A stretch of DNA of 64,000 nucleotides from Verrucomicrobiota bacterium (GTDB lineage Bacteria; Verrucomicrobiota; Verrucomicrobiia; JADLBR01), in contig JAKQKQ010000005.1 in NCBI GenBank assembly GCA_029560585.1, forward strand, positions 1-64,000, written 5' to 3'. Made by a program: the position numbers and the translations under genes. The notes beneath the pieces were generated by a model. The model did not search any database. It was not told the DNA's origin and worked only from the letters and a program-made list of their open reading frames with translations. Each line of letters starts with the position of its first letter. Position 1 is the stretch's first letter. Positions 1 to 64,000 of this stretch are shown in pieces.

Positions 1-142
1 GGGCATCTCTTTGAGATGCCGTGCATTGTCGCGCGCCGCACACCATTGGACGTCCCCTCTACCATCAGATGGGCATTGATTGTTGGATGTTCCGTGTTGG
101 GCGTTTGAGTTTTGAGACAGCCTCAGGCCGCGGGCCCTCCCG
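1..142. repeat. Copy of a dispersed intergenic repeat, cut by the window edge
   Basis: This segment is nearly identical (about three differences in 142 bases) to 18100-18241. It begins with a small hairpin (GGCATCTC...GAGATGCC) and ends with TTTTGAGACAGCCTCAGGC, a terminal motif also seen at 2659-2677. The fuller copy at 18030 shows that the left part of this one lies outside the window. No coding capacity is evident. Confidence 0.85.
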
Positions 143-441
143 GCAAACGTGTCAGAACTAAGCGAAGCACTGCGCTCGTTCCCGTGCCCGCGGGGTCGCT
201 TTGCCGGTCGGCCTTCGACTCCGCTCAGGCCGAACTGGGGGAACGGCTTCGGCCACTGCCGCCCGCGACATAGGAGGGGCGCGATGCGTGGTGCGGGCAA
301 TCGCGCCCGCAGTCACACGACGTTGTCGTGTCGCGGGTTGGCGGACAGGATTGTCCGCACCACGGTCTTGGGCACGGCATGAGGTTTCAGGTCAGAATTC
401 ACGTGCCATAGGCGGGGCACCATCGGGGTGAAGAATGGGAC
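143..441. other. Gene-free intergenic stretch
   Basis: I see no convincing gene here. Short open frames exist on both strands but lack ribosome binding sites and recognisable composition. The stretch separates two repeat elements. Confidence 0.6.
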
Positions 442-724
442 GTAGGAGCGCGCTAGCCTGCATGTTTCACGCTTCCGCGTGAAACATGCAGGCTCAAAGG
501 AAAACCGCGCTCCGAAAAACGCGATTTTGGAGGGTCTGGTGCCACCGATCCGCGAAGCACACTCCGCAAACGCGAAAAATCCCAGTCTTTGCCAGACCTT
601 TCCCAATAAATGGCCCCCATGGCGCGGTTTTCCCAGAGCCCGGAATATCACAGCCCGCAAGGCTGTGAAATATCCGGGCTAGCGCGCGATTCGCGCATGG
701 GATCGCCAGCAAGCCGGCTCCTAC
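442..724. repeat. Short palindromic repeat split by a 226-bp insertion
   Basis: The outer repeat starts GTAGGAGCGCGC and ends GGCTCCTAC. Uninterrupted relatives lie at 26279-26333 and 42878-42927. Here the left arm (442-456) and right arm (about 679-724) are separated by the element at 457-682. The sequence CTAG occurs on both sides of the insert, as expected for a target duplication. The relatives have CTTG at this place, so the target probably read CTAG or the element brought it. Confidence 0.75.
457..682. mobile_element. MITE-like 226-bp element, copy 1
   Basis: Both ends carry hairpins: 455-494 is a near-perfect 40-base palindrome, and 637-680 is a second one. The outer arms resemble each other (AGCCTGCATGTTTCAC against AGCCCGGATATTTCAC read inward), so they act as terminal inverted repeats of about 15 bases. 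The interior matches copy 2 (3428-3654) in opposite orientation, at roughly 80-85 percent by eye. There is no transposase, so it would be mobilised in trans if it moves at all. CTAG flanks both copies. Confidence 0.75.
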
Positions 725-751
725 AATCCGCGGCCTAGATTTATTTTCGAG

Positions 752-2317
752 TCAGCTAGCGCCGCTCACGTCGAGCCAGTCCACGCCGACCTTGCCCAGG
801 GCGTACCCGGTCTCGCGCAGGTAATTCCCGTAGCTCATCATCCAGTGGAATCCCTTCATCTCTTCGAGCAGGCGCCGCCAATCGCCCTTGATCTCGACGT
901 CGATCTGCGAGCGACAGATGTCGAGGAATGGGTTGCCGACGATCTTGCCCTCGAAGCCGACCCATTTGGCGCTGGCAAAATCCGGCACGATGTTTGTCAC
1001 CGTCTGGCCGAGCCGCATCTCGACCTTCGGTGCGGCCCCGTAGTCAGACTCAAAATGGGTCAGGAGCCTGGCCCGCTCGCGGCTTTGTCCATCCATGCGC
1101 CGGGGTGCGGTGCAGTGCGCGAGCGTGACCACGCCGTGGTGCGGATAGGTCGGGTCGTTTAGGAACACGGGTTTGCCCGAGATGCCTTTCAGCAGGATGC
1201 CCGATGGGATCACAACGAAATCCGATTCGCAGAAGGCCATGTATCCCTCGTCGTTGAGCAGGCTCAGCGGGAGGCAGGCGGTGGTCTGCGAGATCCCCAT
1301 GATCGTGCCCATGCAATGCAGCACCGTGATGGCGTCGGTCCCCGCCTCCTCCATGATCTGGCGGAACACGTCGGCCAGGACGAACGCGCGATCGATGTAC
1401 TCGCGTTTGGTGTCCACGTGGGTGATGCCCCGCTTGAGATAGCGGCCCGCTTCCTCGCGGCATCTCGCCACGAGGGTTGTGTCCGCGAAAGCCTTCTGCA
1501 TGCGCTCCGTCAATTGCGGGTAGGGGACATCGACGTACTGGAGTTTCCAGAGTTCCTGCGCGCGCTGTGGCGCCGTCTTGCCGCCCGTGCCCCAGCCGCC
1601 GGCCCCCCCGATGGTCACGATTTTTTTGCCGAGCGTGTTCTTGAGCCCGTGCAGCGCCCGCAGCCGCCAGACGATGTCATCGAGTTCGTCGACCACGACG
1701 TCGTCCACGCCCATCCCGGGCTGCCCGTACTCGTCCACCATCTTGCGCAGGTACCGCGGATGAACGATCTCGTACCAGACATAGGCGGGACCCGTGCGAT
1801 GGCGGCAGAAAATGATGTTCCACTTCTCGGGGGGGGTGGCCGCCCTCAGGACTGGTTCCCCGCAACCCGCCGCGTACACGATCATCCCGTCGTGCGGCTC
1901 CGCGGCGATCGCCGCCGCCTGCGCCGCATCCGTGACCGCCTTCACCGGCAGTAGCTCGAGCGCAAAATCCGCCCTCTGCCGCACGGTTTTCAACTCGGCC
2001 TCGATCCGGGCTTTCTCGGCGCCCGCATCGGCCTCCGTCTGCAGCCCGCCCCACTGCCGCCAACTCGTGCCTTCCTTGCGCTTGGGCACCGAATACAGCA
2101 GCACCGGCTGCATGCGCAGCGGCCGATCCTCGCGTTTCGGCATCGCGGTGCCCGCCGCCGCGGGTGGCCGCGGCGCCATCGCCGTCAGCACCGCACCGCC
2201 CAGCGCCGCTATCCCGGCCTCCGCCAGAAAATCGCGCCGCAAAAGCCCCGCCCCATGCCCGCCGCCACAGCAACCACAGCCCGAATGATGACCAGGAGAA
2301 TTGCTAATTTTTCCCAT
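752..2317 (-). CDS. Tat-exported L-fucose/L-arabinose isomerase-like protein
   Basis: The 521-residue protein resembles the L-fucose isomerase C-terminal fold family (ketol isomerases). Recognisable blocks are HCMGTIMG (about residue 333), CESDFVVIPSG (about 360) and the histidine-containing VVTLAHCT (about 395). The N-terminus has an odd Cys/Gly-rich stretch (GCGCCGGG, residues 13-20), then a twin-arginine motif RRDFL at 27-31 and a hydrophobic segment, so Tat export is likely. Classical fucose isomerases are cytoplasmic, so an exported paralogue probably acts on another sugar or has a different role. The start has no clear Shine-Dalgarno; the signal peptide supports it. The substrate is unknown. 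Confidence 0.72.
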   Translation of the reverse strand: MGKISNSPGHHSGCGCCGGGHGAGLLRRDFLAEAGIAALGGAVLTAMAPRPPAAAGTAMPKREDRPLRMQPVLLYSVPKRKEGTSWRQWGGLQTEADAGAEKARIEAELKTVRQRADFALELLPVKAVTDAAQAAAIAAEPHDGMIVYAAGCGEPVLRAATPPEKWNIIFCRHRTGPAYVWYEIVHPRYLRKMVDEYGQPGMGVDDVVVDELDDIVWRLRALHGLKNTLGKKIVTIGGAGGWGTGGKTAPQRAQELWKLQYVDVPYPQLTERMQKAFADTTLVARCREEAGRYLKRGITHVDTKREYIDRAFVLADVFRQIMEEAGTDAITVLHCMGTIMGISQTTACLPLSLLNDEGYMAFCESDFVVIPSGILLKGISGKPVFLNDPTYPHHGVVTLAHCTAPRRMDGQSRERARLLTHFESDYGAAPKVEMRLGQTVTNIVPDFASAKWVGFEGKIVGNPFLDICRSQIDVEIKGDWRRLLEEMKGFHWMMSYGNYLRETGYALGKVGVDWLDVSGAS

Positions 2318-2547
2318 GGCCAGATGTTGAGTCCCGCTAATCGGTGCGTCAATAGATCATGCAATCCGCTGCCTCGCGGGCCGGATTGGACCAGGAACTG
2401 CGTATCCGGTGGGATGCGGACGCCGGGGCTAGCCTGTTTCAAAACGCCAGACGATCACCTCCACGCTGGCGTCTCAGTATCAGTTGGGAGGGACGCCGGC
2501 CCCGGCGTCCGCGATTCACCAGCCGCGCAAAGCCCGGGCCAACCCGG
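2318..2547. other. Intergenic region upstream of the isomerase-like gene
   Basis: No gene is supported here. The region should contain the promoter of the leftward isomerase-like gene, but I cannot point to convincing -35/-10 boxes. Confidence 0.5.
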
Positions 2548-2688
2548 CCCGCGAGGCGAGATCGTCTCAAAACTTCGTCGGGATGCGGCGGATGGCGTCT
2601 CGCAGAGACGCCCTACAAATTTGTAGGCCGCCTGTGTCAGGCGGCGCATTCTCAAGGGTTTTGAGACAGCCTCAGGCCTCGGGCCCGC
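2548..2688. repeat. Triple-hairpin intergenic repeat bounded by inverted GTCTCAAAAC
   Basis: The left end reads GCGAGGCGAG...GTCTCAAAAC and the right end is its approximate inverse (GTTTTGAGAC...CCTCGGGC). Inside are three consecutive hairpins: GCGTCTCGCAGAGACGC, CCTACAAATTTGTAGG and GCCGCCTGTGTCAGGCGGC. The same three hairpins occur in reversed order at 18071-18119 and in the same order at 33233-33285. Confidence 0.8.
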
Positions 2689-2746
2689 GTCCCTGCCCAG
2701 ATTAGACCGAGGTGCCTTGCGTGTTTGGATTATCGGGAACACGGCG

Positions 2747-3382
2747 CTAGTCGCCCTCCGCGTGGCCGGAAATCCACTCGCACCAATCGCGACTGAGTAC
2801 CACTGGCACGCCGAGTTCATGGCAGCAGCGGATGGTGTGGCCGGTGCCGCCAACCTCTGGGCTTTCCGGGTTCTCGCGAAAGATGCCGATCGTCGCGGGC
2901 GCGAGGTCAGTGGCGGGGTCGCCGACCACCTTGAGTGTGTCCCGCATGATGAGGCGGATGATGGCCGCGGGCTTTGGCGGAAGTCGGCTCCTGGACAGGC
3001 TGTATTTGCGGGCCAACGGCATGTGGTGGGGCGTGGCGCGCCCGGTGATCTCCGCCAGTTTCCGGAGCGCGTTGTCCGGAACGTCGCTGATTGCTGTCGA
3101 GAACGCCCCCGGCGGCATGGACGATCCGCGGTGTTCTGGGTAGGGCAGCACGATCTCCAGCTTTCCGGCGCTGACCGAAGCCACGCCATCGGCAAATGCC
3201 TGGTCGGAACCGGGCGCGTTGCCGCTCCTGAATAACGCGTGTGGCACGCGCAGCGCCAGCATTCGCCCCAATTCAACTAATTTGGGTGTCTCCGCGGCAG
3301 GCAATGCCCTCGTGCCCTCTAGCAGGATCACGGGCTGGCGGCTTTTTGCGGTGTGCGCCAAGAATTCCTCGAATCTCATCAT
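2747..3382 (-). CDS. SLOG-superfamily nucleotide-binding protein, hypothetical
   Basis: The 211-residue product starts near MMRFEEFLAH. Residues 15-70 (VILLEGTRALP, an LGRMLA helix, then FRSGNAPGSDQAFADG) match the Rossmann-like SLOG pattern of DprA/YpsA-type proteins, which bind nucleotides or their derivatives. The C-terminal part ends in a TGHTIRCC motif followed by an ILS-type strand, consistent with predicted nucleotide-handling proteins of this group. The frame stays open upstream through the repeat at 3428-3654, so a longer start at 3628 is formally possible, but that part is repeat sequence. I chose the ATG pair at 3377-3382. The function is not known. Confidence 0.65.
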   Translation of the reverse strand: MMRFEEFLAHTAKSRQPVILLEGTRALPAAETPKLVELGRMLALRVPHALFRSGNAPGSDQAFADGVASVSAGKLEIVLPYPEHRGSSMPPGAFSTAISDVPDNALRKLAEITGRATPHHMPLARKYSLSRSRLPPKPAAIIRLIMRDTLKVVGDPATDLAPATIGIFRENPESPEVGGTGHTIRCCHELGVPVVLSRDWCEWISGHAEGD

Positions 3383-3427
3383 CCTAACCTGACGCCGGGG
3401 GTCAGACAAATGCGGTCTTACCCCTAG

Positions 3428-3654
3428 CCCGGATATTTCACAGCCTTGCGGGCTGTGAAATATCCGGGCTAGGGGAAAACCGCGCCATGAAAGCCATTTG
3501 TTGGGAAAGGCCAGGCACAGACTTGGATTCTGCACGGTTGCAGAGTGTGTTTCGCGGACCGGTGGCCCCAGACCCTTCAAAGTCGCGTTCTTCGGAGCGC
3601 GGTTTTCCTTTGAGCCTGCATGTTTCACGCGGAAGCGTGAAATATGCAGGCTAG
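3428..3654. mobile_element. MITE-like element, copy 2 (inverted relative to copy 1)
   Basis: It has the same architecture as 457-682 but in the opposite orientation. A hairpin lies at 3426-3470 at one end and another at 3613-3652 at the other, with CTAG at 3424-3427 and 3651-3654. The two copies flank the isomerase-like and SLOG genes as a 2.7 kb inverted pair. Confidence 0.75.
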
Positions 3655-3674
3655 GCTGAGGCAGTCCTCGGGCC

Positions 3675-4994
3675 TCAGCCCCTTTTCATCAGGGCCTCCA
3701 CGTCTGCCTTGCCATTCGAGCCGATGGGCCCGAGGTCGAACTTCTCGACCAGGAGCTTGAGGACATTCGGGCTGACGAAGGCCGGGAGGGCGGGGCCGAG
3801 GCGGATGCCCTTGACGCCGAGCGAGAGCAGGGTCAGCAGGACGGCCACGGCCTTCTGCTCGAACCAGGAGATAACCAGCGTCAGCGGGAGATCGTTGACG
3901 CCGCACTTGAACGCATTGGCCAGGGCGAGCGCGACCTGGATCGCGCCATAGGCGTCGTTGCACTGCCCCATGTCCAGCAAGCGCGGCACCCGGGATCCGT
4001 TCAGCGCGATGGTGCCGTAGTCGTAATTGCGGATGCGGAATTTGCCACACCCGAGCGTCAGGATGATCGTGTCCTTCGGGGTGTTGGCGGCGAAGTCGGC
4101 GAAGTAGTTGCGGCCGGGTTCGGCACCGTCGCAGCCGCCGATCACAAAGAATCGGCGGATCTTGCCGGCCTTGACGGCCTCGACGATCTCGCCGGCGAGC
4201 CCCAGCACCGCCGTGTGGTGGAAGCCGATGGTAGATTTCTTCATCGGGGTCACCTTCAGCGGGCCGATCTCCTTCGCGCGGCGAATGACCGACGAGAAAT
4301 CGTTGGTCTTGAGGCGCGTCGCGCCCGGCACCGCGGTGACCCGCGTGGTGTAGAACCGATCCAGGTAGGTGTTCTCGGCCCGCGGGATCAGGACGCAGTT
4401 GGTGGTGGCGAGGATAGGTCCGCCGAACCGCTGGAACTCGTCGCGCTGCTTCTGCCACGCGTCGCCGTAGTGCCCTTTGAGGTGCGGGTGCTTGCGCAAT
4501 TCGGGATACTGGTGCGCGGGCAGCATCTCGCCATGCGTGTACACATTGACTCCCTGGCCGGCGCTCTGCTCGAGGAGGTCTTTCAGGTCCACCATGTCGT
4601 GACCGGTCACGAGGATCCCGGGCCCCTCCTGGATGCCCTCGGTCACCTCGACGGGCCCCGGTTTGCCCATGACCTCGACGTGGCCGTCGTTGAGCATCTG
4701 CATGACGCGCAGGTTCATCCTCCCACACTCCATGACCAGATCCAGCAGGCTCTCCATGTCAAAATTGACGTTGGTGACCGTCGCGAAGAGCGCCTCTTCT
4801 TCAAAGGCGTCCACCTGCTCGTCCACCTTGCCCAGCCGGCGGGCGTGGTGCTTGTAGGCCGCCATGCCCTTGAGTCCGTAGAGCAATATCTTTTGAAGGG
4901 ATTCCATGTCCGGGTCCTTGCCGCACACGCCCACGTCGGTGCAGCAAGTGCCCCGGTAAGTCTGCTCGCACTGATCACAATACATCGCGCCCAT
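3675..4994 (-). CDS. hcp: Hydroxylamine reductase / hybrid-cluster protein, short form
   Basis: Hybrid-cluster proteins reduce NO or hydroxylamine and protect against nitrosative stress. The N-terminus MYCDQCEQTYRGTCC followed by GVCGKDPDM carries the cysteine set for the proximal Fe-S cluster. Later blocks GCDGAEPGRNYF, LTLGCGKFR, DMGQCNDAYGA and LVISWFEQKA fit the hybrid 4Fe-2S-2O cluster domain. At 439 residues it lacks roughly 110 residues compared with the usual 540-550, as in class III proteins without the extra helical bundle. The start at 4994 is placed by the AGGAG just upstream; a GTG at 4997 is the alternative. It stands alone, with no reductase partner nearby. Confidence 0.92.
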   Translation of the reverse strand: MGAMYCDQCEQTYRGTCCTDVGVCGKDPDMESLQKILLYGLKGMAAYKHHARRLGKVDEQVDAFEEEALFATVTNVNFDMESLLDLVMECGRMNLRVMQMLNDGHVEVMGKPGPVEVTEGIQEGPGILVTGHDMVDLKDLLEQSAGQGVNVYTHGEMLPAHQYPELRKHPHLKGHYGDAWQKQRDEFQRFGGPILATTNCVLIPRAENTYLDRFYTTRVTAVPGATRLKTNDFSSVIRRAKEIGPLKVTPMKKSTIGFHHTAVLGLAGEIVEAVKAGKIRRFFVIGGCDGAEPGRNYFADFAANTPKDTIILTLGCGKFRIRNYDYGTIALNGSRVPRLLDMGQCNDAYGAIQVALALANAFKCGVNDLPLTLVISWFEQKAVAVLLTLLSLGVKGIRLGPALPAFVSPNVLKLLVEKFDLGPIGSNGKADVEALMKRG

Positions 4995-5188
4995 CACTTC
5001 TCCTACTGTTCATTGTTGAGATTACGGCGAAACTCTAATCCTGTGCCCAAGGCGGCGCATTGATCCAGATCAATGTTCGGCGCGAAATCCCAAATTGCGG
5101 ATGCGCCCCGTTCTAGCGAGGCGGCCATGGCGAGTCTTGCGCCCTCGGAAAATTCGGGCAACCTAATCAATGTCAACCTGGAGGATCC

Positions 5189-6094
5189 ATGAACAGCTTC
5201 TCGCGACGCAACTTTCTCACTACCCTCGCGGGTGCCGCCGGCGCAGCTCCCTGGCTCCTGAATGCTGCGTCCCAGGACGATATCCCGCCGCCGCCGCAGG
5301 TCACCCTTGGCAAGACCGGCATCACCTGCTCCCGGCTCGCCCAGGGCACGGGCATGAAGGGTGGCAATCGGCAGTCCAACCACACCCGGATGGGCTTCGA
5401 GGCCCTCGTCAACCTCTTCCGCCACGGCTACGAGCGCGGCGTCACCTTCTTTGACCTCGCCGACATGTACGGGAGTCATCCCTATTTTCGAGAGGCGCTC
5501 CGCCATATCCCGCGCGACAAGATCGCCATCCTCACCAAGCTCTGGTGGCGCTTCGACGGAAAACCCGACGAGACTCCCGACGATTATAAACGCCGCTCCT
5601 GCCAGATGGCCCTGGAGCGTTTCCTCACGGAGATCGCAACCGACCGGCTCGACTTCGTCCTGCTCCACTGTGTCACGGTCGAGAACTGGGACCAGGAATT
5701 GGCGCCCTACATGGAGACCCTGGCCAAGGCCAAGGAGAAGGGCACGGTCCGGGCTCTCGGCGTCTCTTGCCACAGCCTCATCGCCCTCAAGAAGGCCGCC
5801 GAGCACCCCTGGGTCGATGCCGTCCTCGCGCGCATCAATCCCAAGGGCGCCAAGATGGACGGCACCGTCGAAGAGGTGGTCCCGGTCCTCCGCCGGATCA
5901 AGGAAAACGGCAAGACGCTCCTTGGCATGAAGATCTATGGCGAGGGTACCCTGGCCCACATGAAGGACGAGTGCATGAAATATGCGCAGGGCCTCGGCCT
6001 CATCGATGCGATGACGGTCGGCGCGGAATCCCCGGCGGAGATCGACGAGTCCCTGCGCCTCATGGCCAAGTATCCCGCGGCACCCATTATTTGA
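5189..6094 (+). CDS. Tat-exported aldo/keto reductase
   Basis: The N-terminus MNSFSRRNFLTTLAGAAGA is a twin-arginine signal. The mature part follows the aldo/keto reductase TIM barrel: LGKTGITCSRLAQGTG, FFDLADMYGSHPYF with the catalytic Asp/Tyr, ILTKLWWR with the lysine, and LDFVLLHC with the histidine. At 301 residues it is slightly short. GGAGG at 5181-5185 supports the start. It is divergent from hcp. PVC bacteria carry many such exported reductases of unknown substrate, and the electron donor outside the cytoplasm is unclear. Confidence 0.88.
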   Translation: MNSFSRRNFLTTLAGAAGAAPWLLNAASQDDIPPPPQVTLGKTGITCSRLAQGTGMKGGNRQSNHTRMGFEALVNLFRHGYERGVTFFDLADMYGSHPYFREALRHIPRDKIAILTKLWWRFDGKPDETPDDYKRRSCQMALERFLTEIATDRLDFVLLHCVTVENWDQELAPYMETLAKAKEKGTVRALGVSCHSLIALKKAAEHPWVDAVLARINPKGAKMDGTVEEVVPVLRRIKENGKTLLGMKIYGEGTLAHMKDECMKYAQGLGLIDAMTVGAESPAEIDESLRLMAKYPAAPII

Positions 6095-6138
6095 GCCGGG
6101 GTCTCCCGCACGTCGCGCCTGGGACTCAGCCGTGCGCT

Positions 6139-7440
6139 TTAGGCTGCGGGTCCTTTGGACGCGGGCATCTTGGGTTTGATGAACAGCACCTCGGCTCGTT
6201 CGATCCATCCCGATCTCAGATCGACCCTGAACCAGCCTTCGCCGTTTTTCTCGTGGAAGCGGGTGGGGGAGCGTTTCCCGAACTCCTTGAGATCGTATTG
6301 CGCCCACGTTCTCCCCAGATCCGTGGACACGATAAAACCGGTGCCCAGGGGCGACGCGGGCGCGCAGTGGGATGCGAGGATCACGCCATCCTGGATGATC
6401 ATGTTTCCGGATTCCACCTGTGGATTGAAAAGCAGGGTGTGCTTCTCGGTGTGGGTGATGTCGGCGGGGTGGCATCGGAAGATGCCCCGGTCGTGGGGCG
6501 GGGGCCCGTTCGCGTCACTGATCCAGTAGACCATGCCATCGACGAAGGTGATGCCGCCACACTTGTACCTCGAATTCGAATTGTCCGAGACCAGGACCCG
6601 CCAGGACCACTTATCCCCTTTGGCGTCATAGGTGCCCCGCAGCCAGTGGCACTCGTGCCCGAATCCGCGATCGATGTCGCCGGTGCAGGCATAAAAGGCG
6701 TCCTCATCGGGGTTGTACGCCACCGTGTGAACATGGCGGCAGAGGACGGGATTGGCGGGGTTGCCCAGCAGGGCGCCGGTCGCGCCGCCGCCGGGCGAGC
6801 CATTGTCTCTGAAGCGAGGATTCTGTCCGAAAGAATACGCGATCTTCACGGTCCTGCCGCCGTCGGTCGAGTAGTAGATGTTGACGGGGGTCGCCCCGCC
6901 CAGGACGTTGCAGTAGTTTCCCCACACCATCATCTCGGCGCCGTGGACATCCCACGAGATGACGCCGGGGAGCGTGTGGAAATACCAGCCGGGGTTATCC
7001 GCGTTCTGCGGCTCGTGGGGTGCGTAATCCGATCCGTCCTCGGCCTTCACCGTGATCTGCCGATAGGTCTTGAGGCGGTCTGTGCTGAGATACAGCTTCG
7101 GGCCCGTCGCAAAGAGGATGTTCCCGTTGTTCAGGATGTGGCTGAACGTGATCCGTTGCGTCTCGGGGAAAGCGATGCTGTGCGGCCAGGTGTGGCCGTT
7201 GTCCTCGGAGAGGAACAGCGTCCCGTCCGCGTAGGCGAATGCCCTGTCCCCGCGCTGCGAGTCGATGTATCGACCCGCCGACTGCGGGCGATACCAGAAG
7301 TGATCCGTCGATGGGCAATCGGGAGGCGCAACGGTGGGGTCGGCGCCCAGGCCGATCGCGGGGGGAATCAGCACCACGCCGGCCGATGCGACCGTGGCAC
7401 CCAAGAATCGGCGACGAGTGATTCGCTGTTGCGGCGCCAT
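6139..7440 (-). CDS. Tat-exported BNR/sialidase-fold protein
   Basis: This is a 433-residue protein with a twin-arginine signal (ITRRRFLGATVASAG, residues 7-21). Repeated motifs of the S-x-D-x-G-x-T-W type (FLSEDNGHTW, YYSTDGGRTV, STDLGRTW) mark BNR/Asp-box beta-propeller blades. The fold is shared by sialidases, other glycan hydrolases and non-enzymatic propellers. I do not see the full sialidase catalytic set, so the activity is open. The start is supported by GGAGG about 10 bases upstream. It converges on the aldo/keto reductase. Confidence 0.75.
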   Translation of the reverse strand: MAPQQRITRRRFLGATVASAGVVLIPPAIGLGADPTVAPPDCPSTDHFWYRPQSAGRYIDSQRGDRAFAYADGTLFLSEDNGHTWPHSIAFPETQRITFSHILNNGNILFATGPKLYLSTDRLKTYRQITVKAEDGSDYAPHEPQNADNPGWYFHTLPGVISWDVHGAEMMVWGNYCNVLGGATPVNIYYSTDGGRTVKIAYSFGQNPRFRDNGSPGGGATGALLGNPANPVLCRHVHTVAYNPDEDAFYACTGDIDRGFGHECHWLRGTYDAKGDKWSWRVLVSDNSNSRYKCGGITFVDGMVYWISDANGPPPHDRGIFRCHPADITHTEKHTLLFNPQVESGNMIIQDGVILASHCAPASPLGTGFIVSTDLGRTWAQYDLKEFGKRSPTRFHEKNGEGWFRVDLRSGWIERAEVLFIKPKMPASKGPAA

Positions 7441-7618
7441 AGAGCCAGTCCTCCGATCATCGCCCCGGTTCCGGTGTCCACGAACATGGCCGCCGCGAGC
7501 CGGTCAACTCCATATGCGTGTGGTTACACCGTGGCCTGCAGGAACACAAGTGTGGGATCTCGCGCGCGTCGCGGCCTTGCGGAATGTTGCCTGTCCGGGG
7601 TACGTTGTGCGGCGTAAC

Positions 7619-9922
7619 ATGATCGGAATCCTCTTCATCCGGGACCTCGCGGTCGTGCTGGTCGTCGCCGGCACGGTCGCCTGGCTCTGCCAGCGGCTGG
7701 GGCTTTCCGCAGTGGTGGGCTACCTGTTGGCCGGAATGATCATCGGGCCGCACACCCCGCCATTTGCGCTCGTCACGGACCTGGAGCGGGTGCAGACGCT
7801 GGCGCACGTCGGCCTCGTGTTCCTGATCTTCTCCATCGGCTTGAACCTGAGCATTGGCCGACTGAGACGGCTCGGGCTGCCGGTCCTCGTTGCGACGTCC
7901 ATCGGGGCAATCGTGGTTCTCAACGGTGGCCGCCTCTTTGGATGGGCGATCGGCTGGGGCGACACGGGCGGCCTTTTCTTGGCCGCGATGCTGATGGTGT
8001 CGAGCTCGGCGATCATCGGAAAGATCTTGGCAGAATTGAACCTGACCCACGAAAGGCCAGGCCAGCTGGCGCTGGGTGTGACCGTTCTGGAGGATGCGGT
8101 CGCCATCGCCATGCTCACCCTTCTCACATCGCTGGTGAGATTCGGTGGGGACGCGCCGCCGCCGCTGGCGTCGACGCTCGGCGCGCTGGCCGCGTTCATC
8201 GCATTCATCGCGCTGCTGTCGCTCCTGATCGTGCCCCGCGTGCTGGCGCGGGTCAGCCACGGCGATTTGACCGAGGTCCGCACGCTCCTGGTCGGTGGTC
8301 TGCTGCTCTCGCTGGCTTGGCTGGCCGCGCGGGTCGGCTACTCGCTGGCCCTCGGCGCATTCGTTTTCGGCGCGATCGTGGGGAGCACCCGTTACCGGGC
8401 GGACATCCATCGGGCGTTCGAGGGACTTGGCCAAACGTTTGGGGCTGTGTTTTTCGTGGCGATCGGGATGCTGGTGGATTTCCGTCTCCTGCTGGAGGCC
8501 TGGCCGATGGTGCTGGGCGTGGCGGCGCTCTCGCTCGTGCTGCGGCCGGTGGCGTGTGCCCTGGGTTTTCTCACCGTCGGCAGCACCAGCCGAGAGGCCA
8601 TCCAAACCGGCCTGATCCTGACGCCGCTCGGGGAATTCAGTTTCATCATAGCGCAACTGGGCGTCGAGAGCGGCTCCCTGCCGCAGGCCGCGTATCCGGT
8701 CGCCGTGGGCGCATCGCTGCTCACGTCGTTGGCCGCCCCTATCCTGGCTCGCCGATCGGAATGGATCAGCCATCGGGTCACCCGCATTGAGCCGCCGCGG
8801 GTGAGCCAGTGGTTGGGGTTCTATCAGGGCTGGTTGGCGCGCCTGCGCGGTCGCCAGGCCCCGGGTTCTGTCTGGGCGCTGACGAGTGGGCGCCTGTTGT
8901 ACGTCGCGCTCTATGTGCTGGTCGTCTCGGCCCTGCTGCTGTTCGCGCAGGCGATCCACGCTCGAGCCGTCGCGCAATTCCGGCAGGTGCCGGTGTTGTC
9001 GCATACCGCGGCCCTGCTGTTCTGGGGAGGTTTCGGCCTGCTGCTTCTGGGGCCGCTCATCGCCATCTGGCGCAATGTCTCCGCGCTGGCCATGATGCTC
9101 TCCGAGGCGGCCACGCCTGGGGCCGGTCGGGGGCCGGCCCGTCGGCTGCTGGAGGCGGTGTTGCGCGGCGGGGCGCTCGTCGCCCTTGGGGCATGGCTTC
9201 TGGCGCTCGTGCCCGCGATCCTTCCGGCCCCCGGCGCAACCCTGATCGTGATGCTTGCCCTCGCGGTGTTGGCCGGAGTTTTCTGGCGACGCCTTGTGCG
9301 CCTCCAGAGCATTCTGGAAATACAGATCAGGGACGAGTTTGCCCGGGCCAGTCATCCCACGTCCGCCTCCGCGTGGCCCCACGCGCTGCCGCAGCAATCC
9401 GCGGACTGGGATCTCGATATCGACGAGGTGACGCTCCCAGCGGATTCGGCGCACGCGGGGAGAACACTGGGCCAACTCGCCCCACGCGCGACGCTCGGGT
9501 GTTCTGTCGTGGGGATCGACCGGCATGGTTTTGGCATCGTGAACCCGGGTGCCGACACGGTCCTGTACCCCGGAGACAGACTCTTGCTGCTCGGTCCGGC
9601 CGACCAGCTCGCCAAGGCGGCGCGAGAACTGGTCGTGGCCCCGAGCGAGGCCGGGGCGCCCTCCGGTTTTGACGAACTCACGATGGAGCCACTGGTCGTG
9701 CCCCGCGGTTGCCCCCTGGCCGATCGGCCCTTGGTCGACCTGGATCTGATCCGATCGGTCGGGGTCCAGATCGGCGCCATCCGGCGCGGGCAAGAGCGCC
9801 GCATTTCGCCCGGCGGTCGTGATCGCTTTCAGGTCGGTGACGAGTTGCTCGCGCTCGGTACTCCCGCGCAGATCTCCCAGTTCGCGGCTCTCCTGCAGTC
9901 GGGGTCAACTCTCGATTCTTGA
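7619..9922 (+). CDS. CPA2-family cation:proton antiporter with two TrkA-C domains
   Basis: The 767-residue protein begins with about 12 membrane helices of the KefB/KefC (CPA2) type: LGLSAVVGYLLAGMIIGPHT, a conserved ionisable pair in LTVLED-like position (VTVLEDAVAIAM), and GEFSFIIAQLGVESG. After further membrane segments (about residues 415-560) two TrkA-C ligand-sensing domains follow (about 590-665 and 675-760). The TrkA-N/KTN nucleotide-binding domain normally found in KefC is absent. The start MIGILFIRD is preferred over longer in-frame starts upstream because it begins directly at the first helix. It likely exports K+ or Na+ in exchange for protons. Confidence 0.88.
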   Translation: MIGILFIRDLAVVLVVAGTVAWLCQRLGLSAVVGYLLAGMIIGPHTPPFALVTDLERVQTLAHVGLVFLIFSIGLNLSIGRLRRLGLPVLVATSIGAIVVLNGGRLFGWAIGWGDTGGLFLAAMLMVSSSAIIGKILAELNLTHERPGQLALGVTVLEDAVAIAMLTLLTSLVRFGGDAPPPLASTLGALAAFIAFIALLSLLIVPRVLARVSHGDLTEVRTLLVGGLLLSLAWLAARVGYSLALGAFVFGAIVGSTRYRADIHRAFEGLGQTFGAVFFVAIGMLVDFRLLLEAWPMVLGVAALSLVLRPVACALGFLTVGSTSREAIQTGLILTPLGEFSFIIAQLGVESGSLPQAAYPVAVGASLLTSLAAPILARRSEWISHRVTRIEPPRVSQWLGFYQGWLARLRGRQAPGSVWALTSGRLLYVALYVLVVSALLLFAQAIHARAVAQFRQVPVLSHTAALLFWGGFGLLLLGPLIAIWRNVSALAMMLSEAATPGAGRGPARRLLEAVLRGGALVALGAWLLALVPAILPAPGATLIVMLALAVLAGVFWRRLVRLQSILEIQIRDEFARASHPTSASAWPHALPQQSADWDLDIDEVTLPADSAHAGRTLGQLAPRATLGCSVVGIDRHGFGIVNPGADTVLYPGDRLLLLGPADQLAKAARELVVAPSEAGAPSGFDELTMEPLVVPRGCPLADRPLVDLDLIRSVGVQIGAIRRGQERRISPGGRDRFQVGDELLALGTPAQISQFAALLQSGSTLDS

Positions 9923-9985
9923 CAGCGCTCGCCTGAGGCACCGGACTTTCATTGTATTGGCGCGGCCGATCAAATACGCTTTGAC

Positions 9986-11224
9986 ATGTTCAAGCGGACG
10001 GCGGCGGCACGCTTGGCGAGGGCACCGCGGAACTGGGATTCTAGCCGGACTGGGGGGCGACTCGTTTCCGCGATTTTGGCCGGGGCGGCGCTCGCGGGCA
10101 TCGTGTCGGCGGGGGCGTCTGACGGGAAGACGCCGGCCGAGCGGGCGATCGTCAGTGAGGGCGACACGGCGCGCCTGATGCGGGTGTTTGACAGGGCCCG
10201 TCGTGGCGAGGCCTTGACGGTGGGGGTGATTGGCGGCTCGATCACGCAGGGGGCCGCGGCCACCAAGCCGGAGAACCGGTATGGGAATCTCGTCGCCGCT
10301 TGGTGGAGGCAGACGTTTCCGAACGCGAAGATCGACTTTGTCAACGCGGGGATCGGCGCGACGGGCTCCAGCTATGGTGCGCTGAGGGCCAAGCGGGACC
10401 TGCTATCGCACCGGCCAGATTTCGTGGTGGTGGAGTATGCCGTCAACGACGGCAACACGCAGGCATCGGCAGAGACACTCGAGGGACTCGTGCGCCAGAT
10501 CCTGAAGCGGCCCAATCGGCCGGCCTTGCTGCTCCTCTTCATGATGAACAGGACCGGCGGCAGCGCCCAGCAGTGGTTCGTCAAGGTGGGCGAGCACTAC
10601 CACCTCCCGATGGTCAGTTACCGCGACGCCCTCTGGCCTGAGATCGAGGCGGGGCGGATGAAATGGGACGACATCAGCCCCGATCAGGTTCACCCCAATG
10701 ATCGGGGCCACGCCGCGGCTGCGGGATGGGTGATCGCCTCGCTCCAGCGCGCCCTCGACAAGTTTCCCGCAGCCGGAGCGCCCCCCGAGCCCGGGGAAAT
10801 CCCCGCGCCAATTTTTACCGACGTGTATGAATTCACGGCCCTGCAGGAGGCCGAGGCGCTGCAGCCCGTTGCCAACCAGGGTTGGGTGCGCGATCCCAAG
10901 ACCAAGAGTTGGACCAGCGATAGGCCTGGCAGCATGATCGAGTTCGAGATCGCTGGGCGGATCATTTTCGGCATGCACTACGTCATCAAGGGGCCCATGG
11001 GCCGCGCGCAAGTGACGGCCGACGGCGGTGCCCGCAAGACCCTCGAGGGATGGTTCAACCAGACGTGGGGTGGATACAGGCAGACAAATCCCCTCGCGGC
11101 CGATCTTTCGACGGGCACTCATCGCTTGCGGTTCGAGCTTCTCCCCACCAAAGCCGAGGGAAGCACCGGACACGAGTTTCGGATCCTGGGCCTCGGGGCC
11201 GCCGGACTCGCGCCGGATCCGTGA
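9986..11224 (+). CDS. Secreted SGNH/GDSL-family hydrolase
   Basis: The 412-residue protein has a long N-terminal signal region (hydrophobic at about 28-45). SGNH blocks are clear: GVIGGSITQG (catalytic Ser, about residue 80), NAGIGATGS (block II Gly), VEYAVNDG (block III Asn, about 150) and DQVHPNDRGH (block V Asp/His, about 230). The C-terminal 150 residues (from about 275) look like a beta-sandwich with RIIFGMHYVI and RLRFELLP strands, as found in acetyl-xylan-esterase or glycan-esterase relatives. An extracellular carbohydrate esterase is the most likely role. Confidence 0.82.
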   Translation: MFKRTAAARLARAPRNWDSSRTGGRLVSAILAGAALAGIVSAGASDGKTPAERAIVSEGDTARLMRVFDRARRGEALTVGVIGGSITQGAAATKPENRYGNLVAAWWRQTFPNAKIDFVNAGIGATGSSYGALRAKRDLLSHRPDFVVVEYAVNDGNTQASAETLEGLVRQILKRPNRPALLLLFMMNRTGGSAQQWFVKVGEHYHLPMVSYRDALWPEIEAGRMKWDDISPDQVHPNDRGHAAAAGWVIASLQRALDKFPAAGAPPEPGEIPAPIFTDVYEFTALQEAEALQPVANQGWVRDPKTKSWTSDRPGSMIEFEIAGRIIFGMHYVIKGPMGRAQVTADGGARKTLEGWFNQTWGGYRQTNPLAADLSTGTHRLRFELLPTKAEGSTGHEFRILGLGAAGLAPDP

Positions 11225-11674
11225 CGGGAACAGGCCGGGATGCACGCCGGGGCTCTGTGTGATTAAGGTCAGTCCCCCGATCGTCCTTTTCCTCACCTTG
11301 CCGCCGTCCTCACCGTCGCGCCAATCGCGCTGATCCTCGTGCAGACCGTCGCGTCCGGCCCGTACCGCAACCAGTTCGCGCTGGATGCCACCGGACTTGA
11401 TTGGCTCGAGGCGGTGGACATGGATGCGGTGGCAGAGTGAAGCGACGGCACCGCTTTGGCACCGGGCGGGAGGCCGGCTCCGCCGGTCGCGGAAAGCGGC
11501 GGCGTCGCCGCCGCAGCAAAACGCGAGGGGCAGGATTCTCTGGAGCGGCGCGCGAACGCGCCGCATTGGCCGTTGGTCCGGCACAGGCAAAGCGGTGCCG
11601 CCCTGCGGCGGCATCGCACCATGGGGCGCCTCTGCGGGATTGCCATGGTGCCCGCGTCGTCCATTCTCGAACCT
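11225..11674. other. Intergenic region rich in GC palindromes
   Basis: No gene is supported. Around 11440-11640 are several self-complementary blocks (AAAGCGGCGGCGTCGCCGCC, GGCGCGCGAACGCGCC, GGTGCCGCCCTGCGGCGGCA) similar to hairpin repeats scattered between genes in PVC genomes. An in-frame extension of the downstream oxidoreductase reads through them but looks non-coding. Confidence 0.6.
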
Positions 11675-13102
11675 ATGCGCAGGCGGAAATTTCTGGAGAG
11701 GATTGTCGGGGCTTCGGGTGTGGCGGGTCTCGTGGGCTGGGCGAGTCGGGCGCGAGCCGCGTCCCAGGCCAATGACCGGATCAATTTCCTTGCCATAGGC
11801 GTGCGGAATCGGGGCGGTGCGATCTCGGTTGGGAGTCGTGCGCTCGGAAGAGTGGTCGCCTGCTGCGATGTGGACAGCGCGTGCGTGGAGCGATTCTTCG
11901 GCCACCTCGACAAGGTTCAGCCCGAGCGGCCAAGGGTCTATCGGGATTATCGCGAGGCGATCGCGCGCGATGACATCGATGCGGTCACGATCGGGACGCC
12001 CGACCACTGGCACGCCAAGATGATCGTGGATGTGGTCCGGGCGGGCAAGGATGTGTACGTCGAGAAACCGATGACCCTGACCGTGGCCGAGGGCGAGGCG
12101 GTGTGCCGCGCCGTCAGGGAGAGCGGCCGTGTCGTGCAGGTGGGCACGCAGCAGCGCAGCGAGTACGATGGGATTTTTTTGAAGGCCGTGGCCCTGGCGC
12201 GGCTTGGGAAGTTCGGCCCGAAGGTCACCGCGACGGTGAAGCTCCCGCCCCGCTATGGGAAGGCGGGGCCACCGTTTCCGTTCGTGGCCGTGCCGGAGGG
12301 GCTGGATTGGGAGCGGTGGCTCGGGCCTTCGCCGAAATCAGGGTATTGTCCGCAGCGATGCCACGGGACCTGGCGGATGTGGCTCGAGACGGGTTGTGGG
12401 CCGCTGACCGATTGGGGCGTTCACCATGTGGACATCGCGGTGTGGGCCATCGACCCTCCCGCCGAGGGCGTCGTCGAGGTGGCGGGCGCCGGCACATTCC
12501 CGCACGGGCGAGAGGCGTCGCTCGATGCCCTGCTGGGACGTCGGCCGTTCGAGTCATTGCCCAATGCGTTCAGCACGGTGACGGATTACGAGGCGGTGCT
12601 GCGCTTCCCGGGCGGGCACGAATTGCGGATCGATGGCCGCGAGCGCCCGGGCCAGGCGGGGAAACCGGCCAATGGGCTCGAGTTGTCTGGCGAGAGCGGG
12701 TCGGTGTGGGTCAGCCGCGAGGGCAAGGAGCACGGGATCCAGGGATCGGCCCTTGATAGGGCGGAGGCCGATGCCAGAGGGAAGGAGGCAGTTCGCGAGG
12801 CGATGATGCGGTTGTACAAAGGCAAGGTGCCGCGCTGGGCCCAGGCGGAAAAGGTGCTCGGCGACATCGTGCCCACCGCGCACATGGATAACTTCGTCGC
12901 CTGCATGCGCGATCGCGGGGAGCCGGTTTCCGATGTCTGGTCCCACCATCGAAGCAACACGCTTTGTCTGCTGGCGCATATCGCGATGCTTGTGGGGCGA
13001 CCCGTCCGCTGGGATTTGGGCAAGGGCGCCATCGTGGATGACGTCGAGGCCGCGGCGCTGCTCCGACGGGAGCCAAGGGCGGGATATGGACTGGGCGCGT
13101 GA
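11675..13102 (+). CDS. Tat-exported Gfo/Idh/MocA-family oxidoreductase
   Basis: This 475-residue protein starts MRRRKFLERIVGASGVAG, a twin-arginine signal. Then follow a Rossmann fold (INFLAIGVRNRG, VVACCDVD), the nucleotide-binding TPDHWHAKM, and the family hallmark YVEKPM (about residue 130). TDWGVHHVD (about 250) provides the substrate-domain histidine. Such exported relatives in PVC bacteria are thought to act on sugars with tightly bound NAD(P). A start at 11645 adds only a short leader, so I chose the one directly before the RR motif. It lies about 65 bases upstream of a sulfatase. Confidence 0.9.
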   Translation: MRRRKFLERIVGASGVAGLVGWASRARAASQANDRINFLAIGVRNRGGAISVGSRALGRVVACCDVDSACVERFFGHLDKVQPERPRVYRDYREAIARDDIDAVTIGTPDHWHAKMIVDVVRAGKDVYVEKPMTLTVAEGEAVCRAVRESGRVVQVGTQQRSEYDGIFLKAVALARLGKFGPKVTATVKLPPRYGKAGPPFPFVAVPEGLDWERWLGPSPKSGYCPQRCHGTWRMWLETGCGPLTDWGVHHVDIAVWAIDPPAEGVVEVAGAGTFPHGREASLDALLGRRPFESLPNAFSTVTDYEAVLRFPGGHELRIDGRERPGQAGKPANGLELSGESGSVWVSREGKEHGIQGSALDRAEADARGKEAVREAMMRLYKGKVPRWAQAEKVLGDIVPTAHMDNFVACMRDRGEPVSDVWSHHRSNTLCLLAHIAMLVGRPVRWDLGKGAIVDDVEAAALLRREPRAGYGLGA

Positions 13103-13168
13103 GCCATGTCTGTCCCAACCCCGGAATGCTGATCCTAGCTTGAGTCGTTCGACCACGGACGCACACCG

Positions 13169-14602
13169 ATGAAACACGCCCTTGCCCTCGTTCTTGGCCT
13201 TGTCGCGTTGCCACTGCGCGCGGCGGACGCCGGCCCGACCAGGCCGAACATCATCATCATCCTCGCCGATGACTTGGGCTACGGCGAACCTGCCTGCTAT
13301 GGTGGTGACATCCCGACGCCGCACATCGATTCGCTCGCGCGGAATGGCGTCCGGTTCACTGACGCTTATGTGACGGCGCCATTTTGCGCCGCGTCGCGGT
13401 CGTCGCTGCTCACCGGGCGCTATGGCACGCGCTTCGGATTCGAGTTCAACCCACTCGGGCCCAAGAACGCCGAGCCCGGCATCGGGCTGCCACTGACCGA
13501 GCGCACATTGGCCGACGCGCTTCGCGAGGCCGGCTACGCCACCGCGCTCGTCGGCAAATGGCACCTCGGAGGAACGGCGCCTTTCCATCCCCAGCGGCGA
13601 GGCTTCGACGAATTCTTCGGCTTCCTCCACGAGGGCCATTATTATGTCCCGCTCCCGTGGGCCGAGCACGTCACCTGGCTTCGCCGCAAGACGCTCCCGG
13701 ATGGCACCCAGGGCCGCTGGACGTCGCCCGATGGCCGGGTCGTGTGGTCCACGCACCTCGGCCGCAATGAGGATGACTACGACGCCGACAACCCGTTGCT
13801 CCGCAGCGGCCAGCCGATCGATGAGCGCGCGAATCTCACCGAGGCATTCACGCGCGAGGCAAAGGGCTTCATCGAGCGCCACCGGGCCCAGCCATTTTTT
13901 CTCTATCTCGCCTACAATGCGGTTCACAGCCCCATGCAGGCTCCGGACCGATATCTCCAGCGCTTTGCCGGGATCGCCGACATCCACCGGCGCATCTTTG
14001 CGGCGATGCTGACGCTGCTCGACGACGGCATAGGCCGCGTGATTGAAAAGCTGCGCGCGTGCGAGATCGAGGAGCGCACGCTGATCGTATTTTTGAGCGA
14101 CAACGGCGGGCCGACGAGCGAACTGACATCGAGCAACCTGCCTCTCCGCGGCGGGAAGGGGCAGTTCTACGAGGGCGGCGTCCGCGTGCCCTTGATCCTC
14201 CAGTGGAAGGGCCGATTGCCGGCCGGCCGCGTCGAGAGCCGCGCCGCCGGATCGCTGGACCTGTTTCCCACAGCGCTCGCCGCCGCCGGTGGCAGGACCG
14301 ATGCGAAACTCGACGGAGTCGATCTCATGCCCCGCCTCACAGCACCTGACGGCACGCCGATCCGCGAAACACACTTCTGGCGCGTCGGGGGTCAGGCCGC
14401 GATGCGGCACGGAAACTGGAAGATCGTCCGCCAGAGGGGAGGTGCCTGGGAACTCTACGACCTCGCCGGTGACATTGCCGAGACCCGCGATCTCGCCTCG
14501 CAGCAAACCGACAGGCTCCGCGAGCTCAAGGTCCGATGGGAACAGTGGAATGCCGAACAGGTCGCCCCCGCCTGGGAGCCCACCGGCCGGAAGGTCAAGT
14601 AG
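13169..14602 (+). CDS. S1-family sulfatase, secreted
   Basis: A signal peptide (residues 1-18) precedes the alkaline-phosphatase-like sulfatase fold. PNIIIILADDLGYG provides metal ligands Asp34/Asp35. The C-x-A-x-R sequon CAASR has Cys73 as the formylglycine precursor. KWHLGG and LSDNGG (Asp311/Asn312) complete the site. At 477 residues it has normal length. The maturation enzyme (formylglycine-generating enzyme or anSME) is not in the window. It probably removes sulfate from a polysaccharide fragment. It sits in the same direction behind the Gfo/Idh/MocA gene, possibly co-transcribed. Confidence 0.93.
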   Translation: MKHALALVLGLVALPLRAADAGPTRPNIIIILADDLGYGEPACYGGDIPTPHIDSLARNGVRFTDAYVTAPFCAASRSSLLTGRYGTRFGFEFNPLGPKNAEPGIGLPLTERTLADALREAGYATALVGKWHLGGTAPFHPQRRGFDEFFGFLHEGHYYVPLPWAEHVTWLRRKTLPDGTQGRWTSPDGRVVWSTHLGRNEDDYDADNPLLRSGQPIDERANLTEAFTREAKGFIERHRAQPFFLYLAYNAVHSPMQAPDRYLQRFAGIADIHRRIFAAMLTLLDDGIGRVIEKLRACEIEERTLIVFLSDNGGPTSELTSSNLPLRGGKGQFYEGGVRVPLILQWKGRLPAGRVESRAAGSLDLFPTALAAAGGRTDAKLDGVDLMPRLTAPDGTPIRETHFWRVGGQAAMRHGNWKIVRQRGGAWELYDLAGDIAETRDLASQQTDRLRELKVRWEQWNAEQVAPAWEPTGRKVK

Positions 14603-14699
14603 GGATAAGGCGGGCCGTCGGAGCGGATGAAATTTTTCATGCGCCCGGGCATTTCGGATGATAGCATGGTCTCCGGAATTCATCCGCAAGGAGGGCAAC

Positions 14700-15095
14700 A
14701 TGCGATATATCGCAATCACGATCCTCACTTCCATCGCGTCATTATCGTTTTCGGCGGACGATGCGCGCCAGCAACTGGTGGGCACCTGGGTCGGGCACGT
14801 CGATGGCGGTGCCAAGGGACATAAGCTGACCATCACCGATACCAAGATCACCGGCGTCCAGAATGAGACCCGCGATCTTGGCGAGGGCACGTTCGTCATC
14901 GACAAGAGCCAGACGCCATGGCATTTGGACGCCACGGCCTTGAAGGGGCGCGACAAGGGGTCCGTCTACACGGGCATCTATGAGATTAAGGACGACACGT
15001 TGCGCTGGTGCGTCGCCACGCCCGGGAAGGACCGGCCGACCAAGTTCGACACGAAGGGATCCCAGTTTCTTCTCGTGCTGAAGAAACAGCCGTGA
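14700..15095 (+). CDS. Small secreted TIGR03067-type protein
   Basis: The 131-residue product has a Sec signal (MRYIAITILTSIASLSFSADD) followed by QQLVGTWVGHVDGG, TITDTKITG, ATALKGRDKGSVYTGIYEIKDDTLRWC and a closing LLVLKKQP. This matches the TIGR03067 lipocalin-like beta-barrel pattern common in Planctomycetota and Verrucomicrobiota, whose function is unknown. AAGGAGG eight bases upstream fixes the start; longer in-frame starts lack this. Confidence 0.8.
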   Translation: MRYIAITILTSIASLSFSADDARQQLVGTWVGHVDGGAKGHKLTITDTKITGVQNETRDLGEGTFVIDKSQTPWHLDATALKGRDKGSVYTGIYEIKDDTLRWCVATPGKDRPTKFDTKGSQFLLVLKKQP

Positions 15096-15257
15096 TCGGC
15101 GCAGAACATTGTTCCGGCTGCGGTGAAAAGAGTTATCCGGACCACGCGGCCATACCGTGTGGCATTCTGAGCGCCCGTGCTATATTCCTGCCAAGAGATT
15201 GAATCGTTGCAGATCCAGGCGCGTCTGATTGACCGCTGGAGATGAAAGGAGATCACG

Positions 15258-15692
15258 ATGAAGGCATTGGGATGGATTAAGGCCGGGGCAATAGGTGTCG
15301 CCGGGTTGCTCGGATCGTCCGCCGGTGTGTGGGCCGATAGTTTTTCCATCGGCGTTGGTTTTGGCGGCGGCCACTACTACGGGCACCGCCATGGTCACTG
15401 TTACTATGGTCCCCGGTACTATCACGCTTCGCCCTATTTCTATGGGACGCCTGGGGTCGTGGTGGTGGAACGGCCGACCCGCGTGGTGACCGTTGATCGC
15501 GGCGACTCGCAATGGGAGATGGTGCGCGACGTGCAGCTGGAGCTGCGGCGCAGGGGCTTCTACGGCGGACAGGTCGACGGGATCTTTGGCCCGCGGACCC
15601 GGGACGCCCTGGCCGCCTATCAGAGCCGTCGAGGGTTGCTGGTGACCGGAGCCATCGATCGCGAAACACTGCGGGCACTCGGTCTCGATTAG
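15258..15692 (+). CDS. Secreted peptidoglycan-binding-domain protein
   Basis: The 144-residue product has a signal peptide (about residues 1-26), a Gly/His/Tyr-rich stretch (GGGHYYGHRHGHCYYGPRYY, residues 36-55), and a C-terminal PG_binding_1 domain (VQLELRRRGFYGG, DGIFGPRTRDALAAYQ, GAIDRETLRALG). AAAGGAG upstream supports the start. It likely binds peptidoglycan at the periphery of the cell. The His-rich part could also bind metal, which is a guess. Confidence 0.85.
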   Translation: MKALGWIKAGAIGVAGLLGSSAGVWADSFSIGVGFGGGHYYGHRHGHCYYGPRYYHASPYFYGTPGVVVVERPTRVVTVDRGDSQWEMVRDVQLELRRRGFYGGQVDGIFGPRTRDALAAYQSRRGLLVTGAIDRETLRALGLD

Positions 15693-15755
15693 TGCGTTGT
15701 CTCGTTTGGTTCTGACGGGTTGTCATTCCCCGCCTGTCGTCGGCATCATCGCCCC

Positions 15756-16010
15756 ATGATCGATCCGGGGATTTGCCCGTTGTGCGGTGGGCCGAACCAG
15801 TGCGTGCACGTCGGGCCGGTTCCCCGCAAGGGACCGTGCTGGTGCGCCGCGGTCGTCTTCCCGCAGGAGTTGTTGGACATCGTCCCAGACGAAGCAAAAC
15901 ACCGGGCCTGCATCTGCAGGCGATGTGTGGAGAAATTCTATCGCGAGCGGAATATGCCGGTGCGGTATCACACCGACCTGTACGTGAGGGGGTCAACTCT
16001 TGAAACTTGA
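15756..16010 (+). CDS. Small cysteine-rich CWC-family protein
   Basis: The 84-residue product has an N-terminal CPLCGGPNQC, a CWC motif (GPCWCAAV, residues 27-34) and a C-terminal CICRRC. This fits the cysteine-rich CWC domain family, short zinc-ribbon-like proteins of unknown role. I placed the start at the ATG just before ICPLCG; upstream in-frame codons lack support. Confidence 0.75.
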   Translation: MIDPGICPLCGGPNQCVHVGPVPRKGPCWCAAVVFPQELLDIVPDEAKHRACICRRCVEKFYRERNMPVRYHTDLYVRGSTLET

Positions 16011-16179
16011 AAATCGCTACCCGAACGCATCGAGCTTTACGGCGACTTTCTGATCCGTCCGCGCTGGCGCCTTGGCGCATCCGTTCCGCGCCCAATCTCC
16101 CGCCACCGGGCGAACCCGGATGGCGTCCGCGTTTCAAGCATCGGTTGAAAAGAAGGGGGTCAGCTCGTAGGATAACGCC

Positions 16180-17967
16180 ATGAAATTGGTTTTGAGGCCC
16201 GCGGTTCTCGCCTGTTTGGTCTTCGCTTTTGCTTCGGCCTGCGCCGCTTCCAGACCGGACGTCGTGGTCATGCTCGCGGACGACGCGGGATGGGGGGACT
16301 ACAGCGCCAGCGGCAACCGCATGGTGCGAACGCCGCAGATCGACTCGCTCGCCCGGGACGGCGTGTCGTTCGACCGCTTCTTCGTCTGCCCGCTCTGCGC
16401 GCCGACGCGCGCCGAGTTCCTCACGGGTCGCTGCTACCTGCGCACGGGCGTGCTTGGCGTCTCCACCGGACATGAGCGGTTGAACGCCGACGAGCACACG
16501 ATCGCGGACGCGTTTCGTGCCGCGGGTTATGCGACCGGCGCCTTTGGAAAGTGGCACAACGGCAGCCAATGGCCCTACCACCCCTGCGCGCGCGGCTTCG
16601 ATGAGTATTACGGGTACACGGCCGGACACTGGGGCGAATACTTCGACCCGCCGCTGGAGCGCAACGGCAAGATGGAGCGCGCCAAGGGCTACATCGTCGA
16701 TGTCTGCACGGACGAGGCGATAAATTTTATCGAGCGCAACCGCGACAGGCCCTTCTTCTGCTATGTGCCCTTCACAACGCCGCACTCCCCGTGGGCCGTG
16801 CCGCAGGAGTACTGGCAGCGCTTCAAGGACAAGCCGCTCGAGCAGCACGCCACACAGCCCGAGCGCGAGATTCTGGACCAGACGCGCTGCGCGCTGGCGA
16901 TGCTCGAGAATCAGGACTGGAACGTCGGACGGATCCTCAAAAAACTGGACGACCTTAAACTCGCGGACAATACGATCGTGCTCTACTTCTCCGACAACGG
17001 CCCGAACGGGGCGCGCTGGACCGGCGGAATGAAAGGCGTCAAGGGCGGCACCGACGAGGGCAGCGTCCGCTCTGTCTGCTTCCTGCGCTGGCCTGCGTCG
17101 CTGCCCAAGGGCAAGACCGTCTCCGAGATCGCCGGCGCCATCGACCTCCTGCCCACGCTCACCGCGCTGGCGGGCGTGGAACCCGTCGGAGACAAACCGC
17201 TCGATGGCCGAGACCTCATGCCGCTGCTGCTCGGCCGAAAGGCCGGGTGGCCGGAGCGCGCGCTTTACGCGGCATGGGGCGGCAAGGTGAGCGCCCGCAC
17301 GCAGCAGTACCGGCTCGACGCGGCGGGCGCGCTCTTCGACATGTCGACCGATTCGGGACAAGCACACAATATTGCAGCCGACCGACCCGATGTCGCGGCG
17401 CGGTTGGCGCGGGCCGCGGCGGCGTGGCGCCAGGAGATGTACGGGCCCGATGAGGAAATCAAACTCGAGAAGGGCGGCCGAGTGGATCCCCGAAAGCTCG
17501 GCGTCGGTTATCCAGAGTTTCCGGTCACCATGCTGCCCGCTCGCGACGGCGAGCCGCGCGGCTGCGTTACGCGCAGCGGCAGGGCGCCGAATTGCTCGTA
17601 CTTCGTTAACTGGGTCGATAAGACGGGCGAGATGGTCTGGGAGATCGACGTGCGGACGGGGGGCGAGTACGACGTGACCGTTGACTACACGTGCCCCCTG
17701 TCGGATGCGGGCTCGCTCGTCGAACTGAGCTTCAACGGCAGCCGCCTCACGGGCCGCGTGATGCCTGGCTGGGATCCGCCTCTCCTCACAAATCAGGACA
17801 CGATTCCGCGCGGGCACGGCGAGTCCCAGATGAAGGACTTCCGCACCTTGGCGCTCGGCACCATCCGCCTAGAAAAGGGCGCAGGCCCGCTCGCCCTGCG
17901 CGCGCTCGAAATTCCCGGGGCTTCTGTCATGGATGTCCGCCGAGTGGCGTTGACGTTGAAGAGGTAG
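16180..17967 (+). CDS. S1-family sulfatase with C-terminal extension, secreted
   Basis: A signal peptide ends near residue 23; the Cys at 21 is not in a clean lipobox. The sulfatase core has VVVMLADDAGWGD (Asp34/Asp35), the C-x-P-x-R sequon CAPTR (Cys73, formylglycine precursor), GKWHNG and YFSDNGPNG (about residue 272). After the core (about 430) an extra 160-residue region contains an EIDVRTGGEYDVTVDY beta-sandwich, as in arylsulfatase A-like proteins of PVC and Bacteroidota. At 595 residues it is longer than the neighbouring sulfatase and probably has a different substrate. Confidence 0.92.
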   Translation: MKLVLRPAVLACLVFAFASACAASRPDVVVMLADDAGWGDYSASGNRMVRTPQIDSLARDGVSFDRFFVCPLCAPTRAEFLTGRCYLRTGVLGVSTGHERLNADEHTIADAFRAAGYATGAFGKWHNGSQWPYHPCARGFDEYYGYTAGHWGEYFDPPLERNGKMERAKGYIVDVCTDEAINFIERNRDRPFFCYVPFTTPHSPWAVPQEYWQRFKDKPLEQHATQPEREILDQTRCALAMLENQDWNVGRILKKLDDLKLADNTIVLYFSDNGPNGARWTGGMKGVKGGTDEGSVRSVCFLRWPASLPKGKTVSEIAGAIDLLPTLTALAGVEPVGDKPLDGRDLMPLLLGRKAGWPERALYAAWGGKVSARTQQYRLDAAGALFDMSTDSGQAHNIAADRPDVAARLARAAAAWRQEMYGPDEEIKLEKGGRVDPRKLGVGYPEFPVTMLPARDGEPRGCVTRSGRAPNCSYFVNWVDKTGEMVWEIDVRTGGEYDVTVDYTCPLSDAGSLVELSFNGSRLTGRVMPGWDPPLLTNQDTIPRGHGESQMKDFRTLALGTIRLEKGAGPLALRALEIPGASVMDVRRVALTLKR

Positions 17968-18029
17968 AGGGGAAGGGAAGAGTTGACCCCCTATGCCCCC
18001 GGGTAGCGAAAGGGCCCTGTCATGCGCGG

Positions 18030-18241
18030 GCCGCGAGGCGAGCGTGTCTCAAAACCTCTGAGCCGAGCCGCCTGGCACAGGCGGCCTACAAATTCTGTAG
18101 GGCATCTCTGTGAGATGCCGTGCATTGTCGCGCGCCGCACACCATTGGACGTCCCCTCTACCATCAGATGGGCATTGATTGTTGGATGTTCCGTGTTGGG
18201 CGTTTGAGTTTTGAGACAGTCTCAGGCCGCGGGCCCTCTCG
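18030..18241. repeat. Full copy of the triple-hairpin/GTCTCAAAAC repeat
   Basis: The left end is GCGAGGCGAGCGTGTCTCAAAA and the right end TTTTGAGACAGTCTCAGGC, roughly inverse to each other. Three hairpins follow the left end (18071-18119): GCCGCCTGGCACAGGCGGC, CTACAAATTCTGTAG and GGCATCTCTGTGAGATGCC. From 18100 on the sequence is nearly identical to 1-142. It lies directly downstream of both converging genes and could also work as a terminator. Confidence 0.8.
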
Positions 18242-18286
18242 GCGGAATCGGGCCGCACACGCCATTAGGGGGTTTCGCCGGGCTGC

Positions 18287-21200
18287 TCAGTCCGACAGAT
18301 TGACCTGAGACTTCGCCCGCGTCCGTCGGAACGCGGTGTAGAGCGCCGGCAAGACCAGGAGCGTCAGCAGCGTATTGGTGAAGATGCCGCCGATGACCAC
18401 CGTGGCGAGCGGGCGCTGGACCTCGCCGCCGACGCCGACGTTGACCGCCATCGGGATGAAGCCCACGGCGGCCACGAGCGCAGTCATCAGCACCGGGCGC
18501 AACCGCGCGAGGCATCCTTCGCGGACCGCTTTTTCAAGGGGGTCACCGGCCTCGATTCGCTGTTTGATGAATGTCACCAGCACCAGACCGTTGAGGATGG
18601 CCACGCCGCTCAGGGCGATGAATCCGATGGCCGAGCTGACGGTGAAAGGCAGGCCGCGCAGCCACAGTGCGAATACGCCGCCGACCAGGCCAAGGGGGAT
18701 GCCCGACGCCACGATGAACACGTCGCGAATGGTTTTCAGGCTGAAGAACAGGAGTATGAATATCAGCGCCAGCGCCATCGGGACCACGAACATCAGTTTC
18801 CTGTTGGCCCGCTCCATGTTCTCGAATTGCCCGCCCCACTCGATGGTGTAACCGTCGGGCCGCTTGATCTGTGACGCGATCTTGGCCTTTGCCTCGGCCA
18901 CGAAGCTCGCGACGTCGCGCCCCCGGACGTTGCACTGGACGGTGATTCGTCGCTTGCCCCATTCTCGGTTGATGGTGGCCGGGCCCTCGATCTCGCTGAT
19001 GTCCGCCACCTGACTGAGGGGCAACACGGGGCCGGCCGCGGTCGGGATCAGCGTCGCGGCCAGCGCGTCGGGGTCGGTGCGCAGCCGGTCGGGCAACCGG
19101 ACCACGAGGGGGAATCGGCGCTGGCCCTCGCGCACGTCGCCGACGCGGCGCGAGCCGACGGCCTCCACGACGTTCAGCACGTTGCGGGTTGGCACGCCAT
19201 AGCGAGCCATGGCCTCCGGGTTCACCCTCACCTGAAGAAAGCTCTGGCCGGTCAACTGCTCGACCGAGACCTCGCTGGCCCCCCGGACCTGCTCGAGCGC
19301 GGCCTGCACCTCGCCGCCCAGCCGGTGCAGTTCCTCGAGATCGTCGCCATAGACCTTGATGCCGATATCGCCGCGGATGCCGGCGATGAGTTCGTTCATG
19401 CGCATCTCGATGGGTTGGCTGAATGCGGGTTTGAGGCCGGGCACCTGGGCCAGCAGGTCCCGCATCCTTTCGGTCAGTTCCGCCTGGGTGCGCGCCTTCT
19501 TCCACTGCCCGCGCGGTTTGAGGGCGAGAAAGAAATCGGCCAGTTCCACGCCCATCGGGTCCGTGGCCACCTCCGCGGTGCCGAGCCGCGTCCAGATGTG
19601 CTGGATCTCGTCGGGGAACTCTGCCATCAGGGCCCGCTCGATCCGGTCGTTTTGCGCCACCGCCTCGTCCACCGAGATGCCGGCCAGCCGGACCGTCGTC
19701 CCCACGATGGCGCCCTCGCCGAGGCGTGGCAGGAATTCTCCGCCCATGTGGGTGGCCACGAGAATCGCGATGGCGAAGAGCAGCGCGGCGCCCGCCAGCG
19801 TCAATTTGCGAAACCGGAGTGCCAGGCCCAGCGCCGGTGCATAGGCCTTGTGCGCGAGCCGCACCAGCCAGGGATCTTTTTCTCGCACGTTCCTTGGCAG
19901 GAAGAACTTTGTCAGCACGGGCGTCAGGGTCAGCGCGAGGATGAGCGAACCGAGGAGCGCGAAGATCAGGGTCAGGGCCATCGGTTTGAAGAATTTTCCC
20001 TCGATCCCTTCCAGGGTCAGTATGGGGAGGAACACGATGAGGATGATGCCGACGCCAAAGGCGACCGGCCTTGCCACCTCCAGCGACGCGCTCTTGAACG
20101 TCTCGTCGCGCTCCTCGTTCGTGAGCGCGCGCCCAAGTTCGTGCTGCCGGTCGGCCAGCCGACGCATCGCGTTCTCCACCATCACGACCGCGCCGTCCAC
20201 GATGAGACCGAAATCGATGGCGCCGAGGCTCAGGAGGCTGGCGGCGATGCCGGCCTGCAGCATGAAGTTGGCCGCGAAGAGCATCGAGAGGGGAATCGCT
20301 GCGGCGACGATGAGGCCCGCCCGCAGGTTGCCCAGGAAGGCGAACAGGATGGCGATGACCAGGAGCGCGCCGGCGAGCAGGTTGTGCTCCACGGTGCGGA
20401 TGACGTTGTCCACGAGTTCCGTCCGGTCATAGAGGACCTCCAGCCTCACGTCCTCCGGCAGGAACTCCTGCACCTCGTGGAGCTTCTTCTTGAGCGCGCG
20501 CGTGACGATCGCGCTGTTTTCACCCATGAGCATGAATCCCAGGCCGAGGACGGCCTCGCCGCGACCGTCGGCCGTCACCGCGCCGCGGCGGATCTCGTGG
20601 TCCTCCTTGACCGTCGCGACGTCGCGCACGCGCACCGGCGTTCCCTCCTGTGCCTTGATGACGATGCCGGCGATCTCCTGCACATTGGTCGTCAGTCCGA
20701 CGCCGTGGACCAGGAGCGATTCGCCGCCGCGCACGATCTGGCCGCCGCCCACGTTCTGGTTGTTGGCCTGCAGCGCATCGATCAGATCCTCGAACGTGAG
20801 CCGGTATTTGATGAGCCGGTCGGTTTCGGGGACCACGTGGTACTGCTTCTCGAACCCCCCCCAGGTGTTGACCTCGGCGACGCCGGGCACCTTGCGCAGT
20901 TCCGGTTTCACCACCCAATCCTGCAGGATGCGCAATTCCGTTGGCGTGCGGCGCGCGTCCGTGGAACGCACCACGTAATGAAAGACCTCGCCCAACCCGG
21001 TTGCGATGGGGCCGAGTTGCGGGCGCTCCAGACCCTCCGGCATTTCGACCGTCTGGAGCCGTTCCATGATCAACTGCCGCGCCTTGAAGATGTCGATGCT
21101 GTCGTCGAACGTGGCGACGACCTGCGAGAGGCCGAATTTGGAAATGGACCGGACATTCTGCAGGCCCGGCAGACCGCTGATGGCCAATTCCACGGGCACG

Positions 21201-21397
21201 GTGATCTGGGCCTCGGTTTCCTGCGGGTTCAACGATGCGGCCGTCGTGTTGATCTGCACCTGCACCGGCGTGGTGTCCGGGAACGCATCGATCGGGAGGA
21301 TGCTCAGCGTGTGGCCCCCAACGATGGCCAGCACAAACGCCAAGACGCAGACGAGCAGGCGATTCTTGAGGGAGGTGTTGATGATCCAGTTCAACAT
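18287..21397 (-). CDS. CzcA/CusA-type heavy-metal efflux RND transporter
   Basis: This 1036-residue inner-membrane RND pump has the expected twelve-helix layout with two large periplasmic loops. MLNWIINTSLKNRLLV opens helix 1. AIDFGLIVDGAVVMVENAMRR in helix 4 (about residues 393-412) has the two Asp and one Glu typical of heavy-metal RND pumps. LSGVAILNGLVLV lies in the C-terminal half. It takes metal ions from the periplasm or cytoplasm and passes them to the adaptor and outer-membrane channel encoded just upstream. I cannot tell Cu/Ag from Co/Zn/Cd specificity by eye. It is the last gene of a three-gene operon, 27 bases after the adaptor. Confidence 0.95.
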   Translation of the reverse strand: MLNWIINTSLKNRLLVCVLAFVLAIVGGHTLSILPIDAFPDTTPVQVQINTTAASLNPQETEAQITVPVELAISGLPGLQNVRSISKFGLSQVVATFDDSIDIFKARQLIMERLQTVEMPEGLERPQLGPIATGLGEVFHYVVRSTDARRTPTELRILQDWVVKPELRKVPGVAEVNTWGGFEKQYHVVPETDRLIKYRLTFEDLIDALQANNQNVGGGQIVRGGESLLVHGVGLTTNVQEIAGIVIKAQEGTPVRVRDVATVKEDHEIRRGAVTADGRGEAVLGLGFMLMGENSAIVTRALKKKLHEVQEFLPEDVRLEVLYDRTELVDNVIRTVEHNLLAGALLVIAILFAFLGNLRAGLIVAAAIPLSMLFAANFMLQAGIAASLLSLGAIDFGLIVDGAVVMVENAMRRLADRQHELGRALTNEERDETFKSASLEVARPVAFGVGIILIVFLPILTLEGIEGKFFKPMALTLIFALLGSLILALTLTPVLTKFFLPRNVREKDPWLVRLAHKAYAPALGLALRFRKLTLAGAALLFAIAILVATHMGGEFLPRLGEGAIVGTTVRLAGISVDEAVAQNDRIERALMAEFPDEIQHIWTRLGTAEVATDPMGVELADFFLALKPRGQWKKARTQAELTERMRDLLAQVPGLKPAFSQPIEMRMNELIAGIRGDIGIKVYGDDLEELHRLGGEVQAALEQVRGASEVSVEQLTGQSFLQVRVNPEAMARYGVPTRNVLNVVEAVGSRRVGDVREGQRRFPLVVRLPDRLRTDPDALAATLIPTAAGPVLPLSQVADISEIEGPATINREWGKRRITVQCNVRGRDVASFVAEAKAKIASQIKRPDGYTIEWGGQFENMERANRKLMFVVPMALALIFILLFFSLKTIRDVFIVASGIPLGLVGGVFALWLRGLPFTVSSAIGFIALSGVAILNGLVLVTFIKQRIEAGDPLEKAVREGCLARLRPVLMTALVAAVGFIPMAVNVGVGGEVQRPLATVVIGGIFTNTLLTLLVLPALYTAFRRTRAKSQVNLSD

Positions 21398-21424
21398 GGG
21401 GATCTCTCCGTGTGGCGGGCTGGC

Positions 21425-22702
21425 TCAGTCGTCCGCGCAACCGGCACCGAGGCGGGACATCAGCATGGCCGACTTGATGGCGAAGGCATGGCTCACCACC
21501 ACTTGTTCCTGCGCGCCCAGGCCGGCGACGACCTCCAGGCGCCCGTCGAATCTGGCCCCCAGCCGAACCGCTCGGGCGTCGAACAGGTCTTGGCCTAGCT
21601 TCACGAACACGAACGGTTTGCCCGCGACGTGCTGGATGGCCGAGGGCGGCACGAGAATCGCGCCGTCCGCCTGGCGCGTCAGGATGCGCGCCATGGCAAA
21701 CATCTTGTCTTTGAGCAGGCCGTCCGGGTTGGTGAATTCGGCGCGGGCGCGGGCCATGCGCGTGTGCTCATCGAGGCCGGGCCCGATCCACGTCAGCCTG
21801 CCCGTGAACACGCGGCCGGGGAGCGAATCGACGCGCAACTCCACCGCGTTGCCGGTTCTAACGCGCGCGAGCGCCGCCTCTGGGATCTGGAGCATGGCCC
21901 AGACCGTCGAGTGATCCACCAGCGTGAACAGGGGCTTGCCGGCGTCCACCAGCGCGCCGCGAACCGCGGAGCGTTCCACGATCTCTCCGGCGAACGGGGC
22001 GCGCACCTCGAGCAGGACCTGTTCTTGCGGGTTCTGGGCGACGTGATCGATCTGTTGCTCCGTGAAGCCGAAGGTGCGCAGTTGCTGGCATGCCGCCTGG
22101 TGCGTGGCCTCCGCCTCGTCGAGGGCGGCCTGGGAGGTGACGCGACCGGCGCGCAGTTTCCGTTCCCGGTCCAGGGTCTGGTGGGACAGGACGGCCCTGG
22201 CGACCGTTTCGGCGATGGAGGCGGACCAGATCTTGGCGACGGTCTGGTTTTCCGCGATCCTGGCGCCGAGGTCCGCATCGACGGACTGCACGATGCCGCC
22301 CACCGGCGCGGCGATTTGGGCGAGCTGGTTCTGATTGAAGCTCACCTCGGCCACGCACTCGATGCCATCGGCCATCGCCCCGGTCTCCGGGGGGGCCGTC
22401 TGGACACCGACGATGGTCGTGGAGTTTGTCGAGGGAAGGCGCACTTTCATGCTCTGGCCGGGCTTGAGCTGGGCCGCCAGGTCCGGCTTGCAGATGGCGC
22501 ATTCGGCTTCGGGAACACCGTGTTCGCCGCACATCGCCACGCCGTCTTTAGTGGTGAGGTGGCCCTTTTCTTCTCCGTGCGCGTGGCCCTCGTGATCGTG
22601 TCCGTTATGCTCTGCTCCGCCGTTCGGCCTTTCGCAGCCAGCGGCGAGCATGGCCATCGTGGCCATGGCCGTGATGAGTTTCGGGATTCGTCGTGGATTC
22701 AT
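21425..22702 (-). CDS. Periplasmic adaptor of the metal RND system (CusB/CzcB type)
   Basis: The 425-residue lipoprotein has the lipobox LAAGC near residue 20, then a His-rich linker (NGHDHEGHAHGEEKGH). A Cys/His block, CGEHGVPEAECAICKPDL, occurs in many metal-efflux adaptors and may bind metal. Then come the beta-barrel/lipoyl/hairpin regions typical of HlyD-like adaptors (QIAAPVGGIVQSVDADLGARI, VRAPFAGEIVERSAVRGALVD). The start MNPRRIPKLITAM is chosen because a longer frame upstream overlaps the preceding gene. It begins 10 bases after the TolC-like gene. Confidence 0.93.
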   Translation of the reverse strand: MNPRRIPKLITAMATMAMLAAGCERPNGGAEHNGHDHEGHAHGEEKGHLTTKDGVAMCGEHGVPEAECAICKPDLAAQLKPGQSMKVRLPSTNSTTIVGVQTAPPETGAMADGIECVAEVSFNQNQLAQIAAPVGGIVQSVDADLGARIAENQTVAKIWSASIAETVARAVLSHQTLDRERKLRAGRVTSQAALDEAEATHQAACQQLRTFGFTEQQIDHVAQNPQEQVLLEVRAPFAGEIVERSAVRGALVDAGKPLFTLVDHSTVWAMLQIPEAALARVRTGNAVELRVDSLPGRVFTGRLTWIGPGLDEHTRMARARAEFTNPDGLLKDKMFAMARILTRQADGAILVPPSAIQHVAGKPFVFVKLGQDLFDARAVRLGARFDGRLEVVAGLGAQEQVVVSHAFAIKSAMLMSRLGAGCADD

Positions 22703-22712
22703 GGTCGTTTTC

Positions 22713-24017
22713 CTAACGTGGGGTTGTCTGATTGGCCCATGGCTGAAGCAGGGCCTCGAGCTCTGCCTGGGCGATGCCCAGTTCCAGCAACTTCTGTTGG
22801 TAGGCCAATCGGGTTTCGGCGACGGTGCGCTGCGTATCCAATAGATCGATGAACGGGAACTTGCCCTGCTCGAAGCCCGTTTGGACGAGCTGCAGCGCCT
22901 CGAGGGCCTTTGGCAGGATCTTCGTGCGATAGGCGTTCGCCTGGGCATCCGCGGATCTCAGTCGCGATTCGGCCTCGGCCCATTCGCGCGCCAACCGCTG
23001 GCGGGCGGCCTCCACCGCGTTTTCCGCGATGGCGGCCTCGGCGCGGGCCTCGCGCGTCTTGGCTTGGGAGCGATCGATGAGCGGCAGGGGCAACGACACG
23101 CGGAAGCCCATGATGCCCGCGTTCGCCGCCTCGTCCCTTCCGCCCGAGATCCCCAGCGTGACATCGGGCATCGGGTCGATCTGTGCGCGCCGCAGTTCTG
23201 CCTGGGCCCGATCACGCGCGGTCTCTGCCGCCTGAAGGGTCGGGTGCGATGCGGACGCAGCCCCGCGACCGCGGTCGAACATGGAGAAATCCGCGGACTC
23301 CCGGAGCGAACCGCGAATGCTCGCGCTGGCGAGATCGGGTCGGCCGATCGCCCCGGCCAGACCGCGCCGCGCCACCTCCAGTTCCCCCTCGAATCCTGTC
23401 AGTTGCGTCTTTGCTTGCTCCCACGCTATCTCGGCCCGCAACTGCTCCTGCGCGGGAACGCCTCCGGCATTTGCCCGCTCCCGCGCCACGGTCGCCTCCT
23501 TCTGGGCCACGCCCACCAGTTCGCGGGCAACCGCAACGAGCCCCTCCGCCGCCAGGAGCCGCGCGAATGCGATCTTGACGCCCTTCTCTAACTCGATCCG
23601 CAGCGCGCCGAGGTCCGCCTCGGATTCGCGAACGGCCAACCGCCCAATCCGGCCATCCAGCATGCTCTTGCCGGGGAAGGGCACGGTCTGGGCGATGCCC
23701 GCCTGATTGAGGGATCCGCTCAGTCCGCCGCCATCGGTGGGCATCTCTTCCGCGCTGAATTGCAGCTCGGGATTAGGCCAGAGGCGCAACTGCTTCGCGC
23801 GCCCTTCGGCCGCCTCGACGCGCCACGCGCCCGCCCGAAAATCGGGATGATGCAGGAGCGCGAGGCGGATTGCCTCTTGGACTGTAAGGACCGTTGTCCC
23901 CGTCGGGCCCACCGCACCCGATCCATCGGCGTCCCCGAAGCCCGATTGCGGCCCGAGGCAGAGCAGGGCCGAAGCGATCATCGCAGCCCGTCGAAAAAGT
24001 AAACTAAAGTTGTGCAT
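22713..24017 (-). CDS. TolC-family outer-membrane channel of the metal RND system
   Basis: The 434-residue product has a signal peptide (residues 1-28) and two internally similar alpha-hairpin halves. LTVQEAIRLALLHHPDFRAG opens the first, and there is a long coiled helix (EATVARERANAGGVPAQEQLRAEI). The second half contains PTLQAAETARDRAQAELRRAQ and a C-terminal FIDLLDTQRTVAETRLAYQQ, typical of CzcC/CusC. GAGGAAC upstream supports MHNFSLLF as the start. It is the first gene of the efflux operon. Confidence 0.93.
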   Translation of the reverse strand: MHNFSLLFRRAAMIASALLCLGPQSGFGDADGSGAVGPTGTTVLTVQEAIRLALLHHPDFRAGAWRVEAAEGRAKQLRLWPNPELQFSAEEMPTDGGGLSGSLNQAGIAQTVPFPGKSMLDGRIGRLAVRESEADLGALRIELEKGVKIAFARLLAAEGLVAVARELVGVAQKEATVARERANAGGVPAQEQLRAEIAWEQAKTQLTGFEGELEVARRGLAGAIGRPDLASASIRGSLRESADFSMFDRGRGAASASHPTLQAAETARDRAQAELRRAQIDPMPDVTLGISGGRDEAANAGIMGFRVSLPLPLIDRSQAKTREARAEAAIAENAVEAARQRLAREWAEAESRLRSADAQANAYRTKILPKALEALQLVQTGFEQGKFPFIDLLDTQRTVAETRLAYQQKLLELGIAQAELEALLQPWANQTTPR

Positions 24018-24340
24018 ATAATGTTCCTCGTTATGGGGCGCAGGTGCCGCGCGTCCGGTTCGACACTTGGCACATGGCGTGTGGTCGCGGGATGCCCATG
24101 ACACGAATCTCGCGGATCGGGCTCTCACCTTTCGCCGAAACCGTCTCCTGGATCAGGTCGCCCGGTCCCCGGTGGCGCGCCCTGCGCGATCGCCGCGGCC
24201 ACCCATAGTCTCAAGATCATTCGGTTGCTCCCCGGGGAGAATTCCTCCCCGAATATACTTCGCCTGTTTGCGTTGATTGATGCCTCGGCGGCGCTCGGAT
24301 GCAGATCCGTGCCGCCGCCGACGTACAGGGGACGCTCAGC
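24018..24340. other. Intergenic region upstream of the metal efflux operon
   Basis: No gene is supported in these 323 bases. The inverted pair CCCCGGGGAGAATTCCTCCCC (centred near 24237) is the most striking element; a short GC-rich stem like this could be an operator or a terminator after the small His/Cys-rich gene. The operon promoter should lie here. Confidence 0.45.
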
Positions 24341-24634
24341 TCAGGCGCGGGGGGGGTGAAAGGGGCCGTCCGAATGCGCGGGAAGGGGATTCATCGGGCT
24401 GATCGCCGCGATGTATCTCAGGGCCGTGAGGCGGGGTGCCGCGGCGATATCGCCACTGATTTCCACCGCCGCGCTCGCCTGGCAGCCAACGCAATCGCAA
24501 CAGTGGTGCGCCGCATGCTGGCTCGCCTGGGCCGCCTTCCCGTCATGGCCGTCGTCACCATGACAGCGATCGGCATGGCACCGCACGCCCGCGGCCACCA
24601 CGCTGAACGCCAGCATCAGTAATACGGCCTTCAT
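24341..24634 (-). CDS. Small exported His/Cys-rich protein, CzcI/DUF2946-like
   Basis: The 97-residue product has a signal peptide (MKAVLLMLAFSVVAAGVRC) followed by a dense metal-ligand stretch (CHADRCHGDDGHDG, then HAAHHCCDCVGC) and a C-terminus ending PFHPPRA. The layout (short, exported, His/Cys cluster, Pro-rich end, directly upstream of an RND metal operon) resembles CzcI and DUF2946-like proteins. Direct homology is not certain. It may sense or bind metal in the periplasm. The start at 24634 was chosen at the signal peptide. Confidence 0.65.
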   Translation of the reverse strand: MKAVLLMLAFSVVAAGVRCHADRCHGDDGHDGKAAQASQHAAHHCCDCVGCQASAAVEISGDIAAAPRLTALRYIAAISPMNPLPAHSDGPFHPPRA

Positions 24635-24787
24635 CTGAGAGCGGAACTGATAGCAGACACTCCCCATGTGTCAAAGCATTCCCCGTTCCCCAGGTGTGCG
24701 CTTCGGGGCGTGGCCCCGCCCTTGACGCACGCGGGAAGGCCCGCCAAATTGTTCAGTAACTTAACCAAATTCATCTGGAGGCAGGCG

Positions 24788-25636
24788 ATGGGCGATGCGG
24801 TTGATTTCACGAGGCGGGGATTTTTCGGGATGGCGATGGGGGGGGCGGTTGGGGCCGTGCTGCCGCGCGGGGCCTTTGGCGCGGGGGGCGGCGTGGGGGC
24901 GTGTCCGTTGAAGCTGGGTTTGGCGTCGTACACGACGCGGAAGTTCGATTTGGACAAGACGGTGGAGTGGACGAAGCGGCTGGGGCTGCCCTATCTGTGT
25001 CTGAAGTCATTCCATCTGCCGCTGGAGGCGTCGGCGGAGGAGACGGCGAGATCGGCGGCGAAGGTGCGGGAGGCCGGGCTCGACCTGTACGCGGGAGGGG
25101 TGATCACGATGAAGAAGCCGGAGGAAGTGGACCAGGCGTTCGCGTACGCGAAGGCGGCGGGTCTGCGGCTGATCGTGGGGGCCCCGACGCCCGAGATGCT
25201 CGGGAAGGTGGAGGAGGCGGTCAAGGCGCACGGCATCAGGGTGGCGATTCACAATCACGGGCCCGAGGACAAGCAGTTTCCGACGCCGCAGTCCGCCTAT
25301 GAGAAGATCAAGGGGATGGACCGGCGGCTTGGGTTGTGCATGGACATCGGGCACACGGTGCGCGCGGGCGAGGACCCCGCCAAGACGGCGGAGGCGTGCG
25401 CGGATCGTCTATTTGACGTGCACATCAAGGATGTCACGGCCGCCGCGAAGGAGGGCAAGACGCTGGAGATGGGGCGCGGGATCATCGACATCCCGGCGCT
25501 GTTCCGGGCGCTGCTGAAGATGAAATTTGATGGCGTGTGCTCGTTCGAATACGAGAAAGACGAGATGGACCCGTGGCCGGGCCTGTCGGAGTCGGTCGGC
25601 TACGCGCGCGGAGTGCTGGCGGCGCTGAAGTGCTGA
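24788..25636 (+). CDS. Tat-exported sugar phosphate isomerase/epimerase-like protein
   Basis: The 282-residue protein has a twin-arginine signal (FTRRGFFGMAMGGAVGA). The TIM barrel of the AP endonuclease 2/xylose isomerase-like family follows: LKLGLASYTTRKFDL, GVRVAIHNHGPED-like strand (VAIHNHGPED, about residue 158), LGLCMDIGHTVRAG and FDVHIKDV with metal ligands, and SFEYEKDE. GGAGG at 24777 supports the start. In PVC bacteria such exported forms are abundant and may act on keto sugars outside the cytoplasm. Confidence 0.87.
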   Translation: MGDAVDFTRRGFFGMAMGGAVGAVLPRGAFGAGGGVGACPLKLGLASYTTRKFDLDKTVEWTKRLGLPYLCLKSFHLPLEASAEETARSAAKVREAGLDLYAGGVITMKKPEEVDQAFAYAKAAGLRLIVGAPTPEMLGKVEEAVKAHGIRVAIHNHGPEDKQFPTPQSAYEKIKGMDRRLGLCMDIGHTVRAGEDPAKTAEACADRLFDVHIKDVTAAAKEGKTLEMGRGIIDIPALFRALLKMKFDGVCSFEYEKDEMDPWPGLSESVGYARGVLAALKC

Positions 25637-25777
25637 CCCCAGCAGAGCCGAGAGCCGTGGACGATGGCGCGCGGCGATTGGCTGCGGCGGCTTGGCTGAC
25701 GATGACTCGTGCACGGGGCCACGAAAAACGCAACGCCGCCCTTGACGCGCGGGGCGGCGGGTGCGACGAATCACGAG

Positions 25778-26236
25778 ATGAATCCCAGGCAGCGGCAGGT
25801 CGAGATTGTCCGGAACACGCCTCTGATATCGATCGATCTGGTGATCGAGGACGGCGCGGGCCGCGCGCTGGTCGGGATGCGCGCCAACGAGCCGGCCAAG
25901 GGCTGCTGGTTTGTGCCGGGGGGCCGCGTGCTCAAGGACGAGCGGCTCGATGATGCCTTCGCCAGGGTGCTCTTTCGCGAGGTGGGATGGAGGCGGCACA
26001 GGGGCGAGGCGGAACTGCTGGGGGCATACGAGCATTTCTACGATGCCAACTTTGCCCACGAGCCCGGGGTGACGACGCACTACGTCGTGCTGGCCTACAG
26101 GATGGTGGTGCCGGATCCGCCGCCGGTGCAGCCCGACGACCAGCACGAACATCTCGAGTGGATGACGATTCCGGAACTGCTGTCGCATCCGGCGGTCCAC
26201 GAGAACACGAAGGCGTATTTCAGGCGCGGGTCGTGA
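25778..26236 (+). CDS. gmm: GDP-mannose mannosyl hydrolase (Nudix family)
   Basis: The 152-residue protein matches GDP-mannose mannosyl hydrolase along its length: VRNTPLISIDLVIED, AKGCWFVPGGRVLKDE, the modified Nudix box GGRVLKDERLDDAF continuing into REVG, HFYDANFAHEPGVTTHYVVLAY, and a C-terminal VHENTKAYF. The family hydrolyses GDP-mannose or GDP-fucose to GDP and free sugar, differing from ordinary Nudix enzymes in the shortened box. A longer in-frame start (25709) exists, but MNPRQRQVEIVRNTP aligns with the family start. Confidence 0.9.
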   Translation: MNPRQRQVEIVRNTPLISIDLVIEDGAGRALVGMRANEPAKGCWFVPGGRVLKDERLDDAFARVLFREVGWRRHRGEAELLGAYEHFYDANFAHEPGVTTHYVVLAYRMVVPDPPPVQPDDQHEHLEWMTIPELLSHPAVHENTKAYFRRGS

Positions 26237-26278
26237 GCCGGGCGATTGCGAGCGCCACCGGGGATGAAAATGAGACGC

Positions 26279-26350
26279 AGGAGCGCGCTTGCGCGCGATT
26301 TGCACATGAAATCGCCTGCAAGCAGGCTCCTACGATTCGGTACCTGAATC
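26279..26350. repeat. GTAGGAGCGCGC-type short palindromic repeat
   Basis: The sequence starts GGAGCGCGCTTGCGCGCGAT, with an inner palindrome, and continues to AGCAGGCTCCTACGATTCGG. It is closely related to 42878-42945 and to the outer arms at 442-724. It lies between two converging genes. Confidence 0.75.
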
Positions 26351-26356
26351 TCCGAG

Positions 26357-27379
26357 TCAGTTCCTGATAGGCCGATTCGGGTATCCGAGTTCCTGGGGGG
26401 TACGGCGCGTGATGCCGAAGATGAGGGGGCTGCCGCCCCGGAATTTCTCGGTGAATTCGAAATTCTCGAATGCGGGGCCGCCCGGAATGGGCTGTTGCGT
26501 TGCCCAGTAGGTGGCCCGGGCATTCACGACGGCGGCGAGGTCGTCGCGGAAGCACCCCTGCTCTTTGCGCCAGTACTGGGTAACTGGCGGGCCGGGATAG
26601 TGCCAGCGCCGGGTGCCGGGGAACGGGAAGATCGATGCGGGATCGGCCTCGTCGGTCGTGATTGCGACGAGGGCGCTGCCGTCTTGCTCGCGCAGCAGTT
26701 GGCCGATAGGGAAAACGGTGTGCGGGGCGAACGTGTCTCCGGTGTGGCCGGGGTAGAGCGTTTGGCATTCCACGAATCCGTCCGATAGCCAGAGCCGTCG
26801 GGCGCGTGCCAGGTTCCCCATGGTGGCGGTGAGGATGCATTGCTCGATGGGTGCGCTGCCGTGGTCCGCATCTGCCGCGATGCGCAGTTCGTCGGGATGG
26901 TCGCTGCGCATCGAGACGTTCAAACACACCCGGGCGCCGTTGCGGAAGGACTCGACACGGAGCGGGACGACGAGGCGCTGGACGCCGGCGGCCTCTCGCC
27001 CGATCGTCGCCGGCCCGATGGCCTCGATGATCTTCCCCGGCTGACCATCGGAGTCACTCTTCTCCAATTCGCTGAAGGCGCGCCTCCCGCCGACCACGGG
27101 TTCAATGGCGATGAAATTAACGAGCGCGTGCGCGCCGCCGGCCAGGATGGGGTAGCCGACTCGGATCAGCCCACGTGGGCCGCCGGTCCCGCGTGCCGCG
27201 CCCGCCGGACCTTCCGGGCGGCCGACGGGTGCGGGGTGAATGGCGAAGGCGATTCCGTTGCTCAAGCCCCAGCGCGGCTCACCACTGGCGTCAGAGGGGC
27301 GGAGCCACGCTGGGTCTGGGGCACCGGCGCAGGCGCGCGACGCCAGCGCGCATGCGAGAATCGCAAGAACGGAACGCAT
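26357..27379 (-). CDS. Secreted hypothetical protein
   Basis: The 340-residue product has a signal peptide (MRSVLAILACALASRACAG). I do not recognise a family. The mature part starts with LSNGIAFAIHPAP, contains LIRVGYPILAGGAHALVNFIAIEPVVGG, and has alternating beta-strand-like segments, suggesting an all-beta fold. The closing part (FENFEFTEKFRGGSPLIFGI) recalls secreted proteins of planctomycetes of unknown function. The start lies at the signal peptide; the longer frame upstream overlaps the divergent gene's promoter. Confidence 0.7.
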   Translation of the reverse strand: MRSVLAILACALASRACAGAPDPAWLRPSDASGEPRWGLSNGIAFAIHPAPVGRPEGPAGAARGTGGPRGLIRVGYPILAGGAHALVNFIAIEPVVGGRRAFSELEKSDSDGQPGKIIEAIGPATIGREAAGVQRLVVPLRVESFRNGARVCLNVSMRSDHPDELRIAADADHGSAPIEQCILTATMGNLARARRLWLSDGFVECQTLYPGHTGDTFAPHTVFPIGQLLREQDGSALVAITTDEADPASIFPFPGTRRWHYPGPPVTQYWRKEQGCFRDDLAAVVNARATYWATQQPIPGGPAFENFEFTEKFRGGSPLIFGITRRTPQELGYPNRPIRN

Positions 27380-27470
27380 CTTATCGCCAGTTTTGCCGTG
27401 AGAAGCCCGCGTGTCGAGCGAGTGGCGAATCCGTCGAAAGCACCTAGTTTTAAGGAACGTGATCCTCCCG

Positions 27471-27962
27471 ATGCGAGATGTCGCTTTCTTTAGCGTCCTG
27501 TGGTTGGCCGAATGCGCGTCGCTGATGGCGCAAGAGCGGGCGCAGGTGCCAGAGGTTCCCAATCCGCCACCCGCACCCGCGCAGCCGCTGCCGGGCGAAT
27601 TCGCCCCGTCGGATCTGGAGGGAATCGACAAGATGCCGACGCGAGTTCGCGCGGTGATCGAGCGGGCGTCCGAGTTGTCGAAGAAACGGCTTGGGTATCA
27701 GTATGGTTCGGCCGATCCGGCCGCGGGTGCGATGGATTGCTCGGGCACGATCTTCTGCCTTCTGCGAGAGGCGGGCGTGGCGGACGTGCCGCGCCAGTCC
27801 GATGCCATCTACAGGTGGGTGTGGCAGGGCTCTCGCGTCTACCAGGGGACTTCCTGTTTTGGCGTCGGCGTCTTTGATTTCCTCGAACCGCGGTCGGGAA
27901 GCGGGACCGCACGATTCGTGGGCTATGGGCCGATTCCCGGCCTGACTGTTGACCCGCGGTGA
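27471..27962 (+). pseudogene. NlpC/P60-like peptidase gene, truncated after the catalytic Cys
   Basis: The 163-residue frame has a signal-like N-terminus and then a clear NlpC/P60 start: RLGYQYGSADPAAGAMDCSGTI (shortened here to its first part LGYQYGSADP and DCSG) and DVPRQSDAIYRWVW. The family next expects a GDLLFW-type strand and the catalytic histidine. Here the frame instead ends in residues with no resemblance. In another frame DNA at about 27852-27866 encodes DFLFW, immediately followed by a stop. I infer a frameshift near 27845 plus loss of the 3' part. An intact but divergent protein is less likely. Confidence 0.6.
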
Positions 27963-28101
27963 TCTGGCAATCCGGCCAGTTGGTGTAGCGATTTATCCGA
28001 TTTTGGGCGATCGGCCCATATCGCATTGAAGCGGACCGAGCCATCCCCGAGAATGCGCCGCATCCACGGGTCCGGGTGCGGGGAGCGACAGGATAGACGT
28101 T

Positions 28102-31100
28102 ATGAATGACAATCCTCGGAGACCGGTGTTCGTTTCAGTCGTCGCACGCTTCGCGTTGCTGGCGATGTCGTTCTGGATTTCGCCGGCGCCCGGCGATCCG
28201 GCGGGGGGCGCCGCCGACATCATCAAGCAATCCGGCATCCGGGGCGGGGTGATCGTGGATCTGGGGTGCGGTTCGGGCGAGCGTACGGCCGCGCTGCGCG
28301 CGGGCGATGGTTTTCTGGTGCAAGGCCTCGACACCGACGGGGCGAAGGTGCGCGCGGCGCGCGAGAAGTTGCGGGCCGCCGGCGGATATGGCCCGGTGAG
28401 CGTGGATCGATGGGACGGAAAGCGCCTGCCATACGAGGACGATTTTGTGAGCCTGCTCGTGGTCGAGGATAGGGGGCAGGCCGACGACGAGGAACTGATG
28501 CGCGTTTTGGAGCCAAGGGGCGTGGCGCTGGTGCGCGAGGGGAACGGGTGGCGCAGGCTTGCGAAGCCGTGGCCCAAGGGCATCGACGAGTGGACGCATT
28601 ACCTCCATGGGCCCGACGGCAATCCCGTGGCCGACGACACGAGGGTGGGGCCGCCCGAGTGCCTCCAGTGGGTGGGGGGACCGAGGTGGGCGCGCCACCA
28701 CGACCACATGGCGAGCATGACGTCGCTCGTCTCCGCGGGGGGCAGGTTGTTCTACATCCTTGATGAGGGCCCGACCGCATCGATCCAGTTGCCACCGAAG
28801 TGGCGACTGATTGCGAGGGATGCGTTCAACGGGATGGTCCTCTGGAAACGCGAGATCGCCACGTGGAACACGACCCAGTACCCGCTCAAGAGCGGTCCCG
28901 CGCACCTGCTGCGGCGTCTCGTGGCCGTGGGCGATCATGTCTTCGTGACCCTGGGGCTCGATGACCCGGTCGCCGCGCTCGACGCCGCCACGGGCGAGAC
29001 GGTCGCCACGTTTGCGGGAACCGAGTTCACGCGCGAGATCGTGGTGGCCGACGGCACCGCGCTCCTCGTGGCCGACAGTTCGCCCTCGAGATTTCCTGAG
29101 TGGCGACGCGAGGACACCTACGTCTGGGACAACACCCGCCGGGCGAACACCGGCTGGGGCTGGAACGGCGAGACCCGCCGCGTGCTCGCGGTGGACGTGG
29201 CCACGGGCCGGAACCTCTGGAAACTGGAGCGCCCCGTCGCGCCATGCTCGCTCGCCTCGGATGGCCGGCGCGTTGTATTCCACGATGGCGCAAAGCTCGT
29301 CTGCCTGAATCAAGCATCGGGCAAGGTCGCGTGGGAAGACGACGCGCCCCTGCAGAAACTGCCGGTCGATACCAGCACGGGCCCCCGCATCTTGATCTAT
29401 GGGGACGTTGTGCTCCTGGCCCCGAACAACGGCAAGGTCTCGGGCTGGGCGGCCGCGGACGGCAAGAAGCTCTGGGAGCAAAAGCAGAAGCCCAGCGGCC
29501 ACTCGTCACTCCGTGACCTGTTCGTCGTCGGGGGCCTGTCTTGGACGGGGGACATCGGGGTGCCCGAGGCCCCGGGCGTCTTCTCGGGCTACGATCCGCG
29601 CACCGGGGAATTGAAGAGCGAGTTCCCGTCCGACGTGGACCTGCACTGGTTCCACCACCGCTGTTATCCCTCGAAGGCGGCGGGCAAGTACTTGATCACT
29701 GGCCGCAACGGGACGGAATACGTGGACATTGACACGCACCACTGGGACGCGAACCACTGGGCGCGGGGCGGATGCATCTACGGCGTGATGCCGTGCAACG
29801 GGATGACCTATGCGCCGATGAACGCCTGCGGGTGCCAGATGGAGGCCAAGGTCGTCGGGTTCAACGCGCTCCGCAGAGGTCCTGTCGCGCAGGCAGAACC
29901 CGCGACGCTCTCCGGCGAGGCGCGCCTCGAGAAAGGGCCGGCCTACCGGAAAGTCGAGGGCCAGAAAGCGGGGGGCGACGATGGAGAGGATTGGCCGACG
30001 TATCGCCATGACATTGGGCGCAGCGGTGCGACGCGATCGCCGGTGTCCCCGGCGCTTCGCGAGTGCTGGCAGGCACGGGTCGGCGGGCGACTGAGCGCGC
30101 CGACGGTGGCGGGCGGCCAACTCTTCGTGGTTTCGATCGACGAGCACACCCTATACGCGTTGGACGCCGCGACTGGCAAACGCGCCTGGTGTTTCGTGGC
30201 TGGCGGGCGCATCGATTCTCCGCCGACATATCACTGCGGGATGCTGCTGTTTGGGTCGGCGGACGGATACGTCTACGCCCTGCGGGCAGCGGACGGCGCG
30301 CTCGCATGGCGTTTTCGCGGCGCCCCGATCGATCGGCGGATCATGGCCTGGGAGCAAATCGAATCCGTCTGGCCCGTGCACGGCAGCGTTCTGGTGCGCG
30401 ATGGCGCGCTCTATGCCACGGCGGGCCGAAACATGTTCCTCGATGGCGGCATCCGGTTCATCCGGCTCAACGCGATGACGGGCGAACTCCTCGGCGAGGT
30501 CGTGATGGACGACAGGGATCCCGCGAGCGGCAAGGATATCCACGAGGCCTATCTGAAAAAGACGCCCGGCAACAACATGCCCGTGGCCCACTCCGACATC
30601 CTCTCGTGCGACGGCAAACATCTCTGGATGCGATCCCAGAAGATCGATTTTGAGGGAAAGCGGCTCGAGATGGAGGTGAGGGACACGGCTGATCAGGAGC
30701 CGGAGGACTTTCATCTCTTCTGCCAGAATGGCTTTCTGGACGACACGTACTTCTTTCGCTCCTTCTGGAGCTACGGCCGCCGCGTGGGTGGCGGCTATGG
30801 GGACTGGTACAAGGCCGGTCGGCTCGTGCCCTCGGGCAACATCCTCTGCTTCGACGACAGGGCGGTGTACGGCTTCGGCCGCAAGATGGAATACATGGCA
30901 AACGCCTCCGTGCTCGAGTACCAGCTGTTTGCCAATGACAAGGTCGTGACGCGCGAGGCGATCGCTCGCCTGCAGGATGCCCAGCGGGAGATGAACGCTA
31001 GATCCGCCAGGAAGAGCGCCGATTCGTCGGATTGGCGCCTGCGCTCGTTCTTTCCGTTGGAGAAGCTCTCTGCCGCAAGATTCCAGTGGGTGATGGACCA

Positions 31101-32016
31101 GCCGGGGATGCTGGCGAGGGCGATGACGGTGGCGGGAGACACGCTCTTCATCGCGGGGCCGCCCGATTACGTCGATGAGCGCGAGGCATTCCACAAGCCG
31201 GATGATTCGTCGATTCGGGAGAAGCTCGTGCTCCAGGCGGAGGCGCTCGAGGGGAGGCACGGCGGGCAACTCTGGGCGATGTCGAAGTCGGACGGCAAGG
31301 TGCTGGCCCGGTATGCCTTTAACACCATCCCGATCTTTGATGGGATGGCCGCGGCCGGCGGACGGCTATATCTATGCGCCGCGGACGGGCGCGTCCTGTG
31401 CATGTCGGGCGGTGGCGGGGCGCCGTTGCCGCCTGCCGATGACCAGCCGCTGCGCGTCGCATGGAGCCAGCCCGAGGACCCGAGTTATCTCAAGCCGCTG
31501 CCGCAGTCCAAGGCGGGCGATTTCTCGGTCGTGACGGACTGCACCGTCGAATCGTCCGATCTCGGATACCGCGTGAAGGGAAAGCCCAAGACCGCCGGCC
31601 TGGCGCTGAAGAAGTTAGACGAGCCGATCACCGGCGCCGTCATATTCCGCGCCCGGATGAAATCCGTCGAGCAGGCCAAGGGGCTTCTGCGCAACGGGCA
31701 TATCGCCTTCGGGCACGGCGCCGACGAGGCCAATCTGGTGAAATGCGGCGCGGGGTATGCCACGCGCAAGGCGACGCTCACCCAAGGCACTCTCAAGGGT
31801 GGAAAGGGCGCGACGGCGGACATCGGCGACCCCGGAGAAAAGGGCGTCGAGATTGCGGTCGATGTGGATCTGAAGGCGGGCACGGTCAAGTACACCGCCA
31901 ATAACAAGGTCGTTGAGGCGAGGCTGCAGCGGCCGATGGAATCCATCGATCACGTCGGCTACGCGGTCAATGGCGCCATCATGGACTTCGCGCCAATACG
32001 GATCGAGCGACGCTAG
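28102..32016 (+). CDS. Large PQQ-type beta-propeller protein with N-terminal methyltransferase-like domain
   Basis: The 1304-residue protein has a signal-like segment (residues 8-32). Residues 40-150 form a Rossmann methyltransferase-like domain (VIVDLGCGSGERTAAL, LDTDGAKVRAAREKL). Two propeller parts follow (about 170-580 and 625-1090) with repeated A-x-D-A-x-T-G-x-x-x-W motifs such as ALDAATGETV, ALDAATGKRAW and ALRAADGALAW. A Cys-rich section (about 555-580: GGCIYGVMPC, ACGCQ) joins them. The C-terminal 170 residues look like a jelly-roll. Whether PQQ binds is unknown, since many such propellers do not bind it. This domain order occurs in PVC genomes; function unknown. Confidence 0.85.
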   Translation: MNDNPRRPVFVSVVARFALLAMSFWISPAPGDPAGGAADIIKQSGIRGGVIVDLGCGSGERTAALRAGDGFLVQGLDTDGAKVRAAREKLRAAGGYGPVSVDRWDGKRLPYEDDFVSLLVVEDRGQADDEELMRVLEPRGVALVREGNGWRRLAKPWPKGIDEWTHYLHGPDGNPVADDTRVGPPECLQWVGGPRWARHHDHMASMTSLVSAGGRLFYILDEGPTASIQLPPKWRLIARDAFNGMVLWKREIATWNTTQYPLKSGPAHLLRRLVAVGDHVFVTLGLDDPVAALDAATGETVATFAGTEFTREIVVADGTALLVADSSPSRFPEWRREDTYVWDNTRRANTGWGWNGETRRVLAVDVATGRNLWKLERPVAPCSLASDGRRVVFHDGAKLVCLNQASGKVAWEDDAPLQKLPVDTSTGPRILIYGDVVLLAPNNGKVSGWAAADGKKLWEQKQKPSGHSSLRDLFVVGGLSWTGDIGVPEAPGVFSGYDPRTGELKSEFPSDVDLHWFHHRCYPSKAAGKYLITGRNGTEYVDIDTHHWDANHWARGGCIYGVMPCNGMTYAPMNACGCQMEAKVVGFNALRRGPVAQAEPATLSGEARLEKGPAYRKVEGQKAGGDDGEDWPTYRHDIGRSGATRSPVSPALRECWQARVGGRLSAPTVAGGQLFVVSIDEHTLYALDAATGKRAWCFVAGGRIDSPPTYHCGMLLFGSADGYVYALRAADGALAWRFRGAPIDRRIMAWEQIESVWPVHGSVLVRDGALYATAGRNMFLDGGIRFIRLNAMTGELLGEVVMDDRDPASGKDIHEAYLKKTPGNNMPVAHSDILSCDGKHLWMRSQKIDFEGKRLEMEVRDTADQEPEDFHLFCQNGFLDDTYFFRSFWSYGRRVGGGYGDWYKAGRLVPSGNILCFDDRAVYGFGRKMEYMANASVLEYQLFANDKVVTREAIARLQDAQREMNARSARKSADSSDWRLRSFFPLEKLSAARFQWVMDQPGMLARAMTVAGDTLFIAGPPDYVDEREAFHKPDDSSIREKLVLQAEALEGRHGGQLWAMSKSDGKVLARYAFNTIPIFDGMAAAGGRLYLCAADGRVLCMSGGGGAPLPPADDQPLRVAWSQPEDPSYLKPLPQSKAGDFSVVTDCTVESSDLGYRVKGKPKTAGLALKKLDEPITGAVIFRARMKSVEQAKGLLRNGHIAFGHGADEANLVKCGAGYATRKATLTQGTLKGGKGATADIGDPGEKGVEIAVDVDLKAGTVKYTANNKVVEARLQRPMESIDHVGYAVNGAIMDFAPIRIERR

Positions 32017-32176
32017 CCAGAAAGTTCGGGCGCTGTTCGCGGGCGTGGCTCGTGCCCCGCCCCCAGAGGTTTCATCATGAATAGTCCGGCGCGTGGACGC
32101 CTCTGCGAGCGGGGCAGCCCCCGCCCATCGCCGGATAGGCGGGGAGCCCGATCGCGCGAAATGCCACGAAGAATGC

Positions 32177-33061
32177 TCAGACGTCGCAGAGGAGGACGGC
32201 CTGCTTGAGGGATTCGACGCCCTTCTTGGGGCTGAACTCATGCGCGACGTAACCGCTGAACTTGCCCTCCTCCGTCAGCTTGGCGATGGTTTGCATGATG
32301 GGCGGGTAGTTGAGCTCTTGCTCGTTGTCGAGATCCTTCCGGCCGGGGTTTCCGGCGGTGTGGAAGTGCGCGATGTATTGGATGTTGTCGGTGATGGTGC
32401 GGATGATGTCGCCCTCCATGATCTGCATGTGGTAGATGTCATAGAGGAGCTTGCAGCGGGGGGAATTCACGCGCTTGCAGAGTTCGACGCCCCAGGCCGT
32501 CTTGTCGCACACGTAGCCGGGGTGGTTGACCTTGCTGTTGAGCAACTCCATGCAGATTGTCACGCCGGCGTCCTCGGCGATCTTGGAAGCCTCCTTGAGG
32601 ATCTCGACGCAATTGTCGAGGCTCTGAGCATCGCTGATGCCCTCGCGGTCGCCCGCCAGCGCGATGACGTTGGGCCATTTAAACTCGGCGGCCGCCTTGA
32701 TGTTGTTCTTGAAATCCTGGAGGAACTGGGGGTGGAGCGATTTGTCGTTGATCCCCTTCTTGATGGCTCCGCCGCCGGGGACCATCGTGGCGATGAGACC
32801 GTGATCTCGGATGACGGCCCAGTCTTTGGGATCTTTGACGAGATCCACGCCGAGGAGGCCGATTTCCTTGATGGTCTTGCAGAATTCGTCGATGGGCATC
32901 TTGCTGAACATGCCGCGGGTCAGGCACTGCTTGATGCGGCCCTTGAGTTTCGAGGGTTCGGCCTTGGCCCGGGCGGGCAGCCCCGCGACGGCGAGGGCGG
33001 CGCTGGCCCCGAGGGCCCGGATGACATCGCGGCGATTCATGGTGGGGGAGGGATTCGTCAT
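32177..33061 (-). CDS. Tat-exported hydroxypyruvate-isomerase-like TIM-barrel protein
   Basis: The 294-residue product has a twin-arginine signal (MNRRDVIRALGASAALA). It resembles the hydroxypyruvate isomerase (Hyi) branch of the xylose isomerase-like fold: GLLGVDLVKDP, ICMELLNSKVNHPGYVCD (metal-binding Glu), LLYDIYHMQIMEGD (Asp/His ligands), YIAHFHTAGNPGRKD and GYVAHEFSP. The start at 33061 is preferred for an AAAGGA upstream; an internal ATG at 33040 begins nearer the RR motif. Confidence 0.88.
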   Translation of the reverse strand: MTNPSPTMNRRDVIRALGASAALAVAGLPARAKAEPSKLKGRIKQCLTRGMFSKMPIDEFCKTIKEIGLLGVDLVKDPKDWAVIRDHGLIATMVPGGGAIKKGINDKSLHPQFLQDFKNNIKAAAEFKWPNVIALAGDREGISDAQSLDNCVEILKEASKIAEDAGVTICMELLNSKVNHPGYVCDKTAWGVELCKRVNSPRCKLLYDIYHMQIMEGDIIRTITDNIQYIAHFHTAGNPGRKDLDNEQELNYPPIMQTIAKLTEEGKFSGYVAHEFSPKKGVESLKQAVLLCDV

Positions 33062-33232
33062 GGTGGTCCTTTGGATGAGTTAGGGTGCAAAACATAGCAG
33101 ACTGTGTCGGCCCTTTGGAAGCCCCGTGTTGATGTCGGACTAGCCCCGGTCGCAGGTGACGCGGAATCCCCGGAGACCTCGGCCGCCCCGGCGTGCCGGG
33201 GGCGGCGCTGACCTGAAACTTCGCGCGCGTTT

Positions 33233-33285
33233 GGCGTCTCGCAGAGACGACCCACAAGTCTTGTGGGCCGCCTGTATCAGGCGGC
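33233..33285. repeat. Triple-hairpin repeat, compact copy
   Basis: The three hairpins GCGTCTCGCAGAGACG, CCACAAGTCTTGTGG and GCCGCCTGTATCAGGCGGC follow each other in the same order as at 2593-2647. The copy lies just downstream of the PDZ lipoprotein gene and could help terminate it. Confidence 0.75.
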
Positions 33286-33293
33286 AACGGGCG

Positions 33294-34565
33294 TCAGGCC
33301 TCGTTCTTGGGGCGCTCTTTTTCCTGTTCGACGGGCGGCGCGGGGGGGGTCGGGCCGGGGCCGATCTGGATGCGCACGCCGTCGAGCTCTTGGAGTTTTT
33401 GACGGAAGGGCTCCGGGATTGCCTTGCGCTGTTCCTCGGTCGTCACCGGCCACCACTGCTCTTTCCCGTCCGGGGTGCGAACCGAGAACCTCGCGTTGCC
33501 TTTATCGTCACGCTCGATGCGGTAGAGGCCGCTCGGGTCCTCGCGCTGAACGACGCCGCTGGAGCTGACGTGCGTCTCCCCGCCGCCGGGTGTCTGGATC
33601 GTGACCTCCACGCGCTGCTGCTTTGCCTCGGTGGTCTCGCGCCCCGTGTCGCGGCCGCGGCGCATGGTGGAGCCATCGGGTTTGGGTGGTTCTGGCGCGG
33701 GCTTTCGTCCGGCGTCCGGCGTTCGCTCGCGGTTGCGCTCCTGATATTCTCGGAGTTGGTTCTGGAAGCGCTCCTGGTACTCGCGGAACTGCTGTTCAAG
33801 CCGATGCTGCTGATCCTGGAATTCTCTCACGAAGCGCTGCATTTGTTGGAACGCGTCGTCGATCATGTCTGGGGTCAGCTCGCGGTCTCGCTCGCGCTGG
33901 CGATCGCGGTCTCGCTCTCGCTCGCGCCATGGCTCATCCTGCCACCAGCGATCGAACCGATAGGCCCATGGGCCCAGGGGACCGCGCTCGTGCGGCAACG
34001 GGCCTCCCGGTAACATTTTGAAGCCGGGGATCATCGAGTGCTCGTCCACGGCAACCTTGATATCCTGCTTCTCCGCTCGGCGGATGACTTGCAGCGTGAC
34101 CTCGTCCCCCTTGTTCTTGGCGCGGACAAGGGCGGCGAGATGCTCGCAATCGTTGATTCGCTCGTCGTTCAACCGGGTGATGACGTCGAACTTCCGGATG
34201 CCCGCCTTCGCGGCCGGGCTGTCGGGCATTACGTCGTCGACCAGCACGCCGCAACCCTCATCGAGGCCGAGCTGGATGCCGAGTTCTGGCGTGACGTTCC
34301 GGGTGACGACGCCGATGAACGGAACCGTGTCGGTCATCGGCCGCGCGGGTTTCCGCCGTTTCTCGTCGCCCTGCCTGGCCTGGCGACTCCTCTCGTGCGG
34401 ATTAGATGGCTCGGGGGCCTTCTTCTCCTCCTTCGCCTGGGGGGTCGGGGGGGGTGCCTCCGCGGCGGGTGGCTTCTTGTCCTCTTCCTTCTGTTGGGCG
34501 CATCCGGTGCTGGCGATGGCCATGGTGAATGCGGTGATCAGGGTGCTTGCGATTCTGGAGTTCAT
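33294..34565 (-). CDS. PDZ-domain lipoprotein
   Basis: The 423-residue product has a lipobox (ASTGC, Cys at about 22) and a Pro/Lys/Glu-rich linker. A PDZ domain lies at about 83-172 (FIGVVTRNVTPEL, VMPDSPAAKAGIRKFDVITRLNDERI). It is followed by a highly charged Arg/Glu/Gln coiled-coil region (215-285) and a C-terminal segment. There is no protease domain, so it is probably a scaffold or sensor in the envelope. AAGGAGAT upstream gives a strong start. It follows the ECF sigma and anti-sigma genes in the same direction, 38 bases after the latter, and is probably part of that regulon. Confidence 0.85.
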   Translation of the reverse strand: MNSRIASTLITAFTMAIASTGCAQQKEEDKKPPAAEAPPPTPQAKEEKKAPEPSNPHERSRQARQGDEKRRKPARPMTDTVPFIGVVTRNVTPELGIQLGLDEGCGVLVDDVMPDSPAAKAGIRKFDVITRLNDERINDCEHLAALVRAKNKGDEVTLQVIRRAEKQDIKVAVDEHSMIPGFKMLPGGPLPHERGPLGPWAYRFDRWWQDEPWRERERDRDRQRERDRELTPDMIDDAFQQMQRFVREFQDQQHRLEQQFREYQERFQNQLREYQERNRERTPDAGRKPAPEPPKPDGSTMRRGRDTGRETTEAKQQRVEVTIQTPGGGETHVSSSGVVQREDPSGLYRIERDDKGNARFSVRTPDGKEQWWPVTTEEQRKAIPEPFRQKLQELDGVRIQIGPGPTPPAPPVEQEKERPKNEA

Positions 34566-34603
34566 CTGGATCTCCTTTCTTCTCTAGTTGTGTCGTATCG
34601 CGT

Positions 34604-35053
34604 TCATTGAAAGGATGCGGGGACTGCGATAACCCGTTCCTGGGGTGATTCGACGGCCATGCGGGCACCCGTCTTCGGGTCAAACCACTCGTGCCGTTCG
34701 ACGCCCATGAGGTGGACGCGCCGCTCGGGCAGCCGGTCTTGGCCAAAGGCGATTTCTGGTTGGTCCGAGGCGATCCACTCGCGGATGTGGGTGGGGGCCC
34801 GCGAAAGATCGGTGGCGGCGGGAGATGGCGTTGGCCCATGGGAGCGCCCCAGGGCGCTGATCGCAAAGATGGCGATGGCCGCGCCGGCGCCCGCCCAAGC
34901 GACGGGCGCCAGCCAGCGCCACGGGTTGCGGTGTGACGCGGGTTCGAGACGGGCGCGGGTCTCGAGTTCGCAGGCCAGGCGCCACCTGAGCCCTGCGGAG
35001 GGCGGCGAGGGCTCGAGGCGCCCGAGATAGTCTTCGATTTCGTCCGGTTTCAT
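34604..35053 (-). CDS. Single-pass membrane protein, probable anti-sigma factor
   Basis: The 149-residue product has a short N-terminal cytoplasmic part (MKPDEIEDYLGRLEPSPPS), one membrane helix (about 48-67, WLAPVAWAGAGAAIAIFAIS) and a periplasmic part ending in VIAVPASFQ. Its start overlaps the sigma factor stop by four bases (ATGA), a classic coupling of an ECF sigma with its anti-sigma factor. I see no zinc-binding HxxxCxxC motif, so the type is not assigned from sequence. Confidence 0.7.
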   Translation of the reverse strand: MKPDEIEDYLGRLEPSPPSAGLRWRLACELETRARLEPASHRNPWRWLAPVAWAGAGAAIAIFAISALGRSHGPTPSPAATDLSRAPTHIREWIASDQPEIAFGQDRLPERRVHLMGVERHEWFDPKTGARMAVESPQERVIAVPASFQ

Positions 35054-35604
35054 TTGAGGGTTCTATCGGTTGGGGTTTTGGCGGGGATCGCCGCGAGGTC
35101 ATCGTGGAAGGGGGCGAGGCGTCGCGCGAGTGTCTCCACCGCGTACCTGTAGCGCGAGGCAACGGTGTTGATCGACTGGCCCGTGATTTTTGCGACCTCG
35201 GCGAAGGTGAGCCCGGCCCACAGGCGCAGCGTGAGCACCTCGCGCTGCTCTTCGGGAAGCCCGTTGAGGGCGGCCTGCACGATATGGGCCGTCTCGCTGT
35301 CCTCGATCTCCGATTTGAAGAACGGGGTGTCCTCGCGACCGGGAACCGTCTCCGCAAAAGACTCTCGGGCGGTCCGGCGCTGGTCCGAGCGGCGGAGGTC
35401 AAGGGCGATGCTTCGGACCGATGCGTAGAGGAGTGGGAGGTTCTTGCGGTCGCCGCCCGGGAACCGGCGCCAGAAACGCACGAATGCCATCTGGACAACG
35501 TCCTCGGCGTCGGCATGGCTTGAAGTCCATTGCCGGGCGTAAAGCAATAGGCGGGGGGCGACCTCGTCAAAAAACGTCTGCCAGTCTGCCGTTTCCGATC
35601 TCAT
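35050..35604 (-). CDS. ECF-type RNA polymerase sigma factor
   Basis: The product of about 184 residues from MRSETADWQTFFDE has region 2 (LLLYARQWTSSHADAEDVVQMAFVRFW) and region 4 with a helix-turn-helix (LPEEQREVLTLRLWAGLTFAEVAKITG, then NTVASRYRYAVETL). These mark an ECF sigma factor that redirects RNA polymerase in response to a signal released by the adjacent anti-sigma factor. A longer in-frame start at 35688 adds 28 residues unlike the family. Its own promoter is likely autoregulated but not identifiable by eye. Confidence 0.9.
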   Translation of the reverse strand: MRSETADWQTFFDEVAPRLLLYARQWTSSHADAEDVVQMAFVRFWRRFPGGDRKNLPLLYASVRSIALDLRRSDQRRTARESFAETVPGREDTPFFKSEIEDSETAHIVQAALNGLPEEQREVLTLRLWAGLTFAEVAKITGQSINTVASRYRYAVETLARRLAPFHDDLAAIPAKTPTDRTLK

Positions 35605-35951
35605 GCGGTCCCGGGCGCCCGGCGAAGGACCGGGCTGCCCTCGCGCTAATATAACGTCACCCGACCAGATTTTTGTGTGCGCCGGCAAAAGAATTTGCCG
35701 GGAGGGTCCGCGGCCTCGCGGGGCCAGGTCGGTCGGGGTATCGCGCGCGCCAGGGCTTTTGGTTATTTAACGGCAACCTGTTGGAGTTCAGCCTCTAGGC
35801 TGAATCGGGCACGAAACAGGCTAAAGCCTGGACTCCAACGGCTTCGGTCGAGCGAACCAAGAGCCCTGTCGCGCGTGCCGGATGACCCCGTAATATCGTT
35901 GCGGCGGCCCAACTGTGGGCTTAACTGCTAAAGACCATTTAATCGGATGTT
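35605..35951. other. Divergent intergenic region between sigma gene and LolC-like gene
   Basis: No gene is supported. It contains the hairpin repeat at 35780-35839 and must hold the promoters of the sigma operon (leftward) and the LolC-like operon (rightward). Confidence 0.5.
35780..35839. repeat. Palindromic repeat GTTGGAGTTCAGCC...GACTCCAAC
   Basis: The two halves are each small hairpins (TTCAGCCTCTAGGCTGAA and AGGCTAAAGCCT), and the outer ends GTTGGAGT/ACTCCAAC are complementary. It resembles REP/BIME-type intergenic elements. Confidence 0.75.
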
Positions 35952-37202
35952 GTGAAATTGCCATTTGAGCTATTTCTCGCGCTGCGGTACCTGAAGCCAA
36001 AGCGCGAGTTTGTTTGGGTGATCACCCTGCTGTCCTTGCTGGGGGTGGTGCTTGGCGTTGGGGTGCTGGTGGTGGTGATCTCGGTGTTCCGTGGCTTCGA
36101 GCGTGACATCCGGGAGAAGGTGATTGGATTCACGGCGCACGTGACGGTGTTGAACTACGGGATTCTGAGCCATCCCGAAGAACTGTATCCGAAGATCGAG
36201 GCCCTTCCCGGTGTTCAGGCGGTGAGCCCCTTCGTGGGCGGGCCGGTGCTGGTGGAATTTCACCAGCGGATCTCGACACCATTCGTGCGGGGCGTCGATC
36301 CGGAGCTCGAGAATAAGGCGATGGGACTGGCCCGGTATGTTGTGGAGGGAGAGTTCTTGCTCGAGGGCGAGGCGGTGCTTGTGGGACGGGCTTTCGCGGA
36401 CCGCAACGGGATAGCGGTGGGCGACAAGCTGATGATCTTTTCGCCGCGGCATTTCGAGGAGATGCGCAAGGGGGCGGAGCGCGGCGAGAAGGTCGCCTTC
36501 TTGCCCACCGAATTGCTGGTGACCGGGATCTTCAATACGGGCTATGGGGTGTACGATGAGAATTTCATCCTGACCTCCCTCGAGATGGCGCAATACATGT
36601 ACAACATCGATGAGGGGGTGCACGGCATTGCGGTGAGGCTGTCCGACCCGATGCGCGCGGAGGCCACGAGGGACGCGATCAACGCATTTCTCAAGCGACC
36701 GGCGCGGGCGCAGACGTGGATGGACCTGAACCGGCAGCTCTTCGGCGCGATCGCCACCGAGCGCAACGTCATGTTTTTCCTGCTGGTATTCATTATCGTC
36801 GTCGCGGGGTTTGGGCTCACGAGCACCCTGATCACGCTGACCGTGCAGAAGTCGCGGGAGATCGGTTTGGCAAAGGCGCTGGGGGCGACCGAGGGACAGG
36901 TGATCCGGGTGTTCGTGCTCTACGGGCTGGTGGTCGGCGTGGTGGGCACGGTACTGGGGCTCGCGGGCGGCCTGCTGCTCACCGAGTTTCGCAACCAGGC
37001 CGCGAGCATCCTCGCCAAGGTATTGGGCGTCGAGATCTTTCCCTACGAGATATATCATTTCGCCGAGATCCCGGCGGAGGTCCACTGGGGGACCGTGATG
37101 GTCATCTCGGTGTCCGCGATCGCCATCTGCAGCCTGGCCGCGTTCTTGCCGGCGTGGCGCGCCGCGTGGCTGGAGCCGGCACGGGCGCTGAGGTACGAAT
37201 GA
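35952..37202 (+). CDS. LolC/LolE-type lipoprotein-releasing permease (FtsX fold)
   Basis: The 416-residue product has one N-terminal membrane helix (WVITLLSLLGVVLGVGVLVVVISVF), a periplasmic domain of about 220 residues, and three C-terminal helices (residues about 275-400). Markers are RYLKPKREFVWVITL at the start, FGLTSTLITLTVQKSREIGLAKALGA and a PAWRAAWLEPARALRYE terminus. The partner ATPase overlaps it. With it, it extracts lipoproteins from the inner membrane for transport to the outer membrane. GTG start (35952). Confidence 0.9.
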   Translation: MKLPFELFLALRYLKPKREFVWVITLLSLLGVVLGVGVLVVVISVFRGFERDIREKVIGFTAHVTVLNYGILSHPEELYPKIEALPGVQAVSPFVGGPVLVEFHQRISTPFVRGVDPELENKAMGLARYVVEGEFLLEGEAVLVGRAFADRNGIAVGDKLMIFSPRHFEEMRKGAERGEKVAFLPTELLVTGIFNTGYGVYDENFILTSLEMAQYMYNIDEGVHGIAVRLSDPMRAEATRDAINAFLKRPARAQTWMDLNRQLFGAIATERNVMFFLLVFIIVVAGFGLTSTLITLTVQKSREIGLAKALGATEGQVIRVFVLYGLVVGVVGTVLGLAGGLLLTEFRNQAASILAKVLGVEIFPYEIYHFAEIPAEVHWGTVMVISVSAIAICSLAAFLPAWRAAWLEPARALRYE

Positions 37203-37891
37203 GCGCGACGGAGGGACGTGCGGGCATCGGCTCGCTGGAGGTCGACGGCGTGGCACGTGTCTTCCGCACGGGGGCGCGCGAGGTGCGGGTCCTGCGGGGC
37301 GTGACACACCGTTTTGATGTTGGAAAACTGACGACGATCCAGGGGGCCTCGGGATCTGGAAAGAGCACGCTGCTGCACATCATCGGGGGGTTGGACAAGC
37401 CGGATGCTGGCTCGGTGCGCGTCGATGGCCGCGACCTGTACTCCTCGGGGCGCGACGGGCTCGCGCGGTATCGGAATCGTCGCGTCGGCATGGTCTTCCA
37501 GGCCTACCACCTGATGCCCGATCTCACGGCGCTGGAAAACGTGGCGCTTCCAAGCCTGATCGGCGGCCGTGCGGCGATGGACAGGGCCCGCGAATTGATC
37601 GAGGCCGTCGGGCTCGGCGACCGGACCACGCACCTCCCCGGCGAACTCTCCGGGGGCGAACAGCAGCGCGTCGCGATCGCGCGGGCCCTCGTGAACGGCC
37701 CGGACCTCCTGCTGGCGGACGAGCCGACGGGCAACCTCGACTCCTCGTCGGGCAAAGCCGTTTTGGAATTGATGCTTGATTTGCTCTCGGGGCGAGGATT
37801 GACTGCGGTGCTCGTGACGCACGACGCGGGTGTCGCGTCGCTGGGCCATCGCAGGCTCAAGCTCGCGGACGGGCGCCTGAATGAGGAGTGA
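37199..37891 (+). CDS. lolD: LolD-type ABC transporter ATPase
   Basis: The 230-residue product has Walker A GASGSGKST (about residues 50-58), Q-loop MVFQAYHLMPDLTALENV, signature LSGGEQQRVAIARAL, Walker B LLLADEPTGNLD and the H-loop (VTHD). This is the MacB/LolD subfamily. Its ATG overlaps the permease stop (ATGA), so the two are co-translated. Lol function is the simplest reading. Confidence 0.93.
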   Translation: MSATEGRAGIGSLEVDGVARVFRTGAREVRVLRGVTHRFDVGKLTTIQGASGSGKSTLLHIIGGLDKPDAGSVRVDGRDLYSSGRDGLARYRNRRVGMVFQAYHLMPDLTALENVALPSLIGGRAAMDRARELIEAVGLGDRTTHLPGELSGGEQQRVAIARALVNGPDLLLADEPTGNLDSSSGKAVLELMLDLLSGRGLTAVLVTHDAGVASLGHRRLKLADGRLNEE

Positions 37892-37896
37892 TCGCG

Positions 37897-38766
37897 ATGA
37901 AGATTTACATAGACGGCCAGTACTTCGAGGAGGCGGACGCGAAGATCTCGGTCTTCGACCACGGCCTGCTTTATGGCGACGGGGTGTTCGAGGGCATCCG
38001 CGCCTACAACCACCGCATCTTCAAACTCGATGAGCACCTGGAGCGACTCTACGACTCGGCCAAGGCGCTCATGCTCAAGGTGCCGCTCGATCTCGCGGAC
38101 ATGCGCGCCGCGACCATCGATGCCTGCCGCCGCAACAACATCAAGGACGGCTACATCCGCCTACTGGTCACCCGTGGCAAGGGGTCGCTCGGCCTCAGCC
38201 CGGACAGTTGCCCTCGGGCGACGGTGATCATCATCGCGGCGGAGATCGAACTCTATCCGCGCGAATTCTACACCAAGGGATTGCGCGTGGCGACGGCCCC
38301 GACGCGGAGGACGGCGCCGGCGGCGCTGAGCCCGTCGGTGAAGTCGCTGAATTACCTCAACAACATCATGGGCAAGATCGAGGGCAAGCTCTGCGGCGCG
38401 CAGGAGGTTGTCATGCTCAACGAGCAGGGCTATGTGGCCGAGGGCTCCGGCGATAACATCTTCGTCCTGAAGAAGGGTAAACTGTACACGCCGCCGATCT
38501 TCGTGGGCGCGCTGGGGGGGATCACCCGCGCGGTGGTCATCGGGCTTGCGGCCGAGGCCGGATTGCCCCTCATCGAGACACACCTGACGCGCTACGATCT
38601 ATTCGTGGCGGACGAGGTGTTCTTGACCGGCACGGGTGCCGAGGTGATACCCGTCGTGGAGATCGACGGACGACCGATCGGCAATGGCTCGCCCGGCGCG
38701 GTGACGCGCGGCATGATGGACGCCTACCACAAATTGACCCGCGCGGAAGGCGCACCTATATTGTAG
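37897..38766 (+). CDS. ilvE: Branched-chain amino acid aminotransferase (class IV PLP enzyme)
   Basis: The 289-residue product follows the fold-type IV plan: FDHGLLYGDGVFEGIRAYNHRIFKLDEHLERL at the N-terminus, GYIRLLVTRGKGSLGL, the PLP lysine in VKSLNYLNNIMGK (Lys149), EGSGDNIFVLKKGKL, and GITRAVVIGLAAEAGL. IlvE transfers amino groups between Leu/Ile/Val and 2-oxoglutarate; D-amino acid aminotransferase is a related alternative. The AGGAG overlapping the LolD stop supports ATG 37897 over a GTG at 37888. Confidence 0.88.
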   Translation: MKIYIDGQYFEEADAKISVFDHGLLYGDGVFEGIRAYNHRIFKLDEHLERLYDSAKALMLKVPLDLADMRAATIDACRRNNIKDGYIRLLVTRGKGSLGLSPDSCPRATVIIIAAEIELYPREFYTKGLRVATAPTRRTAPAALSPSVKSLNYLNNIMGKIEGKLCGAQEVVMLNEQGYVAEGSGDNIFVLKKGKLYTPPIFVGALGGITRAVVIGLAAEAGLPLIETHLTRYDLFVADEVFLTGTGAEVIPVVEIDGRPIGNGSPGAVTRGMMDAYHKLTRAEGAPIL

Positions 38767-38772
38767 CCGGAT

Positions 38773-39276
38773 ATGGCGAACCGCCCACCAGGTTGCGAGA
38801 ACTGCAAAGAGCCTGCGACGATTCATCTGACGCAGATCATCAACGGCGTCGTGCACAAGATCGACCTGTGCGCCAAGTGCCCCAACGCGAAGAACATCGA
38901 TGACCCTACCGGTTTTTCGCTGGCCGATCAGTTGTTGGGCCTGGGCGCCGCAGAGGAGATGAAAGCCAACGGCGATGAGCTGGCCTGCCCGAAGTGCGGG
39001 TTCACGCAGAACGATTTCAAGAAATCCGGACGGCTTGGATGTCCCGTGTGCTACGAGACATTCCGGCAGGGGCTTGAGCCGCTGCTGCGCAACATGCACC
39101 GCGGCACCAGCCACAAGGGCAAGATCCCGGCGCGTCATCAGGATGTGAAAGAGCTGCGCAATCGCCTCGATTCGCTGGAGTCGGAACTCAAGAAGGCGAT
39201 CAACAGGGAGGACTACGAGGGCGCGGCCTCGCTCCGCGATCGGATCCGCGAGCTGGAGATCAAGCTCTCCGGGTGA
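38773..39276 (+). CDS. McsA-like zinc-finger/UVR-motif protein
   Basis: The 167-residue product has two pairs of cysteine motifs (CENCKEPA with CAKCPN, and CPKCGF with CPVCYE) and a C-terminal UVR motif (INREDYEGAASLRDRIRELEIKL). This is the McsA architecture. In Firmicutes McsA activates the arginine kinase McsB and the CtsR stress regulon. Neither mcsB nor ctsR is nearby in this window, so the role is uncertain. It follows ilvE after six bases. Confidence 0.85.
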   Translation: MANRPPGCENCKEPATIHLTQIINGVVHKIDLCAKCPNAKNIDDPTGFSLADQLLGLGAAEEMKANGDELACPKCGFTQNDFKKSGRLGCPVCYETFRQGLEPLLRNMHRGTSHKGKIPARHQDVKELRNRLDSLESELKKAINREDYEGAASLRDRIRELEIKLSG

Positions 39277-39432
39277 TGGTGGTCCAGGTGGGGCGGCGCG
39301 CTCGCGCGCGACGCGCGGCGGCCGCCAGCAGGTTTTCACTTTCGAAGCATGGCGTTGGGATTCGTGTCCGTTTTGGCGGGCACCCTGGGGGATGAGAATC
39401 ACGTCTGGGGGGGCGGTGCCGTCGGCCATGCC

Positions 39433-40890
39433 TCAGTCGCGCTTCATCCAATCGGGGCCGACGTCTTTCGGCGCGAGGGGCCGGTGGAGGGCAGGTGCGT
39501 CGGAGGTTTGATCGCAGCCGACATCGCGAGGGCCATTGCGGCGCTGTCCGTCGATGTCATCGGTCACCCAGGGGGCATCGGTGGTGGCGGCGGCGCGCGC
39601 CGGGCCATCGGCGGCGGGCCGAGAGACGCCGTCCGCGGGACCGCGCATGGGCAGGTCGGCATGGCGCACGCCGTCGGGGAGCCGGGTACCCTCGGGTGCG
39701 ACCGCGACGAGATTTCCCGCCCAGCGGATCTGACTCCGCGGATCCATCAGGGCGATCGGCGGACGGCCCTGCCGGCAGACAATGAGATTATTGGCGATCT
39801 CGCAATCGACTGGCGCGAGCAGGTTGGAGGAGTCGCCGTTGGCGACGCCGATGGCGAGCGGCGACTTGGAATCGATGATCGTGTTAAACGCGACCGCGGC
39901 GCGCTTGACCTGGAAATAGCCGTGCAGCGGTGAATCGGGGAGACCCATTTGGAACGAGATCGCGGAGCGCGCGCCGTCGCCCTCGAGGCCGACGAGATAG
40001 TTGTTGGATATGCGGTGGTCCTCCCCGATGATGCGGATACCGCCGGATTCCCTCTTGCCGTTGCCGAAGAACCAGTTGCCCTCGACCGAGCATCGGTTTC
40101 CGTGGCGGAGCGTGAGGGTGCCGGTGCAGGCGACGAAGGTGTTGTGACGGTACGTGTTGCCACAGGACTTGTTCGAGATCACCTCGATTTCCCCGTCGCA
40201 GCCGTCGAAGTAATTCTCTTCGACGAGCGTGGCGGATTCGGACATTGAGACCTCGCTGGTGCCGACGCGGATGGTTTCGCCGCCATTGCGCCCCAATGGG
40301 GGCCGTGGGCCAAAGTGATTGTGGTCGATGCGGTGCCCGTTGGGCAGGTCACCGACCCAGACGACAAGCGTTGTGCCGAGGTCCTTTTTGCCGGTGAAGT
40401 AGCAGTGGTCGACGCGGTTGGACAGGCCGTAGAGCGAGACCCATTTGGAACCCTTGGCCGCGGCATCGTCCGTGGGGGGACTGTAGTCTGCGATCGCGCA
40501 TCCTGTGAGGCGACAGTTTGAGGCCATGGCCTTGGAGTCCGCGCGGAATTCGATGGCGCTATCGTTGGGCCAGCCATCCCGGAAAAGCAGGCCGCTAACG
40601 ACAAGGTGTTCGCCCGCGATGCGCAGGCGGGATCGGCCCGAGAGAATGGTTTTGCCAGGTGTTTGCGCCCGCAGCGTGATCGGCATGCCGGCCTCGGCGC
40701 GGCCTCGGAATACGATGTCGGCATCGCGCCAGACACCCTCGGCCATGACAAGGGCATCGCCGGGTTTTGCTCGGTCGCAGGCCCGCGCGATGTCGGCTGG
40801 GGTGGCGACAGGGATTTCGGTGGCTCCCGCGCACAGCGATGTGATCGCGAGCGCGAAAAGAGGGGCACAGGTTCGCGGTGCAGCGGTCAT
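39433..40890 (-). CDS. Polysaccharide lyase family 6 (chondroitinase B/alginate lyase-like)
   Basis: The 485-residue secreted product has a signal peptide (about residues 1-23). The PL6 beginning is recognisable: RAKPGDALVMAEGVWRDADIVFRGRAEAGMPITLRAQ and KTILSGRSRLRIAGEHLVVSGLLFRDG. A right-handed beta-helix follows, with many N-x-F/Y steps such as RHNTFVACTG, EGNWFFGN and ISNNYLVG. PL6 enzymes cleave alginate or dermatan/chondroitin sulfate by beta-elimination using Lys/Arg and Ca2+. Together with the sulfatases it points to breakdown of sulfated or uronic polysaccharides. GAGG just upstream supports the start. Confidence 0.85.
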   Translation of the reverse strand: MTAAPRTCAPLFALAITSLCAGATEIPVATPADIARACDRAKPGDALVMAEGVWRDADIVFRGRAEAGMPITLRAQTPGKTILSGRSRLRIAGEHLVVSGLLFRDGWPNDSAIEFRADSKAMASNCRLTGCAIADYSPPTDDAAAKGSKWVSLYGLSNRVDHCYFTGKKDLGTTLVVWVGDLPNGHRIDHNHFGPRPPLGRNGGETIRVGTSEVSMSESATLVEENYFDGCDGEIEVISNKSCGNTYRHNTFVACTGTLTLRHGNRCSVEGNWFFGNGKRESGGIRIIGEDHRISNNYLVGLEGDGARSAISFQMGLPDSPLHGYFQVKRAAVAFNTIIDSKSPLAIGVANGDSSNLLAPVDCEIANNLIVCRQGRPPIALMDPRSQIRWAGNLVAVAPEGTRLPDGVRHADLPMRGPADGVSRPAADGPARAAATTDAPWVTDDIDGQRRNGPRDVGCDQTSDAPALHRPLAPKDVGPDWMKRD

Positions 40891-41116
40891 CGAAGCCTCG
40901 TATCAGGGGGCTGGTCGAGCAATCGCGTGATGATAACTCAGCGGGGCCGGGGCACCAGACCTGTTCTTGGAGCGGGGAATCCCCCTGATTCTCGCATGAA
41001 ATAGTCCTATCGGAACGCGGCGGATCGACAGGCCATCCTTGACGAGCTTTCGGCGGCGGTGAAACATAAAACATCCGGGCAGCATTGGCCCGCGAAACCG
41101 AGGAAGGATGGGCATT

Positions 41117-42019
41117 ATGGGTCGGATGAATCGCAGGGAATTTCTAAACCTGACCGTCGCGGCAGCCGCCGCTGCGTCGGTCGCCGGGTCGCGCGCTGGT
41201 GCCGCAGAAGGCGCCCGGCGGCCCCTGAGGAAGGCCGTCAATCTCGGCATGGTGAAGGCAGAAGCATCCACGCTCGACAAGTTCAAGATGCTGAAGGAGC
41301 TCGGCTTTGACGGCGTCGAGCTTAACCGCCCCGGCGGACCGGCCGTTGACGAGATTCTCAAGGCGCGCGATGCCACGGGGCTGGCGATCGCCGGGATCAT
41401 GAATGCCGGCCATTGGAAGATGCCGCTCTCCGACCCGGATCCTGCGGTGCGCGCACAGGGGCTCGAGGGTTTGATCGCCGCCTTGCGCGACGCGAAGGCA
41501 TTCGGGGCGCCGAGCGTCCTGCTGGTGCCGGCTGTGGTCAAGAAGGACGTGAGTTATGCGGATGCGTGGACGCGCTCGCAGGCCGAGATCCGCAAGGCCA
41601 TCCCGCTGGCCGATGAGCTGGGCGTGAAGATCGTCATCGAGAATGTCTGGAACCAATTCCTGCTGAGTCCGCTCGAGGCGGCGCGCTATGTCGATGAATT
41701 CCAGAGCAAATCGGTCGGCTGGCATTTTGACGTGGGCAATGTCGTCTTGTACGGCTGGCCGGAGCAATGGATTCGCATCCTTGGCCCGCGGATTTTGAAC
41801 GTCCACGTCAAGGAATTCAGCCGCGCCAAATGTGAAAAGGAGGGCCCGCGGAAGGGCTTTCAGGTCGAGCTGCTGGAGGGAGACTGCAATTGGCCGGCGG
41901 TTATGAAGGCGATCGATGAGATCGGCTATCGCGGCTGGATCATCGCCGAGGTGCCAGGCGGTGACGCCGAGAGGCTGAAATTCCTCGCCGAGCGGATGGA
42001 GCGTATTCTCGCGAGCTGA
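41117..42019 (+). CDS. Tat-exported sugar epimerase/isomerase-like TIM-barrel protein
   Basis: The product of about 300 residues has a twin-arginine signal (MNRREFLNLTVAAAAAAS). The xylose isomerase-like TIM barrel follows: KMLKELGFDGVELNRPGG, VKIVIENVWNQFLLSP (Glu ligand), VGWHFDVGNVVLYG (Asp/His), LNVHVKEFSRAKCEKEG and GWIIAEVPGGD. It resembles L-ribulose-5-phosphate 3-epimerase or related enzymes, but export makes that pathway unlikely. Of three clustered ATGs (41108, 41117, 41126), spacing from AGGAAGG favours 41117. Confidence 0.87.
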   Translation: MGRMNRREFLNLTVAAAAAASVAGSRAGAAEGARRPLRKAVNLGMVKAEASTLDKFKMLKELGFDGVELNRPGGPAVDEILKARDATGLAIAGIMNAGHWKMPLSDPDPAVRAQGLEGLIAALRDAKAFGAPSVLLVPAVVKKDVSYADAWTRSQAEIRKAIPLADELGVKIVIENVWNQFLLSPLEAARYVDEFQSKSVGWHFDVGNVVLYGWPEQWIRILGPRILNVHVKEFSRAKCEKEGPRKGFQVELLEGDCNWPAVMKAIDEIGYRGWIIAEVPGGDAERLKFLAERMERILAS

Positions 42020-42098
42020 AGCGGGACGGCGACGAATCCGGAAGGGCCCTGTGGGCCAGCGCCGCCGTGGTCGATCGGCTGGTCCACGGGCACGATCA

Positions 42099-42629
42099 CT
42101 AGACCGCGACGTAGCTGGCCTTGTCCCCCCACTGTGCTTGGGGGAACTCGCGGGAGGTATCCACGATCACGCGACCTTTGTCGTTGACCGAGATGGCGTA
42201 GCGGGCCAGCGCCCGGCGCGCGGGGCCCCCCGTGGGGATACCCTCGGGGTCGAAGTTCGAGTCATGGCCAGAGCAGATGATGCGACCGGGATTCTGCGGG
42301 TCCAAGAGGAGATAGTTTCCCTTGTGGGGGCAGATGGCGGTTGACGCGTAGAGCTTTCCAGTGTTGCGGATGATGAAGATGTCGTACCGGATGAATTTCT
42401 CCGATATCTCGTCCTTTGGGTAATCCTTGACCGTGCCGACATCGATGGGGCGGTCCGTGCCGGCATGGGCGCGGTTCGTTCCCGCCGCCGAGCAGAGAAG
42501 GCAGCCCGATGTGATGGCGAAGAACGTCCGCCGGCCAAAACACGCCTCGGTTCCGCCGCCGTTTTCCCTGTCGCCCGCTTCGGCAGAGGGATCGTTCGGC
42601 TGGCAATCCTGACTTGGGCGGGTGCTCAT
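42099..42629 (-). CDS. Exported Rieske [2Fe-2S] protein
   Basis: The product of 176 residues from MSTRPSQDCQ has a Tat-like signal (FGRRTFFAITSGCLLCSAAG). The Rieske domain carries CPHKGNYLLLDPQNPG and CSGHDSNFDPEG, with the C-x-H and C-x2-H ligands about 17 residues apart. A small single-domain Rieske protein suggests an electron carrier in the periplasm. Partners are not adjacent. An alternative start (42659) adds ten residues. Confidence 0.8.
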   Translation of the reverse strand: MSTRPSQDCQPNDPSAEAGDRENGGGTEACFGRRTFFAITSGCLLCSAAGTNRAHAGTDRPIDVGTVKDYPKDEISEKFIRYDIFIIRNTGKLYASTAICPHKGNYLLLDPQNPGRIICSGHDSNFDPEGIPTGGPARRALARYAISVNDKGRVIVDTSREFPQAQWGDKASYVAV

Positions 42630-43046
42630 GGTGACGGGAGAATGTGGGACAATGGCCATCGGCGAGAAGGAAAAATTTGGGACATGTCGTGTAGCCTGCA
42701 TATTCCGCGTGAACGCGGTACTACAAACGCGGGAGCCCGAATCATTCGCGAGCGCTCGTCGTACCGCCTTCAGGCGGAATCGAGAGCCGTCGGGCTGGAT
42801 TCTTGACCTAGATTCCATGCCCCGGACGCCCGCCAGTCGGCGGGCATTCGGGGCACCACCGGGCAAGAGCGTGGAACGTAGGAGCGCGCTTGCGCGCGAC
42901 TCGAATCGCCCGAAAGCAGGCTCCTACGATTCGGTGCCTGAATTTTCGATTCTAGCGGATACCTGCGACGCCCCTATTTATCAATCACTTATATCTATGA
43001 TGGACGACCTTGACACGGGTGGAGTTTCTGATTATGTTCTGAGTAA
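42630..43046. other. Gene-free stretch at the left side of the accessory region
   Basis: No gene is supported. It holds the palindromic repeat at 42878-42945 and GC-poorer sequence from about 42950. No tRNA or obvious attachment-site duplication was found here. The left boundary of the integrated element probably lies between 42950 and 43046. Confidence 0.5.
42878..42945. repeat. GTAGGAGCGCGC-type palindromic repeat near the left element border
   Basis: The sequence GTAGGAGCGCGCTTGCGCGC...AGGCTCCTACGATTCGGTG is closely related to 26279-26350 and to the outer arms at 442-724. It is the last backbone-type repeat before the integrase gene. Confidence 0.75.
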
Positions 43047-44288
43047 ATGGCAAGCCTCACGCAGGATTCCGAGAAGCGCAGCCCCTACTGGATCTGCTGC
43101 TACGTCACCTCGACGGGCCGTCGGCTCAAGAGGACGACCAAGGTTAGCATCCGGCCCGAGAAGGGCGAGCTGAGGGAGGACGGCAAACCGGCGACGCCGG
43201 CGGACAAGCGGCGGCAGGCGATGGAGGTCTGCCTGGCGATCGAGCGGGCCGAGAACATGGCCAGGCAGGGCACGCTGACCGAGCAGGCGGTGCGGCGCAT
43301 CCTGAGCGAGACGCTGGAGCGCACCACCGGCCACGGGCTGCGGACGGTCTCCTGCGAGAGGTGGCTGCGGGACTGGCTGGAGGAGAAGCGCCGGGTGCGG
43401 AGCGCGGGCACCGTGGAGCGCTACGGCTACGTGATCGAGGGGTTCCTGGCGGGCCTGGGCAAGCGGGCCTCCCTGCCGCTGGAGGCGATCACCGCCAGGG
43501 ACGTGCTCGACTACCGCGACGGGCTGCTGAGGTCGGGGCGGTCGCGGGGCACCGCGAAGCTCAACATCGTCAACCTGAGCGTGGCGTTCAACGCCGCCAG
43601 GCGGCGGCAGCTGATCCCCTTCAACCCCTGCGAGGCGGTGGAGCACCTGCGCGCCGAGCCGGCCAGGCGCAAGGACTTCAGCCCGGAACAGGTGGCGGCG
43701 CTGGTGTCCGCCGCCGACGGGGACTGGCGCGGGGCGATCCTCTGCGGCTTTTACACCGGGGCGCGGCTGGGGGACATCGTGGCGCTGAGGTGGGAGAACA
43801 TCGACCTGGAGAAGCGCGCGGTCCGGTTCGTGCCGGAGAAGACCGCCGCGAGCGGCAGGGCGGTGGTCGTGCCCCTGCACCCCGACCTCGAGGCCGAGCT
43901 CCTGAAGGCCCCCGGCGTCGGAAAGGCCCCGGTGTTCCCCGGCCTGCACGGCCGCAAGACATCGGGGCTCGGGGGCGAGTTCGCGGCGATCATGGGGCGG
44001 GCCGGCATCCGGCGGGGATTCTCCCGCCACGGCGAGGGGGGACGGCGGGTGTACGAGCTCTCCTTCCATTCGCTGCGGCATGCATTCGTCACGGCGCTGG
44101 CCAACGCGGGCGTCTCGCCCGACATGCGCCAGGCGCTGGCCGGGCACTCCACCGCGGCGATGAGCGAGAATTACACCCACCGCGGGCTCGACCCGCTCCG
44201 GGCCGCGATCGCGCTGCTGCCGCCCCTGGTGGGGACGGAAATCGGATTGCCGGGGGCGGCTGCGGCGGGCGAAGATTCGCGGGCATGA
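43047..44288 (+). CDS. Tyrosine recombinase/integrase
   Basis: The 413-residue product has an N-terminal arm-binding-type region, a SAM-like core-binding domain (about 105-190) and the catalytic domain. The tetrad and nucleophile are visible: Arg240 (TGARLGDIVALRW), His341 and Arg344 (HSLRH), His367 (GHSTAAMSENYTH) and Tyr376. It therefore looks active. It marks the left part of an integrative element or satellite. The following gene overlaps its stop by four bases. Confidence 0.93.
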   Translation: MASLTQDSEKRSPYWICCYVTSTGRRLKRTTKVSIRPEKGELREDGKPATPADKRRQAMEVCLAIERAENMARQGTLTEQAVRRILSETLERTTGHGLRTVSCERWLRDWLEEKRRVRSAGTVERYGYVIEGFLAGLGKRASLPLEAITARDVLDYRDGLLRSGRSRGTAKLNIVNLSVAFNAARRRQLIPFNPCEAVEHLRAEPARRKDFSPEQVAALVSAADGDWRGAILCGFYTGARLGDIVALRWENIDLEKRAVRFVPEKTAASGRAVVVPLHPDLEAELLKAPGVGKAPVFPGLHGRKTSGLGGEFAAIMGRAGIRRGFSRHGEGGRRVYELSFHSLRHAFVTALANAGVSPDMRQALAGHSTAAMSENYTHRGLDPLRAAIALLPPLVGTEIGLPGAAAAGEDSRA

Positions 44289-45169
44289 AAGCGCGAAAGA
44301 GATCGGCCACGGCGCGCAAGGGATCGAAGGCGCGGCGCGCGAAACCTATCCGGTGGGCTGAGGGCTACCCCTTTCCGTCGGCGTGGTGGTTTGACGAGCC
44401 CTACCGGACGAAAACCGCGGTCCACTCGCGCACTGTCCTCGCCGAGCACCGCAGGCTGTTTGAGGCCGTGGACCACAAGGGCGACAACCTCACCCTCCGC
44501 TGGCTGCTTGCGGGGCTAAGGATCGAGGCCGAGGAGGGCAACGCCCTGGCGGCGGGGGCGCTGCGCTTCCTCGCCCGCGAGTCCCTGCGGATGCTCGAAG
44601 ATCTCGGGCGGGCCGAGGACGTGGTGGACCTGGCCCGGGGAGCGGCGGGCTGGTTCCTGCGGTGGGCGGGCGAGAACCCGGACGCCGCGAGGAAGGCCGT
44701 GGAGTGGGAGCTCACCGTGCCCGTCAACGTGCCCGGGCCCAAGTCTAGGGCCGAGTGGGAGGCCGCCAGGGAGTTTGTCGGGGGACTGAACATCGGATCA
44801 GCGCAGCCATCGTTTGTACGCCGGACGGTACCCAGGAGCCAGAGGCTGGGCGTGGCGAGCCTCGCGCGGCCCATCATGTGGTGGCTGCGCCTGGTGCTCG
44901 CGCTGCGGGAGAGCGGTTCGAAACCCGAGGCCGATTGGCCGGAGCTCTCCCGGAAGACGGCGGGTTTCTACGCGGGCAAGTTCTGCGAGCGGCTCAGGAG
45001 AAGGGCGTTCCGCGAGCGCTTCCCGGAGCTGACCGAAGAGTTCTTCGAAAGGTTCGACTCGAAACAGAAGGACTCGAAAGGATCGGACAACTCGGAGATG
45101 GGGGGCTACGACTACGTGCGCAAGAGGGTGCGCCAGTTCATCGGGCACGCGGTCCAAAAAGGAATATAA
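44285..45169 (+). CDS. Unknown protein coupled to the integrase gene
   Basis: The 294-residue product starts with a strongly basic tail (MKARKRSATARKGSKARRAK) and is otherwise helical, with an EFFERFDSKQKDSKGS linker near the end. I do not recognise a family. Its ATG overlaps the integrase stop (ATGA), and it runs into the HTH gene. The basic N-terminus suggests nucleic acid binding. Confidence 0.7.
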   Translation: MKARKRSATARKGSKARRAKPIRWAEGYPFPSAWWFDEPYRTKTAVHSRTVLAEHRRLFEAVDHKGDNLTLRWLLAGLRIEAEEGNALAAGALRFLARESLRMLEDLGRAEDVVDLARGAAGWFLRWAGENPDAARKAVEWELTVPVNVPGPKSRAEWEAAREFVGGLNIGSAQPSFVRRTVPRSQRLGVASLARPIMWWLRLVLALRESGSKPEADWPELSRKTAGFYAGKFCERLRRRAFRERFPELTEEFFERFDSKQKDSKGSDNSEMGGYDYVRKRVRQFIGHAVQKGI

Positions 45170-45214
45170 CTATCTTTTTACGTGCCATGATCCCGGCCCG
45201 GTGAGGCGGCACGC

Positions 45215-45234
45215 TGCTTCCAACTATGGAAGCA
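45215..45234. promoter_or_regulatory. Perfect palindrome overlapping the start of the HTH gene
   Basis: TGCTTCCAACTATGGAAGCA forms an 8-base perfect stem with a 4-base loop whose last base starts the ATG at 45226. It may be an operator for the small HTH protein it precedes, or a hairpin controlling its translation. Only the symmetry is seen; the role is inferred. Confidence 0.5.
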
Positions 45235-45486
45235 ACGAACAACCAGAACATCACCGGCGCGGTGAGGGCCGCGCACTTAAACGACATCGGCCCGGAATTC
45301 GTGGACCACCAGGGACTGACCCGGATGTTCGCGATCCGGCGAAGCCACGCCTACCTCCTGGTGGCGCAGGGGGCCATCAGGAGCGTCTGCATCCGGAAGC
45401 CGGGCGCGGTCAAGGGCCGGCGGCTCTTCCACGTCCAGAGCGTGCGGGACTTCCTCGCCAGGCAGATGAAAGGGGGCGCGCAGTGA
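45226..45486 (+). CDS. Small helix-turn-helix protein, excisionase/AlpA-like
   Basis: The 86-residue product contains DHQGLTRMFAIRRSHAYLLVAQGAI followed by KGRRLFHVQSVRDFLARQ, the MerR/excisionase-type winged helix-turn-helix arrangement. Such proteins guide excision or regulate integrase operons. It overlaps the next gene's GTG start (GTGA). The start region is palindromic (45215-45234). Confidence 0.75.
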   Translation: MEATNNQNITGAVRAAHLNDIGPEFVDHQGLTRMFAIRRSHAYLLVAQGAIRSVCIRKPGAVKGRRLFHVQSVRDFLARQMKGGAQ

Positions 45487-46424
45487 GCGCCGTCGCCGCC
45501 CGCGGGATACCGGGCGCCACGCTGCGGAAGCTGCAATCGCCACCGCCGGTCGGCTCGCGGCACGCCCACGCGCGGGACGTGTCCTTCGCGCTGGTCGGGG
45601 CGGGCTGGGACGAGGCATCGGTGTTCGCCCTGATGCGCCCCCTCTATGATCGTGGCAGCTTCCCCGACGGCGAGCTGCGGTCGATCATCCGGGGCGCGGT
45701 GCGCCGACGGCCGAGCCCGGCGAAGGCACGCGCGCCGCAACAGAGACCGCCCGCGCCCCGACAGGCGCCCGAGCTGCGCAAGCCCTCGGATGCCGACCTC
45801 AAACGCATCTCTAGAGTGAGGGGAATCGGGATCGGGGGCGTCCGGCTCTGCACGGAGAGGGGTTTGCTTTGGCGCGCCGAAGTCTGCGGGCACGCGTCGT
45901 GGGCCGTGGCCGATGCGACCCGGCGGGGCATGCAGGCCCGGCGGCTCGACGGCAGACCCTATCCGGCGACGGGCAGCCTGCCGGAGCGGAAGACGCACAA
46001 CGTTGCGGGAACGACGACCCGACATCCCATCGGGTTGCCGGAGGCCAAAGACAAGTGCGCGATCCTGCTGGTCGAGGGATCCGCCGACCTGGTCGCCGGC
46101 CACCACTTCGTCTGGTGCGAGGAACGCGAGCGCGATGCCGCGGTCGTCTCAATGCTGGGCTCGGGGCTGAGCATCCCGGCGCCCGACCTCCTGGCCATGG
46201 CGGGAAAACGGGTCCGGATCGTGCCCCACCTGGATCCGTCGGGCAACGAGGCATGCCTCCGGTGGTTCGTGCAATTGACCCAGGTCGGTTGTGGGGTGGA
46301 CGTATTCTCTCTGGTGGGTCTGGTCAAGATGGACGGCGCGCCGGTCTTGGACCTCAACGACCTGCTGGCGATCCATCCGGACAGCTTCGAGGAGCACCGG
46401 AGCACCTGGAGCGTGATCCCATGA
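45483..46424 (+). CDS. Primase-like protein with Toprim domain
   Basis: The 313-residue product begins with a GTG overlapping the previous stop. The first 75 residues are a helical domain (VSFALVGAGWDEASVFALMRP) of the primase C-terminal type that follows zinc or polymerase domains in phage primases. The second half has the Toprim features KCAILLVEGSADLVAGHHF (Glu) and VRIVPHLDPSGNEACLRWF (Asp). There is no zinc-ribbon. It is likely a replication primase or regulator of the element. Confidence 0.72.
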   Translation: MSAVAARGIPGATLRKLQSPPPVGSRHAHARDVSFALVGAGWDEASVFALMRPLYDRGSFPDGELRSIIRGAVRRRPSPAKARAPQQRPPAPRQAPELRKPSDADLKRISRVRGIGIGGVRLCTERGLLWRAEVCGHASWAVADATRRGMQARRLDGRPYPATGSLPERKTHNVAGTTTRHPIGLPEAKDKCAILLVEGSADLVAGHHFVWCEERERDAAVVSMLGSGLSIPAPDLLAMAGKRVRIVPHLDPSGNEACLRWFVQLTQVGCGVDVFSLVGLVKMDGAPVLDLNDLLAIHPDSFEEHRSTWSVIP

Positions 46425-47968
46425 GTTCCGAAACCGCGTCCGCGGACGCGCCGGCGGAAGGCCTTGGACTGGGAAGAGGGCCGGGCCCCTTCGTGCCGCC
46501 CGTCCGGGCCGGGGAGTCCGATGTCCCCGAGCCGGGGCCATTCCCGGTCGAGCACCTTTCCCCGGCCCAGCGCGGGATCGCCGAGGCGACGGCGGAAGTC
46601 CACGGCATCGACCCGGCGCTGCCGGCCATGGCGACGCTGGCGACGCTGGCCGCCTCGGCCGGAAAGGGCCTGCTGGTGACCGGGGCGGTGTCGGGCAGGG
46701 AGACGCACTGCAACCTCTTCGTGATCGCCGCCGCGCCAAAGTCCTACGGCAAGGGCGCCGCCGCGGGCGTCGTCGGCCCCCTGACGGAGGCTTCCAAGCG
46801 GCGGGCCGAAGAATACCGCACGGACACCCGGCCGGGGCTCCGCCAGGAGCGGGCCGTGAGCGAGCGCAGGGCAAAGATCCTGGTCGAGTGGCTCGCCAGG
46901 GGCCGCGGGGAAAACAACAGGCCCCTCACCGATGACGAGCGCGCCGACCTCGGGCGGGAACTCGCCGAATTGGAGCGGCGCCTGGCGGCGATCGCGCCGC
47001 TTCTCGAATCCGAGCCCACCCTCTGGGTCGGCTCCTACACCGGCGCCGCGCTGGCCACCGCGCTGGCCCGCAACGGCGAGGCGTTGCTGTCTTTCTCCCC
47101 CGAGGCCGGGGACGCCATCCGCATCGCGCTGGGCCGTTTCAGCAAGGACTCCAAGGCGGATTTTGATCTGTTCCTGAGCGGCTACACCGTCGAGGACTGG
47201 AACGAGGGCCGGGTCACGAGGGGCAGCATCAACATCCGCCCCTGCCTGTCGGTCCTCTGGCTGTGCCAGCCCTCGCTATTGCGGGAGATGCTCTCCAACG
47301 AGGAGGCGATCCAGCGCGGCATGACGGCGCGGTTTCTCATGTTCGCGGTCGGGCACGAGACGATCCCCCACGACGATGGCGTGCCGCGCTTCATTCCGGG
47401 GGAAGCCGTGGGGCGCTGGGCGCGGGTCATAGAGACCGGGCTCCAGGTCCGCGATCTGGCCGATCCCCTGCGGCTGGAATGCGGGCCGGACGCCAGGGAG
47501 ATCTTCCGCCGATGGCACAACGAGTCGGTGGACCTGCGCAACGGCAGGTTCTCCGATATCGAGGGCGAGCTCGGTCGCTGGCGCGAGAACGCCGTGCGCA
47601 TCGCCGCGTGCCTGGCCCTGGCAGATGCCGCGGACGAAGGGCTCTGGCCGCGGGCGGTCTCGGTGGACTGCGCCGCCAGGGCGGTGGGCCTCTGCCGCTG
47701 GGCGGTGTTCTCGACGCTGCGGCTGATGCAGGCCGGACGGATGGATCGACTCAACGCAATGGCCGAGAAATTGTCCAAGGCATTGGGCGACTGCGGGGGC
47801 ATTCGGACCCTCCGGGATCTGGACCACCACAACGGCATCCCGACCGCCGAGACACGGATGCTCGCCAACGCGTTCCCCAATCGGTTCTCCGTCACGCGCC
47901 AGAAGGGCGCGGGCGCGGGTCGCCCCGCCGAGATCTGCATCCTGGTCGCCGCACCCGGCGAATCCTAA
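46421..47968 (+). CDS. DUF3987-family protein, plasmid/phage replication-type
   Basis: The 515-residue product matches the DUF3987 plan: HGIDPALPAMATLATLAASAGKG, LFVIAAAPKSYGKGAAAGVV with a degenerate P-loop (GKG in place of GKS/T), a coiled helical section (ERRAKILVEWLARGRG), GEALLSFSPEAGDA, SINIRPCLSVLWLCQPSLL and GMTARFLMFAVG. The family often sits beside Toprim primases in integrated elements. The ATG overlaps the previous stop by four bases. Role inferred: helicase-like or replication initiator. Confidence 0.82.
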   Translation: MSSETASADAPAEGLGLGRGPGPFVPPVRAGESDVPEPGPFPVEHLSPAQRGIAEATAEVHGIDPALPAMATLATLAASAGKGLLVTGAVSGRETHCNLFVIAAAPKSYGKGAAAGVVGPLTEASKRRAEEYRTDTRPGLRQERAVSERRAKILVEWLARGRGENNRPLTDDERADLGRELAELERRLAAIAPLLESEPTLWVGSYTGAALATALARNGEALLSFSPEAGDAIRIALGRFSKDSKADFDLFLSGYTVEDWNEGRVTRGSINIRPCLSVLWLCQPSLLREMLSNEEAIQRGMTARFLMFAVGHETIPHDDGVPRFIPGEAVGRWARVIETGLQVRDLADPLRLECGPDAREIFRRWHNESVDLRNGRFSDIEGELGRWRENAVRIAACLALADAADEGLWPRAVSVDCAARAVGLCRWAVFSTLRLMQAGRMDRLNAMAEKLSKALGDCGGIRTLRDLDHHNGIPTAETRMLANAFPNRFSVTRQKGAGAGRPAEICILVAAPGES

Positions 47969-47985
47969 GACCTCCCGCGAAGCCG

Positions 47986-48832
47986 AATTGTGTGGGATTT
48001 CGGAGATTTTGAAACCGCCCCTCGCGCCCGTTTCCTAGGACCGGCACCCCATGAACCCGAATTTCGTGGGATTTCGGAGATTCTGGCTCCGGCATCCTGC
48101 CGTTTTCGCGACGTCGGCACTGCCGCCGTGGATTGTGTGGGATTCTGGAGATTATGCCGCCGGCCTCGAAAGCGCCCTCGGCGTCGCCGCGCCCGCGACA
48201 TTTCGGGCCCGATTAGCCACGCCGGAAGGTCATTTCGGGCGGTTTCGGCCGATCTTTCCACGCGGGCAGCAATTGTGTGGGATTTTGGAGATTATGTTGG
48301 CGGCCCTGAAGCGTTTTCGGGGCGTCGCCAGTTGCCTGCCCCGGTGTCGGGGGATCGGTCACTCGGGATAGCCCATCTCGCACCGTTTGGGCCGATCTTC
48401 TCGCCGGGGGTAATTGTGTGGGATTTTGGAGACGGCATCTCGGCGGCCTTCCACGGAACCCGCCTCTGGCCAGACCCGTCGCGACCCGACTGTCAGGCCG
48501 GTGCCCTCGTCATGAAGACCAAGAAGATAGATAGTACGTATAATCAACTATTGTATCTTTTCCCCGTTATTCTGGGCGGGACATATGCCCGTTTCAAAAT
48601 CTCCAAAATCCCACACAATTACCCGCGACGCTCCAGTGGACCGACTCCAGCGACCCCAGCCGCAGCATACATAGAATCCGCGGAGATCCACCGGCATCCG
48701 CCGGGCTCCACCGACGTAGTTATGCGGTGCGAGGCACCACTGACCCGCGATGCCCATCGGCCGCGATCCCGCGGGTCTCGGCATTCGAAACGGCCCCTCC
48801 CACACAATCCCACGAAATCCCACACAATTACC
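47986..48832. repeat. Iteron-like array of AATTGTGTGGGATTTTGGAG units
   Basis: Five direct copies of AATTGTGTGGGATTTTGGAG (with C/T and TCGTGGG variations) have GTGGG cores at 47992, 48066, 48137, 48277 and 48418, so the spacings are 74, 71, 140 and 141 bases. Two inverted copies lie at about 48591-48624 and 48798-48832, about 208 bases apart; the second contains an extra partial copy. Segments between copies 3-4 and 4-5 are themselves weakly alike, so a unit of about 141 bases was probably duplicated. Confidence 0.8.
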
Positions 48833-48944
48833 CGCGCCACGGTTTGCGCGGCCGGTAGTCGTGGCCGGGATCAGGCCGCGGACCACCCCCAACACCACGA
48901 CAAGGAATCTATTAGGACCCGATAACAGGCGGGGGAAGCCCACC

Positions 48945-49136
48945 ACCCCCTCTAAAACCCATGAGAAACCACTTTTTCAACTTGCCACCTCGTCGCATAT
49001 TGGGCGCTGCCCGAAAGGAGAGCCTGTCCCCTCACGACAGGCGGAGGAGGGGTACCGTCGATCCCCGGGTCGATCTGGATTTTTAGAAGGCCGGCCCCCC
49101 TGAAAACCCATGTGAAGTGGCAAGTTCGACTTGCCA
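48945..49136. repeat. Pair of related segments around 48945-48988 and 49095-49136
   Basis: Both segments contain AAAACCCATG followed by GAA and ending CTTGCCA, about 150 bases apart. They resemble diverged direct repeats. I cannot say whether they bind protein or mark a recombination point. Confidence 0.45.
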
Positions 49137-49221
49137 GAAGATTCCGAGGGACCCCGCGAATGTGTCCGCTTCAACGGCACGGACCTGAGCGAAGCGTGGG
49201 CGGTTCCGGTGGAGGCTGGGG

Positions 49222-50130
49222 TTATCCGATGCCCGCCTTAAGCAATCCTTCCCGTTCCAAGACCCGCCTAATTTCCTCTGACTGGGACATCAGTCCATCT
49301 TTAGGGAACCGTATTTGCACCAGACCGCGAATGTTTGAGAATTCGTCGCAGCCATCCTCAAGCAAGACTATTGTGCGCTGTCGCCCAAGGCGCCCCTGAC
49401 AGAGTCCAATCTCATGGAGGACATTCTCCCGTGCGTGAATACTTCCGTCGCAGTGCACGTCCTCGCCGGTCATAATAACAAAGGCGAAGCACGACTCATC
49501 CAGCATCTGTTCCAGTCTCTCGGTTACGGTAAGCCCCGCGACTGGCTGCCGATCAAACTCGGTCCACTCCAAAGACAAACGATCCTGGAGAAAATCCTTG
49601 AGCTTCCTCCACACGTCCGAGCGTCCGTGCCCAATAAAGACCTTTGAGTTTGGCAGGACGGTGTGTGGCTGCTGCGCTGAGGATGGGCCAGCACTCAAAG
49701 TGGCATCCGCCTCGACGAGAAAGAGCCCAACTCGGTTACGAATTCGGTCCAGAACATCACGTATTTCATATGCCTTTTCCAGGCAGTCTCGGCCGCCAGC
49801 TTCTTCGAGTTTAGCTGCCAGATTCTCCAAGAGTGGAAGGGAATGCGAGAAAACGTCGCCGTCCTTCGTTTGCCGATCATTCATGATTGTGGTCACAACG
49901 CGTCGCCGACGGCCAGGGTCCGTTTCCTCCGGAAGAGGATGCACGCGCGCAGTATCTGGCGGGCCTATTCCATCAAGGTGGTACTGAAATAGCATTCGAT
50001 ACTCGTCCTCACCAAGGGAAGCGGCCAGTCGGGCCGCTTTGCGAACAAGAGGCACAAGAGGATGATCGCCAGCGGCCTCGAGATCGGACGCGAGTTCGTC
50101 ACGTATGCATTTTTGCATTTCGCGATTCAT
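49222..50130 (-). CDS. TIR-like domain effector (CAP12/PF10137 type)
   Basis: The 302-residue product has a helical N-terminal half (1-155) and a C-terminal TIR-like domain (163-275). It starts VFIGHGRSDVWRKLKDFL, contains FAFVIMTGEDV, and has the family hallmark ARENVLHEIGLCQGRLG, where Glu240 is the likely catalytic residue, followed by RTIVLLEDG. Relatives cleave NAD in Pycsar/CBASS-type immunity, but no nucleotide cyclase gene is seen here. The region is lower in GC than its neighbours. It is transcribed with the two genes to its right. Confidence 0.82.
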   Translation of the reverse strand: MNREMQKCIRDELASDLEAAGDHPLVPLVRKAARLAASLGEDEYRMLFQYHLDGIGPPDTARVHPLPEETDPGRRRRVVTTIMNDRQTKDGDVFSHSLPLLENLAAKLEEAGGRDCLEKAYEIRDVLDRIRNRVGLFLVEADATLSAGPSSAQQPHTVLPNSKVFIGHGRSDVWRKLKDFLQDRLSLEWTEFDRQPVAGLTVTERLEQMLDESCFAFVIMTGEDVHCDGSIHARENVLHEIGLCQGRLGRQRTIVLLEDGCDEFSNIRGLVQIRFPKDGLMSQSEEIRRVLEREGLLKAGIG

Positions 50131-50186
50131 TGGCAGTGTCGGCTTAACAAAGATCGCGGGCGGCGACTTCTTGAGTGGTTGGATTA

Positions 50187-50666
50187 TTAGCCATTCTTTT
50201 CAAACAGCTCAGGATGAAATATGGGAGCAAAGACTTCGACGTGATGGTTCCAAAACCCAAACACCGCCTCGAGACAAAGAGTGTTCAGGTTTTTCGGGTC
50301 GTCCAGTGGTGTTTTCCGGTCTGACGCCCTGCATCCTCGAAAAGGAGACAAATGCTCTTTCGAGACAGAAAACTCGACCTCGTGGGCGGCAGCGTTCCGT
50401 CGCTGGCGAAACCAGTGAAGCATTTTTGCGTCGGCATCAGAAATGATAGCGGCTTCGTGCAATAGTGTAATCAGCACCGACTGAGTGAAATCTCTCCGCG
50501 CCTCCGCAATCCGCGGTGCATTCTTGCACTTGTTTGTCGCAAGGACGTACGTCAATAATTCCAGGTAGCAATTGGTGATAGTGATCTGGAGGCGCGGATG
50601 ATCCGGTGCAGCGGTTAGATCGCTGACTAGCTTTCGGATAACGTCGTGTGGTAACGGTTTTGGCAT
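50187..50666 (-). CDS. HEPN-motif protein, possible RNase toxin
   Basis: The 159-residue product, from MPKPLPHDVI, is helical. It carries the HEPN signature R-x4-H as RNAAAH (Arg90, His95) following ADAKMLHWFRQR. HEPN domains are metal-independent RNases in toxin-antitoxin and abortive infection systems. It lies 28 bases after the membrane protein gene and 56 before the TIR gene, all leftward, so a three-gene operon is likely. The frame extends upstream, but the earlier codons overlap the neighbouring gene. Confidence 0.62.
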   Translation of the reverse strand: MPKPLPHDVIRKLVSDLTAAPDHPRLQITITNCYLELLTYVLATNKCKNAPRIAEARRDFTQSVLITLLHEAAIISDADAKMLHWFRQRRNAAAHEVEFSVSKEHLSPFRGCRASDRKTPLDDPKNLNTLCLEAVFGFWNHHVEVFAPIFHPELFEKNG

Positions 50667-50694
50667 ACTTCGAATGGTTAACGCGCAAGGTGAC

Positions 50695-51228
50695 TCACGG
50701 CCGGCCGTGGTCCGGCTCCTGCTCTGCGGGAGGCGTGACGCGAGTAGCCGTCGATTCCACGGCCTTGTGCGGCTCATCTTTCTCCGTGCCAACAATTCGG
50801 TCAAGCACGCCATCTAAAGCGTCTACAACCCTATTCTCGAGCGTGGTCACGGCACATCCCAGAAGGAAGGAGAGCAAAATCAGCAGCCACCCCCGCCGGA
50901 CCTTAAGCCACCGGGCGTAAAGTGGACGACCGTCAGCAACGGCTTGATCCCAACCGCCTATGTCATACTTCATTGCGTAGGCGGGCACACCAGTCCCGTC
51001 GACATCGTCCCCACGCTGCACAAGCAGGCCTCTCGCGATCATCTCATCGAAGACCTGGTCGGCTCTTGCGTCTTGAAAGATGGGACGCTCATTGGTTTCG
51101 GTATTAGCGCTCGTGAGCACTTTAGAGCGCCACCAGTGATCCTGGCCGACGCTCCGGCGCATCATCCACTCTGCAGCGCGCGACAAGTCACGCAGAAACT
51201 CTTTCGAATGGGTCCGGAACGTTGTCAT
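50695..51228 (-). CDS. Single-pass membrane protein of the TIR/HEPN cassette
   Basis: The 177-residue product has a soluble N-terminal region of about 110 residues (with FDEMIARGLLVQRGD, which may be a winged-helix-like part), one membrane helix at about 113-128 (GWLLILLSFLLGCAVT) and a short C-terminal tail rich in Pro/Glu. I do not recognise a family. It is the first gene of the leftward set before the HEPN and TIR genes. Lower GC than the flanks. Confidence 0.62.
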   Translation of the reverse strand: MTTFRTHSKEFLRDLSRAAEWMMRRSVGQDHWWRSKVLTSANTETNERPIFQDARADQVFDEMIARGLLVQRGDDVDGTGVPAYAMKYDIGGWDQAVADGRPLYARWLKVRRGWLLILLSFLLGCAVTTLENRVVDALDGVLDRIVGTEKDEPHKAVESTATRVTPPAEQEPDHGRP

Positions 51229-51432
51229 AGGACTCTCTTGTTGAACATCTGATTATGCCGACCGATCCGTTGGGTTTGCCGAGCCCGAGCGAACATGTTG
51301 GCCGTGAAAACCGACGGCATCTCCCCAAACCATGACGTAAGTGTGAATCTGTGGATGGGGATGGTCAAGTGGATCCGCGCGGTGCCCGACGCCCGCTCGG
51401 ATCGCAGGCGTTTTGAGAGGAGAAGTGCAGTT

Positions 51433-52122
51433 TTAGATATACCCCGCCGCCTTGAAGCTGAACCAGCCCTCGGGGTGCGCGGTGGATGGGGAACCGATGA
51501 TGACGTGGTCCAGCAGCGGGATGTCCAGAACCTTGGAGGATTCCTTGAGAGCGCGGGTGATGCGGATGTCGGCTTCCGAAGGCGTGGGGTCCCCTGACGG
51601 ATGGTTGTGCACGAGCACGATCGCGTATGCCCGACGCGCGATGGCGGGCGAGAAGACCTCCCTCGCGTGCACCAGGGCCTGATCCAAAAGCCCGCGGGAC
51701 ACCTCTTCGACGGCAATGAGGTGGAGCTTGGCGTTGAGCAGGACCACGCGGGCGCTCTCGGCCGGCAGTAGCCGCATCTCGGGTCCGATCAGTTGCGCGA
51801 TCCTGGAGGCGTCATCGAGTTTGTTTGCCGAGGCACAGCGGCGGGCGAGCCGGACGGCGATCTCGATGGCGGCGTGGATCTGGGCGGCTTTCACCTCCCC
51901 GACGCCGGGGACCTTCGCCAATTCCTCGACCGGGGCGCGGGCGATGGAGGGAAGGTCGCGGAACCGGGCCATGAGTTCCTCGGCGACCTGGAGGGCGCAG
52001 GCGCCCTTGGGTCCGGTGGGCAGGAGGACGGCGAGCAATTCCGCGTCGCGGAGGGCGCCGGGTCCGCGCTCGAAGAGGCGGGTGCGGGGGCGCTGTTCGT
52101 TGGGCATCTCGTGGAGTTTCAT
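51433..52122 (-). CDS. radC: RadC-family JAB-domain protein
   Basis: The 229-residue product has a RadC N-terminal helix-hairpin-helix part (RFRDLPSIARAPVEELAKVPGVGEVKAAQI) and a JAMM-type metalloprotease-like domain with EVSRG and the HNHPSGDPTPSEAD metal-binding motif. RadC genes are frequent in mobile elements; the name suggests DNA repair, but the function is disputed. Its start overlaps the stop of the small gene to the right (ATGA). Confidence 0.9.
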   Translation of the reverse strand: MKLHEMPNEQRPRTRLFERGPGALRDAELLAVLLPTGPKGACALQVAEELMARFRDLPSIARAPVEELAKVPGVGEVKAAQIHAAIEIAVRLARRCASANKLDDASRIAQLIGPEMRLLPAESARVVLLNAKLHLIAVEEVSRGLLDQALVHAREVFSPAIARRAYAIVLVHNHPSGDPTPSEADIRITRALKESSKVLDIPLLDHVIIGSPSTAHPEGWFSFKAAGYI

Positions 52123-52319
52123 CGGCTCTTGACGATGGTGATCTGAAACTGCGCGAACTTGCCGTTGTCCCCCTTCACCGAGAGGACGATGCCCCTGTTG
52201 CGGGTCATGATCCCGGCGTCCTCGAATGAGTCGATCGCGTGGGGCGGAAAGGCGTCGCTATCGAGGAGGATGTTGATGAGGATGTCTTGCATCTGGGTTT
52301 CGGTCATCGGTGTTTCCAT
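52119..52319 (-). CDS. Small hypothetical protein coupled to RadC
   Basis: The 66-residue product (METPMTETQMQDILINILLD...) has an acidic N-terminus and ends QFQITIVKSR. No family is recognised. It overlaps RadC by four bases and lies upstream of it, so it is translated first. The start at 52319 is a guess; a codon at 52298 is an alternative. Confidence 0.6.
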   Translation of the reverse strand: METPMTETQMQDILINILLDSDAFPPHAIDSFEDAGIMTRNRGIVLSVKGDNGKFAQFQITIVKSR

Positions 52320-52500
52320 GGCTCTCATGCACCTAGATCCGTGCCAAGGTGGGGTGGCGGGAACGATTGATGGCAGCGCCCTCGATTCGAGCGACTTGAT
52401 GGCGCTAAGAATGACGGCGGGGTGGCACGTAACTTCCTCAAGGGGCCGACCGTCGCGCCGCTGAACAGTCCTGTCCCCCGGATGAACAGCCGGATTTCGT

Positions 52501-52531
52501 CACCGCCCTGCGATCGAACGCCTTGCCATCT
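52501..52531. repeat. Direct repeat, left copy (pair with 52620-52650)
   Basis: Thirty of 31 bases are identical with 52620-52650; the centre reads CACCGCCCTGCGATC and the end CGCCTTGCCATCT. The copies are 119 bases apart, upstream of the small-gene operon. It could be an operator pair. Confidence 0.7.
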
Positions 52532-52619
52532 GATGCCCCCTCATCGTGTGTTGCTCGACTGGACAGATGCGGCTTCGGACAAGTCAAGGAACGTAAGAAA
52601 ACAGTTTCGTTTCATGCCT

Positions 52620-52650
52620 CACCGCCCTGCGATCCAACGCCTTGCCATCT
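52620..52650. repeat. Direct repeat, right copy
   Basis: See the left copy; the single difference is C in place of G near the middle. The right copy ends 48 bases before the ATG of the first gene. Confidence 0.7.
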
Positions 52651-52698
52651 ATTTCGCCCAAGGGCGGCGGGTGGCACGGAACCTGTTGCTACTCTGCC

Positions 52699-53043
52699 AT
52701 GAGCAACACACCGATCGGATACGAGATAAGCGCCGAGACCATCATCGCGGAGGCCCGGCGCCAGGAGGCGGAGAGGGCGAGGGCGTCAGTCATCGCCGCC
52801 GGCATACAGACCTGCGGGCGGTTCAGCTACGACCCCGCGACAGGCGCGGTCACCGGGACCGCCGAGTACATGGGGAGCGAGAGCTACGCCCGCCGCATGG
52901 CCGCGATCACGGAGGGCCGGGACACGGTCACGAGCTTCGGGTACTGCCAGCACGGCGACGTCATCAAGGCGGTGCTGGTGAGCCTGCAGACCGATTACGC
53001 CGCGTGGAAGTGCATGCGCGATTTCGAACGGAGGCTCGGATGA
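52699..53043 (+). CDS. Small hypothetical protein, first gene of a coupled operon
   Basis: The 114-residue product (MSNTPIGYEISAETII...) is helical at the start and contains a FSYDPATGAVTGTAEYMGSE segment and a WKCMRDFERRLG end. No family is recognised. Its stop overlaps the start of the next gene (ATGA), the first of the tight overlaps that run to 54.5 kb. Confidence 0.65.
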   Translation: MSNTPIGYEISAETIIAEARRQEAERARASVIAAGIQTCGRFSYDPATGAVTGTAEYMGSESYARRMAAITEGRDTVTSFGYCQHGDVIKAVLVSLQTDYAAWKCMRDFERRLG

Positions 53044-53186
53044 GGACCCCGCACGAATGCCCGGAGTACGACGAGGTCATCGCCGACGAGATCGCAGCGC
53101 GCCGCGCGTGCCGCCGCATCGAGAGACAGTTTCCCCGCCCGAACCGCTGGCGTCCGGGCCGGTCCCACCATCATCCGCCAGCATAA
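53040..53186 (+). CDS. Very small hypothetical protein
   Basis: The 48-residue product (MRTPHECPEYDEVIADEIAA...) ends in an Arg/His-rich tail (RPGRSHHHPPA). The start overlaps the previous stop by four bases. I see no domain. It is translated by coupling, which supports it as a real gene. Confidence 0.55.
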   Translation: MRTPHECPEYDEVIADEIAARRACRRIERQFPRPNRWRPGRSHHHPPA

Positions 53187-53201
53187 GAATCGGAGACACA
53201 C

Positions 53202-53378
53202 ATGCCTGAGAACACCACCACCACCCTGAGCTTCAAGCGGCTCAGGGAGACCAAGAACACCGTCCGCTTCGAGGAAGACGCCCCGCCCGGCAAGCCGCCG
53301 GTCATCGGGACGATCTACATCCAGAAGTGGTTCATAGGCGACGCGGAGAACGCCACCCTCACCCTGAATGCGAAGTAG
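53202..53378 (+). CDS. Small conserved-type hypothetical protein
   Basis: The 58-residue product (MPENTTTTLSFKRLRE...) contains TKNTVRFEEDAPPGKPPVIG and a YIQKWF strand, and closes LTLNAK. GGAG ten bases upstream supports the start. The pattern GKPPVIGTIYIQK occurs in short proteins of mobile elements of PVC and cyanobacteria as far as I recall; the role is unknown. It lies five bases before the next gene. Confidence 0.7.
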   Translation: MPENTTTTLSFKRLRETKNTVRFEEDAPPGKPPVIGTIYIQKWFIGDAENATLTLNAK

Positions 53379-53382
53379 TCGC

Positions 53383-53823
53383 ATGGATAAGCTCTACTAC
53401 ATCGTCTGCGAGGAGAAGGGCGCGACCCTCTTTGAGGGCAAGTTCCAGGGCCGCACCCGCGGGGCGGCGATCAAGTTCCTGAAAGCCCAGATCGGTCGGC
53501 AGAGCCTTGCGGGGGTCGTGTTCACGGTTACCGAGATCCCGGTGCCGATCATTCGGGAGATCGTCGGGGCGATCATGAAAGGCGAGCCCATCGCGGCCCC
53601 GACGGCAGTGTCACCGGCCGCGTCCGTACAGCAGCCTGCGCCCGAGGCGAAGGTCGTGCGATTCGACGCCTTCGAGAAGCCCGAGGCCCCCGCCAACGGC
53701 GATGTCCGCTGGGCGGAGATCCGGAGCTTCTATCGCGAGTGTCGCAGCCCGAAGAAGACGGCCGAGCGGTTCTGCGTCTCGGTCAACACGATCAAGGCGC
53801 GGGTGCGGAGGGAGGGCTGGTGA
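53383..53823 (+). CDS. Hypothetical protein with C-terminal helix-turn-helix
   Basis: The 146-residue product has an N-terminal beta-alpha part (MDKLYYIVCEEKGATLFEGK), a linker rich in Ala/Pro (residues 66-95) and a C-terminal helix-turn-helix (SFYRECRSPKKTAERFCVSVNTIKARVRR). It could bind DNA. Its stop overlaps the next gene's GTG start (GTGA). Confidence 0.65.
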   Translation: MDKLYYIVCEEKGATLFEGKFQGRTRGAAIKFLKAQIGRQSLAGVVFTVTEIPVPIIREIVGAIMKGEPIAAPTAVSPAASVQQPAPEAKVVRFDAFEKPEAPANGDVRWAEIRSFYRECRSPKKTAERFCVSVNTIKARVRREGW

Positions 53824-54458
53824 TCGCGGCGGAGGTGTCGCCGCTCAACTGGCGGCCGGGGTCGGTCGAGGATCTGATCGGCCCCGCCCGCCGCGCGGCG
53901 GAGGCGCTCTTGGCCAAGGCTCGGCGGCTGCGGGCCGGGGAGCGGGGCACGATGAAGGTGCTGCTCTACGGCCCGCCCGGAGTGGGCAAGACGACGGTGG
54001 CGGGCATGTTGGCCGCCGAACTGGCGGGGAGCCCGCTGGCGGTGGACGAGGTCAACGGCAGGCTCGTGACGGTCGAGGCGGTGAAGGGCTGGATGGGATC
54101 GCTGGGCCTCGGGAACCTGTTCTCGGACTGGTCGGTGCGGATCATCAATGAGCTGGACCGCTGCACCCGAGACGCCCAGGACCTCCTGCTCTCCTACCTG
54201 GACGGGCTCCCGCACGGCCGCGCGGTGATCGGCACCAGCAACCTGCAACTCGACCTGCTCACCGAGCGTTTCCAGACCCGCTTCCAGGCGATCAGACTCC
54301 TGCCGCCCGACACCGACGAGATCGCGGGGCTCCTGTCCTCGCGGTGGGACATCGATCCGGCCACGGCCGCGAGGATCGCGGTGGGCAGCGGGGGCTGCGT
54401 CCGCGCCGCGCTGGCGGATCTGGAGAGCGCCGTGGATCTCGCGAGGCTGTCTGCATGA
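53820..54458 (+). CDS. Clamp-loader-like AAA+ ATPase
   Basis: The 212-residue product has Walker A GPPGVGKT (51-58), a Walker B position reading INELDR (109-114) in place of DE-x-D, sensor 1 IGTSN and an arginine near FQTRFQAI, followed by a small lid domain. The layout is that of RFC/DnaX/RuvB clamp-loader ATPases, shortened, without the collar domain. The changed Walker B suggests weak hydrolysis. GTG start (53820) by overlap. It sits beside a HAD-like gene. Confidence 0.78.
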   Translation: MIAAEVSPLNWRPGSVEDLIGPARRAAEALLAKARRLRAGERGTMKVLLYGPPGVGKTTVAGMLAAELAGSPLAVDEVNGRLVTVEAVKGWMGSLGLGNLFSDWSVRIINELDRCTRDAQDLLLSYLDGLPHGRAVIGTSNLQLDLLTERFQTRFQAIRLLPPDTDEIAGLLSSRWDIDPATAARIAVGSGGCVRAALADLESAVDLARLSA

Positions 54459-54898
54459 TCATCCTCCTCGACCTCAACTACACGCTGGTGGCCAACTCCC
54501 CCAAACGGGGGATAACCCCGCCGCCGATGGCCGTGCGCCTGCGCACCGAGCGCTACCGCCAGTGGCTAGTCGAACTCGTCCGGCCCCATCCCGTGATCCT
54601 CATCACGGCCCGGCCGAACCGATGGCGGGAGCCCACCCTCGCGAGGATATTCCAGGAGACGGCATGGCAGCCACAGGAGGCGTTCTTCGCGGAACTCGGA
54701 TTCGGAGGACCGCCCGGTATCAAACGGCGCATTCTCATGGCCCACGTATTCCCACGCCACGGTCGCAACGCACATTACCTCGCCATCGAGAGCAACCCGA
54801 GGACCCGGGCCATGTACGCCCGCCTCGGTATCATGGCGGTTCCGATCGGGAATCGACCTTGGACACGGCTTCCGACCCGGCGCGTCCGAGGCGCGTGA
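54455..54898 (+). CDS. HAD-like protein with altered first motif
   Basis: The 147-residue product begins MIILLDLNYTLVANSP: the HAD motif I D-x-D is D-x-N here (Asp6, Asn8). ILITARPNRW resembles motif II, and LAIESNPRTRAMYARLG resembles the motif IV region. With Asn in place of the second Asp it may not be a phosphatase. It overlaps the AAA+ gene by four bases. Confidence 0.7.
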   Translation: MIILLDLNYTLVANSPKRGITPPPMAVRLRTERYRQWLVELVRPHPVILITARPNRWREPTLARIFQETAWQPQEAFFAELGFGGPPGIKRRILMAHVFPRHGRNAHYLAIESNPRTRAMYARLGIMAVPIGNRPWTRLPTRRVRGA

Positions 54899-55060
54899 CT
54901 GCCTGTCGCATTCCTAAGAGGCGCGAATATCTGATGGGGAACGTTGAACCGGAGGCCGTGGCGTGGTACTGGTGATCCGTGATGGGTGGCCGACGGTGGC
55001 CGAACAGCCGCGGCGTCAGGGGCCATCCGGAGACGCGATCATAGAAACGGAGCATCGGAT

Positions 55061-55222
55061 ATGGCAGGCAAAGCACGACGCACGACGCACCGCAGCAGCG
55101 CGGGCAAGAAACTCTACGCGGTCCGGGATGCCAAGGGACGGTTCAAGGACATCCAGACCTACGAGCGCGCCCATCGGGCTGACTTGGCGCGCAAGAGCAA
55201 GGCCGAGCGCAAGAGCAAATAG
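55061..55222 (+). CDS. Small basic hypothetical protein
   Basis: The 53-residue product (MAGKARRTTHRSSAGKKLYA...) contains RDAKGRFKDIQTYERAH and ends in a Lys/Arg/Ser tail. The pattern KLYAVRDAKGRFKDIQTYERA recalls a small conserved protein found in bacterial genomes. GGAG nine bases upstream supports the start. It is probably nucleic-acid-binding because of charge, but that is a guess. Confidence 0.65.
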   Translation: MAGKARRTTHRSSAGKKLYAVRDAKGRFKDIQTYERAHRADLARKSKAERKSK

Positions 55223-55532
55223 TATCTCGCGACCTCGTCCGGTCTCCTGCGACGCCTCTGCCCATGTGGCGTGCGGTGCGCGGTTCGGCCGGGTGTTGCA
55301 TTTTTGCTTTGCTGAGCCTGGGCTTGCCCGCGGCGTTGTCCGTGGCCGATCCCAGCGGGGAGGACCATCCCTTTTTCGTTGCTGGACTCCTACGGCGGGG
55401 CGACCACGATCCGTCCCCGTTGGCGACCGGTCCGGTCGCGCGGCAGGGCCTGATCGGTTTTGTGGGCTCGCGGATTCTGTTAATGATAGAATCTTCTTAC
55501 CGTCGCATGCGCATGGTGCCAGACTCCCGCCG
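55223..55532. other. Gene-free stretch upstream of the MmeI-like gene
   Basis: No convincing gene. A 90-codon frame with a hydrophobic start (55264-55536) exists but lacks a ribosome binding site. The A/T-rich part near 55480-55500 could hold the promoter of the restriction-modification gene. Confidence 0.5.
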
Positions 55533-58463
55533 ATGAGTTCCGGTAAGAAGCCCACGCCCGCCCCCTCGGCAAGGGGCATCGACCCCGACCGCCTGCGCGC
55601 CTTCGCCGAGTGGTGCGCGAAGCACATCGACGGCGACGAGAAGAGCGAGGCGCAAATCTTCCTGGAGCACCTCTTCCAGGCCTTTGGCCACGGCGGCACC
55701 AAGGAGGCCGGGGCGACCCTGGAGGAGCGCGTCATCAAATCCTCGGGCGGCACGTCCTTCGCGGACCTCGTGTGGAAGCCGGTCGTTCTCATCGAGATGA
55801 AAAAACGCGGCGAGAACCTGCAGAAGCACTACCGGCAGGCGTTCGACTATTGGGCGCGCCTGGTGCCCGACCGCCCGCGGTACGTCGTTCTCTGCAACTT
55901 CGACGAGTTCTGGATCTACGACTTCGAGACCGACCTGGACACGCCCAAGGACAAGCTGCCGCTGGCCGACATGCCGGCCCGGTGGGGTCCTCTGGCCTTC
56001 CTCGCCGGGAAAAAGCCCTCCTTCGAGTCCGACCGCGAGGCCGTCACCCGCGATGCCGCCGACAGGCTCGCGAAGCTCTTCTCCCGGCTCGTGCACCGCG
56101 GCGTCGAGCGTCCGCTGGCGCAGCGTTTCATCCTCCAGACCCTCGTGGCCCTCTTCGCCGAGGACATCGGGCTGCTCGAAAAATACTTTGTCGCAGGCCT
56201 CATCAACGACTGCGCCAAGCCCGCCGACAGCTACGACTTGCTCGGCGGGCTCTTCGAGGCGATGAACCAGCCCAAGCCCGCATCCGGCGGGCGGTTCAGC
56301 GAAGTCGCCTACTTCAATGGCGGGCTGTTTGCCCAGCCCGCGCGCATCGAGCTCACCGCCACCGAACTTCTCATCCTCCAAGAGACGGCGAAATCCGACT
56401 GGTCCAAGGTCCAGCCCGAGATCTTCGGCACGCTCTTCCAGCACTCGATGGATGCCGGGGAGCGGCACGCCTTCGGCGCCCACTTCACCCATCCCGCCGA
56501 CATCATGAAGATAGTCGGCCCCACCCTCGTCGATCCGTGGCGCGAGCAGATCGAGGGTGCGAAAACCGTCAAGCGCCTCACCGAGCTTCGCGATCGGCTC
56601 CACGGCTTCCGTGTCCTCGATCCCGCCTGCGGCTCCGGGAACTTCCTCTACATCGCCTATCGCGAACTGAAGCGGGTCGAGGCCCGGATCTACGAGCGCC
56701 TCGCCGAGTTCCCCTCGAAGGCGGAGCCCGGCCAGATGCGTCTCAGCTTCCTGAGCGCGCAGAACTTCTTCGGCATCGACATCCTCCCCTTCGCCGTCGA
56801 GATCGCAAAGGTCACCATGATGGTCGCCCGCAAGCTCGCCATCGACGAACTCCACATCACCGAGCGGGCCCTCCCCCTCGACAACCTCGACGCCAATTTC
56901 AGGGCCGCCGACGCCCTCCTCGCCCCAGACGGTTCCCCCGCCACCTGGCCCAACGCCGATGTCATCATCGGCAATCCGCCGTTCCTCGGCGCGAAACGTC
57001 TCAAACCCGAACACGGGGCCGACTACGTGAACGCCGTCCGGCACGCCTATCCCGACGTCCCTGGCATGGCGGACTACTGCGTGTATTGGTTCCGCAAGGC
57101 CCACGAGCACTTGCCGCCCTGCACCGCCGCGGATCCCGTCGCCGGACGCGCCGGGCTCGTCGGCACCCAGAATGTCCGCAACAACCAGTCCCGCGTCGGG
57201 GGCCTCGACCACATCGCCGCCACCGGCACGATCCTCGAGGCCGTCGAGAACCAGCCCTGGTCCGGCGAGGCCAATGTCCACGTCTCGATCGTCAACTGGG
57301 CCAAGACCCAGGACACCGCACTCCTGCCCAAGAAACGAAAACTCTGGTTCAAGGTCGAGCCCATCGCCTCGCAGAAGATGCTCCGCAAACGCTCCGGCCC
57401 CGCCGCCAAAGACTACGAGCTGGATTGCCGCATCTGTGACGCGATCAATTCGGCGCTTTCGGATCAGGTGGATGTGAGCGGGGTGAAAACCCTGCGGTGC
57501 AACCAGGATCCGCCGTGTGTCTTCAATGGACAGTTTCCCCGCCACAAGGGCTTCGTCTTGACGCCCGCGGATGCCGCGAAGTTGCTCAGCGCCAATAGCC
57601 GAAATCGCTGCGTGGTCCATCCCTTCCTGATCGGCGCAGAGATGCTGACCGATGGCGAACCGCAACGCTGGGTGATCGACTTTCAGAAGATGCCCATCAC
57701 CGAGGCCCAGCGCTATGAAGAACCATTCAGGTGGGTGAAAGAGCGCGTTCTACCGCATGTTGAGGACCTGGCGAATAAGGAGCACAAGAAAACGGGCAAG
57801 GATGCGGGTCAAGACCAGCAATGGATGAAGACGTGGTGGCAGCATTTCCGATGTCGTAAAGAGCTGATCGATACCATCGGTCGGCTGCCGCGCTATCTGG
57901 CCTGCTGCGAAGTCACCAAGCGCCCGATCTTCTGTTTCATCGATCCGGAGATTCGGCCCGATCACACGCTGGAAGCATTCGTGCTCTCCGACGACTACAG
58001 CTTCGGCATCCTACAGTCCTCAGCCCATTGGCTTTGGTTCACGACAATTTGCAGCAAGTTGAAGTCCGACTTCCGATATACACCGAATTCCGTCTTCGAC
58101 ACCTTCCCCTGGCCGCAGGGGCCGTCCGCCAAGCACGTCACCACGGTCGCGGAGGCGGGGAGAGAGGTGCGGCGGATCCGCGCCCAGGCCCTCGACAAAC
58201 TCAAGGGCGGGTTGCGCGCGTTGTACCGCACCCTCGAACTCCCCGGCGCCAACCCGCTCAAGGACGCCCACGCCGCCCTCGACGACGCCACGTTCGGCGC
58301 CTATGGCTTCAACCCCAAGAAAGACCTGCTAGCCCAGATCCTCGATCTGAATCTCGCGGTCGCTGCTCGCATCGAACGGGGCGAGAAAGTCACCGCCCCT
58401 GGCGTGCCAACGGGCCACCCCGATCCGAAATGCCTCATCACCGGCGACTGCATCCGGCCCTGA
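55533..58463 (+). CDS. MmeI-like fused restriction endonuclease-methyltransferase (type IIL)
   Basis: The 976-residue product has an N-terminal PD-(D/E)xK-type domain with Asp78 and Glu88-x-Lys90 (LIEMKKRG). A helical spacer (about 180-330) follows, then an N6-adenine methyltransferase with DPACGSGNF (363-371) and NPPF (481-484). A target-recognition region (about 600-850) and a C-terminal helical part close it. This is the MmeI/type IIL architecture, in which one polypeptide modifies and cuts. No separate restriction gene is needed. The start is at MSSGKKPTPAPSA; Shine-Dalgarno weak. Confidence 0.88.
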   Translation: MSSGKKPTPAPSARGIDPDRLRAFAEWCAKHIDGDEKSEAQIFLEHLFQAFGHGGTKEAGATLEERVIKSSGGTSFADLVWKPVVLIEMKKRGENLQKHYRQAFDYWARLVPDRPRYVVLCNFDEFWIYDFETDLDTPKDKLPLADMPARWGPLAFLAGKKPSFESDREAVTRDAADRLAKLFSRLVHRGVERPLAQRFILQTLVALFAEDIGLLEKYFVAGLINDCAKPADSYDLLGGLFEAMNQPKPASGGRFSEVAYFNGGLFAQPARIELTATELLILQETAKSDWSKVQPEIFGTLFQHSMDAGERHAFGAHFTHPADIMKIVGPTLVDPWREQIEGAKTVKRLTELRDRLHGFRVLDPACGSGNFLYIAYRELKRVEARIYERLAEFPSKAEPGQMRLSFLSAQNFFGIDILPFAVEIAKVTMMVARKLAIDELHITERALPLDNLDANFRAADALLAPDGSPATWPNADVIIGNPPFLGAKRLKPEHGADYVNAVRHAYPDVPGMADYCVYWFRKAHEHLPPCTAADPVAGRAGLVGTQNVRNNQSRVGGLDHIAATGTILEAVENQPWSGEANVHVSIVNWAKTQDTALLPKKRKLWFKVEPIASQKMLRKRSGPAAKDYELDCRICDAINSALSDQVDVSGVKTLRCNQDPPCVFNGQFPRHKGFVLTPADAAKLLSANSRNRCVVHPFLIGAEMLTDGEPQRWVIDFQKMPITEAQRYEEPFRWVKERVLPHVEDLANKEHKKTGKDAGQDQQWMKTWWQHFRCRKELIDTIGRLPRYLACCEVTKRPIFCFIDPEIRPDHTLEAFVLSDDYSFGILQSSAHWLWFTTICSKLKSDFRYTPNSVFDTFPWPQGPSAKHVTTVAEAGREVRRIRAQALDKLKGGLRALYRTLELPGANPLKDAHAALDDATFGAYGFNPKKDLLAQILDLNLAVAARIERGEKVTAPGVPTGHPDPKCLITGDCIRP

Positions 58464-58578
58464 CCCCAGAAGTGAGAGTCAAAATGGCTCTCATCATCGT
58501 TGGATCGGTTACGGGAGTAGCGCGCCTTGTTGTGGCAAGATCTGAAAGAACGGTGAGTTGCGTGAGAGTATCGGATCC

Positions 58579-58914
58579 TCAGGTCGGACGAGCGCCTTGG
58601 TGGGCTCTCTTCTCCATGAGGGCGATTTGCGTCCGAACGGGGTCGATGATGTCGGCGGCTACCATGTCCTCTGGGATGAATGTTCCGTCCGTGAGATTAA
58701 GTCCAAGAACGCCATCGCGTGAGCTAATGTGGTAACCTGGTCGGCATGTGCGCACTCGTTCGAAGAGCGATTTCATGCCGCGACGGAAGCCGAAAGAGTT
58801 GGTGACGCGAAAGACATGCCGCGAGCACGTCTCACGATAAACACATGGTCGCTTGAGCCGACGAGGCCAGACAAGCCAGTAGAGTCGGATTGCTGCGAGC
58901 AGTAGAAATCTCAC
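58579..58914 (-). CDS. YidD-like cysteine-containing protein
   Basis: The 111-residue product starts at a GTG overlapping the upstream stop by four bases. A hydrophobic N-terminal segment (FLLLAAIRLYWLVW) is followed by CVYRETCSRHVFRVTNSFGF...GMKSLFERVRTCRPGY. This resembles the YidD pattern (C-x4-TCS-x-Y, then RC-x-P). YidD aids membrane protein insertion; here it is a divergent version in a mobile-element setting. Overlaps suggest co-translation with the DUF4177-like gene. Confidence 0.68.
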   Translation of the reverse strand: MRFLLLAAIRLYWLVWPRRLKRPCVYRETCSRHVFRVTNSFGFRRGMKSLFERVRTCRPGYHISSRDGVLGLNLTDGTFIPEDMVAADIIDPVRTQIALMEKRAHQGARPT

Positions 58915-59138
58915 GCCCGGAACACCACGAACTCGGTTGTGATCGTTGTTGGTGGTGTGGCGCCAAAACCGAAGCAACCGTTTGAGCCCGCCTTGAACGT
59001 CTGGAGCTGGGAGACGCCGACGTACTCCCATCCGTTCGATGCGTAGCTGGTGATGAGAGCTTCGAGTGATGCGGCTAAATGTCCAGGGTCCTGCATGTTG
59101 CCGATTGCGGCGCTAAAAGGGACGACTTTGTATTGCAT
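58911..59138 (-). CDS. DUF4177-like small protein
   Basis: The 75-residue product (MQYKVVPFSAAIGN...) contains LEALITSYASNGWEYVGVSQLQTF and ends TEFVVFRA, resembling the short DUF4177 pattern. Function unknown. It lies directly upstream of, and overlaps, the YidD-like gene. Confidence 0.6.
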   Translation of the reverse strand: MQYKVVPFSAAIGNMQDPGHLAASLEALITSYASNGWEYVGVSQLQTFKAGSNGCFGFGATPPTTITTEFVVFRA

Positions 59139-59349
59139 AGATGTGGATTAGTCTTTCTTGGTTGGTTATGATTGAAAAGCGGCGCACAAAGAAACCCGCT
59201 GCCCGGAGCAGGTGACAGGTTTATCTCGATGGTTGCGGTGGGTGGAACGCCCAATTGAACGCGGCAGGCACATGCATGTCCTCCGGAAAGAGATTCTACG
59301 GGGGCGAGTGTTGTGCGCAAGGCCATTCTTCTTGCCATTGGATTCCATG

Positions 59350-60159
59350 TCAGGGGCCGCCGCGTTTCTGCATGCCCGTGGTTGGAGACATTGCCGGAAA
59401 TTTCCTAGATGTTCGAAGAAGGTGAATGCCCACGAAGGCCGCGAGTGGATGAATGCGCGCATTCAGGCACATGGGACCGGGTTCCGATGCGAGTTTTTCG
59501 GATGCCCATCGTTCTGGATGCTGGCTCCGAAGGACCGCGTTCTCATAGATTTGCCGAGATCTCGTGAGCACTGCTCCGCCCTCCCCGAGGGTCATGGGCT
59601 TGCCGGGACCAAAGGAAAGGACCTGGACGTCGGCCACGGATCGGACATCCCGTGTTCCAGTGACCCCCGGGATCAGGGCCGAGTCTTCGATGTATAGTAG
59701 GCCGTTCGCGTCGCAGATCTGACGGACTCGTGGTGCATCGTGTCGCGAATGTTCCCAGTCAACGGCGAGAACCGCGCGGGTCTCTTTGGTAATGAGCCGC
59801 TCCACGGATTCTGGACAAAGGGTTCCGCCCGACGCGGGTTTGGCGCGCACGAGACGGCCCCCCGCGAACTCGAATGGGCCGATACTCCCGGGCCAGCAAT
59901 TCGGGGGGCCGATGATCTCGGCATCACGCAAGTCAGCGGCGAGCGCGATAACCAGCAGGGCTGTCGTGGCATTGCAGGTGGCGAGGCAGTACGGGAATCC
60001 GCAGGTTTCCGCCAAGATCTGTTCGAATTCCGCGATTGGACCGCCCCCTCGAAGCTGTTGACCCCGGTACGCGTGCGGATCACCGAGGAAACCGTGGACA
60101 TAGTCCGCGACGGCACGCGCGATGCGGCTGTTAAAAGACAGATCGTCAAACGTTGACAT
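59350..60159 (-). CDS. DegT/DnrJ/EryC1-family PLP aminotransferase, short form
   Basis: The 269-residue product shows the DegT core: LGDPHAYRGQQL, FEQILAETCGFPYCLATCNATTALLVI, PPNCWPGSIGPFEFAGGRLVRA, YIEDSALIPG (Asp159 binding the cofactor nitrogen) and the PLP lysine Lys187 in SFGPGKPMTLGEGG. Family members are usually 360-400 residues with a C-terminal domain, so about 100 residues are missing. It ends QKRGGP and overlaps the AAA+ gene start. Its role in this operon is unknown; nucleotide-sugar amination is the usual one. Confidence 0.75.
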   Translation of the reverse strand: MSTFDDLSFNSRIARAVADYVHGFLGDPHAYRGQQLRGGGPIAEFEQILAETCGFPYCLATCNATTALLVIALAADLRDAEIIGPPNCWPGSIGPFEFAGGRLVRAKPASGGTLCPESVERLITKETRAVLAVDWEHSRHDAPRVRQICDANGLLYIEDSALIPGVTGTRDVRSVADVQVLSFGPGKPMTLGEGGAVLTRSRQIYENAVLRSQHPERWASEKLASEPGPMCLNARIHPLAAFVGIHLLRTSRKFPAMSPTTGMQKRGGP

Positions 60160-61960
60160 GGGGTTTCAATTCCTCGATCCGTTGGTTGAGACGCTCGACA
60201 TCTATGCCGCCGTCGGTCTCACTGACGATGCCCTTCAGGTACGGGGGCATTGGGTAATCAGTGATTCGTTCGTGCCAAGGAAGCATTGACAGGTCGCTGC
60301 ATACGCTGATGGCGAAGAGATCGGCATACTCCGCTCCAGCGCGGTCTCGCGGATGCTGGGGTGCACAGTCAATCGCTGCTTGGAGGAGCAGGCTTTGGGG
60401 TTGGCTCCCTTTGCCGGTGGCGATTTTGGAAGAGATGATTGTCCGCATGACCCGCGGGCTGGCCCCCTTCCGGAAGAAGAGCTGGGCCGCATCCCGGAGG
60501 AGGGTGCCCGCCGGATCCCAGGCCACATCGGGCAGAAGATGGGCAGCCACCGCGCAGAGGATGGCCGGATAGTCTTCCTCCACCGCGGACAGGACGGGGA
60601 TGAACATGAACCGACTGGCCATCGCCGAGCCGACGCGCCAGGGGCAATTAGTCGTGGCGATCAGCAAGGTTCGGCCAGCCCGCGAAGAGTCGGACAAGGC
60701 ATTGAGCATTTCGGCGGTCACTGCGGCCGATGCGCCGCCGTCCATATTCATGGATTGCCGCTCCATCTGGAAGGCTTCGGTGATCTCATCGATGACCCCG
60801 AACGCCGGGCTCAGTTCCTTGAAGATCCGGAACTGAAGGCGCACTCGCTGTTCGGTCTGGCCAACCAGGGACCCTTTGGGGCTGACCAGCGAATAGGCCG
60901 GAGTCTGGGAAAGCAGGGCGGTCAGGAGAGCCATGTCTGTCTTGGCGGACGAGGGCGCCCCGGCCAAGAGCACATTCATCGGGGTGTGCCGGTCGCCTTC
61001 CTTGAGGCCGATGGCCCATTTCTGAAGGAGATCCATGACCCTCTCGACCGTGCGACCGACCAGCCTGATCCCCCGGACGCGTTCGATGTCGAGAAGGTGG
61101 AGGGTTCCTTCGGACAGCGAGACGACGTCGGCTCGTTTGCGCTCGACGATGCGCGTGTGCGTGATCGGTCGGCCAGAGCGCGACGACTCCAGAAACGCCT
61201 CTTCGAGGCTCTGGTTGGGGGTGCGAGCCGTGAGGTTAGCCACCGCGGGATCGTCGAGGCCTGCCTCGAAGGCCGCCCCTTTTAAGTGGGGCATGGCCCT
61301 AAGCGCTCTGAGGAATGCCAGCTTCTCTTCACGTTCTGGCTGAGGCAGATGAACGGGTTGGAGGCAGTTCACAACGCACCGATCCATTCGCTCGGGCACT
61401 CCGGTGAGGATCATCAGGAACGGATGCCGGCGGCGCTGATAATCGCTTCCCATGATGACCAGCAACTCGTTCATCTGCATGACCCAGTCGTTCGGGGTGC
61501 CATGGCTGGCAAATGGGACGAGATCCTCTCCGAACTCAAGCAACGTCAGGGTCGGTGGGATATCGGCCCCTTGCTCAATCGTTTGTTGAATTGATTTGAT
61601 CAGGTCGAACGCGCGCTCGTGGGCGCCGCGTCCCGTGAGGGTATTTCGCGCCTCGTCCTGCAGCGGGATGTGGGCGGCCGCAAGTTTCGACTCGAATGCC
61701 CGCCTCTCGTTCGGGCTGAAAGCATCCCAGCACCAGCGTGGCCCGAGCGCCAGATTGAAGACCAGGGTCGCCATTCCGAACTCCTCCTTCGCGCGGCGGA
61801 TCAGAGTGTGCCGGAGGGGGCGAAGCTCGCCCCGTTCATTGATGTGGAGGTCGAGGAGGGACCGGCCCGACACCAACAAGGTCTGGTGCCCGGCTCGATA
61901 CGCGTCGAGGATCGGTTCGATGGTTGTTTTCTGGCTCTCGGGCGGCTCGATGTGACTCAT
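60146..61960 (-). CDS. Two-lobed AAA+ ATPase (Ycf46/MoxR-like organisation)
   Basis: The 604-residue product has an N-terminal lobe resembling a degenerate AAA fold (PTLTLLEFGEDLVPF, FLMILTGVPERMDRCVV) without P-loop. The active C-terminal AAA+ domain has Walker A GAPSSAKT (about 334-341), Walker B FGVIDEI (about 387-393) and sensor 1 ATTNCP (about 435). A C-terminal lid follows. The inactive-first, active-second order resembles Ycf46-type ATPases, but I did not prove the relation. It is upstream of, and overlaps by 14 bases, the DegT-like gene. Confidence 0.75.
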   Translation of the reverse strand: MSHIEPPESQKTTIEPILDAYRAGHQTLLVSGRSLLDLHINERGELRPLRHTLIRRAKEEFGMATLVFNLALGPRWCWDAFSPNERRAFESKLAAAHIPLQDEARNTLTGRGAHERAFDLIKSIQQTIEQGADIPPTLTLLEFGEDLVPFASHGTPNDWVMQMNELLVIMGSDYQRRRHPFLMILTGVPERMDRCVVNCLQPVHLPQPEREEKLAFLRALRAMPHLKGAAFEAGLDDPAVANLTARTPNQSLEEAFLESSRSGRPITHTRIVERKRADVVSLSEGTLHLLDIERVRGIRLVGRTVERVMDLLQKWAIGLKEGDRHTPMNVLLAGAPSSAKTDMALLTALLSQTPAYSLVSPKGSLVGQTEQRVRLQFRIFKELSPAFGVIDEITEAFQMERQSMNMDGGASAAVTAEMLNALSDSSRAGRTLLIATTNCPWRVGSAMASRFMFIPVLSAVEEDYPAILCAVAAHLLPDVAWDPAGTLLRDAAQLFFRKGASPRVMRTIISSKIATGKGSQPQSLLLQAAIDCAPQHPRDRAGAEYADLFAISVCSDLSMLPWHERITDYPMPPYLKGIVSETDGGIDVERLNQRIEELKPHVNV

Positions 61961-61990
61961 GGGAGATTCCCTTCGGGTTCTAGGCTGGGT

Positions 61991-62752
61991 TCAGTTAGCG
62001 GAACGGACGTACAGTCGTTGGTCAATCCGGTCGTGGTCAAAGGCCGGCTGCGAGTGTTTGCGGTGGCGCGCGCGCAGGTCGCAGCGTACACCGCGGGCGC
62101 GGAGTTCGGCCTGGAGGGCGTCGAGGGTCTGGGCGCAGGCGCCGCCCGTGAAGCCGTTGGCGTCGAAATGAATCTGAACCCCGCCGTCCTTCACCTTCGC
62201 CACTTCGATCGCGAGGCTCTGGCGTGTTCCCGGCCTAGTGGCCACTAGGAGTCCGTCCCCTGGCTCCAGCACGGTGGGGGTAAACCCGACGGACTGACAC
62301 GACTGCGCGATGATCGGAAGCAACTGCGCCTGCATCCGGGTCTGTCGCTTGACCACCAGTTCCCGAGCGACCACTTGAACACCAGCCCTGTCATTCCGGG
62401 CAACTAGCGATTCCAGTCTGGCCGTGAGGGCGCTCGCCTCGGATTGGGTGACATCGAGACCCGAGTTCGTGGCGAGGGCAAGCACCGCATCCCTGGCGGT
62501 TGCCGAGGATGCGATCGCCTCACGGATCTCGGGAAGAGACGCACGATGACGCGACTCCTGAATCGCCCCCGCCAGGGCCTTGCCGCCCCTGTATGCCAGG
62601 ACACCCCCGACCACGGCCCCTTTCACCGCGAGCTTTGTTGCCTGAAAGGTGACCCAGCCGACAGCGCTGATGACTTCGCCGAGCGAGATCAAAGGCTCGC
62701 TAGGGGGGACATCGATTTCCTCGATCGTTGTGGTGTTTCGGGTCTCGCTCAT
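61991..62752 (-). CDS. Membrane-anchored protein with DUF2997-like C-terminus
   Basis: The 253-residue product has a hydrophobic stretch at about 35-60 (VGWVTFQATKLAVKGAVVGGVLAYRGG), a helical middle part and a C-terminal strand-helix region: VKDGGVQIHFDANGFTGGACAQTLDALQ. This pattern (G-x-x-G-x-x-C then helix) resembles DUF2997, which is often found with DUF1257/Ycf35 and Ycf46-type ATPases. AGGAG upstream supports the start. The gene lies 30 bases upstream of the AAA+ gene. Confidence 0.6.
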   Translation of the reverse strand: MSETRNTTTIEEIDVPPSEPLISLGEVISAVGWVTFQATKLAVKGAVVGGVLAYRGGKALAGAIQESRHRASLPEIREAIASSATARDAVLALATNSGLDVTQSEASALTARLESLVARNDRAGVQVVARELVVKRQTRMQAQLLPIIAQSCQSVGFTPTVLEPGDGLLVATRPGTRQSLAIEVAKVKDGGVQIHFDANGFTGGACAQTLDALQAELRARGVRCDLRARHRKHSQPAFDHDRIDQRLYVRSAN

Positions 62753-62792
62753 GGTGGCTCCTGTGGGTTGTGTGTCTTGCTTCCTTTGGCGT

Positions 62793-64000
62793 CTAGACTC
62801 GGCGTGCGGTCGGAAAGATGGTTTCCCAGTCGGCCGGCGGGGCTTCGTCGGACGGGGAGTCATCTGGGTCACTGTGGATGCCCTGATGGTAGCCCGCGAC
62901 TGTCGCGCCGTTGCCGTTAGGACCAAACGGTTGCGTTGGGGAATCCGGGGGAGATTGGGGCACCCTCTCCTGGACCGCGTCGGAGGTGGTGGAAACTGGA
63001 TTCTGTGCATTCTCAGGGAGCCGGATGACATCCCTCTTGTACAGTTTGATGATGCTCGGGATGACCGGTTCGGCGGCGGCGATGAAATCCTGCTGGTATC
63101 CGTTCGGTGCCGTGCGAATGCGCTCATAGATTTCGCGCAAGACGTGGCCTTCTTCCCCGCGCAAGGCAGTGGCCCGAGCTTCCGCCGGACCACGTCGGAA
63201 CCTGGCCAGTTCCAGTTCCCTGGCGAAACCATTGGTGGGAAGCAGTAGGACCAGTGCATGCAGGAGAACGATCACTGCATAGAAAACACCCGTGGCCCCT
63301 GCCAGCCGTGTGGTTGAGGCCGCCGCCTCGGCATTCTCCGCCTTCGGTGCGCCTGCCTCATCCGCCTCGATGGCGCCCCCTTCAATTCTGATGCCGAGGT
63401 CGGTCCATTCGGCGGCCTGTTTCTGTTCCACCGCAAAGTCTGCCATGATCGCCGCGCGTTCTTGGGCAAACCCGAAAAGCCACAGGTAGAGGCTGGCCGC
63501 GGCGACGATATAGGCCACCCTGGCAAAGTGCATGCCCCAGATGCCGCAAGTCAGGCACCAATACCGAAGATCCTCACCGGCCATCAACGACGAGCGCGCC
63601 CTCTTAAAGACTCCCGAGAACCACGTGGTGGCCAGTTTCGTCAGGAGCGTCGCCACAAGCATTGACCCGATGAACCCAGCGCCCGCCACCCGCCGGAGCC
63701 AGATGGACATACCGCCGGTGGCCGGATCGAACCCAAAGTGCGGGGCCATGTTATATGCGAGAACATCGGCGATATCGCCCGAGCTGAGGAACTCCATCAA
63801 AGGAAGAAACAAGATCGCGCCCCAGAAGATCCATACCATCTTCCAATCGGCGCGATCTGCTAAGACACGCTGACGAAAACCGTCAAGGTCGCCATCATAC
63901 GCCACGATCCGGCGCTCGAGTCCACCCGCCCTGGCATCTAGATCGATTGCCGCTTCCACCTGATCGCGAAAGGCGCGGATCGTGCGCTGCCGTTCGCTGT
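62793..64000 (-). CDS. Multi-pass membrane protein, 5' end outside the window
   Basis: At least 402 residues are visible. The frame is open through the edge, so the N-terminus lies beyond 64000. It has four or five hydrophobic segments: WKMVWIFWGAILFLPLMEFL, FIGSMLVATLLTKLAT, VAYIVAAASLYLWLFGF and VFYAVIVLLHALVLLL. The part before the first is a polar, probably coiled-coil, region. The C-terminal part is a disordered Pro/Ser-rich tail. No family is recognised. It is the first visible gene of the AAA+ operon, 40 bases before the DUF2997-like gene. Confidence 0.72.
   Translation of the reverse strand, partial: SERQRTIRAFRDQVEAAIDLDARAGGLERRIVAYDGDLDGFRQRVLADRADWKMVWIFWGAILFLPLMEFLSSGDIADVLAYNMAPHFGFDPATGGMSIWLRRVAGAGFIGSMLVATLLTKLATTWFSGVFKRARSSLMAGEDLRYWCLTCGIWGMHFARVAYIVAAASLYLWLFGFAQERAAIMADFAVEQKQAAEWTDLGIRIEGGAIEADEAGAPKAENAEAAASTTRLAGATGVFYAVIVLLHALVLLLPTNGFARELELARFRRGPAEARATALRGEEGHVLREIYERIRTAPNGYQQDFIAAAEPVIPSIIKLYKRDVIRLPENAQNPVSTTSDAVQERVPQSPPDSPTQPFGPNGNGATVAGYHQGIHSDPDDSPSDEAPPADWETIFPTARRV

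Follow-up and report, generated by a model that had tools for sequence, protein, structure and literature searches.

Ycf46-type ATPases are encoded in the plastid genomes of algae and in cyanobacteria, and no settled function for them was found in the literature searched. Two described layouts come closest to the locus studied here, namely the Ycf46-DUF1257-DUF2997 module, one defining part of which is absent here, and the FtsH ternary systems, from which the locus differs in lacking MoxR. The latter (FtsH ternary vWA-MoxR systems) possess an AAA+ protein with an inactive N-lobe and an active C-lobe, and a radical SAM protein can be among their effectors (Kaur et al. 2020, PMC7159879). A functional comparison, and no more than that, is offered by Detocs, a defensive two-component system of kinase and receiver proteins in a three-gene layout with an effector domain (PMC11249213). 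For the combination of genes that we describe in the following, no match to any described system was found.

The window, i.e. the whole stretch of DNA that was analysed, comprises bases 1-64000 (64,000 nucleotides) of a contig in a 7.06-Mb genome of 336 contigs. At its end the first-pass annotation had recognised four leftward genes, here I, J, K and L, with gaps of 40 (I-J) and 30 bases (J-K) and an overlap of 14 bases (K-L), all of which is exact on the minus strand. When the contig is read past position 64000, as had been proposed, the operon continues with eight more same-strand genes (H to A) upstream of I. Together, the 12 genes form one operon (A-L) that extends from contig position 59350 to about 75059 and has I-J-K-L at its 3' end:

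A, contig 72852-75059, minus strand: 735 aa, kinase-like protein
B, contig 71566-72870, minus strand: 434 aa, predicted receiver protein
C, contig 70814-71563, minus strand: 249 aa, possibly a degenerate receiver
D, contig 67791-70817, minus strand: 1008 aa, predicted receiver protein
E, contig 67203-67751, minus strand: 182 aa, OGFr_N family
F, contig 66508-67206, minus strand: 232 aa, possibly a degenerate receiver
G, contig 65065-66495, minus strand: 476 aa, predicted receiver protein
H, contig 64137-64994, minus strand: 285 aa, small protein with a hydrophobic start
I, 62793-64118, minus strand: 441 aa ORF, multi-pass membrane protein with four hydrophobic segments (hydropathy); the gene begins 118 bases beyond the window end (window part 62793-64000)
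J, 61991-62752, minus strand: 253 aa ORF, DUF2997-like C-terminal stretch at residues 182-218
K, 60146-61960, minus strand: 604 aa ORF, Ycf46/CDC48-type AAA+ ATPase with a degenerate N-lobe
L, 59350-60159, minus strand: 269 aa ORF, DegT/DnrJ/EryC1/StrS-type PLP enzyme without the C-terminal domain

Intergenic distances within A-L range from -19 to 70 bases, and the genes are closely spaced throughout. Between E and F there is an overlap of 4 bases (with the F start at 67206), and the widest gap, of 70 bases, lies between G and H. Beyond the four tail genes, the new elements are the receiver domains in B, D and G, the kinase motifs in A, and the assignment of E to OGFr_N.

The Ycf46-DUF1257-DUF2997 module has its counterpart in K and J, where a two-lobed AAA+ protein lies beside a DUF2997-like protein. 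K is co-linear with Ycf46-like proteins over residues 98-443 (hhalign probability 95%, E 3e-8, against a profile of two members), and its N-lobe on its own scores 28.7, compared with a maximum of 19.1 in 30 shuffles. This bears out the earlier description of K as an ATPase with one inactive and one active AAA lobe. The C-lobe carries the Walker A motif GAPSSAKT (residue 334), the Walker B motif VIDE (389) and the sensor ATTN (435), and it is here that the single Pfam AAA match is located (PF00004, residues 330-452, E 4.5e-9). PDB matches of K are mostly of VCP/CDC48 type, the best being the VCP-like 5vc7 (E 1e-11, residues 186-460). The Walker A motif is unusual in having an alanine in place of its last glycine, and we put the ATPase activity of K as no more than likely. 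Relatives of K were found neither in the contigs of a collection of 84,980 species genomes (searched with a strict pattern pre-filter) nor in viral contigs, and a plasmid collection returned generic AAA matches only.

A difference from the described module is that the DUF2997-like stretch of J is the fused end of a longer protein (253 aa). Against a profile of six DUF2997 members from related genomes, J reaches an hhalign score of 27.9 (E 2.2e-4, probability 45%), while the highest value is 19.3 for the other ORFs in a set of 105 control proteins and 17.4 for 60 shuffles. The match covers IEVAKVKDGGVQIHFDANGFTGGACAQTLDALQAELR. J has no Pfam match to DUF2997, hence the label 'DUF2997-like'. J had been described as a membrane protein with such an end; the end stands, being above all controls, while the membrane part is doubtful, as no segment of J exceeds a Kyte-Doolittle mean of 1.6, a value that four segments of I surpass. 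A further difference from the described module is that no DUF1257 was found here and that receiver, kinase-like, membrane and DegT genes are added. The suggested likeness to a Ycf46/Ycf35 neighbourhood does not extend to a DUF1257 (Ycf35) part beside the AAA+ gene: as a candidate for it J was rejected with an hhalign score of 11.3, below shuffles, and PF06868 (DUF1257) has no match anywhere in the genome.

The remaining genes of the AAA half are I, H and L. The four hydrophobic segments of I agree with its earlier description as a multi-pass membrane protein; it has no family match, and no relatives were found in 241 genomes. H likewise has no meaningful family match, and its C-terminal half is vWA-like by eye only. 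L shares large-domain homology and the active-site lysine (GPGKPM, residue 184) with the DegT/DnrJ/EryC1/StrS sugar aminotransferases, and differs from them in its position within an AAA operon and in the missing C-terminal domain, as originally described: the match to PF01041 (E 3e-31) covers profile positions 15-235 of 360, i.e. the C-terminal third is missing. The best solved relative of L is the transaminase 5k8b, which matches L residues 31-249 with the lysines aligned. A frameshift as the cause of the short L was rejected, as the missing domain was seen in no downstream frame (by eye). Among 319 genomes of the phylum, the nine best relatives of L are encoded by open frames of 371-585 codons, longer than that of L, and several of them sit in sugar-biosynthesis surroundings. 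In none of these nine loci does a K-like gene occur within 1.5 kb; such a lack of conserved linkage between the DegT gene and the ATPase had been named in advance by the first-pass annotation as one outcome that would refute its reading. The relatives of L are ordinary full-length sugar aminotransferases without K adjoining, and the DegT-ATPase pairing is, as far as seen, a local event.

In the upstream half, features of a two-component phosphorelay appear, i.e. receivers with an acidic pair, Asp, Ser/Thr and Lys, indicated by profile in B and G (B without a clear Lys) and by motifs in D. From sequence comparison, B, D and G are assigned receiver domains. Against a receiver profile built from 30 regulators of the same genome, B scores 37.7 (E 5.8e-5) and G 36.8 (E 9e-5), with shuffles near 16 in both cases. 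D was missed by this profile, probably because of insertions. D and its relative from a Lentisphaera genome (see below) share the receiver residues, namely the acidic pair, the phosphoacceptor Asp, the Ser/Thr and the Lys-Pro (LLVDDQ, LDLRL, FSST, KP), and when a profile of these two sequences is compared with the PDB, CheY entries rank first, with the acidic pair in register, at an E of only 0.03. By eye only, C, F and the end of B resemble degenerate receiver and ATPase domains; C and F are possibly degenerate receivers.

A contains histidine-kinase motifs in the expected order: an H-box-like MSHEARR (492), an N-box-like LRNILKH (631), ITNYGR and GGTFGAV. Among 243 ORFs, this ordered pattern was found only in A and in eight ORFs from known regulator or kinase loci, and in none of 20,000 shuffles. 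However, the pattern was written after A had been seen, Pfam gives no match for A, and profile comparison, including hhalign against a HATPase domain, did not bear out DHp/HATPase domains in it; we therefore call A no more than 'kinase-like'. AlphaFold models of the C-terminal part of A (mean pLDDT 48) and of the receiver region of D (41) were too poor for fold searches. With Detocs, the operon shares kinase-like and receiver proteins, possibly for defence. By contrast, A-L consists of 12 genes instead of three, contains no known Detocs effector domain that could be found (no PNP or nuclease domain in A-L was over the Pfam cut-off), and has an AAA+ machine instead. PADLOC gave no match of the operon to a defence family, and PHROGs, NCBIfam and PADLOC returned nothing useful for its genes of unidentified family.

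Only a single occurrence of the complete set of 12 genes was found. For D, 388 genomes of the phylum yielded one true relative, on contig DYMC01000059.1 of a Lentisphaera MAG (27% over 335 aa, E 1e-24), which is also the only true match in the 84,980-species collection (strict pattern pre-filter). A match in Paenarthrobacter (L019), on the opposite strand of a DNA polymerase gene, was rejected as chance, and so were two other matches of the analysis (L023 and L024). Besides the D relative, the Lentisphaera contig encodes a receiver-sigma54 activator and a DUF4407-like membrane protein (E 1e-4, which does not reach the curated cut-off), together with a coiled-coil protein, an AAA protein and a protein that is weakly kinase-like. 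As in A-L, a D homologue lies near a receiver, a membrane protein and an AAA protein; unlike A-L, the Lentisphaera side has an AAA lobe of ClpB type, a sigma-54 activator and a kinase-like protein that is weakly so. In pairwise tests, K, I and J showed no detectable homology to the AAA, membrane and coiled-coil proteins of this contig, so that D alone links both loci, and DYMC01000059.1 presents a layout that parallels A-L without proving a common family. No relatives of substance were found for A in 289 genomes; A, D and G had no match in the plasmid collection, and D and G nothing in viral contigs. E matches OGFr_N (E 4e-6), and a search of 241 genomes of the phylum turned up no other gene of this kind. 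Plasmids of Gemmatirosa and Halomonas carry relatives of E in contexts that are unrelated, and the neighbours of these relatives were rejected as kin of the A-L operon.

In composition, the operon is a mosaic. GC is 0.50 in A and 0.50-0.55 over A-D, rises gradually through E-G and amounts to 0.61-0.65 in H-L; this suggests the joining of two modules that differ in origin. The split between the signalling and the AAA half speaks against a single system, and the two halves could be neighbouring units. A two-component-like set (A-G) and a housekeeping or stress module of Ycf46-type AAA and DUF2997 (H-L) would then be independent and adjoin by chance in a genomic island. We consider this somewhat unlikely. 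It would accord with the difference in GC, with the position of the 70-base gap at the G-H boundary, and with two-lobed AAA/DUF2997 modules in two genomes (G063 and G104) where no receiver gene was seen adjoining; yet the genes are closely spaced from A to L, GC shifts gradually across E-G, and the D relative in Lentisphaera is likewise near a membrane protein and an AAA protein.

We tentatively favour the reading that A-L was acquired horizontally and works as one system, in which the kinase-like protein and the receivers control a Ycf46-like AAA machine, probably in response to stress or conflict. Phosphotransfer from the kinase-like A to the receivers B, D and G (C and F possibly being degenerate receivers) would be triggered by a signal of stress or invasion. 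The receiver state would gate the assembly of K, the AAA+ remodelling machine, with its DUF2997-like partner J, the multi-pass membrane protein I and H, with its hydrophobic start, at the membrane. ATP hydrolysis by K may then cause a target to be assembled, released or unfolded, perhaps E (OGFr_N) or L (the short DegT), which would be add-on cargo or effectors. The more specific proposal that a phosphorelay of several receivers directly controls the Ycf46-like AAA+ protein as a new conflict or stress system, with the OGFr_N and truncated DegT proteins as effectors, is in our judgement unlikely. The original suggestion of an undescribed membrane-associated remodelling or modification system holds in so far as no described match was found, and had missed the signalling half, i.e. 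the receivers and the kinase-like protein. If true, the tie of a Ycf46-type machine to receivers would suggest gating by phosphorylation and provide a testable entry point, and the layouts known for bacterial conflict systems would come to include AAA machines driven by kinases and receivers.

Several genes surrounding the operon bear on its delimitation:

Upstream of A, up to contig 80659, same strand as A-L: DppC, DppB, a family-5 binding protein, a radical SAM protein and an ABC ATPase
Contig 78468-79661, same strand: radical SAM gene, in this dipeptide-transporter run
54963-58463: MmeI-type restriction-methylation protein
Contig 81152-83503: TraD-like ATPase
Contig 86712-89252: HerA-like ATPase

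The dipeptide-transporter/radical SAM run directly precedes A with gaps of -13 to 15, a close spacing compatible with one transcript. We treat it as a unit separate from A-L because of the sharp GC step from 0.64 in DppC, an ABC permease, to 0.50 in A. A biosynthetic cluster for a natural product or glycan, in which the DegT, radical SAM and dipeptide-transporter genes are regulated by the AAA protein and the receivers, appears quite improbable to us: the radical SAM, binding-protein, permease and ABC ATPase genes do lie immediately before A on the same strand, but GC jumps at the junction, L is without the C-terminal domain of full-length aminotransferases, and A-L contains no other gene of sugar or peptide biosynthesis.

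The same radical SAM gene is relevant to a relationship of A-L with the FtsH ternary conflict systems, in which K would be the inactive-plus-active FtsH-type component and the radical SAM protein a nearby effector, as such systems can carry (PMC7159879). K indeed shares the two-lobed layout within a multigene operon. However, it is CDC48/Ycf46-like rather than strictly FtsH; A-L, with one AAA gene only, lacks MoxR, caspase and Ubl and has receivers and a kinase-like protein instead; family searches found a vWA domain neither in H nor in the other proteins; and the radical SAM gene belongs to the dipeptide-transporter run beyond the GC step, all of which leaves this relationship improbable. The MmeI-type, TraD-like and HerA-like neighbours fit a genomic island. 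Left of 48 kb, GC in the window is mostly 0.62-0.70.

Within and around the minus-strand operon A-L, which runs from the kinase-like gene A to the short DegT gene L, the following features were recorded (L002 and L017 are stretches of the same contig):

54963-58463, plus strand, MmeI-type restriction-methylation protein adjoining the operon
58911-59138, minus strand, 75-aa ORF downstream of L, DUF4177-like by eye
L002:10203-10751, gene E, bacterial opioid growth factor receptor family (OGFr_N) protein
L017:2070-7659 (contig 75070-80659), leftward, transporter genes (ABC ATPase, family-5 binding protein, two permeases) in one run with a radical SAM gene, immediately upstream of A
L017:8152-10503, TraD-like ATPase
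L017:13712-16252, HerA-like ATPase

The MmeI-type protein possesses MmeI_N, TRD and spacer domains besides MmeI_Mtase (E 5e-33). The 75-aa ORF is without an NCBIfam match. Between the transporter run and gene A the GC content steps from 0.64 to 0.50. A second radical SAM gene lies between the TraD-like and HerA-like ATPases, and this arrangement suggests a mobile or defence island. Gene E is the sole OGFr_N example found among 241 genomes of the phylum, and its relatives occur on Halomonas and Gemmatirosa plasmids.

Gene sets were also recorded at two loci in other genomes:

L014:100-12844, Lentisphaera contig, receiver-sigma54 activator and relative of D (one of the operon genes with a receiver domain), together with a DUF4407-like membrane protein, a ClpB-type AAA, a coiled-coil protein and a protein that is weakly kinase-like
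L026:8752-11104, genome G063 of the phylum, DUF2997 protein encoded in one operon with a two-lobed AAA and a protein whose start is hydrophobic

No earlier description of the Lentisphaera set was found. Two of the L026 proteins, the two-lobed AAA and the hydrophobic-start protein, have counterparts in a further locus, L031.
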